The notes under the pieces were generated by a model. It saw only the letters and a program-made list of their open reading frames with translations, did not search any database and was not told the DNA's origin. A stretch of 50,508 nt of DNA. Source: Pirellulales bacterium. GTDB lineage: Bacteria; Planctomycetota; Planctomycetia; Pirellulales; Thermoguttaceae. The position numbers and the translations under genes are program-made. Below are positions 1-50,508 of this stretch, in pieces. Every line of letters starts with the position of its first letter. The first letter of the stretch is position 1. The stretch spans positions 1-50,508 of the forward strand of contig JAFGDS010000077.1 of NCBI GenBank assembly GCA_016931995.1, written 5' to 3'.

Positions 1-1926
1 GGTGGCGATGATGTCGCGGAAGTGGTCGGGCTTCATCCGCTGCAACAGGTCGCGGATGCCGCCGCTTTCGAGCTGGAAGATGCCCTTCGTCTCGCCCCGG
101 CACAACAACGCAAATGTTTCGGCGTCGTCCAGGGGAAAGGCGTACGGATCGACCCTCTGGCCGGTGGTTTGTTCGATCAGCTCGACCACCTTCGAGAGGA
201 TGGTCAGGTTGCGCAGGCCCAGGAAGTCCATCTTCAGCAGGCCGGCCCGCTCGACGTCGGCCATGGCCCATTGCGTGATGACTTCTTCCTTGCCCTGCAC
301 GCGCTGCAGCGGCAGATACTCGACCAGGGGCCGATCGCCGATCACCACGGCCGCGGCATGCGTGCCCACGTTTCTGGCCAAGCCCTCGACCTGCATCGCC
401 AGGTGCAACAGCTCGCGCACTTCGCCGTCGGTCTCGAAATCCTTGCGCAGCTCGTCGCTTTTTTCGATGGCCTTGGCTAGGCTGATGCCCAATTCCTCGG
501 GCACTTTGGCCACGACGGCGTCCACCCGCGGGATGGGCATCCCCAGCGCCCGGCCCACGTCGCGGATGGCCGCCCGGGCGGCCAGCGTGCCAAACGTGCC
601 GATCTGGGCGACGTTCTCCAGGCCGTACTTCTCCTTGACGTACTGGATCACCTCGCCGCGGCGGTGCTTGCAGAAGTCGATGTCGATATCGGGCGCTTCC
701 AGGCGGCTCTCGTCGAGGAACCGCTCGAACAGGAGGTCGTACTTCAGCGGGCAGACGTGGCTCAGATAGAGCGCGTAACACACGAGCGAACCCACGCCCG
801 AGCCGCGGGCCGTGGCTTCGATTCCTTTGTTTCGGGCGAAGGTGACGAAGTCCCAAACGATCAGGAAGTAGTTGGGGAATCCCAGCTTGTCGATCACGGC
901 CAGCTCGCGATCCAGCCGCTGGAGCACTTCGTCGGAAAGCTGCCCGCCGGGGCAGTGCTCGGGATCGTTCGCGTACCGCTTGGCCAGGCCCGCCAGGCAC
1001 AGCTCGCGCAGGTACTCCTCCGAGGCCTTTCCCTCGGGCGGCGTGAAGAGCGGGAAGTGCCGCGCGCCCAGCTCGAGCTTCAGGTTCACGCGGTCGGCGA
1101 TCTCCTGGCTGCGGCGCACGGCGTCTTCCAACCCCGGAAACGCGGCGTACATCTCGTCCGGCCCGCGCAGATAGAACTCGTCGCCCTCCATCCGCATCCG
1201 GTCCGCGTCGGTGCGGAACCGGCCGGTATTCACGCAAAGCAGGATGTCCTGCGCCTCGGCGTCCTCGCGGTTGACGTAATGGGTGTCGCTCGTGGCCACG
1301 AGCGGTATGTCCATTTGCCGGGCGAGCTCGACCGCGCCTTGCATGGCCGCCTGCTGGATCTCCAGGCCGTTGTTCTGGATCTCGATGAAGTACCGATCAT
1401 CGAACACGTCGCGATACCACGCGGCGACCTCGCGCGCCGGGCCCAGGTCGTAGCGTCCGTCCGACGCGCCGGCGAGGATCTTGCGGTTCAGCTCGCTCGA
1501 GACGCAGCCGCTCAGGCAGATGAGCCCTTGGTTATGGGCGGCCAGAAGCTCCTTGTCGATCCGCGGGCGGAAGTAAAACCCTTCGAGAAACGCGGAGGAG
1601 GACAGGGCCAGCAGGTTTTTGAAGCCGTCAAGATTCTCGGCCAAGAGCGTGAGGTGGTAGTTGGCCTCCTTGGCGCTGGCCGCGTCGCGGTCCGTCCGCC
1701 TGCCGGGGGCGATGTAGGCCTCGAGCCCCACGATCGGCTTGACGCCGATGGTCTGGGCCTTTTGGTAGAACTCGAGCGCGCCGTAGAGGTTGCCGTGATC
1801 GGTCAGGGCCAGGGCGTTCATCCCCAGCGCTTTGGCCCGCTCCAACAGCCGGTCGATCGTGCCCGCCCCGTCCAGCAGGCTGTAGTGGCTATGGCAGTGC
1901 AGATGGACAAACGGCAGAGGATTCAT
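1..1926 (-). CDS. dnaE: DNA polymerase III subunit alpha, partial (3' end outside window)
   Basis: Replicative DNA polymerase catalytic subunit. The reverse strand reads 642 codons from ATG at 1926 to the window edge without a stop, so only the N-terminal part is present (full DnaE proteins are about 1,150-1,200 residues). The N-terminus FVHLHCHSHYSLLDG is the PHP-domain signature. The C-family polymerase core follows, with the catalytic acidic motif PDIDIDF at residues 412-418 (nt 673-693) and the SGVGSLVCYAL segment before it. The sequence ends in the fingers region (QLESGGIRDLLQRMKPDHF). GAGGA lies about 5 nt before the start. The high similarity of these motifs to DnaE makes PolC very unlikely, since no exonuclease insertion is seen in the PHP domain. 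Confidence 0.97.
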   Translation of the reverse strand, partial: MNPLPFVHLHCHSHYSLLDGAGTIDRLLERAKALGMNALALTDHGNLYGALEFYQKAQTIGVKPIVGLEAYIAPGRRTDRDAASAKEANYHLTLLAENLDGFKNLLALSSSAFLEGFYFRPRIDKELLAAHNQGLICLSGCVSSELNRKILAGASDGRYDLGPAREVAAWYRDVFDDRYFIEIQNNGLEIQQAAMQGAVELARQMDIPLVATSDTHYVNREDAEAQDILLCVNTGRFRTDADRMRMEGDEFYLRGPDEMYAAFPGLEDAVRRSQEIADRVNLKLELGARHFPLFTPPEGKASEEYLRELCLAGLAKRYANDPEHCPGGQLSDEVLQRLDRELAVIDKLGFPNYFLIVWDFVTFARNKGIEATARGSGVGSLVCYALYLSHVCPLKYDLLFERFLDESRLEAPDIDIDFCKHRRGEVIQYVKEKYGLENVAQIGTFGTLAARAAIRDVGRALGMPIPRVDAVVAKVPEELGISLAKAIEKSDELRKDFETDGEVRELLHLAMQVEGLARNVGTHAAAVVIGDRPLVEYLPLQRVQGKEEVITQWAMADVERAGLLKMDFLGLRNLTILSKVVELIEQTTGQRVDPYAFPLDDAETFALLCRGETKGIFQLESGGIRDLLQRMKPDHFRDIIAT

Positions 1927-2149
1927 CCGTGTCCTCGCGGCGGAGAGGATGTGGCTGTCCCGAATCGCGTTGCGAGGATGATTTTACCGCAAGTCGCGAC
2001 CGATGACCATAACCAGCCACAACCGTCCACAGGGTGGGGCCAAGTCCTCCAGGGATGCATGCTCAAACGCGTGCAACGCCGCGGCCATCGGCGGTATGGA
2101 CTTCTGCCCAGCCGAGGGCGGCTGGGCCACACATCCGCGTCCGGCGCGG

Positions 2150-5137
2150 TCATTCCGCGTCGTCGCGGCTGGCCAGGCGAGACGAGACGCGGCGAGAAGC
2201 GTGCTCGAAGGCGTGGGGACTGGCGCCGGGGTGCTCCCCCGGGTCGCGGCGCCGGATTACATGGCCGGCGCCGTCGGGTCGGGCAGGCGCGTCTTCCTCG
2301 TCCACCTCCGCCCGACGACGCGTCGTCCAGGTCAGAATCGCCGGCAACATGATGAGCGACGCGAACAAGCAACAGCTCACGCCGATGGTCAACACGCGGC
2401 CCAGACTCTGCAGCCCTCGGTGGCTGGCGATCATCAGGCTGCCGAATCCGACCATCGTGGTGAGCGACGTGATCACCACCGCGCTGGCCGTGGAGGCGGT
2501 CATGTGATACGGCCCTCGTTGCCGGCGGAAGTCGTGCACGATATGCACGCCGTTGTCCACGCCGATGCCGAGGATCAGCGGCAAGACGATCATGTTGGCC
2601 GGGTTGAGCGGAATGTCGAGGAAACCGAGAATTCCAAACATCTGCAACATTCCCAGCCCCAGCGGGAGCATGGCCACGAGCGTGTAGCCCACGCCGGCGA
2701 GCCCAAAGACCCACGTGCCCACGACCAACAAAACGACGCTGCCGACCAGCGACGCGGCCATGAGAGCCGTGGGCGAGAGGGAAACGTCGAGAATACCCAA
2801 CCGCACGCAAAGCGCGCCCAGCCCGACGACGAGCGCGACCGGAACCACACGGAGCAGTCTCGGGCTGCCGAAGTCGAAGAGCAGGATGACCAGGATGCCC
2901 AACAGCGCGTAGCACGCGGCCTCCTCGAAGCTGTTCTTCATCTGGCGGGACGCTTCGAAGGTTTGCAGCGGGCTGCCCGTCGCCCCCGGGTCGACCTGGC
3001 GGACCTCGGCCACGAATTCCTGCATCGCGTCCATGTCCCAGATGTCGGCCTTGCTGTAAATCTTCATCAAAAAACGGTCGCGGCCTTGGCCAACAAAGCG
3101 GGTGACGAGGCTTTCGGGCAAGTCGTCGAGCTTGGGCGGCTCCGGATTCGCCATCGACCGGATCCGGAACAGCCGGCTCAACAAATCGCTGGCGATGCCG
3201 TGCTGACACTCGCCCAAGCGGCGGAAACACTCCTCCTCCGTCAGATGGCGCATCGCGTCGCGGACCTGCTCGATCCGATGGGCCACGTCGTCGGCGTCGG
3301 GGCCGCCGCCGACGAGAACCTGCGCCCGGGCCAACGCCTTGCCCACCTCGGCCGGCGGATCGACCGGCATGACGGGCGGGCGCTCCGGAAGATGCGCGAG
3401 ACGCGCCTGGATCCGCTCGATGATCGGCCGCTTCCGCTCGTGATCGGGCGGAAACAACGACGCGATCTCCTCCACGCGATTGACCGACGGCAACGCCAGG
3501 AATTTCTCCTTGCGGGCCAGGAGCTCGTCGCGGCTCTTGGCGATGGACAACGCGAACCAGACGCTCTGGTCGCTCCCGTTGAGCAATTGCTGCTCGAGTT
3601 CGACGCTCTCGATACCCTCCGGCTGGAGATTGAGCAGATTGTGGTCGTAGGTAAGCCGCGTCATGCCCAAGGCGAGAGCGGCCGTGCCGACGCACGAAAG
3701 GAGCAACACCAGCCCCGGGCGGAAAAACAGCGGCTTGAGCCAGCCGTGGATGTCCAACGGGACGGGCAGAATCTCGTGCATCCGGCGGCGATCGGCCAGG
3801 CCGATCATCGGCGGCAGCACGAAAAGCGCGGCCACGCAGCAAAGCAGAATGCCTCCGCCCGCGATCAATCCCAGTTCGGCCACGCCGGTGAACTCGGTGA
3901 ACACGGCCATGAAAAACGCGATGGCCGTGGTCAGGGCCCCGGTGACCACGCCTGGTCCCACGCCCATGGCCGTTTGGACCAAGGCGTCGTCGGGGTTTCT
4001 GATCGTGGCGCGGAGCTGGAGGTAGCGCGTGGCGTAGTGGACGCCGAAGTCGATCCCCAAGCCTATCAAGATGACGCCAAAGGCCATGCTCAGGATGTTC
4101 AGGTGCCCTATGGCCAGCGTGAGGTAGCCGAACGCCCAAGCCATGGCCAGAAGCAAGGTCAAAACGGTCATCATCGGGTGGCGAACGCCGCCGAAGCCGG
4201 CCACGAACAGACACGCCACGCCCACCAGCGAAAGCAGGCTCGCCCAAAGCATCGCCTGCTGGCTGGATCGCATCTCGTCGTCTTCCATGACCGGCAGCCC
4301 GGTCAGGCCGATCCGCACCTCCGGATGGCGCGCCTGCGCCTGGGCAATCAACCCGCGAAGCTTGTCGATCGCCTCGCTGGCCGGGGCAAAGCTCTGTTGG
4401 TTGCCCGCCGCCAGCCGCAGCAGCACCAGCCCCCATTTGCCCTCGTTCGTCAGCAGATACTCCGGCCCCAGCTCGCTAAGCGTGGCCACCGACTGCGGCA
4501 TCTCCGGCCAAGGAGAACGATACCGATCGCGGCTGGTCAACTGCGTCAGCAGACTTTGGGAAAACCGATCCAGCTTGGCCAGCGTGACCCCGCGGTAGTC
4601 GGCCAGGCGAGGGTCGTGCAACTGGTAGCATAGCTCGTCGGTCATGTTGCTCAGGCCGAGCCGCCGCCAGTCCCCTTGCAGGATCGGCTCCGCCTCGGCC
4701 AGAAACATCTCGACCCCGCGCAGATCGTTCACCGACAGGTAGTGAAGCCCCTTGCCGCGGATCTTCGACAGGTTCACCTCGTGCAAGACGGCGTGGAAGA
4801 AGCGGTCTTCCGAGACGAGCGTGCCGGAGAGCTCCTCCAGCACGGGCACAACCTCCTCGCGGCTGGCGCCCTGCACGACGATAACCACGTCGTCCTGGGC
4901 GCCAAACTCCTTGATGTAGTCCACCCAAAGACGGTTGTGCGCGCACTCCGGGTTCAACAGGTCGAGGCGGCTGGTGTGGAAGCCCAGCCGGCTGCCCGTC
5001 AGAACGACGGACAACAGCGCCACGGTCGCCGCCAACGCCAGGACGGCCACCGGCCAGCGCAACACGCACCGCGTCATCCAACCCAACGGCCGTGCGAAGA
5101 CCGAGGGCTCCGCCGGCGGCATCCCTTCCGCGGACAT
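2150..5137 (-). CDS. RND/MMPL family exporter, HpnN-like
   Basis: Inner-membrane exporter of 995 residues with the duplicated RND/MMPL plan. TM1 lies at about residues 28-48 (VAVLALAATVALLSVVL), then comes a large periplasmic loop, five TM helices at about 285-450 (including LGIDFGVHYATRYLQLRA), TM7 at about 470-490, a second loop, and a final five-helix bundle at about 740-910 with the matching LGIGVDNGVHIVHDFRRQRG. These paired GID/GVD...H segments are typical of the hopanoid-associated HpnN-type and related MMPL lipid exporters. No adjacent hopanoid gene is visible, so the substrate is inferred only as lipid-like. The C-terminal tail is hydrophilic and low-complexity. Its 3' end is 223 bp from dnaE and both genes are on the minus strand. 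Confidence 0.9.
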   Translation of the reverse strand: MSAEGMPPAEPSVFARPLGWMTRCVLRWPVAVLALAATVALLSVVLTGSRLGFHTSRLDLLNPECAHNRLWVDYIKEFGAQDDVVIVVQGASREEVVPVLEELSGTLVSEDRFFHAVLHEVNLSKIRGKGLHYLSVNDLRGVEMFLAEAEPILQGDWRRLGLSNMTDELCYQLHDPRLADYRGVTLAKLDRFSQSLLTQLTSRDRYRSPWPEMPQSVATLSELGPEYLLTNEGKWGLVLLRLAAGNQQSFAPASEAIDKLRGLIAQAQARHPEVRIGLTGLPVMEDDEMRSSQQAMLWASLLSLVGVACLFVAGFGGVRHPMMTVLTLLLAMAWAFGYLTLAIGHLNILSMAFGVILIGLGIDFGVHYATRYLQLRATIRNPDDALVQTAMGVGPGVVTGALTTAIAFFMAVFTEFTGVAELGLIAGGGILLCCVAALFVLPPMIGLADRRRMHEILPVPLDIHGWLKPLFFRPGLVLLLSCVGTAALALGMTRLTYDHNLLNLQPEGIESVELEQQLLNGSDQSVWFALSIAKSRDELLARKEKFLALPSVNRVEEIASLFPPDHERKRPIIERIQARLAHLPERPPVMPVDPPAEVGKALARAQVLVGGGPDADDVAHRIEQVRDAMRHLTEEECFRRLGECQHGIASDLLSRLFRIRSMANPEPPKLDDLPESLVTRFVGQGRDRFLMKIYSKADIWDMDAMQEFVAEVRQVDPGATGSPLQTFEASRQMKNSFEEAACYALLGILVILLFDFGSPRLLRVVPVALVVGLGALCVRLGILDVSLSPTALMAASLVGSVVLLVVGTWVFGLAGVGYTLVAMLPLGLGMLQMFGILGFLDIPLNPANMIVLPLILGIGVDNGVHIVHDFRRQRGPYHMTASTASAVVITSLTTMVGFGSLMIASHRGLQSLGRVLTIGVSCCLFASLIMLPAILTWTTRRRAEVDEEDAPARPDGAGHVIRRRDPGEHPGASPHAFEHASRRVSSRLASRDDAE

Positions 5138-5529
5138 GTGGCGATTCTCAACTCATCTGCTGCGTCAACAAAGAAAATTAAGGACCCCCGGAGACTCCCT
5201 CTCCTGGAGACACCAGCCTGGGGGCCCTCGCGTCCAATGAGCGGGGATTCTACCCCGCGCGGCCCAATCCCACAAGACGAGTTTCCCGACGCTGCAACGA
5301 CGTAAATGGCTATTTGATAATATCTTGCGCCTCATTTTCGCTCCCACGATGTCGAACGCGATCGAGCAGCGCAACGGGTGCATGGGGTGCAATAAGCCCC
5401 GAGCCGGGCTCTCGCTTCCTCTTGGGGTAGGCCCCCAAAGCGCGTCATTGATTGGGCGTCCGGGGCGGTTTAGACTCTCGGGCATCCGAGGACCCGGTCA
5501 CCGATAACCCGGAAGAGGAGGATCGTCCC
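5138..5529. other. Divergent intergenic region (392 bp)
   Basis: This gap separates the minus-strand exporter from the plus-strand coiled-coil gene, so promoters for both should lie here. The only AT-rich spot is around 5305-5325 (ATTTGATAATATC), a plausible core-promoter region, but no clear -35/-10 pair was assigned. A small stem TTGGGG/CCCCAA occurs near 5423-5440. The short frames across it have no recognisable protein features. Confidence 0.4.
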
Positions 5530-6351
5530 ATGCGCCGCGTTTTTATGACTCTTGTGCCGCCGCTCGTTGCTGGACTCGTCATGGGGATGGGCGCCACTTG
5601 GGCCCGGGCGGACGAGGATGGCCCACCCCGGCCCGAACGGGTCGAGCGACCGCGCGACGAAGCCCAGCGGAACCCGCGCGACGCCGTGCTGCGCCGTTGG
5701 ATGGAACAGCAACAGGAAATGCAGCGGGCGATCGCCGAGCAAACCCGGCGGCTCGAGGCCGCGATTCACCAGCGGCTGGAGGAACAACAAGCCGCGCAGC
5801 GCGCCATCGTCGAACGGACGCAACGGCTTGAAGCAGCCATCCGCGAGCGAATCGAAGCCAGTCAACAGGCACAACAAGAGGCAACACAGCAACGGATCGA
5901 GGAACAACGAGCCGTGCAGAGGGCCATCGCCAAGGAGATCCAGCGGCTACAGGGCGAGATCCGCGAGCGGCTCGAGGCCGGCCAGCGCGAGGCGGCCGAA
6001 CAGTTGCAGGCGAAGCTCCACGAAATGGTCAAGGACCTGGGCGTCGCCGCGCCCCGCGAGCCCGAGCGGCCTCGGCGTCCCAAGCCGCCCGAGCCGGCGC
6101 GCCAACTCCACGACGCGGTCAACCACATGAACGAAGCAGCGGCCCGGCTCCGCGAGGCGGGCATGGCCGACGCGGCCGAACGGCTCCAGCGGGAGGCCGA
6201 TGAGGTTGTCCGCGAGTCGGTGGAGCGCGCTCAGGCCCCGCCCGACGCGGCGATCCACCGCTTGATCGACGAAGTCCGCCGGCTACGCCAGGACGTGGAC
6301 CATCTGGCCGAGCGCGTCCACCGGCTCGAACAGCAGCCGCGGCCGCGGTAG
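5530..6351 (+). CDS. Exported coiled-coil protein with ~30-residue repeats
   Basis: Hypothetical periplasmic or surface protein of 273 residues. I chose ATG 5530 because GGAAGAGGAGG lies just upstream and a clean Sec signal peptide follows (MRRVFMTLVPPLVAGLVMG...ARA, cleavage near residue 27). The mature protein is almost entirely predicted coiled coil. Residues about 60-165 hold three imperfect repeats with the pattern RAIxExxxRLExxIxxRLExxQ, rich in Q, E, R and A. A proline-rich hinge (REPERPRRPKPPEP) precedes a second coiled coil to the C-terminus. The DNA of the repeats is itself repetitive, which could allow length variation. No enzymatic motif is seen. The next gene starts 2 nt after the stop, so the two are probably cotranscribed. 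Confidence 0.8.
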   Translation: MRRVFMTLVPPLVAGLVMGMGATWARADEDGPPRPERVERPRDEAQRNPRDAVLRRWMEQQQEMQRAIAEQTRRLEAAIHQRLEEQQAAQRAIVERTQRLEAAIRERIEASQQAQQEATQQRIEEQRAVQRAIAKEIQRLQGEIRERLEAGQREAAEQLQAKLHEMVKDLGVAAPREPERPRRPKPPEPARQLHDAVNHMNEAAARLREAGMADAAERLQREADEVVRESVERAQAPPDAAIHRLIDEVRRLRQDVDHLAERVHRLEQQPRPR

Positions 6352-6353
6352 AT

Positions 6354-7376
6354 ATGACCGGATGCCAGCGGATCCGCGCCGTTCTCGAAGGCCGCGCGCC
6401 CGATCGCGTGCCGGTGATGCTGCACAACCTGCTCATGGCCGTGGACGAGGCGGGGCTCACGCATCGGCGATTTCGCGAAGACCCCCGCGAGATCGCCCGG
6501 GCGTTTATCGAGTCGGTCGAGCGTTACGGCCACGACGGCGTCGTGGTGGACGTGGACACGGCCACGCTGGCCGGGGCGGTGGGCGTGCCGGTCGATCTGC
6601 CCGAGGACGAAACGGCCCGATGCCGCGGGCCGCTCCTGGCTGACTTGGCCGAGGTTGAGTCGCTCAAGCCGGTCGATCTCGCGGCTTCGTGGCGGGTGCG
6701 GAATTGGCTCGAGGCCGCCCGGCGGGTCAAGGAGCACTTGAGCGAGGCGGTGTTCGTTCGGGGCAACTGCGACCAGGCGCCGTTTTCGCTCGCTTCCATG
6801 ATCCGCGGGCCGGCGGCGTGGATGCTCGACCTGGCCGATCCCGCGCGCGAGCCCGGGGTGCGGCGGCTTCTGGACTATTGCACGGAGGCGGCGTGCCAAT
6901 TTGTCGAGTTGATGGCAGCGACGGGCGTGGACATGGTCTCCAGCGGCGACAGCCCGGCCGGCCCGGAGATGATCTCGCCGGCGATGTATCGGCGTTTCGC
7001 GTTGCCCTACGAGCGTCGCGTGGCCGAGCGCGCCCGGCGGTGCGGCCGGCCCTGGCTCGTGCACGTCTGCGGCAACACGAACCTGATCCTCGACGACCTG
7101 CCCCAATGCGGGGCGGACGCGGTCGAGCTGGACCACAAGACCGATGCCGGCCGGGCCGAGCGGGCCTGTCGCGGGCGGGTCGTCTTCTGCGGCAACCTCG
7201 ACCCCGTGGGCGTGCTGCAGCGCGGCAGCCCGGAACTGGTGCGCCGCAAGACGCGAGAGCTCTTGGACCTCTTCGCCGACAATCCCCGCCTCATCCTCAA
7301 CGCCGGCTGCGCCATTCCCGCCGGCACTCCGCCGGCCAACCTCCGCGCCCTGGTCGCCGCCGCCCGGGGCGAGTGA
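6354..7376 (+). CDS. Uroporphyrinogen decarboxylase-family protein, MtaA/CmuA-like
   Basis: Protein of 340 residues with the URO-D (beta/alpha)8 fold signature; the N-terminus RIRAVLEGRAPDRVPV is the family start. It is probably not a heme-pathway HemE. It carries the H-x-C...C zinc pattern of the corrinoid methyltransferase branch (MtaA/CmuA): H237 and C239 in HVCGNTN and C319 in NAGCAIPAGTPPANL. In that branch zinc activates a thiol or related methyl acceptor. No corrinoid protein or second methyltransferase is adjacent, so the substrate is unknown. The start codon is 2 nt after the previous stop with no good ribosome binding site, which suggests translational coupling. Confidence 0.85.
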   Translation: MTGCQRIRAVLEGRAPDRVPVMLHNLLMAVDEAGLTHRRFREDPREIARAFIESVERYGHDGVVVDVDTATLAGAVGVPVDLPEDETARCRGPLLADLAEVESLKPVDLAASWRVRNWLEAARRVKEHLSEAVFVRGNCDQAPFSLASMIRGPAAWMLDLADPAREPGVRRLLDYCTEAACQFVELMAATGVDMVSSGDSPAGPEMISPAMYRRFALPYERRVAERARRCGRPWLVHVCGNTNLILDDLPQCGADAVELDHKTDAGRAERACRGRVVFCGNLDPVGVLQRGSPELVRRKTRELLDLFADNPRLILNAGCAIPAGTPPANLRALVAAARGE

Positions 7377-7390
7377 CGGCCCTTTGGAGT

Positions 7391-7417
7391 GCGGCGACTC
7401 GTCGCCGCTTTGTCTTT
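7391..7417 (+). terminator. Hairpin plus T-rich tail after URO-D gene
   Basis: GCGGCGA, loop CTCG, TCGCCGC (7391-7408) form a perfect 7-bp GC stem followed by TTTGTCTTT. It begins 15 bp after the URO-D stop, the right position for an intrinsic terminator. The stem may also belong to a dispersed repeat family. Confidence 0.5.
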
Positions 7418-7477
7418 GACCGAACCGTTCGTCTCTTGTCGGCGCTTTGTTGCGGCCCGCAACGTTCGAGGCCGATT

Positions 7478-7496
7478 GCGAAGCCGCAAGCGGCTC
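7478..7496. repeat. Palindromic repeat, GCGAAGCCGCAAGCGG family, copy 1
   Basis: GCGAAGCCGCAAGCGGCT, whose core AAGCCGCAAGCGGCT can fold back on itself. It lies between convergent genes (URO-D and the MFS permease). Related copies occur at 17906, 30818, 31728, 33628, 35126 and, degenerate, at 44641. Confidence 0.7.
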
Positions 7497-7534
7497 CTTG
7501 GCCTCGCGGCAAGGACTTGCCGGAGAACGCCTCA

Positions 7535-7566
7535 TTTTCGCGTATTTCGTGTCTTTCGTGGTTCTC
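7535..7566. repeat. TTTCGTG-type dispersed repeat, single arm
   Basis: Segment of the form TTTCGCGTATTTCGTGTC followed by TTTCGTGGTT. The same pattern recurs as inverted pairs at 16344/16457 and, in a longer variant, at 44827/48156. Confidence 0.6.
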
Positions 7567-7606
7567 AGACTCGTCGTCGGGCAAAGCCTGACCTACGGAT
7601 TGGCCG

Positions 7607-8854
7607 CTACCCAACCTTGTCGGGACCGGCTTCCTGCTGCACCGCCGGCGGGTTGACGGCCGGGGCTTTCTTCGGCGGATCGGTCACGCCCACGGCCAGG
7701 GCGATGACGCCGACCAGCGTGCACAGCGCGGGCACGATGAAGACCTTGCTCCACTGGAACTTGCCGCCCACGGAAGACCAGTCCATCACCACGCCGGCCA
7801 ACTGGGTGCCCAAGAACAGGCCAATGCCCGTGGTGACCAGGATGATAAGCGACTGGGCGGACGCGACGATGGCCGGATCGGCCACTTCATTGATGAACAT
7901 CTGCCCGGCAATGATGAAGAACACGTAGGCCAGGCCGTGCAGCGGCTGGGCCAGCACAACGACGCCCGGGATCTTGACAAACGTGTAGACGGCAAACAGC
8001 AGCATCCAACACCCAGCCCCGACGACCAACGTCCATTTCGGGCCGGGGGCGTTGAAGAAGAAGTGGCTCAGGAGGAACCACGTCGCCAGTGCCTGGACCG
8101 CCTGGGCGATCGCCATGGCCCCCGGCACGTATTTGCTCTTCAGGCCGATGTCCTGCATGAATTGGGCCGTGCCGAGGAAGTAAAACTGCATCATGCCGGA
8201 GACCACGAGCGACGCGAGGATAAAGATGAGGAAGGGCACGTCCTGGAGCATGGCCAGCGCCTTGCCCATGGCCCCGCCCGCGCCGGCTTCCGGCGCCGTG
8301 GCCGGCTGAAACGCGCACACGGCGGCCATGACCACCGACAGAACGGCCGCGAAAAGGAGACAGTCGCTGCCGTCACCCTCACTCTTGCGCATCGCTCGCC
8401 AACCGGTCAACGCGTAGCCCACCAGCGCCCAGGCGACGGGAGCCCAAATGAAGATCTTCGAGGAATCGACCCCGGCCGCCTCCAGGTGGCGGAACATGAC
8501 CGCGTTCACCAGCGGAATCGTCGCCCCGTAGCACGCCGAGTAAAGCAGCATGACGATGAACAGCCCGGCAAATTTCCGCTGCGTCACGGCCAGCAGGAGC
8601 AGAACCGCTCCGACGGCGTGGGCGACCACGAGAATCCAGCGGGCGTCGATGGATTGATCGGCAAGCGGCCCGGCCACCAACGGCGCGAACATCGTGGCCA
8701 GTGGCAGCGTCGCGTAGATCCAGCCGGTCTGCTTGCCGTTCATCCCCAGCGGGCCTAAGAGCCGCGCGGCCAACACGGGCATCCACGCGCCCCAGACCGC
8801 GTACTCGAAAAACATCATCAGGCTCAGCGTGATGTACGTCGCATTCACTTCCAC
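7607..8854 (-). CDS. MFS transporter, nucleoside:H+ symporter type (YegT/NupG-like)
   Basis: Inner-membrane permease with 12 predicted helices, 415 residues. The first helix contains LMMFFEYAVWGAWMPVL, the segment typical of the nucleoside/H+ symporter branch of the MFS, and a further signature-like stretch is FLGTAQFMQDIGLKSKYVPG. I chose GTG 8854 because AAAGGGGGTG lies about 6 nt upstream. An ATG at 8908 would add 18 hydrophilic residues with no obvious ribosome binding site. The C-terminal tail is Pro/Ala-rich. The nucleoside substrate is inferred from the family; no nucleoside catabolic gene is nearby. Confidence 0.85.
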   Translation of the reverse strand: MEVNATYITLSLMMFFEYAVWGAWMPVLAARLLGPLGMNGKQTGWIYATLPLATMFAPLVAGPLADQSIDARWILVVAHAVGAVLLLLAVTQRKFAGLFIVMLLYSACYGATIPLVNAVMFRHLEAAGVDSSKIFIWAPVAWALVGYALTGWRAMRKSEGDGSDCLLFAAVLSVVMAAVCAFQPATAPEAGAGGAMGKALAMLQDVPFLIFILASLVVSGMMQFYFLGTAQFMQDIGLKSKYVPGAMAIAQAVQALATWFLLSHFFFNAPGPKWTLVVGAGCWMLLFAVYTFVKIPGVVVLAQPLHGLAYVFFIIAGQMFINEVADPAIVASAQSLIILVTTGIGLFLGTQLAGVVMDWSSVGGKFQWSKVFIVPALCTLVGVIALAVGVTDPPKKAPAVNPPAVQQEAGPDKVG

Positions 8855-9260
8855 GGCGACACCCCCTTTCACGACTTGGTTTGGATCCGGCGCCCACGGA
8901 CACGACAAGCCGCCATTCTAGGAAAACGCCGCCCCAACGAGAAGCCTCCACGCCCCGTTCGCGGGGGTGAAGGGCGCCGGTTGGGCGGACACGGCAAGGT
9001 GTGCGGGCGCGGCGGGATCGTGCGTGCCACGGGCTCTGCCAGTGCGGCGGATCACACACTGGCGAAATCTCGGGTGGCATGCTTGCCAACCGAGCGAGAG
9101 TGAGACGGCAAGCATGTTTGGCGCCAAGACATGCCCACGACAAGCGTGGGCATGGCACCCAGTAATATCGAGCACTGGCAGAGCCAGTGGCACTCAACGA
9201 ATTCCACGGCAGAAACACCGCTGGACAAGCCAGTAGTGGCGCCCACCTCCAAACACGCCC
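8855..9260. other. Intergenic region (406 bp) dominated by palindromes
   Basis: This gap lies between the 3' end of dinG and the 5' end of the permease gene, both on the minus strand. It should hold the permease promoter, but none was identified. Most of 9024-9240 is palindromic repeat, described separately. No convincing ORF is present. Confidence 0.5.
9024..9240. repeat. Cluster of four palindromic repeat units
   Basis: Four units are visible. (1) 9024-9044 and 9173-9193 are inverted copies of a 21-bp sequence with core GGCAGAGCC, differing at one position. (2) 9078-9087 and 9107-9116 form a perfect 10-bp stem, CATGCTTGCC/GGCAAGCATG. (3) 9131-9139 and 9145-9153 form a perfect 9-bp stem, ATGCCCACG/CGTGGGCAT, with loop ACAAG. 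(4) 9217-9240 has CTGG-ACAAG-CCAG. The block could fold into a branched structure in RNA. Confidence 0.75.
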
Positions 9261-11330
9261 TCACACCCGCTCGACCACCTGACGGCAGTCGGGCAAGGAC
9301 CGGAGGAAGACGCTGCCGTAGGGCTTCGTGCGGATCCGCGGGTCGAGAATGACCACCATGCCCGTGTCGCGACGCGAGCGGATCAGCCGGCCAAAGCCCT
9401 GCTTGAGTTTGAGCGCGGCGGCGGGCATCTGGTAGTCGCGAAACGGGTTGCCGCCGCCGGCGCGGATGGCTTCGAGTCGGGCTTCCAGGAGTGGGTGGTC
9501 GGGCACGGCGAAGGGCAGCCGCGTAATGATCACGTTCGAAAGCGCGTCGCCCGGCACGTCCACCCCCTGCCAAAAACTGTCCGTCCCGAACAGGACCGAC
9601 CGCGGATTCGCCTTGAACTCGGCGAGCATTCGGCTTCGCGGCATCCCTTCGGCCTGGCTCAACAGGGCGAGATTCTCCTGAGCCAGCCACGCCGCAAGCG
9701 CGTCGGCCGCGCGGCGCATCATCTGGTAGCTGGTGAAGAGCACGAACGCCCGGCCGCCGCTCCGCTCGACGTACCGGCGGATCATCGCAAAGGCGTTTCG
9801 CTCAAAGCCCGCCGGATCGTCGGCCGGGTCCGGCATCCCATCCAGCAAGATCAGCTCGGCTTGGCGGCGGTAGTCGAACGGGCTGCCCAGGCAAAGCGAC
9901 TCGCAATGCGTCAGGCCGGTGCGCGATTTGAAGAAGTCGAACGACCCCCGCTCGGTGGCCAACGTAGCGCTGGTCATCACCACGGTGGGCACCTTGTTGA
10001 AGAGCTGTTCGCGGAGGACCGGTCCCACGTCGATCGGCGCGGCGGCCAGCGCCACGCGCCGGCGGCGCCGAGGCGTGGTCACTTCGACCCAATAGACCGA
10101 GTCCTCGACGGTTTGCCCCAGCCACGCGTCGATGCCCGCGGCCAGTGCGGTCAGCCGGTTGGCCGCGGCCAAAAGATCTTGGCACTGCTCGGGGTTGTCC
10201 AGCTTCCCGCTCTCGCGGCGGATCATGGTGGAGAGCGCGCCCAGGCCTTCGGAGAGCGGATTCTCGACGACGTCGGGCCGGCGGACGCGGCCGTTGCCGC
10301 TGCGCTGGGCGGCGAGCCAATTGGCCACGTCGTCGAAGAACCGTTCGGCCCGATCGCGGCATTCGAGCACCTGCCGCTGCGGCCCGCCCAGCTTGTAGTG
10401 CACCAAAAGCCCGCGGTTGGTCCGGTCGTTGAACAGCCGCGAGAGCAAGTAGTCCACCTGTCCGCTGGTGAAGCTCATGCCCAGGTGTTCGCCGGCCACG
10501 GCCTCGACGTTGTGGGCTTCGTCGAACACGACGACGTCGTAGTCGGGCAGGATCTTGACGTTCTGGCGTCGCAGGGCAAGGTCGCTGAAGAACAGGGCGT
10601 GGTTCACCACGAGGATCTGAGCGTTGTACATCCGCCGGCGAGCGCGGTAGTAGAAGCAGTCCTTGTAGTCCGGGCAGTTCTTGCCCATGCAGTTGCCCTG
10701 GTCGCTGGCCACCTCGTCCCACACCGCGCCCAAGGGCTGGCAATCGAGATCGGAAAGCGAGCCGTCGGCTGTCTCTTTCGACCACTCGTGAATCTGGCGG
10801 AGCTGGTCGAACTCCTCGTCGTGGCTGAAGAGGCTCACGCGGCGCTCGCCGGCCATGCGGAGCCGCCGCAGGCTCAGGTAGTTACGCCGGCCCTTGACCA
10901 GCACGGCCGAAAACTCCAGCGGGATGACGCTGTTGAGAAACGGGATGTCCTTGTGGATAAGCTGCTCTTGCAGGCTGATCGTGTGCGTGGCGATCACCAC
11001 ACGGCGCCGCTTCTTTGCCGGCGACTGTCCCGATTTTCGCTCGGGGGACTGTCCCAATTTTCGTTCCGCGAAAATGGGACTGTCCCCTTCGGCAGCCCCC
11101 TCCCCACCGTCTTCCTTCGCCTCCCCCGCCGCCGCCAAAATGCTCGGCACCAGATACGCGAAGCTCTTGCCGACGCCCGTGCCCGCCTCGACCACGAGAT
11201 GACGCCGCTGGCGGATCGCCCGGGCGACGGCCTCGGCCATGGCCAATTGCTCGTCGCGGCACTCGTAGTGGGGCAGCCGCGCCGCAATACGGCCGTCAGG
11301 CCCGAGGATTTTGACCGGCGTAAGCATCAT
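9261..11330 (-). CDS. dinG: ATP-dependent DNA helicase, DinG/XPD family
   Basis: Superfamily 2 iron-sulfur helicase (5'-3') acting on damaged, replicating or R-loop DNA; 689 residues from ATG 11330. I chose this start because [20 protein letters not shown] matches the family N-terminus. GTG 11387 would add 19 residues. Walker A is EAGTGVGKS (residues 48-56). Four cysteines suitable for a 4Fe-4S cluster are C197, C214, C219 and C225. The DEAH box is FDEAH (270-273). Later motifs include [13 protein letters not shown] and [14 protein letters not shown]. An oddity is residues about 72-108, between Walker A and motif Ia: a hydrophilic insert whose residues 82-103 are encoded by a palindromic repeat (11022-11087). 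No nuclease domain is seen. Confidence 0.93.
11022..11087. repeat. REPIN-like repeat in frame inside dinG
   Basis: Three arms share the core CTGTCCC(G/A)ATTTTCG. Arm A is at 11023-11040, arm B at 11043-11063, and arm C, inverted, at 11066-11087. B and C form an inverted pair separated by a few bases; each arm also contains the near-palindrome GGGGACTGTCCC. The reading frame stays open, encoding [20 protein letters not shown]. Arm B extends into TTTTCGTTC, which matches the tandem array upstream of the RAYT gene. Confidence 0.85.
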
Positions 11331-11634
11331 TTGGCCTGGGCTGTCGCTGCGCTGGAGACCGTGCCACCGAGACATCTCCGCGACCACCCTAATTGGGGGA
11401 ACATTCGCGCAGAGAGCCCATGAATAGCCATTCTAGCCCCATCCGCGTCCCCGCTTCCAGCCCCGCCGGCTGGCCGAAAGCGTTTGTATGCTACCTTACC
11501 AAGGCGACTTGTATCGCTTCCGGGTTGAGCCTCGTCGGCACGGCGGAGGGGGCAACCGCGCCCGGTGGCTCGTACCACGTTCCACGTTTGCGCGGTCGGA
11601 TTGAACTCCGGTAGACTCTGACGGATAGGCCCAG
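11331..11634. other. Divergent intergenic region dinG/motA (304 bp)
   Basis: This region must contain the motA promoter and the dinG promoter. No consensus sigma-54 (GG-N10-GC) or sigma-28 (TAAA-N15-GCCGATAA) site was found. GGATAGG (11621-11627) is a usable ribosome binding site for motA. No gene is supported. Confidence 0.4.
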
Positions 11635-12495
11635 ATGATTACCATTGTTGGATTCATCGTGGTTTTGGGGGCGGTGCTGGCCGGCTTCACGATGGCCGGC
11701 GGTCACCTCGGGGCGCTGATTCACCCTTCCGAGTTCGTGACGATTGGCGGAGCGGCGTTGGGATCCCTGATCGTGATGTCGCCCGGCAAGGTTCTCAAGG
11801 ACATATTTCGTTCCATCCCCTTGGCCATCAAGGGAACCCCCTACACCCGCCCGGCGTACGAGGACCTCTTCAAGGTGCTTTATGGCCTTTGCCGTTTGGC
11901 GCGTCAGAACGGGGTCATCGCCCTGGAATCGCACATCAGCAACCCCCAGGAAAGCAAGGTTTTCATGCAGTATCCGCGCATCGCGAAGAACCACCACGTG
12001 ACGGAGTTCATTTGCGAGGCGTTCATGCCGATCCTGGAAGCGACGGCCAAACCCGAGCAGATGCCTGGCCTCTTGGGCGCGGATCTTGCCGTCATCGAAG
12101 AGGAGCATCACGGTCCCTTGGGCGTGCTTCAGAAGACGGCGGACGCCCTGCCCGGTTTCGGCATCGTGGCCGCGGTCATGGGGATCGTGGTGACGATGGG
12201 CGCGATTGACGGGCCGGTGGAAGAGGTGGGCGAGAAGGTCGGCGCGGCTCTGGTGGGCACGTTCCTCGGAATCCTGCTGTCCTACGGTTTCGTGGCGCCC
12301 CTTTCCGTGCGGTTGGAGTTCATCGGCGTCATGGAGATGGCTTTCTTTCGCGCGATCGCCATGGTCATTCAGGGTTTCGCCACCGGCGTGGGCCCCAAGG
12401 TGGCGCTGGAAATGGCCCGGCGGGGCATGGCCACGGAGGTCCGCATCAGCCGCGAAGAGATGGACAAGCTGTTCGCGGAAGTGGACGCGTCCTAA
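11635..12495 (+). CDS. motA: Flagellar motor stator protein MotA
   Basis: Proton-channel subunit of the flagellar stator, inner membrane, 286 residues. Four TM segments are predicted: about 1-22 (MITIVGFIVVLGAVLAGF), 33-50, 172-192 (PGFGIVAAVMGIVVTMG) and 200-225 (VGAALVGTFLGILLSYGFVA). The cytoplasmic loop between TM2 and TM3 contains RLARQNGVIALESHI, the segment carrying the conserved Arg and Glu that contact FliG. The conserved proline at the start of TM3 is present in ALPGFG. motB begins 12 bp after the stop, so the two form a two-gene operon, distant from the main flagellar block at 30 kb. Confidence 0.97.
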   Translation: MITIVGFIVVLGAVLAGFTMAGGHLGALIHPSEFVTIGGAALGSLIVMSPGKVLKDIFRSIPLAIKGTPYTRPAYEDLFKVLYGLCRLARQNGVIALESHISNPQESKVFMQYPRIAKNHHVTEFICEAFMPILEATAKPEQMPGLLGADLAVIEEEHHGPLGVLQKTADALPGFGIVAAVMGIVVTMGAIDGPVEEVGEKVGAALVGTFLGILLSYGFVAPLSVRLEFIGVMEMAFFRAIAMVIQGFATGVGPKVALEMARRGMATEVRISREEMDKLFAEVDAS

Positions 12496-12507
12496 GGGAG
12501 ATCCACC

Positions 12508-13353
12508 GTGGCAGGCAAGGGCGGCGGAGCGTGGAAGGTGGCCTACGCGGACTTCGTCACCGCGATGATGGCCTTCTTCCTCGTCATGTGGATCGTCGGG
12601 CAGAGCCAAGAGGTCAAGCAGAGCGTCGCCAAGTACTTCAACGATCCCTTCCTCGTGCCGTCGAAGTATCCCGGCGGCGCCTCCGTCTATCCGAACAAGG
12701 GCGCGTCCGGCGGCGGCATCGCCATGCGGCCGAAGAAAAACACGGGCGTGCCGCGCGACGCGTCCACGGACAAGAAAAAGACCCACCTTCGCCTCTCCCA
12801 AACCAAATCCGGCTTGTTCGTCCTCCACGACGGCAAGGAGGCGCTCAAGGGAACGGTGATCCCGTTCGCGGAGACGTCCGCCGCGTTGAGCGACAAAGCC
12901 AAGGAACAGCTCAAGGAGTTCTTGCCCGCCCTTCTCGGCCAACCCAACAAGATCGAGATCCGCGGACACACGACGGGGCGCCCCCTGGCGCCCGACAGCC
13001 CCTTCCGCGACGCCTGGCAGCTTGCCTACGCGAGGTGCGTTGCCACGATGGACTGGCTGGTGAAGCTGGGCGTGGAACCCAAACGCATCAGGATGAGCCA
13101 GGCCGGGCCGTTCGAGCCGGATACCATCCGCCTCACGGTGGACTGGGAAAAGCGCAACTCCCGAGTCGAGGTGTATATCCTCGACGAGATCGCCGACGAC
13201 CTGATCGGAACCCGCGAGGAACGGAACGAACGTTTCCGCCCGCCCATCGAGGAGGCCTCGACGGAACCCGCCAAGGAACCCGCCAAGGCGCCCACGGAGG
13301 AACCGGCCAAGGAGCCGGCGAAGGAACCGGCCAAGGAGCCCGCCGGACCGTAG
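12508..13353 (+). CDS. motB: Flagellar motor stator protein MotB
   Basis: Stator subunit that anchors MotA to peptidoglycan, 281 residues, GTG start with AAGGGAG about 7 nt upstream. The N-terminus WKVAYADFVTAMMAFFLVMW is the single TM helix with the proton-carrying aspartate at D15. A plug/linker region follows, then an OmpA/MotB peptidoglycan-binding domain at about residues 105-225 (VIPFAETSAALSD, IEIRGHT, AYARCVATMDWL). The C-terminus is a repetitive tail of EPAK units (about 252-278), absent from typical MotB proteins. Its DNA (13261-13350) is a short-period tandem repeat and may vary in copy number. Confidence 0.96.
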   Translation: MAGKGGGAWKVAYADFVTAMMAFFLVMWIVGQSQEVKQSVAKYFNDPFLVPSKYPGGASVYPNKGASGGGIAMRPKKNTGVPRDASTDKKKTHLRLSQTKSGLFVLHDGKEALKGTVIPFAETSAALSDKAKEQLKEFLPALLGQPNKIEIRGHTTGRPLAPDSPFRDAWQLAYARCVATMDWLVKLGVEPKRIRMSQAGPFEPDTIRLTVDWEKRNSRVEVYILDEIADDLIGTREERNERFRPPIEEASTEPAKEPAKAPTEEPAKEPAKEPAKEPAGP

Positions 13354-13368
13354 GCTCCCGGCTTTCCC

Positions 13369-16263
13369 TCAGACGATCCGCAGCCCCTTCGGAAGCGATT
13401 CGCCGAAGACCAGGCTCTGCTCCTCCTCGTCCAGCCGGTCCGCCCGCTCGACCAACGCGGTATAATGCGCGGGAGCGTCCTGCGCGGCCAGCCACCGGAG
13501 CACCCGGGCGCGCGTCTTTTCGGGCAAGTCGCGATAGCGGTCGTCCGTCCGCCTGGCAAGCTGCATCGCCGCAAACGCCACCATCGGCTCCTCGCCGCCG
13601 AAGTCCATGAGTCGCTCGACCCAGCGTCGGGCAACGTCCGCCGGCGTCACGGTGTTCAGGGGACCGTACACCGGCTGCCTCGCCCCGATCCGGCCAACGG
13701 CCCAGGCAACCGCCGGGCGGACCGGCGCCATCTTCGGCTTGGGCAACAGGTCCAACAGGCAATCGCCCAGCTCGACTTTGGTCGGTCCGGCAAGCCATTC
13801 GAGCGAACCCAACAGCCGCAGGACCTCGGCCGTCTCGTGCGACCCGCCGGCCAACTCGCCGCCGCGGCCCCGGCCCGTGGTCAATTGCCGGTGCATCGCC
13901 CGAAGCGGTCCCAACACGGGGTCCGCCAGGGCCTGCTGCTGTCCGGCGGGCAAACCGCCGGCGATCCGTCGCCAGAGGATCCACCATTCCGCGCGGCATG
14001 CGGCCGTGGCGTGATAGAGCCGGCCCTGCATCACCCGCCACGTCTCGGCCACGCGCCAGTCGTCGGCGCCCAGTCCGTAGCCCGGCCGCAGGGCGAATCC
14101 CAAAAGATTCAGCCAGCGCGACTCGTGCGCTTCGCCGCGCCGCCGGCCGGCCTCGCATTGGAGGAGCCCCTCCCACAGCCGCCGCAAGAGCGACGTGGGC
14201 CATTCGTGGCGACCCGCGCCGATGGTCTCGGCCAGCCGCTTGACCAGCCCGCCCGGCTTGTCCTGGCCGTCGGGACCAAACACGTCTTCAATCCGCTCCC
14301 GACACGCCTGGAGGATCGACTCGTCGAGGAAACCTTCGCCCTCCGCGGCGCTGGCGTGCGCGGCCACGTCGGTCCGCGTCGCCGCGCGGACGTCGAACTC
14401 CAGCCGCCAACTGCCCGGACCATCCACCCGGCCGCACCACAGGTCCAGCGTGCCGATCTCCGTCAGTCGGGCGTGCAGTTCGATCGTGAACGAATCGGGG
14501 TCGGTCTTCTTCCGCTTGCGGAGCACGGTGCGGATCGGCGGCAGCGGGGTCATCCGCTCGCGGTCGATCGCCACCAGCTCGCCCGGCCGATCGGTCAGCC
14601 GCGTGCTGGAGACGAACAGCGGAAACTCGACGGGCTGGGCGACCAGAAGGTCGAAACGCCGGTCGGCCAGTTCGACCTCCTGGCCCGGCTCGGCGCTGGC
14701 CGGTACCAGGCAGACGGCTTGAGCTTGCGGCAAAGGGGACAGTCCCGTTTTTGCTGCCGCAAAAACGGGGACAGTCCCCGACTTGGCGTCTTCCACGCCG
14801 AGATAGTACGTCCGCGCCAATCCGGCGGCGATGCGCACGCCCTCGCCCCGGCGGACCATGCCGAAATACGCCGCGCCCCGGGCGACGGCCAGGTGCGGCT
14901 CGGCGTTGTCCAACACTTGCGGCCGCCAGCCGGGCTCTTCGGCAGCAAACCAGCCGCCAAGCACGTCCAACAGCCGCCGCCGGATCGCGCCGGACTCGAA
15001 CAGCCCGCCGTTGAAGAGCACCAGGTCGGGCCGGGCGGCGTCGTGCTCGCCGGCTCGATCCGGTTCGGTCGCCATCGCCGCGCGATGCGCACACAGGAAC
15101 GCCGCCAGATAGCGCGTGATCGCCGCGTCCGGGGCGTACGGCAGTCCGAATTCCTGAAAGCCCGAGCCGCGCCGCGCCGGCTTGTCCTCCAGGCCAACTC
15201 CGGGAAAGAACCCGTCCAGGAGCACCTGGCGGACCTCGTCCCGCGACACCTCGATCTGCCGCCCGCCGCCAATCAGTTTGGCGCCCGCGCCCGGAAGGTT
15301 CACCACGGTTCGTTCGGGCGCGTCGTCGGCCAGCAGCGTCTCCTTCACTTGCCGGCATACGCGCACGAGAATCGACCACGCGCGGGGCTCGATATGTCCT
15401 CCGCCGGCGAACCGGCCCTCCAGATGATGGGCCAGCGCCAGGTCGAGATTGTCGCCGCCAAGAATCAGATGATCGCCGACGGCCACGCGATGGAACCGCG
15501 CCTTGCCCTGCTGGCCGCGGCGGACGCGGATGAGCGTGAAGTCGGACGTGCCTCCGCCGCAGTCGCACACGAGGATGGTCTGGCCCGGCGAAACGTGCGA
15601 CTCCCAATCGTCGCGATGCCGGTCGATCCAGGCGTAGAACGCCGCCTGGGGCTCCTCGATGAGCACCACGCGGGGCAAGCCCGCCCGGGCCGCGGCCTTC
15701 ACGGTCAACTCGCGGGCGACCTCGTCGAACGAGGCGGGCAGCGTGAGCACGACGTCCTGCTCGGCCAGCGGATAGTCTGGCCGTTGGGCATCCCACGCCT
15801 CCCGGATGTGCAACAAGTACCGCGCGCTCGCCTCGACCGGCGAAAGCCGCTCGACGTCCAAGGCCCCCTGCCACGGCAACAAGGCCGCCATGCGGTCCAC
15901 GCCCGAGTGGCAAAGCCAACTCTTGGCCGACGCGATCAGCCGCCCCGGCGCCAGCGCGCCGTGATCCCGCGCGAAGGCGCCCACCACGCGGCGCGGCGGC
16001 TCGCCGCTCCAGGGCATCCGCAGGGCGTCGCCGGTCAACTCGCCGGACGCCGCTTCGTAATGAAACGAGGGGAGTGTCTGCCGGGCTTCCACCTGGCCGG
16101 GGGCCACCAACTGCGGGATGGCGAATGTCCGCACTTGCCACGGCGACTCCCGCGCATCGACAAAACCCACCGCCGAATTCGTCGTCCCCAAATCAATCCC
16201 GACGACATACCTCGCCCGCGCGTCTTCGGACGAATCGCGGAATTCCGCGTGGGCTTTCTGCAC
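13369..16263 (-). CDS. Large atypical Hsp70 (DnaK-related, DUF3731-type C-terminus)
   Basis: Protein of 964 residues with an N-terminal Hsp70 ATPase domain: phosphate 1 motif VVGIDLGTTNSAVGFVD (about residues 20-36), phosphate 2 motif ILVCDCGGGTSDFTLIRV, and connect-type sequence VVLIEEPQAAFYAW. The substrate-binding domain and lid of DnaK are not recognisable. The C-terminal about 400 residues are helical (WEGLLQCEAGRRRGEAHESRW) and resemble the DnaK-related DUF3731 region found on long Hsp70-like proteins. No DnaJ or GrpE gene is nearby. GAAGGTG precedes ATG 16263. Residues about 495-510 are encoded by a palindromic repeat (14735-14779), in frame. The client and role are unknown. Confidence 0.9.
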   Translation of the reverse strand: MQKAHAEFRDSSEDARARYVVGIDLGTTNSAVGFVDARESPWQVRTFAIPQLVAPGQVEARQTLPSFHYEAASGELTGDALRMPWSGEPPRRVVGAFARDHGALAPGRLIASAKSWLCHSGVDRMAALLPWQGALDVERLSPVEASARYLLHIREAWDAQRPDYPLAEQDVVLTLPASFDEVARELTVKAAARAGLPRVVLIEEPQAAFYAWIDRHRDDWESHVSPGQTILVCDCGGGTSDFTLIRVRRGQQGKARFHRVAVGDHLILGGDNLDLALAHHLEGRFAGGGHIEPRAWSILVRVCRQVKETLLADDAPERTVVNLPGAGAKLIGGGRQIEVSRDEVRQVLLDGFFPGVGLEDKPARRGSGFQEFGLPYAPDAAITRYLAAFLCAHRAAMATEPDRAGEHDAARPDLVLFNGGLFESGAIRRRLLDVLGGWFAAEEPGWRPQVLDNAEPHLAVARGAAYFGMVRRGEGVRIAAGLARTYYLGVEDAKSGTVPVFAAAKTGLSPLPQAQAVCLVPASAEPGQEVELADRRFDLLVAQPVEFPLFVSSTRLTDRPGELVAIDRERMTPLPPIRTVLRKRKKTDPDSFTIELHARLTEIGTLDLWCGRVDGPGSWRLEFDVRAATRTDVAAHASAAEGEGFLDESILQACRERIEDVFGPDGQDKPGGLVKRLAETIGAGRHEWPTSLLRRLWEGLLQCEAGRRRGEAHESRWLNLLGFALRPGYGLGADDWRVAETWRVMQGRLYHATAACRAEWWILWRRIAGGLPAGQQQALADPVLGPLRAMHRQLTTGRGRGGELAGGSHETAEVLRLLGSLEWLAGPTKVELGDCLLDLLPKPKMAPVRPAVAWAVGRIGARQPVYGPLNTVTPADVARRWVERLMDFGGEEPMVAFAAMQLARRTDDRYRDLPEKTRARVLRWLAAQDAPAHYTALVERADRLDEEEQSLVFGESLPKGLRIV
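14735..14779. repeat. REPIN-like inverted repeat in frame inside hsp70
   Basis: 45-bp element made of two inverted arms: GGGGACAGTCCCGTTTTTGC (14735-14754) and, on the opposite strand, the same sequence with T for A and one extra C (14759-14779). The centre is TGCC. It encodes KSGTVPVFAAAKTGLSP without breaking the frame. The arm shares GTCCCGTTTTTGC exactly with the right flank of the RAYT gene (49233-49248). Confidence 0.88.
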
Positions 16264-16628
16264 GGGGCACCTTCAAGCGGGGGAAGAATAGACTTGAATC
16301 TTCCAGCCATTCTGGTCGGCGAGAACCGTTTTTTGAATGGGGAACCACGAAAGACACGAAACACGCGAAAAAGGAGCGATGCAAAAGAGCTTCCTGTTGG
16401 ACTTTGCCAGCACGTCATCCTGAGTGGAGCGGAGGATCTCTCTGATTCTTCCCATCTTTCGTGTATTTCGCGTCTTTCGTGGTGGCGTCAGCTTCTTCAC
16501 GCCCTATAGAGGGGTGCCGTGCTCCCCTTATCCGGCTGACCGGTTTGTGGTATAAAGAATCAAGGCAAATCGTCCATCCCCAATGGCCTTCCCCGCTTAC
16601 CCGCCTTGTGTGTGAGGAGCCTTTGACC
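16264..16628. other. Divergent intergenic region hsp70/PQQ gene (365 bp) with nested repeats
   Basis: Arms 16344-16370 and 16457-16483 are inverted copies of a TTTCGTG-type repeat (24 of 27 positions paired by eye). They enclose a half-copy of the GTCATCCTGAG...AGGATCT repeat at 16414-16439. Downstream, GTATAAAGAAT (16548-16558) is the best candidate -10 region for the PQQ-protein gene, but no matching -35 was convincing. Confidence 0.55.
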
Positions 16629-17894
16629 ATGACGCGCCTGTCGTGCAGACTCTCGACCCTCGGTCTCGTAATCGCCTTGGCCACGACCGAGAACATCTTC
16701 GCCGCAGATTCTGCCGCCTATTGGCCGCGCTTCCACGGCCCCAACGGCGACAACATCTCCACGGACACGGGCCTCTTGAAGGAGTGGCCGAAGGACGGGC
16801 CCAAACTCCTCTGGACGGCCAAGGGAATCGGCTTCGGCTTCGCCGGCGTGACGATGGCCGACGGCCAGATCCACACGGCCGGCAATCTGGACGACAAGAC
16901 AGTCGTTACGGCGATCGACCAGAGCGGCCGCATCCTCTGGCAGGCGCCCAACGGCGAGGCCTGGAAAGGCGACTGGGCAGGCACGCGCGGCACGCCCACC
17001 CTCGACGGACCGCGCGTCTATCACGAAAGCCCCGTGGGCCAGGTCACGTGCCTCGACGCCAAGACCGGCAGGCCGCTTTGGACCCGGAACATCCTCGACG
17101 AATTTGGCAGCCAAAACATTCAGTGGGCGCTGGCCGAGTCGGTGTTGGTCGACGGCAACCGCCTGATTTGCTGCCCCGGCGGGCCCCAGACGGCCGTGGT
17201 GGCCCTGAACAAGATGACCGGCGAGACGGTCTGGAAATCGCCCAGCGCGTCCGGCGATCTAATTGGCTACGCCACGCCCACCCTGGCCGAATTCCAGGGC
17301 CTGCGGATGATCTTCACCATGACGCTCAAGGCCCTGATCGGCGTCAATGCCGACACGGGCGAACTGCTTTTCCGCGTTGAACATCCGACGAGGTACGACG
17401 TCAACGCCACCAAGCCCCTCTTCCACGACGGCCACGTCTTCGTCAGCTCCGGCTACGGCACGACCGGCTCGGCCCTCTACAAGCTCGACGTGCGGGGCAA
17501 GACGGCCTCGGCGACCAAGGTCTGGGAGTCGCGTGAGTTGGATAACCATCACGGCGGCGTGGTCCTCTTGAACGGCTACCTCTACGGCGCCGCGCACAAC
17601 TTCAACAGCGGCAGGTGGATCTGCCTCGACTGGAAAACCGGCGAAATGAAGTACGCCGAGCGGGGCGTGGGCAAGGGCGCGCTCACCTGCGCCGACGGAA
17701 TGCTCTACACCATGAGCGAGAAGCGCGACGTCGGGCTGGTTCCAGCGACGCCGGCAGCCCACAAGGTGGTGAGCCGGTTCAAGCTCCCCTCCGGCGGCGA
17801 GGGACCCACCTGGGCCCACCCGGTCGTCCGCGGCGGGCGGCTCTTCATCCGCCACGGAGAATGTCTATACTGTTACGACGTCCTCGCGGAGTAG
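16629..17894 (+). CDS. Secreted PQQ-like beta-propeller repeat protein
   Basis: Exported protein of 421 residues. ATG 16629 follows GAGGAG by about 11 nt and gives a signal peptide (MTRLSCRLSTLGLVIALATT...FAA, cleavage near residue 26). The mature part begins with the planctomycete-type opening YWPRFHGPNGDNISTDTGLL and continues with PQQ/BamB-like blades, each containing the pattern (V/L)xxLDxxTGxxLW; examples are VTCLDAKTGRPLWTRN, VVALNKMTGETVWK and LIGVNADTGELLF. No catalytic calcium/PQQ-binding set was identified, so an enzymatic dehydrogenase role is not supported. A role as a periplasmic scaffold or sugar-binding propeller is only an inference. Confidence 0.88.
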   Translation: MTRLSCRLSTLGLVIALATTENIFAADSAAYWPRFHGPNGDNISTDTGLLKEWPKDGPKLLWTAKGIGFGFAGVTMADGQIHTAGNLDDKTVVTAIDQSGRILWQAPNGEAWKGDWAGTRGTPTLDGPRVYHESPVGQVTCLDAKTGRPLWTRNILDEFGSQNIQWALAESVLVDGNRLICCPGGPQTAVVALNKMTGETVWKSPSASGDLIGYATPTLAEFQGLRMIFTMTLKALIGVNADTGELLFRVEHPTRYDVNATKPLFHDGHVFVSSGYGTTGSALYKLDVRGKTASATKVWESRELDNHHGGVVLLNGYLYGAAHNFNSGRWICLDWKTGEMKYAERGVGKGALTCADGMLYTMSEKRDVGLVPATPAAHKVVSRFKLPSGGEGPTWAHPVVRGGRLFIRHGECLYCYDVLAE

Positions 17895-17905
17895 CGGCTT
17901 CAACC

Positions 17906-17922
17906 GCCGCTCGCGGCTTCGC
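17906..17922. repeat. Palindromic repeat, GCGAAGCCGC family, variant copy
   Basis: GCCGCTCGCGGCTTCGC in the short gap between the PQQ-protein gene and the addB-like gene. It is a one-base variant of the family in reverse orientation. Confidence 0.5.
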
Positions 17923-17955
17923 ACATCCGGCGTGGGGGCAATCGGCGGGCAGTTC

Positions 17956-20895
17956 ATGTCGCTTTCGCGCGTCTTTCTCGGTTGGAATCGCCCCGCCCTC
18001 GACGCGGCCGTCGACTATCTCGCCGGACAATCCGCCGCGCCCGACGCGTTCGACTTCCAAGGCGTCGTCGTGGCCGTATCCGCCGCGCGGGCCGGGCGGC
18101 GGCTGTTGGAGATCTTGGTCCAACGAGCCCACGCCGCCGGACGAATGCTCGTTCCGCCCGAGATCGTCACCGTGGGCCGGCTGCCCGAGCTGCTCTACAC
18201 GGCCAAGCGGCCGTTCGCCGGAGAGCTGGTCCAGCAACTCGCCTGGGTCGAGGCCCTGCGCCGCGCGGACCCGGTCCAGTTGGCCCCGCTGCTGCCCCAT
18301 CCGCCCGAACCCGACGATCTCGCCGGCTGGCTCGCGCTGGGCGAGATGCTCGGCCGGCTCCATCGCGAGTTGGCCGCCGAGGCGCTCGACTTCAAGGCGG
18401 TGGTGGACGCCGGCTCGCGCCTGCAGGGCTTCGTCGAGGAAAACCGCTGGGCCGCCCTGCTCGCCGTGCAACGGTCGTATCTGGAAATCCTCGACCAACT
18501 CGGCTTGTGGGATCTTCAAACGGCGCGGCTGTTCGCCATACGACAGGGCGAGTGCGCGATCGACCGCCGGATCCTCCTGGTGGGCACGGTCGATCTGAAC
18601 CGCGCGGCGCGGATGATGCTCGATCAGGTCGAAGAGCGCGTCACGGCGCTGGTGTTCGCTCCGCCGGAGCTGGCCGATCGCTTCGACGATCACGGCTGCC
18701 TCGACGCCCTCGCGTGGCAAAACGTGCCCATCGCGATCGAGACGGATCAGATCGAGGTGGTCGATGGCCCTTCGGACCAGGCGGCCGCCGCGGTCCGCGC
18801 GGTGTGCGCGTTGGACGGCCAGTACTCGGCGGACGAGATCACCATCGGCGTGCCCGACGCGAGAATTGTCCCCCATCTCCAGCAGCAGTTCCGCCAGTGC
18901 GACGTGGCCGCGCGCTACGGCGTGGGCGCGTCCGTGGCGCGGTCCGCGCCGTACCGATTCCTGGCGGCCGTGGCCGAATACCTGGACCAGCGGCGGTTTT
19001 CCGCCTTTGCCGCCCTGATGCGTCATCCGGCCGTGGGCGAATGGCTCGCGCGGACCGCGCCGGCGATCGACGGCGACTGGCTCAGCGAGTTGGACCGCTA
19101 CCACGCCGATCATCTGCCGCTCTCCGTCGGCGGCGCATGGCTGGGCTCGCCAGAACACTATGCGCTGATTCGCCAGGTGTATGAGCGGATCGAGGCGTTG
19201 CTTCAGGATGCTCTTGCGGACTCTCACGAGGACTCATCCACACCTCGTCACTCCGAGCGAAGCGAAGAATCCGGCCTTGCCAGACCCTTCGCTTCGCTCG
19301 GAGTGACCGGACGCGGGGCTTCCGCGGAAACAGCTCGGATGGTCCGCTCGTTGGGCGAGTGGGGGGCGGGCATCGCCGGGTTGCTCGTGGCGGTGTTCGG
19401 TGGCCGGCCGCTCGATCGGTCCGATCCGGCCGACCGGTCCGTCCTCGCGGCGTGCGAGAAGATCCGCGGCGCGCTGGCCCTGCACGAGCACGTGCCCGGC
19501 AAGTTGGCCCCCATCGTGTCGGCCGCCGCGGCGATTCGGCTTCTGTTGCGGGCGCTGGCGGGCGAGACGATCGCCCCGCCGGCCGATCCCGGGGCGATCG
19601 AGCTGCTCGGCTGGCTCGAGCTGCCCTGGGACGACGCGCCCGTGCTCGTCGTGACGGGCATGAACGAGGGGATCGTGCCCGCCTCGTGCAACGAAGACCT
19701 GTTTCTGCCCAACCAGCTTCGCCGCGAGCTGGGCCTTCTGGACAACGACCAGCGGCTCGCGCGAGACGTGTACTCGCTCGCGCTTCTGGCGGCGTCGCGG
19801 CGACGCTTGCGGGTGATTGCGGGCCGCCGCTCGCCGGAGGGCGATCCGCTCGTGCCCAGCCGGTTGCTTTTCGCGACGGATCCGGCCACGGCGGCGCGGC
19901 GGGCGCTGGCGTTCTTTCGCGCCGACGAGGCGGCCGCCGCCCACGTCGTCTCGCGCGGGGCCTTGCGACCCGGCCGGGCGCGGTCCACCTTCGAGCCCCC
20001 TCGGCCCGAGCCGCTGGACGCCCCCGTGCGCGACATGCGCGTCACCGAGTTCCGCGAATTCCTGGCGTGTCCCTATCGCTACTATCTCCGGCGCCGGCTC
20101 GGTCTGGAGGGGCTCGCCGACGACGCCGAGGAGCTCGACGGCGGGCTGTTCGGCACCCTTGCGCACGAGGCGCTCGGCGAGTTCGGCCGCGGCGACGCGG
20201 CCAGCTCGACCGATCCGGAGCGGATCGCCGCCGCGCTCGACGCGGCGCTGGACGAGCAGGTCCGGCGGCTCTTCGGCCGGCGACCGCTGGCGGCTATTCT
20301 CGTCCAGGTCGAGCAGATCCGCGCACGATTACATCGCTTCGCGCATTGGCAGGCCGATCGGGCCGCGGCGGGCTGGCGGATCGAGCGGGTCGAGGCCGGA
20401 CCCGAACCCGAGCGGGCTCAGCTCCTCGTCGACGACGAGCCCATGTATCTGCACGGGCGGATCGACCGCATCGACCTGCACGAAGCCACCGGCCGGCGGA
20501 CGATCCTCGACTACAAGACCTCCGATTCCGCCCAGGATCCCAACAAGGCCCATCGCACGGCCGCCGGCGAGTGGATCGATCTGCAACTGCCGCTCTACCG
20601 ACATCTCCTGGCTGGAATGGGCATCAAGGGCCCCGTCGAATTGGGCTACATCCTCCTGCCCAAGGATCTCGGCAAAATCGACCTGGCCCTCGCGCCGTGG
20701 ACCGAGGCCGACCTGGCCGAGGCCGACGCCGTGGCCGAGGACGTCATCCGCCGCGTCCGCCGGGGCGACTTCTGGCCGCCCACCGACGTGCCACCCGCCT
20801 TCTCGGAGGACTTCGCCGCCATCTGCCACGACGGCCAATTCGGCGACCTCGACGCCGCCGAAACCGACTCCGACGACGAAGGAGACGCGCCGTGA
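17956..20895 (+). CDS. AddB-like recombination nuclease, PD-(D/E)XK family
   Basis: Subunit of an AddAB/RecBCD-type end-resection complex, 979 residues from ATG 17956. GTG 17932 would add 8 residues with no better ribosome binding site. The N-terminal two thirds is a degenerate superfamily I helicase fold with no intact Walker A. The C-terminal third carries a RecB-type nuclease: CPYRYYLRRRLGLEG, the GTLAHEAL histidine segment, GRIDRIDLHE and the active-site LDYKTSDS. The cysteines for the AddB iron-sulfur cluster are not apparent apart from the one in CPYRYY. The stop overlaps the next start (GTGA), showing translational coupling with the addA-like gene. A perfect 21-bp-arm palindrome lies in frame at 19247-19307 (residues about 431-451). 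Confidence 0.88.
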   Translation: MSLSRVFLGWNRPALDAAVDYLAGQSAAPDAFDFQGVVVAVSAARAGRRLLEILVQRAHAAGRMLVPPEIVTVGRLPELLYTAKRPFAGELVQQLAWVEALRRADPVQLAPLLPHPPEPDDLAGWLALGEMLGRLHRELAAEALDFKAVVDAGSRLQGFVEENRWAALLAVQRSYLEILDQLGLWDLQTARLFAIRQGECAIDRRILLVGTVDLNRAARMMLDQVEERVTALVFAPPELADRFDDHGCLDALAWQNVPIAIETDQIEVVDGPSDQAAAAVRAVCALDGQYSADEITIGVPDARIVPHLQQQFRQCDVAARYGVGASVARSAPYRFLAAVAEYLDQRRFSAFAALMRHPAVGEWLARTAPAIDGDWLSELDRYHADHLPLSVGGAWLGSPEHYALIRQVYERIEALLQDALADSHEDSSTPRHSERSEESGLARPFASLGVTGRGASAETARMVRSLGEWGAGIAGLLVAVFGGRPLDRSDPADRSVLAACEKIRGALALHEHVPGKLAPIVSAAAAIRLLLRALAGETIAPPADPGAIELLGWLELPWDDAPVLVVTGMNEGIVPASCNEDLFLPNQLRRELGLLDNDQRLARDVYSLALLAASRRRLRVIAGRRSPEGDPLVPSRLLFATDPATAARRALAFFRADEAAAAHVVSRGALRPGRARSTFEPPRPEPLDAPVRDMRVTEFREFLACPYRYYLRRRLGLEGLADDAEELDGGLFGTLAHEALGEFGRGDAASSTDPERIAAALDAALDEQVRRLFGRRPLAAILVQVEQIRARLHRFAHWQADRAAAGWRIERVEAGPEPERAQLLVDDEPMYLHGRIDRIDLHEATGRRTILDYKTSDSAQDPNKAHRTAAGEWIDLQLPLYRHLLAGMGIKGPVELGYILLPKDLGKIDLALAPWTEADLAEADAVAEDVIRRVRRGDFWPPTDVPPAFSEDFAAICHDGQFGDLDAAETDSDDEGDAP
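19247..19307. repeat. Perfect long palindrome in frame inside addB-like gene
   Basis: The arms 19247-19267 and 19287-19307 are exact reverse complements over 21 bp (beginning GTCACTCCGAGCGAAGCGAA), with a 19-bp centre. It belongs to the GAGCGAAGCGAAG family of dispersed repeats. It encodes RHSERSEESGLARPFASLGV within a hydrophilic segment. Confidence 0.9.
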
Positions 20896-23800
20896 GTCCC
20901 CTGGGCGCCGCGCCATTTCCGAACGTCGTGATCCGCGCCTCGGCGGGCACGGGCAAGACGTTCCAACTCAGCAACCGCTTCCTGGGCCTGGCCGTCCGGG
21001 GTGAACCGCTCGACGCCATCCTCGCCACCACGTTCACCCGAAAAGCCGCCGGCGAAATCCTCGACCGCATCCTCGTCCGTCTGGCCGACGCGGCGCTGGA
21101 CGACCAGAAGCGCGCGGAGCTGGGCCGTCTCCTCGGCCTGACCGATCTCGACCGGGCCGACTGCCTGGCCGTGCTCGGACGGATACTCGGCCATCTGCAC
21201 CGGCTCCGCGTGGGCACGCTCGATCACTTCTTCATCCAGATGGCCCGGAGCTTCTCGCTCGAACTGGGTCTCCCGCCCGGCTGGCAGATCCTCGACGAAC
21301 TCGACGACCGGCGTCTGCAAGCCGAGGCGGTCGGCGAGATGCTCGAAGGTCACGCCACCGGCGACACGCTTCGGCTCATGCACCTGTTGACCAAGGGCGA
21401 CGTCACCCGATCGGTCAGTCAACAGCTCCTCCAGCTTGTCCGCGGCCTGTACGCGGTCCACGTGGAATGCCCGGCCGAGGCGTGGACCGCCCTGCCCCGA
21501 GCGAAGTCGCCCGAGCCCCGGGCGATCGAAGCCGCCCGCGCGGTCGTCGCCGCGGCTGCCCTGCCCGGCAAGCAGTTTAATGACGCCCGAGAAAAGGACC
21601 TCGCCAAGTTCGACACCCAGCAGTGGGAAGCGTTCCTCCAAAACGGCCTGGCCGCGAAGATCGCCGACGGCTCGGGCGTGTATCGGAGCAAGCCCATCCC
21701 CGAGGCGGCCGCCGAGGCGTATGAAGTGCTCGTCGCGCACGCGCGGGCGCACGTGCTGGGGGCAATCGCCAACCAGACGGCCGCCACCGGCGAACTGTTG
21801 GCCCGATTCGACCGGATCTACACGCGGCGGAAACTCGCCCGGCGAGGACTGCGATTCGACGACGTCACCCGGCGGTTGGGCGACGCGTTGCCGCGGGAGC
21901 GGCTGGACCGCGTGGTCTACCGGCTCGACGCCAACGTGGCCCATCTGCTCTTGGACGAATTTCAGGACACGTCGGCCCCGCAGTGGCGGGTGTTGCGGCC
22001 GTTCGCGCGGCGGCTGACGGCCGACAGCCCGCGGGCGTCGTTCTTCTGCGTGGGCGACACGAAACAGGCGATCTACGGCTGGCGGGGCGGCGTGGCCGAG
22101 ATCTTCGACGCCATTTCCGACGAGTTGACCGGGCTGGACAGCCGGGAACTCGTCCGGAGCTTCCGCTCGGCCCCGCCCGTGATCGACGCGGTCAATCGCG
22201 TGTTCGGCTCGATCGGCGCGAACCCGGCCCTGGCCGGCCACGCGGACGCCGCGCGGCGTTGGGCCGGACGGTTCGCCACCCACGCCACGGCCCGGACGGA
22301 TCTGCCGGGCCACGTCGCGCTTCGCGGCGCGCCGCGGGCCGAGCAGCCACCCAAGCAAGGCGAGCTCACGCTCCAGCACGCGGCCGATCGCGCGCTAGCG
22401 TGGCGCGGCGAAGCGCCCGGGGCCACCGTGGGCATCCTCGCGCGAACGAACAAAAGCGTCGCCCGGCTGATCTTCGAGCTGCGCCGTCGCGGCGTCGAGG
22501 CCAGCGAGGAAGGCGGTAATCCGCTAGTGGACGCGCCGGCGGTGGAATTGATCTTGTCGGCGCTGTCGTTGGCCGATCATCCCGGCGACACCGCCGCCCG
22601 GTTCCACGTCTCCAAGAGCCCGCTGGGTGAGGCCCTGGGTCTTGCGCGGCACGACGACGACGCGGCCGCGTGGCAAATCGCCCGCCAGATCCGCGCCCAA
22701 TTGATGAGCGACGGCTTCGGACCAACGCTGTACGACTGGGCGCGGCGGTTGGCCGACGAATGCGACTCGCGGGACGTGGGCCGATTGGTCCAGTTGATCG
22801 AGTTGGCCTACCACCGCGACGAGGCGCCCCCAGCGCGGATCGACGACTTCATCGCGATGGTCCGCCAACGCAAGGTGGAAGATCCCAGCTCCGCGCCGGT
22901 CCGCGTGATGACGGTGCACCAGGCCAAGGGTCTCGAGTTCGACGTCGTGATCCTGCCCGAGCTGGACGTGAAGCTCTTCGGCCAGCCGCCGCAGTTGGTC
23001 GTGGATCGCGCAAGCCCCGCCGAGCCGATCCACCGCGTGTGTCGCTACGTGGCCCAAAAGACCCGGGCACTCCTGCCGGCGCCGTTTGCCGAGCTGTTCG
23101 TGCGGTACGAAAGCCAAGTGGTAGGCGAGTCGTTGTGCGTGCTTTACGTGGCCATGACGCGGGCGGCGCACGCGTTGGAGATGATCGTGGCCCCGTCGAA
23201 GGAGAACGAGAAGACCTTGCCGGCCACGCTCGCCGGCGTGCTCCGCGCGGCGTTGGGACCCGGCGGACCGGTCGGACCGGAGACGACGCTTTTCGAGACG
23301 GGCGATCGCCAGGGGGTCCGTCGGGCCAAGGCGGAAATCGCGAAACCGGCGTTGGTTGCGCCCGCGGAGGCGCCGCCGGCCCTGCGCCTGGCGCCCGCGC
23401 CGGACCGGCCGCGGCGGGGTCTGGACCGGCGGAGCCCTTCGCGGCTTGAGGGCGGGCCGAAGGTGGAGCTGGCCTTCCGGATGCGGTTGGATACGGCCGC
23501 CCTGGACCGCGGCACGCTCCTGCACGCGTGGTTCGAGCGGATCGCCTGGCTCGACGACGGCGAGCCGGACGAGGCCGCGCTGCGGCGCATCGGCGAGCGA
23601 CTCGGCGCGCCGCCCGACGCGATGGACGCCCATCTCGCCTCGTTCCGCGCCGCGCTGGCCAGGCCGGCCGTCCGCGCCGTGCTTCAGCGGGCGCAGTACG
23701 AGGGGCCGGACGCGATCGGGCCCGCGGCAGTCCGGCCGGGCGTGCGCCAGCCTCGCCTGCGCGTCTGGCGAGAGCGCCCCTTCGCCGTGTTGGACGAAGG

Positions 23801-24056
23801 GGCCATCCTGGGCGGCACGATCGACCGACTCGTGGTCCTTCACGACGGCGACAAGGCGATTGGCGCCAACGTGCTCGATTTCAAGACCGACGCGATCCCG
23901 CCTGGCGACTCCGCCGCGTTGGCCGCGCGGACCGACGTCTACCGCCCCCAGCTCTCCGCCTACCGCCGCGCCGTCTCGGCGATGTTCGCCCTGCCCGCCG
24001 ATCGCGTCTCGGCCCGGTTGGTGTTCGTCGAGCCGGGGGCGGTGGTGGAGGCGTGA
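20892..24056 (+). CDS. AddA-like UvrD-family helicase/nuclease
   Basis: Helicase-nuclease partner of the upstream gene, 1,054 residues, GTG start overlapping the addB-like stop by 4 bp. The same frame is open far upstream, but this start sits immediately before the Walker A region. Superfamily I motifs appear in order: Walker A ASAGTGKT (16-23), Ia TTFTRKAAGEI, II LLLDEFQDTS (352-361), III GDTKQAIYGWRGG (388-400), V VMTVHQAKGLEFDVVILPE, and VI LYVAMTRAAHALE. The C-terminal nuclease has GTIDRLV and LDFKTDA (995-1001). Both subunits therefore have a nuclease site, which is the AddAB rather than RecBCD arrangement. It should act in double-strand break repair and phage DNA degradation. Confidence 0.93.
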   Translation: MSPLGAAPFPNVVIRASAGTGKTFQLSNRFLGLAVRGEPLDAILATTFTRKAAGEILDRILVRLADAALDDQKRAELGRLLGLTDLDRADCLAVLGRILGHLHRLRVGTLDHFFIQMARSFSLELGLPPGWQILDELDDRRLQAEAVGEMLEGHATGDTLRLMHLLTKGDVTRSVSQQLLQLVRGLYAVHVECPAEAWTALPRAKSPEPRAIEAARAVVAAAALPGKQFNDAREKDLAKFDTQQWEAFLQNGLAAKIADGSGVYRSKPIPEAAAEAYEVLVAHARAHVLGAIANQTAATGELLARFDRIYTRRKLARRGLRFDDVTRRLGDALPRERLDRVVYRLDANVAHLLLDEFQDTSAPQWRVLRPFARRLTADSPRASFFCVGDTKQAIYGWRGGVAEIFDAISDELTGLDSRELVRSFRSAPPVIDAVNRVFGSIGANPALAGHADAARRWAGRFATHATARTDLPGHVALRGAPRAEQPPKQGELTLQHAADRALAWRGEAPGATVGILARTNKSVARLIFELRRRGVEASEEGGNPLVDAPAVELILSALSLADHPGDTAARFHVSKSPLGEALGLARHDDDAAAWQIARQIRAQLMSDGFGPTLYDWARRLADECDSRDVGRLVQLIELAYHRDEAPPARIDDFIAMVRQRKVEDPSSAPVRVMTVHQAKGLEFDVVILPELDVKLFGQPPQLVVDRASPAEPIHRVCRYVAQKTRALLPAPFAELFVRYESQVVGESLCVLYVAMTRAAHALEMIVAPSKENEKTLPATLAGVLRAALGPGGPVGPETTLFETGDRQGVRRAKAEIAKPALVAPAEAPPALRLAPAPDRPRRGLDRRSPSRLEGGPKVELAFRMRLDTAALDRGTLLHAWFERIAWLDDGEPDEAALRRIGERLGAPPDAMDAHLASFRAALARPAVRAVLQRAQYEGPDAIGPAAVRPGVRQPRLRVWRERPFAVLDEGAILGGTIDRLVVLHDGDKAIGANVLDFKTDAIPPGDSAALAARTDVYRPQLSAYRRAVSAMFALPADRVSARLVFVEPGAVVEA

Positions 24057-24090
24057 GGGCAGGAATCTGTCTCCAAGCCAAGATCAAGCC

Positions 24091-24162
24091 GTCATGCTGA
24101 GCGAAGCGAAGCATCTGGCCGCCCAGGGCGTCAACGAGATCCTTCGCTGCGCTCAGGATGAC
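24091..24162. repeat. 72-bp asymmetric-arm palindromic element, copy 1
   Basis: The left arm GTCATGCTGAGCGAAGCGAA (24091 onward, continuing GCATCT) and right arm AACGAGATCCTTCGCTGCGC (continuing TCAGGATGAC to 24162) pair imperfectly around a variable centre. It is the only notable feature between the convergent addA and lptG-like genes and could serve as a bidirectional terminator. Copies with nearly the same arms are at 28658 and 40147 (inverted). Confidence 0.85.
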
Positions 24163-24177
24163 TCGCGATCAGGAGAC

Positions 24178-25308
24178 CTACTTCCTCATCGACCCCGCCA
24201 GCGCGGCGGCGATGGGGACGAAGACCAGGAGCGGGGCCCAGGCTGCCAGCGAAGGGGAGACGAGGTAGGTGCTGCCCAGATACTTCAGGGCGATGGTCGC
24301 GCTCACGAATACGGACACCACCGCGACGCACAGCCCAATCGCGATGAACACGTTGCGGTTGTCGCGCGAGAGCACCAAGGGCAGTCCGAGGAAAAGAAGC
24401 GTTAGATCCAGGAACGGGTGCACGATCCGCGAATGGATCTCCACCCGCGTGCCGGCGTTGAATTCGAGGCTCGGATTGTGCAGACCGGAGATCAATTGCG
24501 CCGTCGAGGCGAAATCCGTGCCGCCGGTCAACAGATCGAACGAGACGCCGCTGGCCACGAAGCACTCGCCCGGCTTGAGCCAGCCGGGCGCGCTGGAGGA
24601 CGTGATGAGCACGGGCGTGCCGTCCGGCAAGAAGAGCGAAGGCCGGGCGTCGAGCCCCTTGGGACGCTGGACGCCAGTAAGAAGGTACCCGCCGGGTCGG
24701 TCTCCCTCGGGCGGTCGGTAGAAGGCGCTCTCGGCGTCGAGCTGGTTTCCGTAGTCGTCCAATCCATTGGGCAGCAGGAAGCTCGGGCGGATGATCTTCC
24801 GCTGGTCGGCCACGGTGGCCTCGCCGCGGATGTAGACGTCGGTCCGCGCGTCGCTGTGCGGCTGCAGACGTTGGGCCTTTAGGCCGGTCAGGTCGCTGGG
24901 CGAGCGGGTTAGCTCGTGGCGAAACTGGGGGATCACCAGTTCGCGGTTCACCGTGCCCAGCACGGCCATGACCGCCGCCGCGGCGATGACGGGCGTCGCC
25001 ACGCGGATCCGGGAAACGCCGGCCGCCAAAAGGGCGGTCATTTCGTTGTGCCGCTGGATCCACGTGATGGTGAACATGGCGGCAATCAGGGCCAACATGC
25101 CGGCCGTCATGTCGAAAAAGAAGAACACCCGGTATAGATAGTACCTGCCCATCAGGGCGCCCCATCCACCCGCCTGGTCGCCGCACTCGAGGAAGCTCTC
25201 TAGGTTGGTGAACGCGTCGATGACGATGTACAGGCCGGTAAGGCTCAAGAAGCAGATGAGAAACGTCTGCAGGAATTGCCGCAGCAGATAGCGGTCGATG
25301 ATGCCCAT
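24178..25308 (-). CDS. LptF/LptG (YjgP/YjgQ) family permease
   Basis: Inner-membrane subunit of the lipopolysaccharide exporter LptB2FG, 376 residues. The N-terminal helix segment MGIIDRYLLRQFLQTFLICF is typical, followed by TM2-TM3 (about residues 60-125, including NEMTALLAAGVSRIRV, the coupling-helix region that contacts LptB). A periplasmic beta-jellyroll spans about 130-295. Three C-terminal helices follow, with RIVHPFLDLTLLFLGLPLVL. It cannot be assigned to LptF or LptG from sequence alone, although the helix pattern looks closer to LptG. AGGGTGA precedes ATG 25308. It follows the aminotransferase gene by 31 bp on the same strand. Confidence 0.87.
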   Translation of the reverse strand: MGIIDRYLLRQFLQTFLICFLSLTGLYIVIDAFTNLESFLECGDQAGGWGALMGRYYLYRVFFFFDMTAGMLALIAAMFTITWIQRHNEMTALLAAGVSRIRVATPVIAAAAVMAVLGTVNRELVIPQFRHELTRSPSDLTGLKAQRLQPHSDARTDVYIRGEATVADQRKIIRPSFLLPNGLDDYGNQLDAESAFYRPPEGDRPGGYLLTGVQRPKGLDARPSLFLPDGTPVLITSSSAPGWLKPGECFVASGVSFDLLTGGTDFASTAQLISGLHNPSLEFNAGTRVEIHSRIVHPFLDLTLLFLGLPLVLSRDNRNVFIAIGLCVAVVSVFVSATIALKYLGSTYLVSPSLAAWAPLLVFVPIAAALAGSMRK

Positions 25309-25339
25309 CGTGTCACCCTGCGTCCGTGCGCGAGTGGTG

Positions 25340-26668
25340 TCAAAGGACCTGGTGGATGGCTCTGGCGAGGGCTTCGATGCCGCGGCGGATGTCGTCGCGG
25401 CAGGGCACGCCGAAACTCAGGCGGATCATGTTTTTTGGAACGCGGGGGCTTTCCGTGGGATAACAATAGACGCCCGGCACGTAGAGCACGCCCTCGCGGA
25501 CCGCCCGGTCGAAGAGCGGCCCCGACAAACCCGTATCGACCGACTCCGGCAGCCGCAGCCACACGTACAATCCGCCGGTGGGGTGGATCCACTCGACGCC
25601 GTCGATCGGCGCGAGGAACTCGTCGGCGGCCTCGAGCGTGGCCGCGATCTTGCGGCGGTAGCCCTCGCGAACCGTCGCCACGTGATCGTCGAAAAGCGAC
25701 TGTTCCAGGAGCGTCCAGACCAGATACTGGCTGAAGTTGGGCGAGCCGAAGTCGATGTTGCCTTTCTGGCTCAGCACGGGCTCGACCAGGTCGGGCGGCA
25801 GCACGCCCCAGCCCACCCGAACGCCCGGCGAAAAGGATTTCGAGAACGACCCGGCCATGACCACGGTGTTTCCCTCCGGGTCGAACGACCGGATGCTGGG
25901 GACGTCCTCGCCCCAGTAGCGCAGCTCGCGATAGGCCGTGTCCTCGATCACCCGGATGCGGTTTCCGTTGGAATACCGTTTGGCGATATCCACCAGCGCG
26001 GCCCGGCGCTCGGCCGGCACGGTCACGCTGCTGGGATTGTCGTAGTAGCTGATGACGTAGATCGCCTTGACCCGGTGCAACTCCCGCGCCGCGCGGCGGC
26101 GCTCGAGTTCCTCTTCGACCGCCTCGGGCACAATGCCCTGCTCGTCCGCCTCGACGCCGACCGCCCGAACGCCCAGATTGGCGAGCGTCCCGAGGAACAC
26201 GAAATAGCTCGGCGCCGCGCAGAGCACGATGTCGCCGGGATCGAGAATCGTGTCGCTGACCAAGTAAAGCAATTCATTGCTGCCCGCGGTGACGACGATC
26301 TGGTCGGTCGAGACGTTCATCCGCCGGGCGGTCTGACCGTCGGCGGCCAAAAGCCGCTCCATGAGGATCTTGCGCAGCGGCAAGTGGCCGATCGTCGTGC
26401 CGTATTGCAACGCCGCCCGCGCCCGGACGGGGTTCGACCAGATCGCCTCCATGGCCCGCCGGGTGGGCTCGACCGGCAGGGTATCCTGGTCGATGAACCC
26501 GGCCGCGAGCGAAACCAGATCGGGATTCGCCAGCGCCTTGGCCATCAACGACGTGGCCAGGGTCTCGCCCCCGGCCCAACGCGCCCGCTGGCTAAGATCG
26601 CTCTCGGAACACTCTCGGCAGGGTACCAGTCGTTTTCGCACGTGGGCAGTGGCGGTTGGCTCGGTCAT
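25340..26668 (-). CDS. PLP-dependent aminotransferase, class I/II fold
   Basis: Fold-type I aminotransferase of 442 residues, related to the 2-aminoadipate/kynurenine-type group. N-terminal SLAAGFIDQDTLP and LQYGTTIGHLPLRKILMERL match the substrate-side family motif. VTAGSNELLYLVSDTILDPGD is the cofactor phosphate-side segment, and the PLP-binding lysine is in GSFSKSFSPGVRVGW. The C-terminal arginine for substrate carboxylate binding is probably in MIRLSFG. No DNA-binding wHTH domain precedes it, so it is not a MocR regulator. The first about 25 residues carry CRECSESDLSQRARW, which is not usual for the family. The amino acid substrate cannot be told from sequence. Confidence 0.85.
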   Translation of the reverse strand: MTEPTATAHVRKRLVPCRECSESDLSQRARWAGGETLATSLMAKALANPDLVSLAAGFIDQDTLPVEPTRRAMEAIWSNPVRARAALQYGTTIGHLPLRKILMERLLAADGQTARRMNVSTDQIVVTAGSNELLYLVSDTILDPGDIVLCAAPSYFVFLGTLANLGVRAVGVEADEQGIVPEAVEEELERRRAARELHRVKAIYVISYYDNPSSVTVPAERRAALVDIAKRYSNGNRIRVIEDTAYRELRYWGEDVPSIRSFDPEGNTVVMAGSFSKSFSPGVRVGWGVLPPDLVEPVLSQKGNIDFGSPNFSQYLVWTLLEQSLFDDHVATVREGYRRKIAATLEAADEFLAPIDGVEWIHPTGGLYVWLRLPESVDTGLSGPLFDRAVREGVLYVPGVYCYPTESPRVPKNMIRLSFGVPCRDDIRRGIEALARAIHQVL

Positions 26669-26793
26669 GGAGAAACCTGCAAAACCTTGGGAGCATAGGG
26701 GAACCAGCCGGGACGGTCAAGAAAGGAATCGCCGGGGGCGCGTCACGGAAGTATCATGGATGGGCTTCTCCCAGGCGGTTTTCTCGCACTCCC

Positions 26794-27672
26794 ATGCGGC
26801 AAGACATGTCAGACGCACAACCAGGTTCGGGAGAAGTCGAATCGTATCACGAAGGACGGCCAGTCCCCGCGCCCAGCCGCGCTTGCGGCGCGACCATTGG
26901 CCGGCGGCTGTTGGGCCGTGTGGGCAATCTACTTCGTCGGGGGGGGAATTCTCTTCGGGACTTGCTGCTTCCACCCCATTGTGCCCATTGTGACGCAGAA
27001 CTAGGCGTCTCGTCAAACGGTATCCTGCTTTGCGACGCCTGTCGTGGTGCATTCGCCCCCACTCAATGGTGGGGATGCCCGGTGTGTGGGGCTTGGCTGG
27101 GCGAGGCGGCCGGGGGTGTCCGGCGGTGTCTGGCCTGTCGGGGGCGGCCACTGCGGTTTGACGGGGTAATCCCTCTGGGGAGCTATGAAAACGAGCTGCG
27201 CCGCGCGGTTTTGGCCATGAAGCACGCCCGAGGCGACGTACTTACCGAGACCATCGCCACGTTTTTCCTCCAAAGGAGGGGCGATCTGCTGGTGACACAT
27301 CGGCCCGATCTTGTCGCGCCCATTCCGATGTTCTGGCGTCGCCGGCTCATGCGGGGGACGAACAACCCGGACATTCTCGCCCGCCAGATCGCTCGGCATC
27401 TAGGCGTGCCGGACGAACCCTCGTTGCTCATCCGCCGCAGGGACACGCTCCCCCAGGCGGACTTGCCACCCGGTCGCCGGTTCGAGAACGTGCGGGGCGC
27501 GTTTCGCATCCGCGCGGGCTATGATATCCGGGGTGCCCGAGTGGTCCTGGTGGACGACGTGTTGACCACCGGCGCCACGTCGAGCGAAGCGGCCAAGACG
27601 CTCAAGCGGGCGGGGGCCCAGGCTGTTGTCGTCGCGGTGATCGCTCGGACGCCATGGATCTCGCCTGGCTAG
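26794..27672 (+). CDS. comF: ComF family phosphoribosyltransferase-like protein
   Basis: Protein of 292 residues from ATG 26794; ATG 26806 is an equally weak alternative, since neither has a clear ribosome binding site. The N-terminal region is low-complexity. A double zinc-ribbon follows, with cysteine pairs in PPHCAHC, LCDAC, CPVCG and CLAC. The C-terminal domain is a type I phosphoribosyltransferase fold with the PRPP loop VVLVDDVLTTGATSSEA and the upstream RRRDTLPQADLPPGRRFENV typical of ComF/GntX. ComF proteins take part in DNA uptake, but related proteins occur in non-competent bacteria, so competence is not implied here. The next gene starts 41 bp later. Confidence 0.88.
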   Translation: MRQDMSDAQPGSGEVESYHEGRPVPAPSRACGATIGRRLLGRVGNLLRRGGNSLRDLLLPPHCAHCDAELGVSSNGILLCDACRGAFAPTQWWGCPVCGAWLGEAAGGVRRCLACRGRPLRFDGVIPLGSYENELRRAVLAMKHARGDVLTETIATFFLQRRGDLLVTHRPDLVAPIPMFWRRRLMRGTNNPDILARQIARHLGVPDEPSLLIRRRDTLPQADLPPGRRFENVRGAFRIRAGYDIRGARVVLVDDVLTTGATSSEAAKTLKRAGAQAVVVAVIARTPWISPG

Positions 27673-27713
27673 GAGCCCTTGTCGCCCAAAGGAAAAAAGG
27701 GACAATAGGCGAT

Positions 27714-28640
27714 ATGGATAATGCCCTGCAACAGCCTACTCCGAAGTCGAAACGGCCGATGCACCCGTTCCGCAGTGCGGTGCTTCGCGGTCTGGCGGTG
27801 GTCTTCCCGCCGCTCTTGACCATCGTCATCTTCCTGTGGGTTGGTGGCACGGTCAACGACTACGTGCTGCGGCCGGTCGCGGCGGGGGTGCGCAACGCGG
27901 TGGCCTGGTCCATCGCCGACATTCGCCAGCGCGAACAGGTCCCGGCCGATCGGGTCGTCAAAGCGGCCGCCGACATCGACCAGATTGGCGACACGGACTC
28001 GCGCTTTTTCCGTCTTACCGACGGGCAGTACGTGCCGTTGGACGTGTACGACCTGGTCCGCCGACAACACGGCGACGGACCGCTGCCAGAGACGGCCAAA
28101 GGCATGTACCGCCGCTACGTCGAGCTGCGCTATTTGCAGCCGATCAAGGTGGTTCCGGCGTTCCTGGCCGTGTTTATCTTGATCTTGTACCTCTTGGGCA
28201 AGTTCATGGCGGCCGGCATCGGGCGGATTCTGGTCGGAACGTTCGAGCGGGGAATCCTCCAACTGCCTCTGGTGCGAAGCGTCTATTCGTCGGTCAAACA
28301 GGTCAGCGATTTCCTGTTTAGCCCCCGGGAGATCGAGTACACCCGGGTGGTCGCCATCGAGTATCCGCGGATGGGCATCTGGTCGCTGGGGCTAGTCACC
28401 GGCGAGAGCATGATCGACATTCGCGAGGCCGCCAAGGAGCCGGTCCTGTCGATTCTCGTGCCCACCTCGCCCATGCCGGTCACCGGGTACACGATCAACG
28501 TCCGTCGCAGCGAGGTGCTCGATCTGAACATCACGATCGACCAGGCGTTTCAGTTCATCGTCAGTTGCGGCGTGGCGGTTCCCCCGCAGCAGTTGCAGAA
28601 AGCCCTCGATGCCAAGGCCGAGAAGGAACTCGCTTCGTAG
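27714..28640 (+). CDS. DUF502 family membrane protein
   Basis: Integral membrane protein of 308 residues. TM1 is at about 25-45 (VVFPPLLTIVIFLWVGG) and TM2 at about 145-170 (VVPAFLAVFILILYLLGKFMA). After the second helix comes the family core: GTFERGILQLPLVRSVYSSV, then KQVSDFLF, YPRMGIWSLGLVTGE and VPTSPMPVTGYTINV. These motifs are diagnostic of DUF502. The segment between the helices (about 55-135) is longer than in many members and contains a charged region (DRVVKAAADIDQIGD). Function is not established; an envelope role is inferred from topology. It is probably cotranscribed with comF. Confidence 0.9.
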   Translation: MDNALQQPTPKSKRPMHPFRSAVLRGLAVVFPPLLTIVIFLWVGGTVNDYVLRPVAAGVRNAVAWSIADIRQREQVPADRVVKAAADIDQIGDTDSRFFRLTDGQYVPLDVYDLVRRQHGDGPLPETAKGMYRRYVELRYLQPIKVVPAFLAVFILILYLLGKFMAAGIGRILVGTFERGILQLPLVRSVYSSVKQVSDFLFSPREIEYTRVVAIEYPRMGIWSLGLVTGESMIDIREAAKEPVLSILVPTSPMPVTGYTINVRRSEVLDLNITIDQAFQFIVSCGVAVPPQQLQKALDAKAEKELAS

Positions 28641-28657
28641 CAAAGGTCTTTGCCGCG

Positions 28658-28729
28658 GTCGTGCCGAGCGAAGCGAAGCATCTCCGTTCATTCAATGTCA
28701 ACGAGATCCTTCGCTGCGCTCAGGATGAC
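28658..28729. repeat. 72-bp asymmetric-arm palindromic element, copy 2
   Basis: The left arm differs from copy 1 at two positions near its outer end; the right arm from GTCAACGAGATCC to GGATGAC is identical. The 15-bp centre is unrelated to copy 1. It lies between the DUF502 gene and hemC. Confidence 0.85.
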
Positions 28730-28781
28730 GCGTTCGGAGGATGCGGGATTCCAGGATGAGATCGAGGACGCAAGCACGTTG

Positions 28782-29696
28782 ATGAAGCTCCGACTGGGAA
28801 CCCGCGCGAGCGCCCTGGCCCGATGGCAGGCCGAGTGGGTCGCCGGGCGGTTGGTCGCGTTGGGTCACGAGGTCAAGTTGGTTCCCATCGCCACGACCGG
28901 CGACCAGGACCGCGAAAGCCCGATCGAAACCATCGGCGCGCAGGGCGTGTTTACCAAGGAGATCCAGCGGGTCTTGCTCGACGGCCGGATCGACGTGGCC
29001 GTGCACAGCCTCAAGGATCTTTCGACCGAGCCCGTGCCGGGCTTGTGCCTGGTGGCCGTGCCCGAGCGGGCCTCCGCCGCCGACGCCCTGGTCTCGCGCG
29101 AGGGCGATTCGTTCGAGGCCCTGCCGGCCGGGGCGACGATCGGCACGGGCAGCCTCCGCCGGCGGGCGCAACTGCTCAACGTTCGGCCGGATCTCAGGGT
29201 GCTCGATCTGCGCGGCAACGTCGAGACGCGGCTGGCCAAGCTGGCCGCGGGCGGATTCGACGCGGTCGTCCTGGCCGAGGCCGGCCTTGACCGGCTGGGA
29301 TTGTCCGACCGGATCACGCAAATCCTGCCGTGCGAGATCGTCCTGCCGGCGGTGGGCCAGGGCGCGCTGGGTATCGAAGCGCGATCGGACGACGAGGCCA
29401 CCCACGCGGCCCTCGCGGTCCTCGAGCACGGCCCGAGCCGCGCGGCCGTCGCCGCCGAGCGGGCGATGCTCGCGGCGCTGGAGGGCGGGTGTCTGGCCCC
29501 GATTGCCGCGTGGGGACGGGTTGAGGGCGAGTCGCTCACGCTGGCCGGCCGCGTGCTCAGCCCCGACGGCGCGCGGCGTCTGGATGCCGCGCGCCTTGGC
29601 CCGGTAGACGATCCCGAAGCCCTGGGCCGCCGCGTCGCCGAAGCTCTTTTGGCGCAAGGCGCTGGCGAGCTGATCCGCGAGGGCAGGGGGCGGTAG
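28782..29696 (+). CDS. hemC: Porphobilinogen deaminase (hydroxymethylbilane synthase)
   Basis: Condenses four porphobilinogens to hydroxymethylbilane in the tetrapyrrole pathway; cytosolic, 304 residues. The opening MKLRLGTRASALARWQA is the family signature. The catalytic aspartate is D79 in HSLKDL. Substrate arginines are in GTGSLRRRAQL and LRGNVETRL. The dipyrromethane cofactor attaches to C237 in EGGCLAPIAAW. All are intact and the length is normal. GAGGA is 14 nt upstream, so ribosome binding is weak; TTG 28779 is the only close alternative. No other heme gene is adjacent. Confidence 0.97.
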   Translation: MKLRLGTRASALARWQAEWVAGRLVALGHEVKLVPIATTGDQDRESPIETIGAQGVFTKEIQRVLLDGRIDVAVHSLKDLSTEPVPGLCLVAVPERASAADALVSREGDSFEALPAGATIGTGSLRRRAQLLNVRPDLRVLDLRGNVETRLAKLAAGGFDAVVLAEAGLDRLGLSDRITQILPCEIVLPAVGQGALGIEARSDDEATHAALAVLEHGPSRAAVAAERAMLAALEGGCLAPIAAWGRVEGESLTLAGRVLSPDGARRLDAARLGPVDDPEALGRRVAEALLAQGAGELIREGRGR

Positions 29697-30043
29697 GACT
29701 TCGGGAGCCGTCCCAGTACCGTTTCGCACCACGTCATCCCGAGCGCGGCAAAGGATCTCGTTGACCCAGGTGCGAATCGGGACGGCGCCCGCGCGCGAGT
29801 CCCCATCTCGGCGGGAATTGCCGGTGCATCGGCAGGTTTCGCGCGTTGGGGCGCGGCGATGGTTCCGACCGCGGCGCTCTTCCTCTTCGCGTACGGTCTC
29901 TCCACAAAAGGCTTGCGCACCAACACTTCCGGCGATCGGCGACTCCAAACGATCCGCCCCGATCGCGTCTGGCACGCCGGTTGCTCAAACACGTGCCGCA
30001 CGATGCAGGGGGAGCGGTGCCGGCAAGTCAGGACGATCGAACG
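29697..30043. other. Intergenic region hemC/flgF (347 bp)
   Basis: It holds a half-copy of the GTCATCC...AAGGATCTCGTTGAC repeat (29733-29764) near the hemC end and a sigma-54 promoter near the flgF end. A frame open through this region in phase with flgF has no flagellar similarity before 30044. No further gene was found. Confidence 0.6.
29970..29985 (+). promoter_or_regulatory. Sigma-54 (RpoN) promoter upstream of flgF
   Basis: TGGCACGCCGGTTGCT matches the -24/-12 consensus TGGCACG-N4-TTGC(A/T) at every defined position, with GG and GC exactly 10 nt apart. Transcription would start near 29996, 48 nt before flgF. RpoN commonly drives rod and hook genes. A FlrC/FleQ-type activator would be required and is not in the window. 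Confidence 0.8.
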
Positions 30044-30799
30044 ATGCCGACTGGATTATACGTGTCCGCCGAGGGCGCCAATGCCCAGGCCCGCCGCCTC
30101 GAGGTGATCGCCAACAACCTGGCCAACGTGGACACGGTGGGGTTCAAGCAGGACCTGGCGGTGTTTCAGGCTCGATACACCGAGGGGATCGAGGAAGGGC
30201 TGATCCCGCCGGACACGGGCGCGATCGAGGATGAGGGCGGCGGCACGACCACCTGGAGCACGGCGACCAACTTTTCGCCCGGGCCGCTGAAGCACACCGG
30301 CCGGCCCCTGGACATGGCCATCAACGGCGAGGGTTTCTTCGCCGTGTTGAAGGACGGCGAGACGCACCTGACCCGGGCGGGCAATTTCGTGCTCACCTCG
30401 CGGGGCGAACTGGTCACGCAGCAGGGCTACCCCGTGCTGGGCGCCACCGGAACGCCCATCGTCGTCACGCCGGAGAACGGGCCGTGGGAGTTCGCGTCCG
30501 ACGGCACGATCCGCCAGCCCGGCGCCGCCCAGTCGCTCGCCCTCTTCTCGCCAGCGTCGCTGGGCGAGCTGGTGAAGGTGGGCGAGAACCTGTTTCTCCC
30601 CATGGGCGACACGCTCCCGGTCGATCCGACCAAGCGGAACGTGACCAACGGATACGTCGAGGGCTCGGGTGTCGAGCCCGCCACCGAGACGGTCGACATG
30701 ATCGCGACCTCCCGGATGTTTGAAGCGAACACGAAGATGATGCAAATCCAGGACGACATGCTTTCGGGCTTGGTGAATCGCCTGATGCGGCTGCGGTGA
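30044..30799 (+). CDS. flgF: Flagellar basal-body rod protein FlgF
   Basis: Proximal rod protein, 251 residues, ATG 30044 with AGGA 10 nt upstream. The N-terminal rod/hook signature is GLYVSAEGANAQARRLEVIANNLANVDT. A central FlgE/F/G-like beta domain follows (HTGRPLDMAINGEGFFAVL, TRAGNFVLTSRGELVTQQGY). The C-terminal helix is YVEGSGVEPATETVDMIATSRMFEANTKMMQ, which pairs with the N-terminal helix in the rod. It is shorter than flgG and is the first gene of the block, which supports FlgF over FlgG. Confidence 0.95.
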   Translation: MPTGLYVSAEGANAQARRLEVIANNLANVDTVGFKQDLAVFQARYTEGIEEGLIPPDTGAIEDEGGGTTTWSTATNFSPGPLKHTGRPLDMAINGEGFFAVLKDGETHLTRAGNFVLTSRGELVTQQGYPVLGATGTPIVVTPENGPWEFASDGTIRQPGAAQSLALFSPASLGELVKVGENLFLPMGDTLPVDPTKRNVTNGYVEGSGVEPATETVDMIATSRMFEANTKMMQIQDDMLSGLVNRLMRLR

Positions 30800-30817
30800 G
30801 CAAGACAAAGCGGACAT

Positions 30818-30838
30818 GCGAAGCCGCAAGCGGCTTCC
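30818..30838. repeat. Palindromic repeat, GCGAAGCCGCAAGCGG family (flgF-flgG gap)
   Basis: GCGAAGCCGCAAGCGGCTTC, 18 bp after the flgF stop. Transcribed within the operon, it would give an intercistronic hairpin. Confidence 0.75.
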
Positions 30839-30841
30839 TCA

Positions 30842-30875
30842 AATCCCCAATCCCCAATCCCTAATCCCTAACCCC
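30842..30875. repeat. Heptad repeat AATCCC(C/T) before flgG
   Basis: Four 7-bp units (two AATCCCC, two AATCCCT) plus a partial unit end 10 bp before the flgG ATG. The region just upstream of the start is therefore pyrimidine-rich and no Shine-Dalgarno sequence is visible. Confidence 0.75.
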
Positions 30876-30885
30876 TCCCCTTGCC

Positions 30886-31692
30886 ATGACCGTACAAGCG
30901 CTCTACTCGGCGGCCACCGGCATGACCGCCATGGAATCGAAGCTGGACGTGATCGCCAACAATCTGGCGAACATGGAAACGACGGCTTTCAAGGCCGACC
31001 GGGCCAACTTCGAGGATCTGTTCTACCGGCACATGAAGTACCCCGGCGTGCAGGACATGTCCGGCCAATACACGCCCACCGGCGTCGCCATCGGCTACGG
31101 CTCGCGGGTGTCCAGCGTGCAGACCAATTTCGTCCAGGGCGCGTTCCGCCAGACGGGCGAGGCCCTGGATCTGGCCATCGAAGGCGACGGCTTCTTCCAG
31201 GTGCTCGACCCGACCTCGGGCGAAACGCTCTACACGCGGGCAGGCAATTTCTCGATCAACGCCGAGGGAAACCTCGTGATGGGCTCGGCCAACACCGGCC
31301 GGCTGCTGGAGCCGCCCATCACCATTCCCGAGGACGCCACGGACATCGCCATCAGCGCCGAGGGCATCGTCTCGGTCAAACAACCCGGCACCGTCAACCT
31401 CTCCGAAGTCGGCCAGATCGAACTGGCGCGGTTCATCAATCCCGAAGGGTTGTTGAAGCTCGGCGAGAACTTGTACAGCGAAACGGACGCCTCCGGCACG
31501 GCGACGACGGGCAATCCCGGCCAGGACGGCCTGGGCGTCATCCGCCAAAACGCCCTGGAAGCCTCGAACGTCGAGCCGGTGAAGGAACTGATCGACCTGA
31601 TTACCACGCAGCGCGCCTTCGAACTCAACTCGCAGTGCGTCCAGGTCGGCGACGAAGTGCTGCAAGTGGTCACGAATCTGAAACGGTACTAG
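30886..31692 (+). CDS. flgG: Flagellar distal rod protein FlgG
   Basis: Distal rod subunit, 268 residues. The N-terminal signature is ALYSAATGMTAMESKLDVIANNLANMETTAFK, followed by GFFQVLDPTSGETLYTRAGNF in the core. The C-terminal helix ASNVEPVKELIDLITTQRAFELNSQ is the standard FlgG end. The start ATG 30886 is set by the signature, because the upstream sequence is only the AATCCC repeat and lacks a ribosome binding site. Translation may be leaderless-like or depend on coupling. Confidence 0.96.
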   Translation: MTVQALYSAATGMTAMESKLDVIANNLANMETTAFKADRANFEDLFYRHMKYPGVQDMSGQYTPTGVAIGYGSRVSSVQTNFVQGAFRQTGEALDLAIEGDGFFQVLDPTSGETLYTRAGNFSINAEGNLVMGSANTGRLLEPPITIPEDATDIAISAEGIVSVKQPGTVNLSEVGQIELARFINPEGLLKLGENLYSETDASGTATTGNPGQDGLGVIRQNALEASNVEPVKELIDLITTQRAFELNSQCVQVGDEVLQVVTNLKRY

Positions 31693-31727
31693 TACGTCTT
31701 CCAGCAAGTTGTTGCCGCACGGCTAAC

Positions 31728-31748
31728 AAGCCGCTTGCGGCTTCGCAA
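31728..31748. repeat. Palindromic repeat, GCGAAGCCGC family, reverse (flgG-flgA gap)
   Basis: AAGCCGCTTGCGGCTTCGC, reverse-oriented, 36 bp after the flgG stop. It folds on AAGCCGC/GCGGCTT. Confidence 0.75.
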
Positions 31749-31816
31749 GGATAGCCACTGGCACGCATTCCTCGGAAGATGCACTCGTGGCACCTGTAGG
31801 ATCAATAGAGCCAGAT

Positions 31817-32881
31817 ATGTCCGCCATCCGAACTTTCTTGCCGGCGTGGATCGTGCTCGCAAGCGCGGGCGCATGGGCGGGCGCCGCCGAGATCGAGCTT
31901 CGCGCCGAGTGCGCCTGCTCGGGGGCCGTGGTGACGCTGGCCGACGTGGCCGACGTGGCCGCCGCCGACGCGGACGAAGCCGCGCGGCTGGGCCGCATCG
32001 AACTGGGCCCCGCGCCCCCGCCGGGCCGAACCCGAATCTTCCGACATCGCGAAATCCAGGACCTCCTCCTGTTGCAGGGCGAGAACCTCGGCTTGCACCG
32101 GTTCGCCGGCGCCGGCCAAACGCTGGTGAAGCGGAGCGCGGGGCAAAGCCAGCAGATTGGGCTCGCGCCAAAAGTCTCCGAAGCCGTCCAGCGCCGCGCC
32201 AACAGGCAGCTTAGCGACGCGATCGTCGCGCACCTGACCCAAGCCGTGGCCGCCGAGCCCTGGTCCGTCGCGCTGGAGCTGTCTGGCGAGCAGGCGCGGC
32301 TCGTGGCCGGCGTCGGCAACGCCGTGGCAATCCAAGGCGGTCGAAGCCCTTGGACGGGCTCGCAGCGTTTCGAGGTCACCGTGACCCCGCCGGACGGCGC
32401 GGCCGCGCGGTTCGTCGTCGACGCCCACGTCGCGCTGCCCGAGGCGGTGGTCACCGCCGTGCGGGCGTTGCCGCGCGGGGCGATGCTCGGCGCGGCCGAC
32501 TTGCAGTTGCAGCGGACCGACGCGCCGCTTGCCGTCGAGGGGACGTTTCACGCGATCGAAGAGGTGGTGGGGAAGGAAGCGGTCCGGGCAATTGCGGCTG
32601 GCCAACCGATCACCGAGGACGCGGTCCGCTCGCCCTTGCTCGTGCGGCGCGGCGAGATCGTGTCGGTCACGGCCCAGAGCACGAGTATTCGCCTGACGAC
32701 CAACGCCCGAGCCCGCGAGGACGGCAGCCTGGGCGACGTGATTCGCGTCGAGGCCTTGCAGGATCGCACGGCGTATATGGCCCGGGTATGCGGGCTGCGG
32801 AGCCTTGAAGTCTACGCCGGCCCGGTGCGGGCAAGGCGCGCGGAAGGCGCCCTGAGCGATTCCCGCGGTGGAATTCAGTAG
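31817..32881 (+). CDS. flgA: Flagellar P-ring assembly chaperone FlgA
   Basis: Periplasmic chaperone for the P ring protein FlgI, 354 residues from ATG 31817. GTG 31787 would place extra residues before the signal peptide MSAIRTFLPAWIVLASAGAW (cleavage near residue 23). The C-terminal SAF domain has LPRGAMLGAADLQLQRTDA, then VVGKEAVRAIAAGQPITEDAV and a final beta domain (TSIRLTTNARAREDGSLGD, VIRV). The N-terminal about 200 residues are weakly conserved, as is usual in long FlgA proteins. It sits directly before flgH and flgI, which supports the assignment. Confidence 0.9.
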   Translation: MSAIRTFLPAWIVLASAGAWAGAAEIELRAECACSGAVVTLADVADVAAADADEAARLGRIELGPAPPPGRTRIFRHREIQDLLLLQGENLGLHRFAGAGQTLVKRSAGQSQQIGLAPKVSEAVQRRANRQLSDAIVAHLTQAVAAEPWSVALELSGEQARLVAGVGNAVAIQGGRSPWTGSQRFEVTVTPPDGAAARFVVDAHVALPEAVVTAVRALPRGAMLGAADLQLQRTDAPLAVEGTFHAIEEVVGKEAVRAIAAGQPITEDAVRSPLLVRRGEIVSVTAQSTSIRLTTNARAREDGSLGDVIRVEALQDRTAYMARVCGLRSLEVYAGPVRARRAEGALSDSRGGIQ

Positions 32882-32916
32882 AACACATTGACCACGGAAG
32901 GGGAGAAGAGAATCTC

Positions 32917-33627
32917 ATGTGTTATCCGAGGATGCCATTGGAGAGTGTTGCGCGTTTTGGAAGCGCGTTCTTGGCCGGTTGTTTGGCATTGGTGACCCTT
33001 GCCGCGCCGGCGCGGGCGCAGTCGTCGAGTTTCTACGGCGATCCGGCCGACCGGGCCGCCGCCCGAACGCCCATGACGCTGGCCAACGTCTCCTGGACCT
33101 ACACGGCCCCAACGCCGCCGCGCGAAATCAAGCTCAACGACATCGTGACCGTGATCGTCGACTACAAGTCCCAAGTCATCAGCGAGGGCGAAATCGACCG
33201 GAAGAAGAAGTCCAACTTCCAGGCCGCCCTGTCCGACTGGATCCTCATCAAGAACTGGAAAATGATCCCCGATCCGCAAAACGCGGGCGATCCGAAGATC
33301 ACGGGCAAGTGGGACAACAAGTTCCGCGGCGAAGGGTCGCTGGAAACGCGGGACGCGATGGAATTCAAGATCGCCTGCTCCGTGGTGGACATCCGGCCCA
33401 ACGGCCTCATGGTGATCGAGGGTCGGCGTTCCATCAGGAATAACGAGGACGTGTGGGAGATCGCGCTGACCGGCGTCGTCCGGCCCGAGGACGTGCTCAC
33501 GAACAACACGATTCTCAGCGAGAACATCGACAAGCTGCGGATCGACAAGCGCGAGATCGGCAGCGTCCGCGACGCCTACCGCCGCGGCATGTTGATGCGG
33601 GTGCTCGACACGTATCAGTTGTTCTAA
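32917..33627 (+). CDS. flgH: Flagellar L-ring protein FlgH
   Basis: Outer-membrane L-ring subunit, 236 residues. The core signatures are LNDIVTVIVDYKSQVISEGE, WDNKFRGEGSLETRD, IRPNGLMVIEGRRSI and ALTGVVRPEDVLTNNTI, then a DAYRRGML end. The N-terminus allows two readings: a lipobox LAGC with Cys22, as in lipoprotein FlgH, or signal peptidase I cleavage after ARA at residue 34. GGAAGGGGAGAAGAG precedes the ATG. Confidence 0.95.
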   Translation: MCYPRMPLESVARFGSAFLAGCLALVTLAAPARAQSSSFYGDPADRAAARTPMTLANVSWTYTAPTPPREIKLNDIVTVIVDYKSQVISEGEIDRKKKSNFQAALSDWILIKNWKMIPDPQNAGDPKITGKWDNKFRGEGSLETRDAMEFKIACSVVDIRPNGLMVIEGRRSIRNNEDVWEIALTGVVRPEDVLTNNTILSENIDKLRIDKREIGSVRDAYRRGMLMRVLDTYQLF

Positions 33628-33645
33628 GGCCGCTTGCGGCTTCGC
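33628..33645. repeat. Palindromic repeat, GCGAAGCCGC family, reverse (flgH-flgI gap)
   Basis: GGCCGCTTGCGGCTTCGC starts directly after the flgH stop codon. Confidence 0.7.
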
Positions 33646-33684
33646 AAGAGGAACGTTGAGGCGAACTTCGCGAAAGGCCCCGAC

Positions 33685-34749
33685 ATGACAAGGAAGACTG
33701 AAATCGTGGCCGTGCTGGTCCTGCTCGCGGCGGCGACGCCGGCATGGGGACAAATCCGCCTGGCCAGCATCTGCCGAGTGAAGGGCCAGGAAGAGCGGGT
33801 GCTGCAAGGGCAGGGGCTCGTGATCGGCCTTCCCGGCACCGGCGACGGCAACCTGCCCTCGACGCAACAAAGCATCCGGCAACTGCTCGATCGGATGGGC
33901 AACCCGGTGGGCAGCCGCGGCCCGGCCGAACTGAAGGACTTCAAGAACGTGGCGCTGGTCGTGGTCACGGCGACGATCCCGGCCGCCGGCGCGCGACAAG
34001 GCGACAAAATCGACTGCGTGGTCAGCTCGCCCGGCTCCGCCAAGAGCCTCAAGGGCGGGCGGCTTCTCCCCACGGCCCTGACCGGTCCCGGCCAACCGCC
34101 CAACCTGCCCGTCTACGCCTTCGCCCAGGGGTCGATCGAGCTGGACGATCCCAAGATCGAAACGACCGGGCGCATTTACGGCGGGTGCCGCTTGGAAGAG
34201 GATTTCTTCAATCCCTACATCAAGGACGACAAGATCACGCTCGTGTTGAACGAGGACCACTCCGGCTTCGGCGCGGCGCAGACAGTGGCCGAGCGGATCA
34301 ATGGCTGGTTCGAGAACGAGCAGGTCCGCCGAGGCGACCTCGCCAAGGCGATCGACCAGACCAACATCGAAGTGAACATTCCGTCGCACCACCGCGATAA
34401 TCCCGTGATGTTTCTCTCCGACATCCTGGAGCTGGAAATCTACGAACCGCAGGCGCCCGCCCAAGTGACCATCAACGAACGCGCCGGCAGCATCGTCATC
34501 ACGGCCGACGTGGAGATCGGCGCCGTGGTCGTGACGCACAAAAACTTCGTCATCGAGGTGGGGCCGGCCGCCGGCCAAGTGCCCGGCGCCCAGTTCGTCC
34601 CCCTCGATCCAGCGCAAACGCAGACCGCGAAGCTCGAGTCGCTGCTGGCCGCGCTCAAGGCGGTCCACGCGCCGACCGAGGACGTGATCGACATCATCAA
34701 GGGGCTTGCGCGGAGCAAGAAACTGCACGCGAAGCTGGTGATTGAATAA
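33685..34749 (+). CDS. flgI: Flagellar P-ring protein FlgI
   Basis: Periplasmic P-ring subunit, 354 residues from ATG 33685, which gives the signal peptide MTRKTEIVAVLVLLAAATPA (cleavage after WG, before QIRLASI). Diagnostic FlgI motifs follow: GQGLVIGLPGTGDG near the N-terminus, KNVALVVVTATIPAAGARQG (DKIDCVVSS), LVLNEDHSGFGAAQTVAERIN and a C-terminal INERAGSIVITADVEIGAVVV. An upstream in-frame start at 33634 would lengthen the n-region and is less likely. Confidence 0.97.
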   Translation: MTRKTEIVAVLVLLAAATPAWGQIRLASICRVKGQEERVLQGQGLVIGLPGTGDGNLPSTQQSIRQLLDRMGNPVGSRGPAELKDFKNVALVVVTATIPAAGARQGDKIDCVVSSPGSAKSLKGGRLLPTALTGPGQPPNLPVYAFAQGSIELDDPKIETTGRIYGGCRLEEDFFNPYIKDDKITLVLNEDHSGFGAAQTVAERINGWFENEQVRRGDLAKAIDQTNIEVNIPSHHRDNPVMFLSDILELEIYEPQAPAQVTINERAGSIVITADVEIGAVVVTHKNFVIEVGPAAGQVPGAQFVPLDPAQTQTAKLESLLAALKAVHAPTEDVIDIIKGLARSKKLHAKLVIE

Positions 34750-34761
34750 GGACGGCTCGCC

Positions 34762-35118
34762 ATGAACGCGATCGCAACGCCAAACGGCGTCTGCTCGACG
34801 GCCCTTCACCAGCAGGCGCGCGACACGTCGCTGGCGCGCGAGTTGAACCGGGCAACCAGCTTGACGCAGCCGGCCGAGCAGCTCGACGAGAAGGAAATCA
34901 AGAACACGTTCCAGTCGGTGCTGGGCGAGTTGCTCTTCGGACAGATGCTCAAGAGCATGAGAACGACCGTCGGCAAGGCGGCCTATTTCAACGGGGGCCG
35001 GGCGGAAGAGGTGTTCACCCAGCAGCTCGACCAGGTTCTGGCCCAGCACATGAGCCAAGCCGCCGCCGAGCCCATCGTCGAACCCATGTACGAGTTGTTC
35101 ATGCTGCAACGGCAGTAG
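34762..35118 (+). CDS. Rod-binding protein, FlgJ N-terminal domain only
   Basis: 118-residue protein matching the FlgJ rod-binding domain: KEIKNTFQSVLGELLFGQML, then FNGGRAEEVFTQQLDQVLAQ and a hydrophobic end PMYELFM. The C-terminal muramidase domain of enterobacterial FlgJ is absent, as in many other phyla, so a separate enzyme must open peptidoglycan for the rod. AAGGACGG precedes ATG 34762, 12 bp after flgI. Confidence 0.87.
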   Translation: MNAIATPNGVCSTALHQQARDTSLARELNRATSLTQPAEQLDEKEIKNTFQSVLGELLFGQMLKSMRTTVGKAAYFNGGRAEEVFTQQLDQVLAQHMSQAAAEPIVEPMYELFMLQRQ

Positions 35119-35125
35119 ACGGCGC

Positions 35126-35142
35126 GCGAAGCCGCAAGCGGG
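35126..35142. repeat. Palindromic repeat, GCGAAGCCGCAAGCGG family (flgJ-flgN gap)
   Basis: GCGAAGCCGCAAGCGGG, 8 bp after the flgJ-like stop. It is followed by a heptad tract, the same composite order as at flgF-flgG. Confidence 0.7.
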
Positions 35143-35150
35143 ACTCCCCC

Positions 35151-35180
35151 AATCCCCAATCCCGAATCCCCAATCCCCCC
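35151..35180. repeat. Heptad repeat AATCCCC before flgN
   Basis: Three AATCCC(C/G) heptads and a final AATCCCCCC end 11 bp before the flgN ATG. Only AGGG between repeat and start can serve as ribosome binding site. Confidence 0.75.
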
Positions 35181-35191
35181 AGGGTTCATCC

Positions 35192-35680
35192 ATGTCGACC
35201 GCCTGGAAAACGGAACTGGCCACGTTTATGACGGATCTCTTGGACGTACAGGACGAGACGCTTGGCGTTTTGGCCCGGCGATGCGCACTGCTGGGGAAGG
35301 CCGACGTCGAGGGTTTGGCCCGGCTCGACGAGGAAGAAAAACGGATCGTGGGCAAGCTTCAGGAATGTCTTGCGCGGCGCGAGGGCCTCCTGGCGCAGGC
35401 CGCGCAAGAAGGATTGCCGTCGGACAGCATTCAGTCGCTCAGCCGCGCGCTACCCAAGCGAGAACGCGGGGACTTACCCAATCAACTCAAAATCGCCAAA
35501 GCCCGCACTCGCCTGCTCAGACACCGCAGTTTGACGAATTGGGTCATCATCCAGAAGACGCTGTTACATCTTTCGCAGATGTTAGGGATTATCGCGACCC
35601 GGGGACGGGGAAATCCGACATATGAAAGAGGCGAGCCCGTGGCTACCGGAAGCGGGTCTCTCGTGGACCAGGAAGCCTAG
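35192..35680 (+). CDS. flgN: FlgN-like flagellar export chaperone
   Basis: Cytosolic chaperone for the hook-filament junction proteins FlgK and FlgL, 162 residues. It is predicted all-helical and weakly conserved (TLGVLARRCALLGKADVEGLARL, then a central KLQECLARREGLLAQAA). The assignment rests on size, helical heptad character and position immediately before flgK. The C-terminal 25 residues (GRGNPTYERGEPVATGSGSL) are disordered. It could alternatively be an unrelated small helical protein. Confidence 0.75.
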   Translation: MSTAWKTELATFMTDLLDVQDETLGVLARRCALLGKADVEGLARLDEEEKRIVGKLQECLARREGLLAQAAQEGLPSDSIQSLSRALPKRERGDLPNQLKIAKARTRLLRHRSLTNWVIIQKTLLHLSQMLGIIATRGRGNPTYERGEPVATGSGSLVDQEA

Positions 35681-35721
35681 GCGGGCTAGGGCAGAAACGC
35701 AAAGGAACGCGAGGGCGGGAC

Positions 35722-37419
35722 GTGTCGCTTTTCAGTTCCATCCGGATGGCGGGCAACACCCTGCAGGTCAACGACATTGCCCTGCAGGTGGTCGGGCAGA
35801 ACATCGCCAACGCCAACACCCCCGGCTACATCCGCGAGGAGGTCATCCTCTCGCCCGCCCCCACGCAGCGTCGCGGCAACCTGCTCTTGGGGATGGGCGT
35901 CATGTGTGACGCCGTCGTCCAGTTGATCGACAATTTTCTCGAAGAGCGGCTCCGCGGCGCCACGAGCGAGGAAGCCAGCGGCAACACGCTCGAGCAGACG
36001 CACACCGACCTGGAGGAACTCATCGGGGAGCTCGACGAGACGGACCTGAGCACCTCCATGACCAAGTTCTTCTCGGCTATCTCCGAGATCCTCAACCAAC
36101 CCGAGAGTCTCTCGGTCCGGCACCTGGCCGTCCTGCAGGGCGAGACGCTCACGACGGACATCAACCGCCTGGCCCAGCGCGTGGCGGAGCTGCGGGTTGA
36201 CGTCAACGGCCGGATTCAGGACATGGCGGCCGATATGAACCGCCTCATCGAAGAGATCCGCGTGCTCAACGTGCGCATCGCGGAAACCGAGGGCGGCAAC
36301 GTGTCGGCCAGCGACGCGGTCGGCTTGCGCGACCAGCGGCTCGTCGCGCTCACGAGCCTGGCGGAGATGATCAACATCCGCGTCGTCGAGCAGCAAAGCG
36401 GCTGCGTGACCGTGTACGCCGGCGGCGACTATCTGGTCTTCGAGGGCGTCTCTCGCGAGGTCGAGGTCCATCTGTCGTCCGACCGCGGCTTGTCGGTCGC
36501 CGACATTTATCTGACCGACACGCAGGCGCCTCTGGACATCGATTCGGGGATGCTCAACGGCCTGATCACCTCCCGAGACGACGTGCTGGGCGACTTCCTG
36601 GATCGCCTCGACGAATTCGCCAGGACGTTCATCTTCGAGTTCAACAAAGTCTTTTCCGGCGGCCAGGGGATGACCGGCTTCGACGAGGTCACCGGCACGT
36701 ATCAGGCCGCCCAGACCGACGTGCCCCTGAACCAGGCCGGGTTGCCCTACACGCCCACCAATGGCTCGTTCGAGGTGCTCGTTCACAACAACCGCACGGG
36801 CCTGACCCAGACCACGGACGTCCTGGTCGATCTCAATGGCATCGACCGGGATATGACGCTGGAGGACCTTCGCGACACCCTCAACGCGATCGACGGCATC
36901 TCGGCGGAAATCACGCTCAACCGCGCGCTGAAGATCACCAGCACCGACTCGAATCAGCAATTCGGCTTCGGCAACGACACCAGCGGCGTCCTGGCCGCGC
37001 TGGGAATCAACACGTTTTTCGACGGTCTCGGCGCGATGTCGCTCTCGGTCAATTCGGTGGTCCGAGCCGATTCCAGCAAGTTCACGGCCAGCCGCGGCGG
37101 CATCGGCGCCGACACGGACAACGCCGTCGCCATGGCCAATTTCAACGACATGCCCATCGCCAGCGAAGGCGGCGTCTCGCTGAACGTTCTTTACGATCAG
37201 ATGATCGGCGACACGACGCAGGGCGCCACCGTGGCCACCGCCGCCGCCGAAAGCGCCCGCGTTTACCGGATCTCGCTCGAAGGCCAGAAGATGGCCATGA
37301 GCGGCGTCAATTTGGACGAAGAGGCGGTCCGCATGTTGGCCTACCAACGGTCGTTTCAGGCATCGGCCAGGTACATCGCCGCCCTCGACGAACTCTTTGA
37401 AATGTTGGTGAGCCTGTGA
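35722..37419 (+). CDS. flgK: Flagellar hook-associated protein FlgK (HAP1)
   Basis: First hook-filament junction protein, 565 residues, GTG start after GAGGGCGGGA. The N-terminal signature is MAGNTLQVNDIALQVVGQNI followed by ANANTPGY. A helical D1 region follows, with a flagellin IN-type segment at about 350-435 (VLVDLNGIDRDMTLEDLRDT). The C-terminal signature GVNLDEEAVRMLAYQRSFQA is intact. Its stop overlaps the flgL start by 4 bp, so the two should be made in step. Confidence 0.96.
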   Translation: MSLFSSIRMAGNTLQVNDIALQVVGQNIANANTPGYIREEVILSPAPTQRRGNLLLGMGVMCDAVVQLIDNFLEERLRGATSEEASGNTLEQTHTDLEELIGELDETDLSTSMTKFFSAISEILNQPESLSVRHLAVLQGETLTTDINRLAQRVAELRVDVNGRIQDMAADMNRLIEEIRVLNVRIAETEGGNVSASDAVGLRDQRLVALTSLAEMINIRVVEQQSGCVTVYAGGDYLVFEGVSREVEVHLSSDRGLSVADIYLTDTQAPLDIDSGMLNGLITSRDDVLGDFLDRLDEFARTFIFEFNKVFSGGQGMTGFDEVTGTYQAAQTDVPLNQAGLPYTPTNGSFEVLVHNNRTGLTQTTDVLVDLNGIDRDMTLEDLRDTLNAIDGISAEITLNRALKITSTDSNQQFGFGNDTSGVLAALGINTFFDGLGAMSLSVNSVVRADSSKFTASRGGIGADTDNAVAMANFNDMPIASEGGVSLNVLYDQMIGDTTQGATVATAAAESARVYRISLEGQKMAMSGVNLDEEAVRMLAYQRSFQASARYIAALDELFEMLVSL

Positions 37420-40034
37420 CCTCGATCGTCGGTATTCCCACAACCCGCGTCAGCGACATCTTCATCCGCGATCGGCTGCTCCGCCAGGTGCAGTACGACC
37501 AGGGTGAATTGTTCAAGACGCAGATGCAGTTGGCGACGGGCCGGAGGTTCGAGCTGCCCAGCGAGGACCCCGTCGCCTCGTTGAGGATCATGGATCTCCA
37601 GCGCCTCATGGAGCGACGCACGCAGGTTTTCAGCAACGTCCAGACCAACGGCTCGTACCTCAGCGCCACCGACTCGACCCTCACGAGCGTGTCGGGTCTG
37701 CTGGCCGAAGCCCGCGGAGCCGCCCTGTCCGTCCTCGGCACCACCGCCACGGACGACCAACGCGACGCCGTCGCCCAACAAATCGACCAGATCCTCAGCC
37801 AAATGCTCGACACGGGCAATCAGAACTTCCGCGGGCGGTACCTCTTCACCGGATCGCGCACCGAGGTTCGCCCCTTCGAAAAGACCAAGGCCGGCTACAT
37901 CCAATACCTCGGCAACCAGAAAGCCATCCAGAGCTACTCCGACATCGACCAGCTCTTCGACACCAACATGAACGGCAATCAGGTCTTCGGCGCCGTTTCC
38001 GAAGCCGTCGAGGGAACCGTCGACGTCGATCCCGTGTTGACCTACGACACGCGTCTGGTGGACCTGCGCGGCGGTCTGGGAATCAGCCCCGGCAGCATCA
38101 AGATCAGCAACGGAACCCACTTCAGCATCGTCGACATCAGCGGCGCCGAGACGATCGGCGATCTTGCCGCGCTCATCAAGAACAACGCCCCGTTGGGAAG
38201 CCAGCTCCAGGTCGAGGTTACCCCCGAAAACATCCGCCTCCGCCTCACGTCCGGCGACCTCTCCATCACCGAAGTGGCCGGCGGCACCACCGCCAACGAA
38301 CTCGGCATCCTCGCCGAGACCGGCGTGGGCACCTCCTGGATCGAAGGACGCGACCTCGATCCCATCCTCCGAAAAACCACCCTCCTTTCCGACGCCTTCG
38401 GCGTCCGCGCCCGCGCCGTCCTCCATTCCACCAACAACGATAACGACCTGCTCTTCGAAGCCGACCAGATGGGCACGCTCTACAACAACGTGACCATCAG
38501 CTTCGCCGACACGGCGGTCGGAAAAGGGTTCGAGACCGTCACCTGGAACGGCGTCGACGCGCTGACCGTCGGAATCAAGGCCGGCGCCTCCGACGCCAAC
38601 GACGTGATCACCGCCGTCATGGCGGAATACGCCGCCGGCAACGTCCCCTTCACCGTCCGGCTCGATCCCCTCGACGGACCCGACAGCGGAGCGGGGCTCG
38701 TCGAGGTCACTTCCGCCGTGACCGACTACGGCGTCGGTCGGGAATTCGACCAGGCCTCCGGCCTGCAAATCACCAACGGCGACCAAACCTACACGATCAG
38801 CCTCAACACCGCCCAACGATTCGAAGACGTCATCAATATCATCAATGGCACCGGGGCCGGCGTCCTGGCCGAAATCAACGAGGCCAAGACCGGCGTCAAC
38901 ATCCGCTCCGTCCTCAGCGGCACGGACTTCGCCATCGGCGAAAACGGCGGCGCCACCGCCAGCGACCTCGGCCTGCGCACCCTCACGACCAGCAGCATGC
39001 TCGACGACTTCAACTTCGGCCTGGGCGTGCACGCCTTCGAAGGCGGCGCCGACTTCACCATCACGCGGACCGACGGCGTCGAGTTGCCCATCAGCGTCTT
39101 CGGAGCGGAAACCGTCCAAGAAGTTCTCAACCTGATCAATAACGATCCGAATAACGCCGATCATCTCCTGACCGCGCGATTGGCCACCTACGGCAACGGG
39201 ATCGAACTGGTCGACGAAAGCGGCGGAACCGGCCGGCTGACGATCACCCGAAACACCATGAGCACCGCCGCCTACGACCTGGGCTTGATCCCGACCGGCG
39301 ACGAGGAGTCCGAATCCCAGGTCCAGGAGACCACCGCCTCGCTCGACCTGCCCCTGGGCGGAGCCGGCGCCAACAACGCCATGATCGTCACCGCCCGATA
39401 CCCCGGCTCCTACGGCAACGTCCAGGTTATCTTCCAGGACGCCGGCGCCGGACCCGAGGCCGTGAATTACGACGACGTCAACCACACGCTCACGTTCGAC
39501 ATCATCCCCGGCACGACCACCGCCAACGGCATCATCGGCCTGGTCCAAGGCGATCCGGCCGCCAACGCCGCCTTCGCCATCCAGCTCGATATGGCCACCG
39601 ATCCCGGCAACACCGGCGACGGCTTCGTTCCCTTGGTGGACGAATCCATGACCGGCGGCGGACCCGACGTCTTCACCGGAATCGACACGAATCCCCGCGA
39701 AACCGAAGGCGTCTTCACCGCCTTGCTCCGCCTGCGCAACGCGATCCAAACGAATAACGTGCTGCAAATGCAGCGGGCGATCGACCTGCTGGACGTCGCG
39801 GACAAGAACATGACGTTCGCCCACGCCGAACTCGGCGCGCGCGAGCAAGCCCTCGAAGTGACCACGGAGCGCCTCGACGAGGAGGACGTCGAGCTCCAAG
39901 GGAACCTGTCGCTGGAATGGGACGTGGACATGGTCGAGGTCGTCTCGCGGATGACCGCCCAACAGGCCGCCTTCGAGGCGTCGTTGCGCTCCATGGCGTC
40001 CATCTTCCAAATGACCCTGCTGAACTACCTTTGA
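37416..40034 (+). CDS. flgL: Flagellar hook-associated protein FlgL (HAP3), very long
   Basis: Second junction protein, 872 residues against about 300-400 in most bacteria. The N-terminal flagellin-like domain is intact (TTRVSDIFIRDRLLRQVQYD, QLATGRRFELPSEDPVASLR, FRGRYLFTGSRT). The C-terminal helix is intact (VEVVSRMTAQQAAFEASLRS). Between them lie three flagellin-IN repeats of about 85 residues (about 216-300, 440-525 and 540-624; each ends in SELG/DLGL-like motifs). There are also two copies of another module (about 333-428 and 653-730) with the pattern YxNVxVxFxD...VxYD...TTAN. That module recurs in FliC. The gene is GTG-initiated and coupled to flgK. Confidence 0.93.
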   Translation: MTSIVGIPTTRVSDIFIRDRLLRQVQYDQGELFKTQMQLATGRRFELPSEDPVASLRIMDLQRLMERRTQVFSNVQTNGSYLSATDSTLTSVSGLLAEARGAALSVLGTTATDDQRDAVAQQIDQILSQMLDTGNQNFRGRYLFTGSRTEVRPFEKTKAGYIQYLGNQKAIQSYSDIDQLFDTNMNGNQVFGAVSEAVEGTVDVDPVLTYDTRLVDLRGGLGISPGSIKISNGTHFSIVDISGAETIGDLAALIKNNAPLGSQLQVEVTPENIRLRLTSGDLSITEVAGGTTANELGILAETGVGTSWIEGRDLDPILRKTTLLSDAFGVRARAVLHSTNNDNDLLFEADQMGTLYNNVTISFADTAVGKGFETVTWNGVDALTVGIKAGASDANDVITAVMAEYAAGNVPFTVRLDPLDGPDSGAGLVEVTSAVTDYGVGREFDQASGLQITNGDQTYTISLNTAQRFEDVINIINGTGAGVLAEINEAKTGVNIRSVLSGTDFAIGENGGATASDLGLRTLTTSSMLDDFNFGLGVHAFEGGADFTITRTDGVELPISVFGAETVQEVLNLINNDPNNADHLLTARLATYGNGIELVDESGGTGRLTITRNTMSTAAYDLGLIPTGDEESESQVQETTASLDLPLGGAGANNAMIVTARYPGSYGNVQVIFQDAGAGPEAVNYDDVNHTLTFDIIPGTTTANGIIGLVQGDPAANAAFAIQLDMATDPGNTGDGFVPLVDESMTGGGPDVFTGIDTNPRETEGVFTALLRLRNAIQTNNVLQMQRAIDLLDVADKNMTFAHAELGAREQALEVTTERLDEEDVELQGNLSLEWDVDMVEVVSRMTAQQAAFEASLRSMASIFQMTLLNYL

Positions 40035-40112
40035 GCAACGCCTCGGCCAAATGGGAACTCTCCCGTCAGCCAGAGTGAAGCGATGGATCTCCATTACCCC
40101 GTCGTCATCCTG

Positions 40113-40247
40113 AGAGCCTATCCGAGAACCCTCGACCGGACCTCGCGTCATCCTGAGCGCAGCGAAGGATCTCGTTAGCGTCTAGGGAGTTCAGATGCTT
40201 CGCTTCGCTCAGCATGACGACGTTGCCCGGGTTCTCGGATAGCCTCT
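40113..40247. repeat. Nested repeat: 72-bp element (copy 3, inverted) inside CTATCCGAGAACC arms
   Basis: The outer arms AGAGCCTATCCGAGAACCC (40113-40131) and its inverse (40229-40247, one mismatch) enclose a 72-bp element at 40147-40218. The inner element is the exact inverse orientation of copy 1, with matching arms and an unrelated centre. A truncated GTCATCCTGAG abuts the left outer arm at 40104, and a degenerate right arm is at about 40287-40309. All lie between flgL and csrA. The rest of the 529-bp gap (40035-40563) shows no gene; a csrA promoter must be in 40310-40550. Confidence 0.82.
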
Positions 40248-40563
40248 AAGTGAAACGGAGGATCTCCGGCGTTGCGGCAAAAGGGATCCTTCGCCGCGCT
40301 GGGGATGACCGAATCTCTGGTCCACGGTGGTCCATCTCAGTCCGCCGGCGGCATTTTCCCTGTCCTTCCCCAGTTCCCTCGCCCGATATATCTTGTGTGT
40401 ACTTCCCGCGTTGTCGCGGCCGATCCGCGCGAGTGCGGCGGGTCGGGGGGTGTGGATGCACCACGTCCCGCGCGACGGCGGCGGGAACGCCATTCCGCCT
40501 GAGGTCCGCCCATGGACGCGGAGCGGGGTAATGCCCCTCCGCCCGCGGAGCAAGGAGCCATCG

Positions 40564-40800
40564 ATGCTCGTTCTTTCCAGACAACGCGATGAGAGTATCA
40601 TCATCAACGACAATGTCGTGGTGACGGTGGTGGACATCCGCGGAGACAAGGTGCGGCTGGGGATCGATGCCCCCAACGAGATCCCCGTGCATCGCCGCGA
40701 GGTGTACGAGGCGATCCAGCGGGAGAATCGCCGCGCCGGGCAACCCCCCGCCCCCGGCGGCAAGGCCTCGACGCCCGGCACCACCCGGCAGGAAGAGTAA
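40564..40800 (+). CDS. csrA: Carbon storage regulator CsrA
   Basis: Small RNA-binding post-transcriptional regulator, 78 residues, with AAGGAG 6 nt upstream of ATG 40564. It reads MLVLSRQRDESIIINDNVVV, then RGDKVRLGIDAPNEIPVHRREVY. RNA-contacting residues L4, R6 and R44 (in VHRRE) are present. The C-terminal 15-20 residues are Pro/Gly-rich and longer than in E. coli CsrA. Its place just upstream of fliC matches the arrangement in which CsrA represses flagellin translation. The usual antagonist gene fliW is not found between flgL and fliC. Confidence 0.97.
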   Translation: MLVLSRQRDESIIINDNVVVTVVDIRGDKVRLGIDAPNEIPVHRREVYEAIQRENRRAGQPPAPGGKASTPGTTRQEE

Positions 40801-41073
40801 AGCACCCTCCAACCCATTGCCGTCGCCCTTCGGGAAGGGGGGCGCACGGCAAGGACAGGGCCCGACCGCGACAAACACCCTTCTCCGAAAAACACCCTTC
40901 TCGTCTGATCTCCCCCCTCATCCCCGGCGAAACCTTGCCGGCTGTGCCGGTTGTGCCGGCATGCATGGCCTGTTTGTCGGGTTTTTCTTCTCCCGATTCG
41001 CTGGGATGCCGACCAAGTAATAAAGGAGCAGGCGGCGGCAACGCCAAAATGGAACCGTCGGCCCCAAATTGCC
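40801..41073. other. Intergenic region after csrA (within a 547-bp gap to fliC)
   Basis: Near 40824-40844 a hairpin CGCCCTT-cggg-AAGGG follows csrA and may stop transcription, but it has no T-tract. At 40935-40965 a short tandem motif TG(T)GCCGG occurs three times. No protein-coding frame here looks real. Confidence 0.4.
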
Positions 41074-41100
41074 TAAAGTGTTCAAATTAACAGGCCGATA
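41074..41100 (+). promoter_or_regulatory. Sigma-28 (FliA)-like promoter of fliC
   Basis: TAAAGTGT at 41074-41081 and GCCGATA at 41094-41100 match the flagellar sigma consensus TAAA-N15-GCCGATAA, except that the spacer is 16 rather than 15. Transcription would start near 41108, leaving a leader of about 240 nt before fliC. Confidence 0.75.
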
Positions 41101-41101
41101 C

Positions 41102-41347
41102 GGTTGATAGGCGTTCCAGGAGGGCGGCCGGCGCGCAGTGGTTGCGCGGGCGGTCGACTCCGTGGGGCGGGCTGCCAGGGTCCTCACCACACAAAAGGAA
41201 CGAGACAACCAACCCATTTCCGCTGCCGACGGCCACCAACGCGATTGCGCCGGCCGGCAGTCAAGCGAGTCCGGAGTCCTTCACGTACCGTTCCCGCAAT
41301 CCGGTCGAGCTTGGGCGTAGTCCTTTTTTTGAGGAGGGGTGTCTAGT
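41102..41347 (+). promoter_or_regulatory. fliC 5' leader with candidate CsrA sites
   Basis: Four GGA trinucleotides lie at 41119-41121, 41197-41199, 41273-41275 and 41333-41335. The last is inside the Shine-Dalgarno GAGGAGGGG (41331-41339), and the third is 60 nt upstream, a spacing at which one CsrA dimer could bridge two sites. A run of seven T precedes the Shine-Dalgarno. CsrA control is inferred. Confidence 0.5.
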
Positions 41348-44300
41348 ATGACACGCATTAACACGAACGTCAGCTCGCTGAACGCTCAAAAAACCTTGGC
41401 AAGGTCCAACGCCGACTTGCAGCAGGCCTTGACCCGGTTGAGCACCGGTTTGCGGATTAACTCCGGCAAGGACGACCCGGCCGGCTTGATCGCGAGCGAA
41501 ATGCTGCGTAGCGACATCATCAGCACGCAGACCGCCGTCACGAACAGCGAACGAGCCAACCAGATGATCGCCACGGCCGACAGCGCCCTGGGTCAGGTCA
41601 GCTCGCTGCTGAACGACATCCGCGGCCTGATCTCCGAGGCCGCCAACGAAGGCGCCATGAGCCAGGAGCAGATCGACGCCAACCAGTTGCAGGTCGACTC
41701 CTCCCTCGAGGCCATCGACCGCGTCGCCCAGGTGACCCAGTTCCAGGGCAAGCGGCTTCTGGACGGCAGCCTGGACTTCATCACCGAGGACGTCAACGCC
41801 GCCCAGTTGACCGGCATCCAGATCGACCAGGCCAACTTCGGCACCCAAACCCAGATCGACGTCTCCGTCAACGTGGTCACCCAGGCCACCAAGGCCGAGC
41901 TGACCTTCAACGGCACGTCCATCACCAGCGACGTCGTCCTCGAGGTCGGCGGCTCCAAGGGCTTCGAGGCGTTCAGCTTCGGATCCGGCAGCACCGTGGC
42001 CGACATGCAGACGGCCATCAACCTCGTGTCCGACGCCCTGGGCATCACCGCCGAGATCGACTACGTCATCGCCACCAGCGACAGCACCGGCACGATCACC
42101 TTGAACAGCCCCGGCGTCACCGGCCAGGCGATCGGCGTCACGGCGGACACCACCGGAGCCGACGGCGGCGACATCGCCTTCAAGTACGTCGCCACCAACG
42201 GCACCGCCGCCACCTACTCGACCTACACCGCCGCCAACGGCGACGATCCGGCCACCGTCGAGGTCACCCTCGAAACGAGCAACTGGGTGACCGCCAACGC
42301 GGTCGGCATCACCCTCGGCGGCGCCGGGACCTTCGACCTCGATGCGAACATCGCGGGCGATCACTTCAACAGCCTAACTATCACCGTCATCGACAGGAAC
42401 GACGGTGTTGACGTTGAGACGGCGGAATACGACTACAATACCAACCGGATTACGGTGTGGGCTGATATTTCGGGCGCGTCCACCCACAATATGGACAACG
42501 TCCAGGACGCGATCAACAATGATCTGGGACATCTCTTCACGGCCAGCAACAGCGACGCCGGGGCGATCGCGCAGGGCGACTGGGCGAGTGGCCTCGCCAA
42601 CGGCGAGACCGGCGGCGTGATCGGCGCCAACGGCACCGAGGTCGTCAATGCATTGAACGACGCCGCGAACTCCGGCAACTACATCACCGCCACGGGCGGC
42701 GGCGCGGGATTGGTCTCGCTCATTAGCGACTACGCCTACCTGGGCACGATGAACACCGGCAGCACGGGCGACCTGAACAACTACATCCAGTTGATCGGGC
42801 CCTCGCTCGAAAACCTGCCCATCTACCTGGTGAACAACGGCGCGAGCAAGACCCTGGGAATCGAATTCGACGAGAACCGCAACACGGGCGGGTATGCCCA
42901 GGCGGTCGTCCAGGGCACGGTGGCCGACGCCTCGTTCAAGGTCACCGCGAAAAACCGTGGCACGGAGTACGACGACGTCGACATCGTGTTCGTCGACACC
43001 AACGGCACGTCACAGAACGCTGGGGTCGCTTGGGATCCCGAGAGCAAGCAGATCCTGATGTACGCCAACTTCACCAATGGCGTGACGGCCACCAACGCCG
43101 CGGAGATGATCAACAACGACGTCTACGTCAGCTCGCTGTTCGGGGCCGAGGTGTTCGGCTCGAACGGCGCCAACGCTGTCGATATCCCGTCCCCCGCGGC
43201 GGGCGAGACCATGGCCACCACCAGCGGCGGAAACCGCTACACGGCCGTCCGCATCCAGTTGGCCACCAACTCGACCGGCACGGTCACCACCACCGCCGCC
43301 GAGTTGATCGACTACATCAACAACGCCTCGGCCGAGATGCAGGCCCTGGGCATTACGGCCAGCAACGCCGGCTCGAGCACGGGCACGGGCACGATGGCCA
43401 TCCAGAACACGGCGTTCGCCACCGTGGGCGTGACCACGGCCGCCGATTTCGCCCAAGGCACGACCAACGCCCAAAACGGCGTCAACGCCCAGATGCTCGT
43501 CCGGGCGATGGTCTCCGGCAGCGCCTACGACGACGTCAAAGTCATCTTCCGCGATCGCGGCAGCAATCCCGTGAGCGTGGACTACGACTCCGCCGCCAAG
43601 GAGCTCAACATCTACATCACGGACGACACGACGACGGTCAACAACGTCCTGACCGCATTCACGGCGGAAGCCAACCCGACCGAGTACTACCTGTTCCAGC
43701 TCTCGGCCGTCGGCACCGGCGCCGACGCCTTGCGGTTGACCGACACCGCCGTGACCACCGGCGGCACGTCCTCCACCGGCACGTCGCTCGGCGTCGCCAT
43801 GGTCGGCAACTGGGACGAAGGCGACATTCTGGGTACCGAGGGCCTGCACTTCCTCGCCCAGAACTACGGCTCCGACCAGTTCGTCTCGGTCAAGGCCATC
43901 GACGGCACGTTCACCACGGTGAACAACGCCGGCACGACCTCGAACCGCGAGAACGGCACCGACGTGCTGGCCCGGATCAACGGTATCCAGGCCGTCGGCA
44001 AGGGCCTCCAAGCCACGATCAACACGTCGGCCCTGGACCTGAGCGTCTGGGTCGATGAGGACGTGGTGGCCAACACGATCAGCACCTTCACAATCACCGG
44101 CGGCGGCGCCCAGTTCCAGTTGGGCCCGGACGTGGTCTCCAACCAGCAGGCCCGCATCGGCATCTCCAGCGTGAGCACCGCCACGTTGGGCGGCAACTCG
44201 GGCGAGGGCCGGCTGTTCCAGATCCGGTCCGGAAACCCCTACTCGCTGTCCAACAACACGGCCCAGGCCGCGAACATCGTCGAGAGCGTCATCACCCAGA

Positions 44301-44536
44301 TCACCTCCCTCCGCGGGCGGTTGGGTGCCTTCCAGAAGACGACGCTGCAGACGAACATCGACGCCCTGGGCGACACGATCGAAGCCCTGACCGGGGCCGA
44401 AAGCTCGATCCGCGACGCCGACTTCGCGGCCGAAAGCGCGGCCTTGACCCGAGCCCAGATCCTGGTTCAGTCCGGTATCTCCGTGTTGAGCATTGCCAAC
44501 CAGAACCCGCAAAGCGTCCTGGCTCTGCTGCAATAA
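41348..44536 (+). CDS. fliC: Giant flagellin
   Basis: Filament subunit, 1,062 residues from ATG 41348, 8 nt after GAGGAGGGG. GTG 41339 lies inside the Shine-Dalgarno and was rejected. The D0/D1 N-terminus is canonical (NTNVSSLNAQKTLARSNADL, LSTGLRINSGKDDPAGLIAS), and so is the C-terminus (RLGAFQKTTLQTNIDALGDT, SVLSIANQNPQSVLALLQ). The central about 750 residues are Thr/Ser/Asn/Ala-rich and include three copies of the module shared with FlgL, at about 340-392, 528-591 and 714-774. Each copy has YDDV-I-F-D and then VxYD-like and TTxNxV segments. The central region is a likely glycosylation target, given the neighbouring glycosyltransferase. One fliC gene is seen in the window. Confidence 0.96.
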   Translation: MTRINTNVSSLNAQKTLARSNADLQQALTRLSTGLRINSGKDDPAGLIASEMLRSDIISTQTAVTNSERANQMIATADSALGQVSSLLNDIRGLISEAANEGAMSQEQIDANQLQVDSSLEAIDRVAQVTQFQGKRLLDGSLDFITEDVNAAQLTGIQIDQANFGTQTQIDVSVNVVTQATKAELTFNGTSITSDVVLEVGGSKGFEAFSFGSGSTVADMQTAINLVSDALGITAEIDYVIATSDSTGTITLNSPGVTGQAIGVTADTTGADGGDIAFKYVATNGTAATYSTYTAANGDDPATVEVTLETSNWVTANAVGITLGGAGTFDLDANIAGDHFNSLTITVIDRNDGVDVETAEYDYNTNRITVWADISGASTHNMDNVQDAINNDLGHLFTASNSDAGAIAQGDWASGLANGETGGVIGANGTEVVNALNDAANSGNYITATGGGAGLVSLISDYAYLGTMNTGSTGDLNNYIQLIGPSLENLPIYLVNNGASKTLGIEFDENRNTGGYAQAVVQGTVADASFKVTAKNRGTEYDDVDIVFVDTNGTSQNAGVAWDPESKQILMYANFTNGVTATNAAEMINNDVYVSSLFGAEVFGSNGANAVDIPSPAAGETMATTSGGNRYTAVRIQLATNSTGTVTTTAAELIDYINNASAEMQALGITASNAGSSTGTGTMAIQNTAFATVGVTTAADFAQGTTNAQNGVNAQMLVRAMVSGSAYDDVKVIFRDRGSNPVSVDYDSAAKELNIYITDDTTTVNNVLTAFTAEANPTEYYLFQLSAVGTGADALRLTDTAVTTGGTSSTGTSLGVAMVGNWDEGDILGTEGLHFLAQNYGSDQFVSVKAIDGTFTTVNNAGTTSNRENGTDVLARINGIQAVGKGLQATINTSALDLSVWVDEDVVANTISTFTITGGGAQFQLGPDVVSNQQARIGISSVSTATLGGNSGEGRLFQIRSGNPYSLSNNTAQAANIVESVITQITSLRGRLGAFQKTTLQTNIDALGDTIEALTGAESSIRDADFAAESAALTRAQILVQSGISVLSIANQNPQSVLALLQ

Positions 44537-44564
44537 GCCTAGACCGAACGCGGATCGGATACGC

Positions 44565-44603
44565 AACCCGGCCCACCGTCGGCCCCGCCACGGTGGGCCG
44601 GTT
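44565..44603 (+). terminator. Strong stem-loop downstream of fliC
   Basis: AACCCGGCCCACCGT (44565-44579) pairs with ACGGTGGGCCGGTT (44590-44603) around a 10-nt loop with one bulge. It begins 29 nt after the fliC stop. No T-tract follows, so it may be a Rho-assisted terminator or a stabiliser of the fliC mRNA. Confidence 0.6.
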
Positions 44604-44826
44604 CGTTGCGCGGGGTCGGGAGTCGGGGCTCGGGACTTCCCGAAGCCGCTCGCGACTTCGCACCTTCCGACCTCCGAAATCCGACCTCCGACCTGGACAA
44701 AACTGCTCTGGCCGCCCGCCACACCACCCAGTATCATGCCGCCCGCCGTGCTCTCAACCGAGAGAGGGGCCGGAGTCACAAGACACGAGACGATAAGAAG
44801 TTACGGTGTTCGCGAGTGTAACACCT

Positions 44827-44861
44827 TTCGTGTTTTCGTCCTTTCGTGCTTTCGTGATCCC
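44827..44861. repeat. Left arm of 35-bp inverted repeat bracketing two glycosylation genes
   Basis: The sequence begins TTCGTGTTTTCGTCCTTTCG. It is the reverse complement of 48156-48190 at 34 of 35 positions. It belongs to the TTTCGTG-type repeats. Confidence 0.88.
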
Positions 44862-44879
44862 TTTGCGAAAGGATTCGCC

Positions 44880-46163
44880 ATGCAGGAAACCTGTCCGGCC
44901 TGTGGGTTCCGGATTGCCCACCCGCTCTATCATCCCGAGCCGCAGCCCTTGGCGGCGCTGAACCTCCCCCGCTCGGGCGAGGCCGCCCGGGAGGCCCTGC
45001 GGTTTCCCATGGATTTTCACGTCTGCGCGTTTTGCGGGCACATCTTCAACCGGCAGTTTGATTACTACCGGATCCCGTACGAGGAAGACTCGAACCTGAT
45101 GTACAACCGCGGGGCCCTGTGGCAAGACCACATGGGCCGGCTCGTCGATCTGCTCGTCGACGAGTACGACATGCGGGGCAAGACGCTGGTGGACATCGGC
45201 TGCGGCGATGGGCTGTTCTTCCAGAAGCTCCTCCAGCGGGCGCCCGAGTGCCGGTGCGTCGGCTTCGAGCCGGGCATCGAGGCCGACAACGCCCGCCGGG
45301 CGGGACTCGAAGTGTACAAGGACTACTTCCATCCCCAACGCGACCTGAAACGCCTCCGGCCCGACGTGCTCGTCTGCCGCCACGTGATCGAGCACCTCCA
45401 ATGCCCTCGGGACCTCGTGGGCGAGATCGCCTACTGGTGCAACCGTTACGAGCTCGCGCCGCTGTTCCTGGCCGAGGTCCCCCGGATCGACAACGCCATC
45501 GAGCAAGGCCGGCTCTCCGATTTTCTCTACGAACACGTCTCGAACTTCACCGACTACAGCTTCCGCACGCTGTTCGAGACGACCGGCTACGACGTGCTCG
45601 AGCTGGCGCCTTGTTACGGCGACGAGGTCCTCGTGGCCCTGGTCCGCCCGAGGCTCGAGCCGCGGCTGGCCGCGATCGGCCGCTCCACGGCCACGTTCCG
45701 CCAGCGGATCGCCGAGCAATTGCGCGAGGTTGGCCGGCAGCTCGACGCGCTGGTCGAGCAGGGCCGGTCCGTGGCGTTCTGGGGCGCCACGGGCAAGGGC
45801 GCCGCGTTCCTGAACGCCTTCGGCGTGGACGGTCGGCGGTTTCCCGTCGTGGTCGATTCGGACGAGCAGAAAGCGGGGCGTTTCGTGCCCGGCACCGGCC
45901 AGGAGATCCGCCCGCCCGACTACCTCCGCGACCATCCGGCCGACGTGATCGTCATCACCACCCGTTGGCGGGCGAAGGACATCTTCGACGAAATCCGGCG
46001 CCGGCAGGTCCGCTGCGACGAGGCGCTGGTGCTCGAGGCCGGCCGGCTGCAACCGTATCTGGGAGAGGACGCATGGGCAAACGAGCCAAGTCTACGAATC
46101 GAAGGACCACACCCCGGCGGCTTGAAGCCGGCGTCGCGACGCCGCGCGGGCCGCTTGGTCTGA
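44880..46163 (+). CDS. SAM-dependent methyltransferase with zinc ribbon and C-terminal Rossmann domain
   Basis: Protein of 427 residues, ATG 44880 after AAAGGA. The N-terminal zinc-binding module has C5/C8 (CPAC) and C49/C52 (CAFC). A class I methyltransferase follows, with motif I VDIGCGDGLF (104-113) and acidic E130 in VGFEPG. The C-terminal domain has VAFWGATGKGAAFLNAFG. This three-part plan is that of sugar C-methyltransferases (TylCIII/NovU-type) acting on nucleotide sugars. It could modify a sugar that the next gene transfers to flagellin. The last about 30 residues overlap the next gene by 91 bp and are not typical of the family, suggesting a lost stop. Confidence 0.87.
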   Translation: MQETCPACGFRIAHPLYHPEPQPLAALNLPRSGEAAREALRFPMDFHVCAFCGHIFNRQFDYYRIPYEEDSNLMYNRGALWQDHMGRLVDLLVDEYDMRGKTLVDIGCGDGLFFQKLLQRAPECRCVGFEPGIEADNARRAGLEVYKDYFHPQRDLKRLRPDVLVCRHVIEHLQCPRDLVGEIAYWCNRYELAPLFLAEVPRIDNAIEQGRLSDFLYEHVSNFTDYSFRTLFETTGYDVLELAPCYGDEVLVALVRPRLEPRLAAIGRSTATFRQRIAEQLREVGRQLDALVEQGRSVAFWGATGKGAAFLNAFGVDGRRFPVVVDSDEQKAGRFVPGTGQEIRPPDYLRDHPADVIVITTRWRAKDIFDEIRRRQVRCDEALVLEAGRLQPYLGEDAWANEPSLRIEGPHPGGLKPASRRRAGRLV

Positions 46164-48070
46164 AGACCATCAAAACGCCGCTCGCCGTCGGTTCGACGCT
46201 GGCCGGCCATGCGGTCCGGTCGCTCGACGGCGCGCTCGATAGTCTGGCCCAGGGCCAGCCGTCGACGGCGATTGCCCCGGCTCCACCTCCGCCCTTGGCG
46301 AACGTCTTTGGATCGCATCCCACGGACGTGAACACCGAGGCGTTGCTCGCGTTATATCAGCAGGGGGAATACGGCGACGTGCTCAAGGCGTTCCTGCGCG
46401 TCTTCCACCATTTCGAGGAGACGCGATACGAGGACGTCGACGGTCCGCTTCAAGATCGCATCGACCGCTTCGTCGAGACATTCTTGTATATCATGGCCAA
46501 GCCGGATTTCCGGATCCTCGAAAAGCTCGCGCCGCTGGCCGTCTGCTACAACCATATCATCGCGAATCTCGTGGCCATGTCGTCGTTTCACACGACCGAT
46601 CCGCAGGTGCGGATGCTGATGCGTCAGAAGGGGAATTTCGTCAAGCTCTTGATGCTCTATTCGCCGCAGAATTCGATCCGGCTGGATGCGGAGCACTTCT
46701 TCGCCACCCAGCCCGTCCTGACGTCGCTCTGGTACATGATGACGCCCATCGCTCGCGGCGGCGGCGCCACCCGAACGGTTTACGAGAACCTGAAGCACCA
46801 CGTGGCCTCGATGAGCGACCGCTTCATCGTGCCCGACGAGCGGGTTGCCCCTCTCTATTTCCTTTCGACGTATTTCGACCCCGACCGCGACCGCGACGTC
46901 AAGCGCCGCCTTAACACCCAGATCCAACAGCGCGTGGACCGGATTAGGATCCGAAATCGCCCCAACCCCGACAGCATCGCGATCGTCACCGCGAAGTGGT
47001 TTCCGGCCAGCGCGGTGTATCGGAGTTCCCATCCCTTCATCGAGCGGCTCGCCCGGCGGCGGCAACTCACGCTCGTGCATCTCGGCGTCCCGACGCGCGA
47101 CCTCGACAAGTCTCTTTTCGCCAGGGTCTGCCAGGTCGTGGTCCGCGACGGAACGGCCAAGGTGGACGACGTGCTGTCAAACGACTTTGCCATGGTCTAC
47201 TTTACGGACGTCGGAATGAACCCCGAATCCGTTTGGCTGTCGAACATGCGCCTGGCGCCGATCCAAGCCGCGGGCTACGGCCACCCCGTGAGCACGTTTG
47301 GCTCGCGAGTCGACTATTTCATTGGCGGGGCGGACGTGGAACTGGTCGAGAACGCCCAGAAGAACTACTCGGAGCGTCTCGTGCTGATCCCCGGTCTGGG
47401 GGCCCACCCGGTCTATCCCAATTACACGCCCCGCAGGCCGTCGCACCCCGACAATCAAATCGTGATTAACTGCCCCTGGGGCTACGCGAAGCTCAACTAC
47501 CCGATGGTCCAAAACCTTCAGGCGATTCAACGCCGTGCCCGGCGCACCCTCCGATTCCAATTCCTTCCGGCCTGGTCGCTTGCCAACTACAACGCGACCG
47601 TGCCGTTTCGACGCGAACTCTGCGAGGCCTTTGGCCAGACCGTGACCCTCGTGGCCAATCAAACCTACGACGTCTACATGCAATGGATGGAAAAGGGCCA
47701 CCTCTCGATCGACTCCTATCCCTTCGGCGGGTACAACACGATCGTCGATTCCTTGCACCTGGGCCGGCCCATCGTGACGTATGAAGGCACGCGGTTCGCC
47801 AACCGCGCGGCTTCGGCCCTGCTGCGCCGGCTGGGCCTCGACGAACTCATCGCCCACAACGACGAGGAGTACATCGAGAAGACCGTCCGTCTCGTGGACG
47901 ACGACGCCTACCGCGACGACCTCACCCGGCGCCTGGCCGCCATGGACCTCCGCGCCATGCTCTTCGACACCGCCGAGCCCGAAGCGTTCGAGCGGGCCGT
48001 CGATTTCCTCATCGAGCACCACGAGAGCCTCGCCCAAGACGGCACGCGCTCGCCGATCTTCATCCAGTGA
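46073..48070 (+). CDS. GT41-type glycosyltransferase (SPINDLY/HMW1C-like)
   Basis: Protein of 665 residues from ATG 46073 (GGGAGAGGAC just upstream). After a low-complexity, Pro-rich N-terminus (about 1-85), a helical region spans about 88-260. Two Rossmann-like halves follow: GYGHPVSTFGSRVDYFIGGA (401-420), YSERLVLIPG (432-441), and the nucleotide-sugar segment SYPFGGYNTIVDSLHLGRPI (548-567), then TRFANRAASALLRRLGLDEL. These correspond to OGT/HMW1C motifs (GHP..., donor pocket, ...RLGL-ELIA). TPR repeats are not evident. Family members transfer GlcNAc or hexose to Ser/Thr or Asn of cytosolic and flagellar proteins. The flagellin substrate is inferred from location. Confidence 0.85.
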   Translation: MGKRAKSTNRRTTPRRLEAGVATPRGPLGLKTIKTPLAVGSTLAGHAVRSLDGALDSLAQGQPSTAIAPAPPPPLANVFGSHPTDVNTEALLALYQQGEYGDVLKAFLRVFHHFEETRYEDVDGPLQDRIDRFVETFLYIMAKPDFRILEKLAPLAVCYNHIIANLVAMSSFHTTDPQVRMLMRQKGNFVKLLMLYSPQNSIRLDAEHFFATQPVLTSLWYMMTPIARGGGATRTVYENLKHHVASMSDRFIVPDERVAPLYFLSTYFDPDRDRDVKRRLNTQIQQRVDRIRIRNRPNPDSIAIVTAKWFPASAVYRSSHPFIERLARRRQLTLVHLGVPTRDLDKSLFARVCQVVVRDGTAKVDDVLSNDFAMVYFTDVGMNPESVWLSNMRLAPIQAAGYGHPVSTFGSRVDYFIGGADVELVENAQKNYSERLVLIPGLGAHPVYPNYTPRRPSHPDNQIVINCPWGYAKLNYPMVQNLQAIQRRARRTLRFQFLPAWSLANYNATVPFRRELCEAFGQTVTLVANQTYDVYMQWMEKGHLSIDSYPFGGYNTIVDSLHLGRPIVTYEGTRFANRAASALLRRLGLDELIAHNDEEYIEKTVRLVDDDAYRDDLTRRLAAMDLRAMLFDTAEPEAFERAVDFLIEHHESLAQDGTRSPIFIQ

Positions 48071-48155
48071 CCGGGAACCCCCGCCAGACAAGGGCCGTGA
48101 CGGCATCATCAGGCGTGGTGCCGCCCAAATGGGTCCGGTGACGTTGAGCGCGGAG

Positions 48156-48190
48156 GGGATCACGAAAGCGCGAAAGGACGAAAACACGAA
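48156..48190. repeat. Right arm of 35-bp inverted repeat
   Basis: Inverse of 44827-44861 with one mismatch. Together the arms bracket the methyltransferase and glycosyltransferase genes exactly. Confidence 0.88.
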
Positions 48191-48362
48191 TCGCTTTTGT
48201 TGGCAACATTACCCATCTTGTCAATCGTGTTAATCCTGTCCAACAAACCTTCCCATTGGACAGAATGGGCAAGATATTCTTCGGCGTCTCGGCGGCCTCC
48301 GTGGTGGCCGTCTGCTGAACGTCTTCGCGTTTTCGTCCTTTGCCGACGAACCCCCACATCGA

Positions 48363-48454
48363 GAACGAAAACGGAGAACGAAAACGGGGAACGAAAACGG
48401 GACAGGAACGAAAACGGGAGGAACGAAAACGGGACAGGAACGAAAACGGGACAG
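48363..48454. repeat. Six-unit tandem array GAACGAAAACGGG(ACAG)
   Basis: Units start at 48363, 48376, 48389, 48406, 48421 and 48438 and are 13, 13, 17, 15, 17 and 17 bp long, all starting GAACGAAAACGG. The reverse complement of the full unit is CTGTCCCGTTTTCGTTC, which matches the REPIN-like arm in dinG apart from a one-base change and a one-base insertion. Confidence 0.9.
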
Positions 48455-48479
48455 GTACGATATTGACAAAATAGGTAAG
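48443..48479. repeat. Left inverted arm of the RAYT unit
   Basis: 37 bp starting AAAACGGGACAGGTACGATA, overlapping the last array unit. It pairs with 49209-49245 (32 of 37 positions by eye). Confidence 0.85.
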
Positions 48480-48497
48480 GGCTTTTAGCGTGGGGGG

Positions 48498-49193
48498 ATG
48501 CCTCGCACTGCACGAATCGCGCCGGGAGGGATGGTCTTTCACGTTCTCAATCGGGGCATTGCGCGGATGCAGATCTTCGAGAAGCCCGGGGATTACGAGG
48601 CGTTCGAGCGAACGGTGTGCGAGACGTTACAGGAGGCGCCGATGCGGATTTGCGCCTACTGCGTGCTTCCCAATCACTGGCACTTGCTGCTTTGGCCGCA
48701 GCGCGACGGCGACCTGGCCAAGTTCATGCACCGATTGACCATCACGCACGTGCGGCGCTGGCAGGAGCACCGGCATTTTGTGGGGCTCGGTCACGTGTAC
48801 CAGAGTCGATACAAGTCGTTTCCGGTTGAAGAGGACGAGCATTTTTTGGCGGTGGCCCGATACGTCGAGCGGAACGCCCTGCGGGCCAACCTGGTCGAGC
48901 GTGCCGAAGCGTGGCGTTGGTCGAGCCTGTGGCGTCGTTGTCGCGGGGGAACGGAGGAGAAGGCGATTCTCGCGACCTGTCCGGTCGAGTTGCCCGGCGA
49001 TTGGATCGAGCGCGTCAACCGGGCCGACAACAAAAAGGAGTTGGAGGCGTTACGCCGGAGCGTCCATCGCGGCCGTCCGTACGGCACGTCCGATTGGCAG
49101 CAGCGCATCGCGAAACGCCTCGGCCTGGAATCCGCCTACCGTGCGGTCGGCCGACCGCGAATCGGTCGCCATGCCAAGTCCGCGCCAGAGTAG
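48498..49193 (+). CDS. REP-associated tyrosine transposase (RAYT, Y1 family)
   Basis: Y1_Tnp/IS200-related single-strand transposase of 231 residues. The family N-terminus MPRTARIAPGGMVFHVLNRG is followed by the histidine-hydrophobic-histidine motif NHWH (59-62) that binds metal. The catalytic tyrosine is one of Y101 or Y105 in VYQSRYKSF. RYVERNALRANLVERAEAWR is the RAYT-specific segment. The family is single copy, non-selfish in most hosts, and linked to mobilisation of REP/REPIN palindromes. Flanking inverted arms (48443-48479, 49209-49245) and the tandem array carry that repeat core. The start ATG 48498 lies in GGGGGGATG, so no separate Shine-Dalgarno is visible. The frame is intact. Confidence 0.92.
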   Translation: MPRTARIAPGGMVFHVLNRGIARMQIFEKPGDYEAFERTVCETLQEAPMRICAYCVLPNHWHLLLWPQRDGDLAKFMHRLTITHVRRWQEHRHFVGLGHVYQSRYKSFPVEEDEHFLAVARYVERNALRANLVERAEAWRWSSLWRRCRGGTEEKAILATCPVELPGDWIERVNRADNKKELEALRRSVHRGRPYGTSDWQQRIAKRLGLESAYRAVGRPRIGRHAKSAPE

Positions 49194-49208
49194 GAACGCG
49201 AGACGCAG

Positions 49209-49245
49209 CTTCCCCATCTTGCCAATATCGGACCTGTCCCGTTTT
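49209..49245. repeat. Right inverted arm of the RAYT unit
   Basis: 37 bp containing CAATATCGGACCTGTCCCGT, which continues TTTTGCC. The stretch GTCCCGTTTTTGC is identical to 13 bp in the hsp70 intragenic repeat. Confidence 0.85.
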
Positions 49246-49523
49246 TGCCCCTTAAGCAAATGGGCTGCACTGAATGCGTGATTAACATTGTTGCGTGTGG
49301 CGGTGGCGGCGAGGACCCGGTCTTGGCAAGAAAGCGCCGGATGGAAATGGCCGATAACACGGGATGCACTGTGTGCGGCTCAAAAGGTCCAGTAACCCCC
49401 GGAATCGACACCCTCGACCGAGGCCATGGCGAGGATTGGAGCCACACGTGTGAACATCCAAGTGACTACAGTCCATGGCCGTTTAAGCCTACCGTCCCTC
49501 CGTATGGGTAGTGCGTCAGAAAG

Positions 49524-49751
49524 ATGTGCGTCGTCGAATACGTCAATTGCTGGCCGGATCGTAGGGTACCTTGGTTTCAAAGAAGTGGTAATGCGCCACT
49601 GGGGAAGTTGGATTACGAAGCAAGCAGGGCCCAGCTCTTTGCCGAAGACGAAGTGCGCAAGTTGATTACTGCGGCGCTCGTCGAGGCTGCCGCACCGTTG
49701 CACGCGGTTTTCGTCCATCTCACTGCCGAATCCGCCCTGTCCCTGCTGTGA
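49524..49751 (+). CDS. Small hypothetical protein
   Basis: A 75-residue frame starting MCVVEYVNCWPDRRVPWFQR. Its second half (LFAEDEVRKLITAALVEAAA) is amphipathic and looks protein-like. The upstream AGAAAG is a weak ribosome binding site. No domain was recognised. It could be spurious or a remnant. Confidence 0.35.
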   Translation: MCVVEYVNCWPDRRVPWFQRSGNAPLGKLDYEASRAQLFAEDEVRKLITAALVEAAAPLHAVFVHLTAESALSLL

Positions 49752-49844
49752 TGGAACCGTTAACATTTCCCTTGTCTGGTTGTGTGAAAGTCATCTTCGA
49801 GCGCCTGTGGTTCTCGAACCGCCATTGGTGTGGATTGGAGCACA

Positions 49845-50468
49845 ATGAGAGACTTATGTCATTATGTTGCCCAAATCGGGACACAAGCCACAGCGTCGGC
49901 GGCGTGGGTACCGGCGTTTGCGCTCTTCCTGATCATCCAGACCATGCTTGCTGGATGTAGCGGGCCGCCCGAGGACACTTGTAGCAGGCCGCCGGAGGAC
50001 ACTTCCTCCGCCTGGGGTGTGAAGTCGCCAAACGCTCCTAACGAAACGCTTCTACATTGGGGGCTTTTTAGTCCGCCGGCCACGAGACAAATTGAATTGA
50101 CGGCGGAATTGGCAGACGCGCTGACCCACGACACTGATGAAGTAGTGGACCTCTGCGAATGTTCCCTGACCGACGAGGTCAGGGCCAAGGTGAGCCGACT
50201 CCGCCGTGTGCGGTGGCTGCGACTGCCCGTCCAGGTGGGACCGGCTGACCTGCGATGGCTCGGTGAGATGCGACAGCTTCGAGGCATCTCGCTAGGCGAG
50301 GCAAATATGATAGGAGCCGATTTCCAGATGCTGGGCGAGATCAAAGAGCTTCAGTGGTTGGATCTTGGTTGTGCACGGATGGCTGCCAGCGACTTCAAGA
50401 CTCTACCCCAACTGAAGTCATTGTGTCCTGCCCCAGTCGGAATTGGAATTCTCGTTGTTGCGGGTTAG
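49845..50468 (+). CDS. Short lipoprotein with leucine-rich-repeat-like C-terminus
   Basis: Protein of 207 residues. ATG 49845 is preceded by GGAG at 5 nt spacing; GTG 49830 is less likely. A hydrophobic segment (WVPAFALFLIIQTMLAGC) ends in a lipobox LAGC with Cys38, so lipid attachment after export is likely. The following linker contains a duplicated PPEDT. From about residue 95 the pattern VRWLRLPVQVGPADLRWLGE, LRGISLGEANMIGADFQMLG, LQWLDLGCARMAASDF matches about 24-residue leucine-rich repeats. Only about three repeats are present, and the last breaks down into PAPVGIGILVVAG, so the protein may be truncated by a frameshift. Confidence 0.6.
   Translation: MRDLCHYVAQIGTQATASAAWVPAFALFLIIQTMLAGCSGPPEDTCSRPPEDTSSAWGVKSPNAPNETLLHWGLFSPPATRQIELTAELADALTHDTDEVVDLCECSLTDEVRAKVSRLRRVRWLRLPVQVGPADLRWLGEMRQLRGISLGEANMIGADFQMLGEIKELQWLDLGCARMAASDFKTLPQLKSLCPAPVGIGILVVAG
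49957..50004. repeat. 24-bp tandem duplication in the lipoprotein gene
   Basis: Two 24-bp units (GTAGC-GGGCCGCC...ACACTT) differ at two positions and keep the frame. They encode the duplicated CSGPPEDT/CSRPPEDT segment. Confidence 0.8.
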
Positions 50469-50477
50469 TATAACCCG
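50461..50477. repeat. Palindrome overlapping the lipoprotein stop codon
   Basis: CGGGTTAGTATAACCCG is a perfect 7-bp stem with a 3-nt loop, and the TAG stop lies inside it. No T-tract follows. It may be a transcript end or an insertion edge. Confidence 0.55.
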
Positions 50478-50494
50478 AAGCGAAGGAGGATTCC

Positions 50495-50508
50495 ATGAGT
50501 GGCAAGGA
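50495..50508 (+). CDS. Start of an unidentified gene (3' end outside window)
   Basis: ATG 50495 follows a strong Shine-Dalgarno GAAGGAGGA (50482-50490) by 4 nt. Only the codons for MSGK are visible. The product cannot be identified. Confidence 0.5.

Follow-up and report, generated by a model that had tools for sequence, protein, structure and literature searches.

In-frame hairpin inserts in the genes of a Pirellulales genome that carries a TIRYT-like Y1 transposase with related ends

A transposase element between inverted repeats

The window, namely the whole stretch of 50,508 nucleotides analysed here, is contig C119 of a Pirellulales-type MAG (G000) of 5,430,075 bases in 153 contigs. It carries a gene for a predicted Y1 (HUH) transposase, flanked by terminal inverted repeats and preceded by a tandem array, as well as a dinG-type and an hsp70-like gene that each hold a palindromic segment in frame (Table 1). 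The six-unit array described in the initial annotation is borne out by six copies of GAACGAAAACGG starting at 48363, 48376, 48389, 48406, 48421 and 48438, where 0 are expected by chance, and 3/6 of these units run on to GGGACAG. The inverted arms recorded there are present as well, with the correction that a length of 37 bp was too short.

Table 1 Features of the window that bear on the transposase element and the in-frame palindromes
Feature	Position	Strand	Details
DinG-type helicase host gene	9261..11387	-	708 aa; Pfam Helicase_C_2 1.3e-45, DEAD_2 2.6e-8; codon model
Three-box in-frame palindrome in dinG	11020..11087	-	24-residue predicted peptide
HSP70/DUF3731 host gene	13369..16263	-	964 aa; Pfam DUF3731 7e-76, HSP70 1.2e-16
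Two-box 45-bp in-frame palindrome in hsp70-like gene	14735..14779	+	Predicted peptide SGTVPVFAAAKTGLSP on gene strand
Six-unit tandem array GAACGAAAACGG(GACAG), left of transposase	48363..48454	+	Unit like palindrome right half-arm
Left terminal inverted repeat of transposase element	48436..48479	.	44 nt, 82% complementary to right
Predicted TIRYT-like Y1 (HUH) transposase gene	48498..49193	+	231 aa; PF01797 5e-13
Right terminal inverted repeat, contains CCTGTCCCGTTTTTGC	49209..49252	.	44 nt, 82% complementary to left

The predicted enzyme has the HUH motif and a tyrosine of the Y1 fold: H60, H62 and the candidate catalytic Y122 are invariant in 7 aligned homologues, and the choice of Y122 follows the alignment to 4er8. 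Its match to NF047646 reaches 67.9 bits, below the cut-off of 80, and phmmer aligns it to the TnpA_REP of 4er8 at 4.7e-5. The predicted structure (mean pLDDT 72.6) finds its best PDB match in the same entry, TnpA_REP on its REP hairpin (E 4.9e-7), and continues after the core with model helices at residues 169-174, 179-191 and 198-207, at a pLDDT of about 65-73 that falls below 50 from residue 213; Pfam gave no match to an HTH domain in the transposase. The closest named homologues come mostly from planctomycete MAGs, including Pirellulales. Judged from sequence and model, the enzyme is a predicted Y1/HUH protein of the TnpA_REP kind.

Terminal inverted repeats flank the gene, and inverted ends occur at homologues too. 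The repeat of the window reads CGGGACAG, one base from the consensus GGGGWSAS, and GGGGACAG is found at the homologues in G014, G024, G025 and G040. By its GGGACAG terminal inverted repeats the transposase appears closest to the TIRYTs of Di Nocera 2013 (PMC3733652), or subclass 2.1 of Quentin 2018 (PMC6006769), more than to a GTAG-REP RAYT. The initial annotation had named it a RAYT, which holds for the kind of enzyme (a Y1 protein like TnpA_REP) and less well for the class, TIRYT-like being the better description given these GGGACAG repeats and a palindrome that lacks the GTAG, GTGG and CGTC tags.

Further Y1 genes were seen elsewhere in G000. A second TIRYT (L107, contig C45) has a different end motif, AAACGGGGACGCAGCTAG, which is found in G089 (L145) too, and another transposase homologue (L106, contig C109) is broken by a TGA stop.

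The dinG and hsp70 palindromes belong to one genome-wide hairpin family

As the initial annotation proposed, paired inverted cores lie within both host genes, as a three-box segment in dinG and a two-box segment in hsp70, and neither breaks the reading frame: the two ORFs are open throughout and retain their Pfam matches. The two segments are members of a single hairpin family of this MAG. Its core, GGGACWGTCCC, occurs in 163 copies in the 5.43 Mb of G000 and GGGACAGTCCCC in 104 copies genome-wide, each against 0 in the reversed control, far above chance. It is this genome-wide count that establishes the family, because a relaxed 12-mer does not reach significance within the window alone (12 matches against 7.4 expected, with at least 12 in 14/100 shuffles). 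A dinG query matched five unrelated places of its own genome. The palindromes are also related to the sequence around the transposase, as had been suggested. The 13-mer GTCCCGTTTTTGC is shared exactly by the right arm (49236-49248) and the hsp70 copy (14742-14754), with 0 expected; CGAAAACGGGACAG is present in the array left of the transposase, and the array unit, said earlier to resemble the dinG arm, is close to a palindrome half-arm.

The anatomy of the family was described from 80 stretches around places among the matches listed, together with the window (990,050 bases, 100 box clusters), a sample that is part of all copies in G000 and is biased towards boxes with a following C. Paired inverted arms form one hairpin in many dispersed copies. 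The usual form is 45 bp long, with two boxes 31-32 bp apart around inverted A/T-rich arms, and its unit reads AAGGGGACAGTCCC-[A/C/G]TTTTCGC-loop-GCGAAAA-T-C-GGGACAGTCCCC. The 47-nt consensus folds into a single hairpin in which an A-A mismatch at the centre and a bulge of one unpaired base are both conserved. Across four genomes 71 box pairs have the same orientation and 4 the opposite one (G000 43/1, G014 7/0, G019 12/3, G016 9/0), although the G014 copies and part of the G019 copies lie within MITEs and hence are not independent; the opposite-oriented pairs of G019 resemble a second hairpin family, of symmetric type. C predominates at the unpaired position, with 'ATC' ahead of box 2 in 23/43 copies of G000, 7/7 of G014, 11/12 of G019 and 8/9 of G016. 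The short copies lack MITE tips and have conserved edges of their own.

In none of its six frames does the hairpin consensus contain a stop. For the 66 single copies, 62, 48 and 63 are open in frames 0, 1 and 2 of the same strand and 64, 57 and 64 in those of the opposite strand. This openness is unremarkable, as 25% of random hairpins of like composition are also open. On neither strand does the 47-nt consensus contain a GTAG or GTGG tag, nor does the hairpin consensus contain a CGTC tag; the absence of the former led us to reject a classical GTAG-REP/RAYT pair.

Two other repeats were noted in G000: a dispersed palindrome like CACTGGCAAAGCCAGTGGCAC that lies between genes (L104, L108), and a single-box variant with the flanking inverted pair CCAATGG.../CCATTGGACACCGGAGCCATG at three places (L062:5974, L063:2462, L066:6046).

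The family in other genomes and its MITE-borne copies

The hairpin family is also present in other MAGs of the same taxonomic family. In a sample of the phylum, exact two-box pairs occur in 9/294 genomes. G000 has 37 such pairs; the other eight genomes have few, and the pairs listed for these differ from G000 in their arms. The spread within the family rests on a survey of family genomes, since G000 had a single family member beside it in the phylum sample.

In relatives, part of the copy number belongs to a separate MITE with 8-bp target site duplications (TSDs) that carries the palindrome. It was found at L260-L269 in G014 and L210-L259 in G019, measures 144-205 bp, and has tips of the form GTAA(G/C)CGTTCAC...GTGAACGGTTAC, which look IS66-like, with the palindrome inside.

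Relatives lack the inserts

All genomes searched for relatives come from genera other than that of G000. Comparison of orthologues showed the hsp70 element to be absent from 22/22 aligned relatives, four of which have unrelated long linkers at the site, and the dinG element to be absent from 28/29. Since relatives lack the inserts and the core exceeds chance genome-wide, neither objection that the initial annotation raised against its own proposal (segments conserved across distant relatives, a core at chance frequency) holds.

Nine of 12 further host segments examined matched homologues in the fetched loci, and for the other three no homologue was found there. Relatives have the empty site in genes for a lipoamide-dehydrogenase-like protein (6/6), squalene-hopene cyclase (SHC; 5/5), a glycosyltransferase (6/6), DNA polymerase I (3/3), a NuoL-like protein (1/1), a KDO transferase (2/2) and an FtsX-permease (2/2), and the sites in the AIRS-domain and SNF2 hosts are ambiguous or lie in linkers that vary among relatives. 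By Pfam bounds, the inserts fall between domains in the polymerase, the glycosyltransferase and the AIRS-protein, and within domain matches in the dehydrogenase, the cyclase and an aminotransferase. Left of its element, the KDO transferase gene shows a tandem reiteration of the flank (GSAK repeats) that reaches up to the insert.

G020 and G021, both of genus g16, carry the same three-box palindrome at the same dinG linker as G000, and this first palindrome is absent from G016 and G014. Between G000 and G021 the insert is 91% identical in DNA (87% at third positions) and the remaining gene 71% (56%); between G020 and G021 insert and remaining gene are alike at 96%. The insert (window:11020-11087 against L331 and L177) is thus far better conserved between genera than its host gene, and the alternatives are independent acquisition by the two genera at a single tolerant position or homogenisation. 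A second, different palindrome with a longer symmetric stem lies in frame near residue 493 in dinG of G020 and G021 (L177, about 2925-2987, and L331) and is absent from G000; palindromes of the same type were seen in G019 (L241, L248, L257).

Copies inside genes favour certain reading frames

We next consider the intragenic and intergenic copies and their frame phase, a comparison that the initial annotation had called for. Of 100 clusters examined in G000, 43 lie within predicted genes, 54 between genes and 3 at edges, as judged by a simple codon-model caller with a coding fraction of 0.76. Among the short forms with two or three boxes, 34/65 are intragenic, below that fraction (p 3e-5); although fewer in genes than it predicts, they are far from extragenic. 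In a stricter test the ORF had to run without a stop across the element and for 300 bases on either side, with both flanks coding-like under a codon model trained on G000 only, and clusters too near an end were set aside (3 in G000, 0 in G016, 10 in G019, 1 in G014). The coding frame is continuous across the element in 24/97 clusters of G000, 8/12 of G016 (another genus), 6/30 of G019 and 0/10 of G014. Divided by type, strict in-frame copies make up 0/16 of the MITE-type and 38/133 of the non-MITE copies (Fisher p 0.012).

With the start of each cluster as anchor, the 43 copies inside genes fall into phases 0/1/2 as 17/1/5 on the same strand and 11/1/8 on the opposite strand, so that phase 1 holds 2/43 copies and 0/23 robust ones. 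Re-anchoring on true box pairs was possible for 38/43 intragenic copies, which occur in both orientations. The two disfavoured frames (GQS/GLSR-type) then hold 4/38 copies (L122, L124, L125 and the second element of L064), or 1/22 where both flanks are coding, where openness predicts about 29% (p about 0.005 for either count); the bias is accordingly weaker after re-anchoring, the share moving from 2/43 to 4/38 and, for robust copies, from 0/23 to 1/22. The commonest frame, GDSP...GTVP/GQSP, accounts for 18/38 re-anchored copies (p 2e-5), and 6/7 two-box in-frame copies of G016 read GDSP. For the opposite-strand copies and for L110 the re-anchored frame was taken from the predicted peptide. 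Frame use is therefore skewed, not exclusive. A count of 45-bp against other two-box spans within genes gave 21/24 vs 16/27 (p 0.03), an enrichment that we regard as weak because the in-frame copies of G016 are 44 bp long; with such copies present, inserts are not bound to a length of 3n. The peptides that the inserts add to host proteins are predicted translations. In sum, several unrelated genes contain in-frame insertions that relatives lack, as with RPEs, and a real family of in-frame hairpin inserts is strongly supported.

Evidence that connects the transposase with the hairpins

GGGACAG-ended homologues of the transposase occur in 8/20 genomes read, counting the best homologue per genome. 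More than 50 boxes are found in 6/8 genomes with such a homologue against 1/12 others (Fisher 0.004), a count that includes G020 and G021 of one genus, takes the best homologue per genome only and counts MITE copies in G014. Over the family genomes, 13/42 with a homologue and 0/77 without one exceed 50 boxes (3e-7), related genomes being included in these co-occurrence counts; by genus the figures are 9/29 and 0/11 (p 0.043). At the insertion sites, a reiterated left flank (at most 1 mismatch) accompanies 3/59 palindromes against 24/3770 control sites (0.64%; p 0.006), and left-flank reiteration is also seen at TIRYT ends; right-flank reiteration was found at 0/57 palindromes.

Other observations complicate the picture. 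Among the homologue loci read, which are part of those present, no GGGACAG-ended homologue was found in G016 (138 boxes, 5 loci), G007 (90 boxes, 3 loci) or G032 (226 boxes, 4 loci). G003 has 27 boxes and gave no match to a transposase homologue, and G040 and G025 have a GGGACAG-ended homologue yet 8 and 13 boxes. Nor does the palindrome simply duplicate the ends of the transposase element, whose terminal inverted repeats lack the GGGACWGTCCC fusion, and TIRYT ends vary between genomes.

Taken together, the shared end sequence, the flank reiteration and the co-occurrence make it likely that a TIRYT-like enzyme mobilises the hairpins. The link consists of end similarity and correlation, and three hairpin-rich genomes showed no matching end in the loci read. 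The association of transposase and palindromes asserted in the initial annotation thus stands as regards related ends and co-occurrence, and the enzyme's part as mover is something we infer, with G016, G007 and G032 as cases that do not fit in the loci read.

Proposed mechanism and alternatives

Many similar copies, their absence in orthologues, in-frame copies in unrelated genes, the frame skew and the asymmetric hairpin directly support short non-autonomous mobile hairpins, REPIN- or RPE-like in character. We consider it moderately probable (roughly 0.6) that these are moved by a TIRYT-type HUH/Y1 transposase. Such an enzyme, for example the one encoded at 48498-49193, would recognise the irregular single-strand hairpin, which carries what may be the transposase's own end motif, GGGACAG beside an A-rich stretch. 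It would nick and transfer the hairpin with one polarity and paste it next to A(A/G)AG. Those copies that fall in a linker and encode harmless short peptides (GDSPIFA...GTVP) would persist, and others would be purged. In a stronger form of the proposal, which we think rather unlikely, the TIRYT-driven selfish hairpin would have become coding-compatible, through its usual length of 45 bp, a consensus open in six frames and frame-preferring insertion beside A(A/G)AG, so that genes would be its normal habitat and the proteins of several genera would be routinely lengthened.

That a different enzyme moves the in-frame hairpins, their likeness to TIRYT ends being a common G-rich motif or a trace of old shared origin, is possible though doubtful. 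It would account for the hairpin-rich G016, G007 and G032, with their lack of GGGACAG-ended homologues in the loci read, and for G003 with none, as well as for arms that stay constant (ATTTTCG-like) in G000, G014, G016 and G019 while TIRYT ends vary; it leaves aside, however, the co-occurrence by end class (0.004), the exact 13-mer in G000 and a left-flank reiteration common to TIRYT ends. Were the mobile unit instead the MITE (144-205 bp, 8-bp TSD, GTAA...TTAC tips), with the short palindromes as its remnants or captured core, one would understand why box pairs lie inside MITEs in G014 and G019, where the TSD has 0-1 mismatch in 5/8 and 6/10 cases. This is improbable in view of the lack of in-frame copies among the MITE-type elements (0/16, against 38/133), of short copies that have their own edges and no MITE tips, and of G016, where all 12 tested copies are non-MITE; as sole explanation the MITE was rejected.

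Retention for a function, such as regulator binding or RNA structure in messages, could explain a sharply conserved palindromic box and a dinG insert better conserved between genera (91%) than the remaining gene (71%), but unrelated hosts, both orientations among re-anchored intragenic copies and absence in relatives make it very improbable. Chance or artefact, be it low-complexity G-rich sequence or an assembly error, is practically negligible: the non-significant 12-mer of the window is outweighed by the genome-wide counts of the core and of GGGACAGTCCCC against empty controls, on which this explanation was rejected, and by recurrence of the family in other MAGs of the taxonomic family.

Significance

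In-frame palindromes and TIRYTs are each already known, the former for a long time, mainly in Rickettsia and without a known moving enzyme. The planctomycete case is not the first, because in-frame REP-like inserts have been published for other species (PMC3733652). Here a family of coding palindromes with a large in-gene share occurs in genomes that carry Y1 transposases bearing related ends, and this co-presence makes it testable which enzyme moves coding palindromes. Equally open to test is the source of the frame skew, be it target choice or peptide selection. For annotation, GDSPIFA/GTVP-like stretches in planctomycete proteins should be regarded as probably transposon-derived and as a cause of spurious similarity. 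The system offers a favourable setting in which to study how mobile DNA that is compatible with genes moves.

Comparison with known systems

No earlier description of the planctomycete hairpin family was found among the literature titles and abstracts listed, and the TIRYT sections of PMC3733652 and PMC6006769 contain no account of a TIRYT-related repeat that invades genes in frame. With REPIN/RAYT systems (GTAG REPs and TnpA_REP) the family shares paired inverted arms that form one imperfect hairpin, and a Y1 (HUH) transposase near related sequence. The irregular stem recalls the REP bulge of E. coli, whose TnpA_REP requires the mismatched bulge of its REP (PMC8266576). Unlike REPs, the hairpin consensus lacks GTAG/GTGG, and most REPs are extragenic, whereas 43/100 clusters here lie in predicted genes. 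Intragenic GTAG repeats have a precedent in Opitutus terrae, to which most of those described in PMC3733652 belong.

TIRtrons and TIRYTs likewise have a Y1 gene between terminal inverted repeats, and in the sections of PMC3733652 and PMC6006769 that treat them the TIR consensus is GGGGWSAS and some TIRs make up families of dimeric repeats dispersed in the genome; the window differs in reading CGGGACAG in place of four Gs. The insertion of REPs in tnpA_REP genes of subclass 2.4, as outlined in the corresponding part of Quentin 2018 (PMC6006769), is confined to the transposase gene, in contrast to the many unrelated hosts seen here. Closest in behaviour are the RPEs, short palindromes in frame within many unrelated genes, which in R. 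conorii are tolerated at protein level as summarised in the RPE part of PMC3733652. The sequence differs, the planctomycete hairpin having no CGTC tag, and while that paper finds the CGTC/RPE type to lack a transposase of its own, the planctomycete family has a TIRYT-type Y1 candidate with related end sequence.
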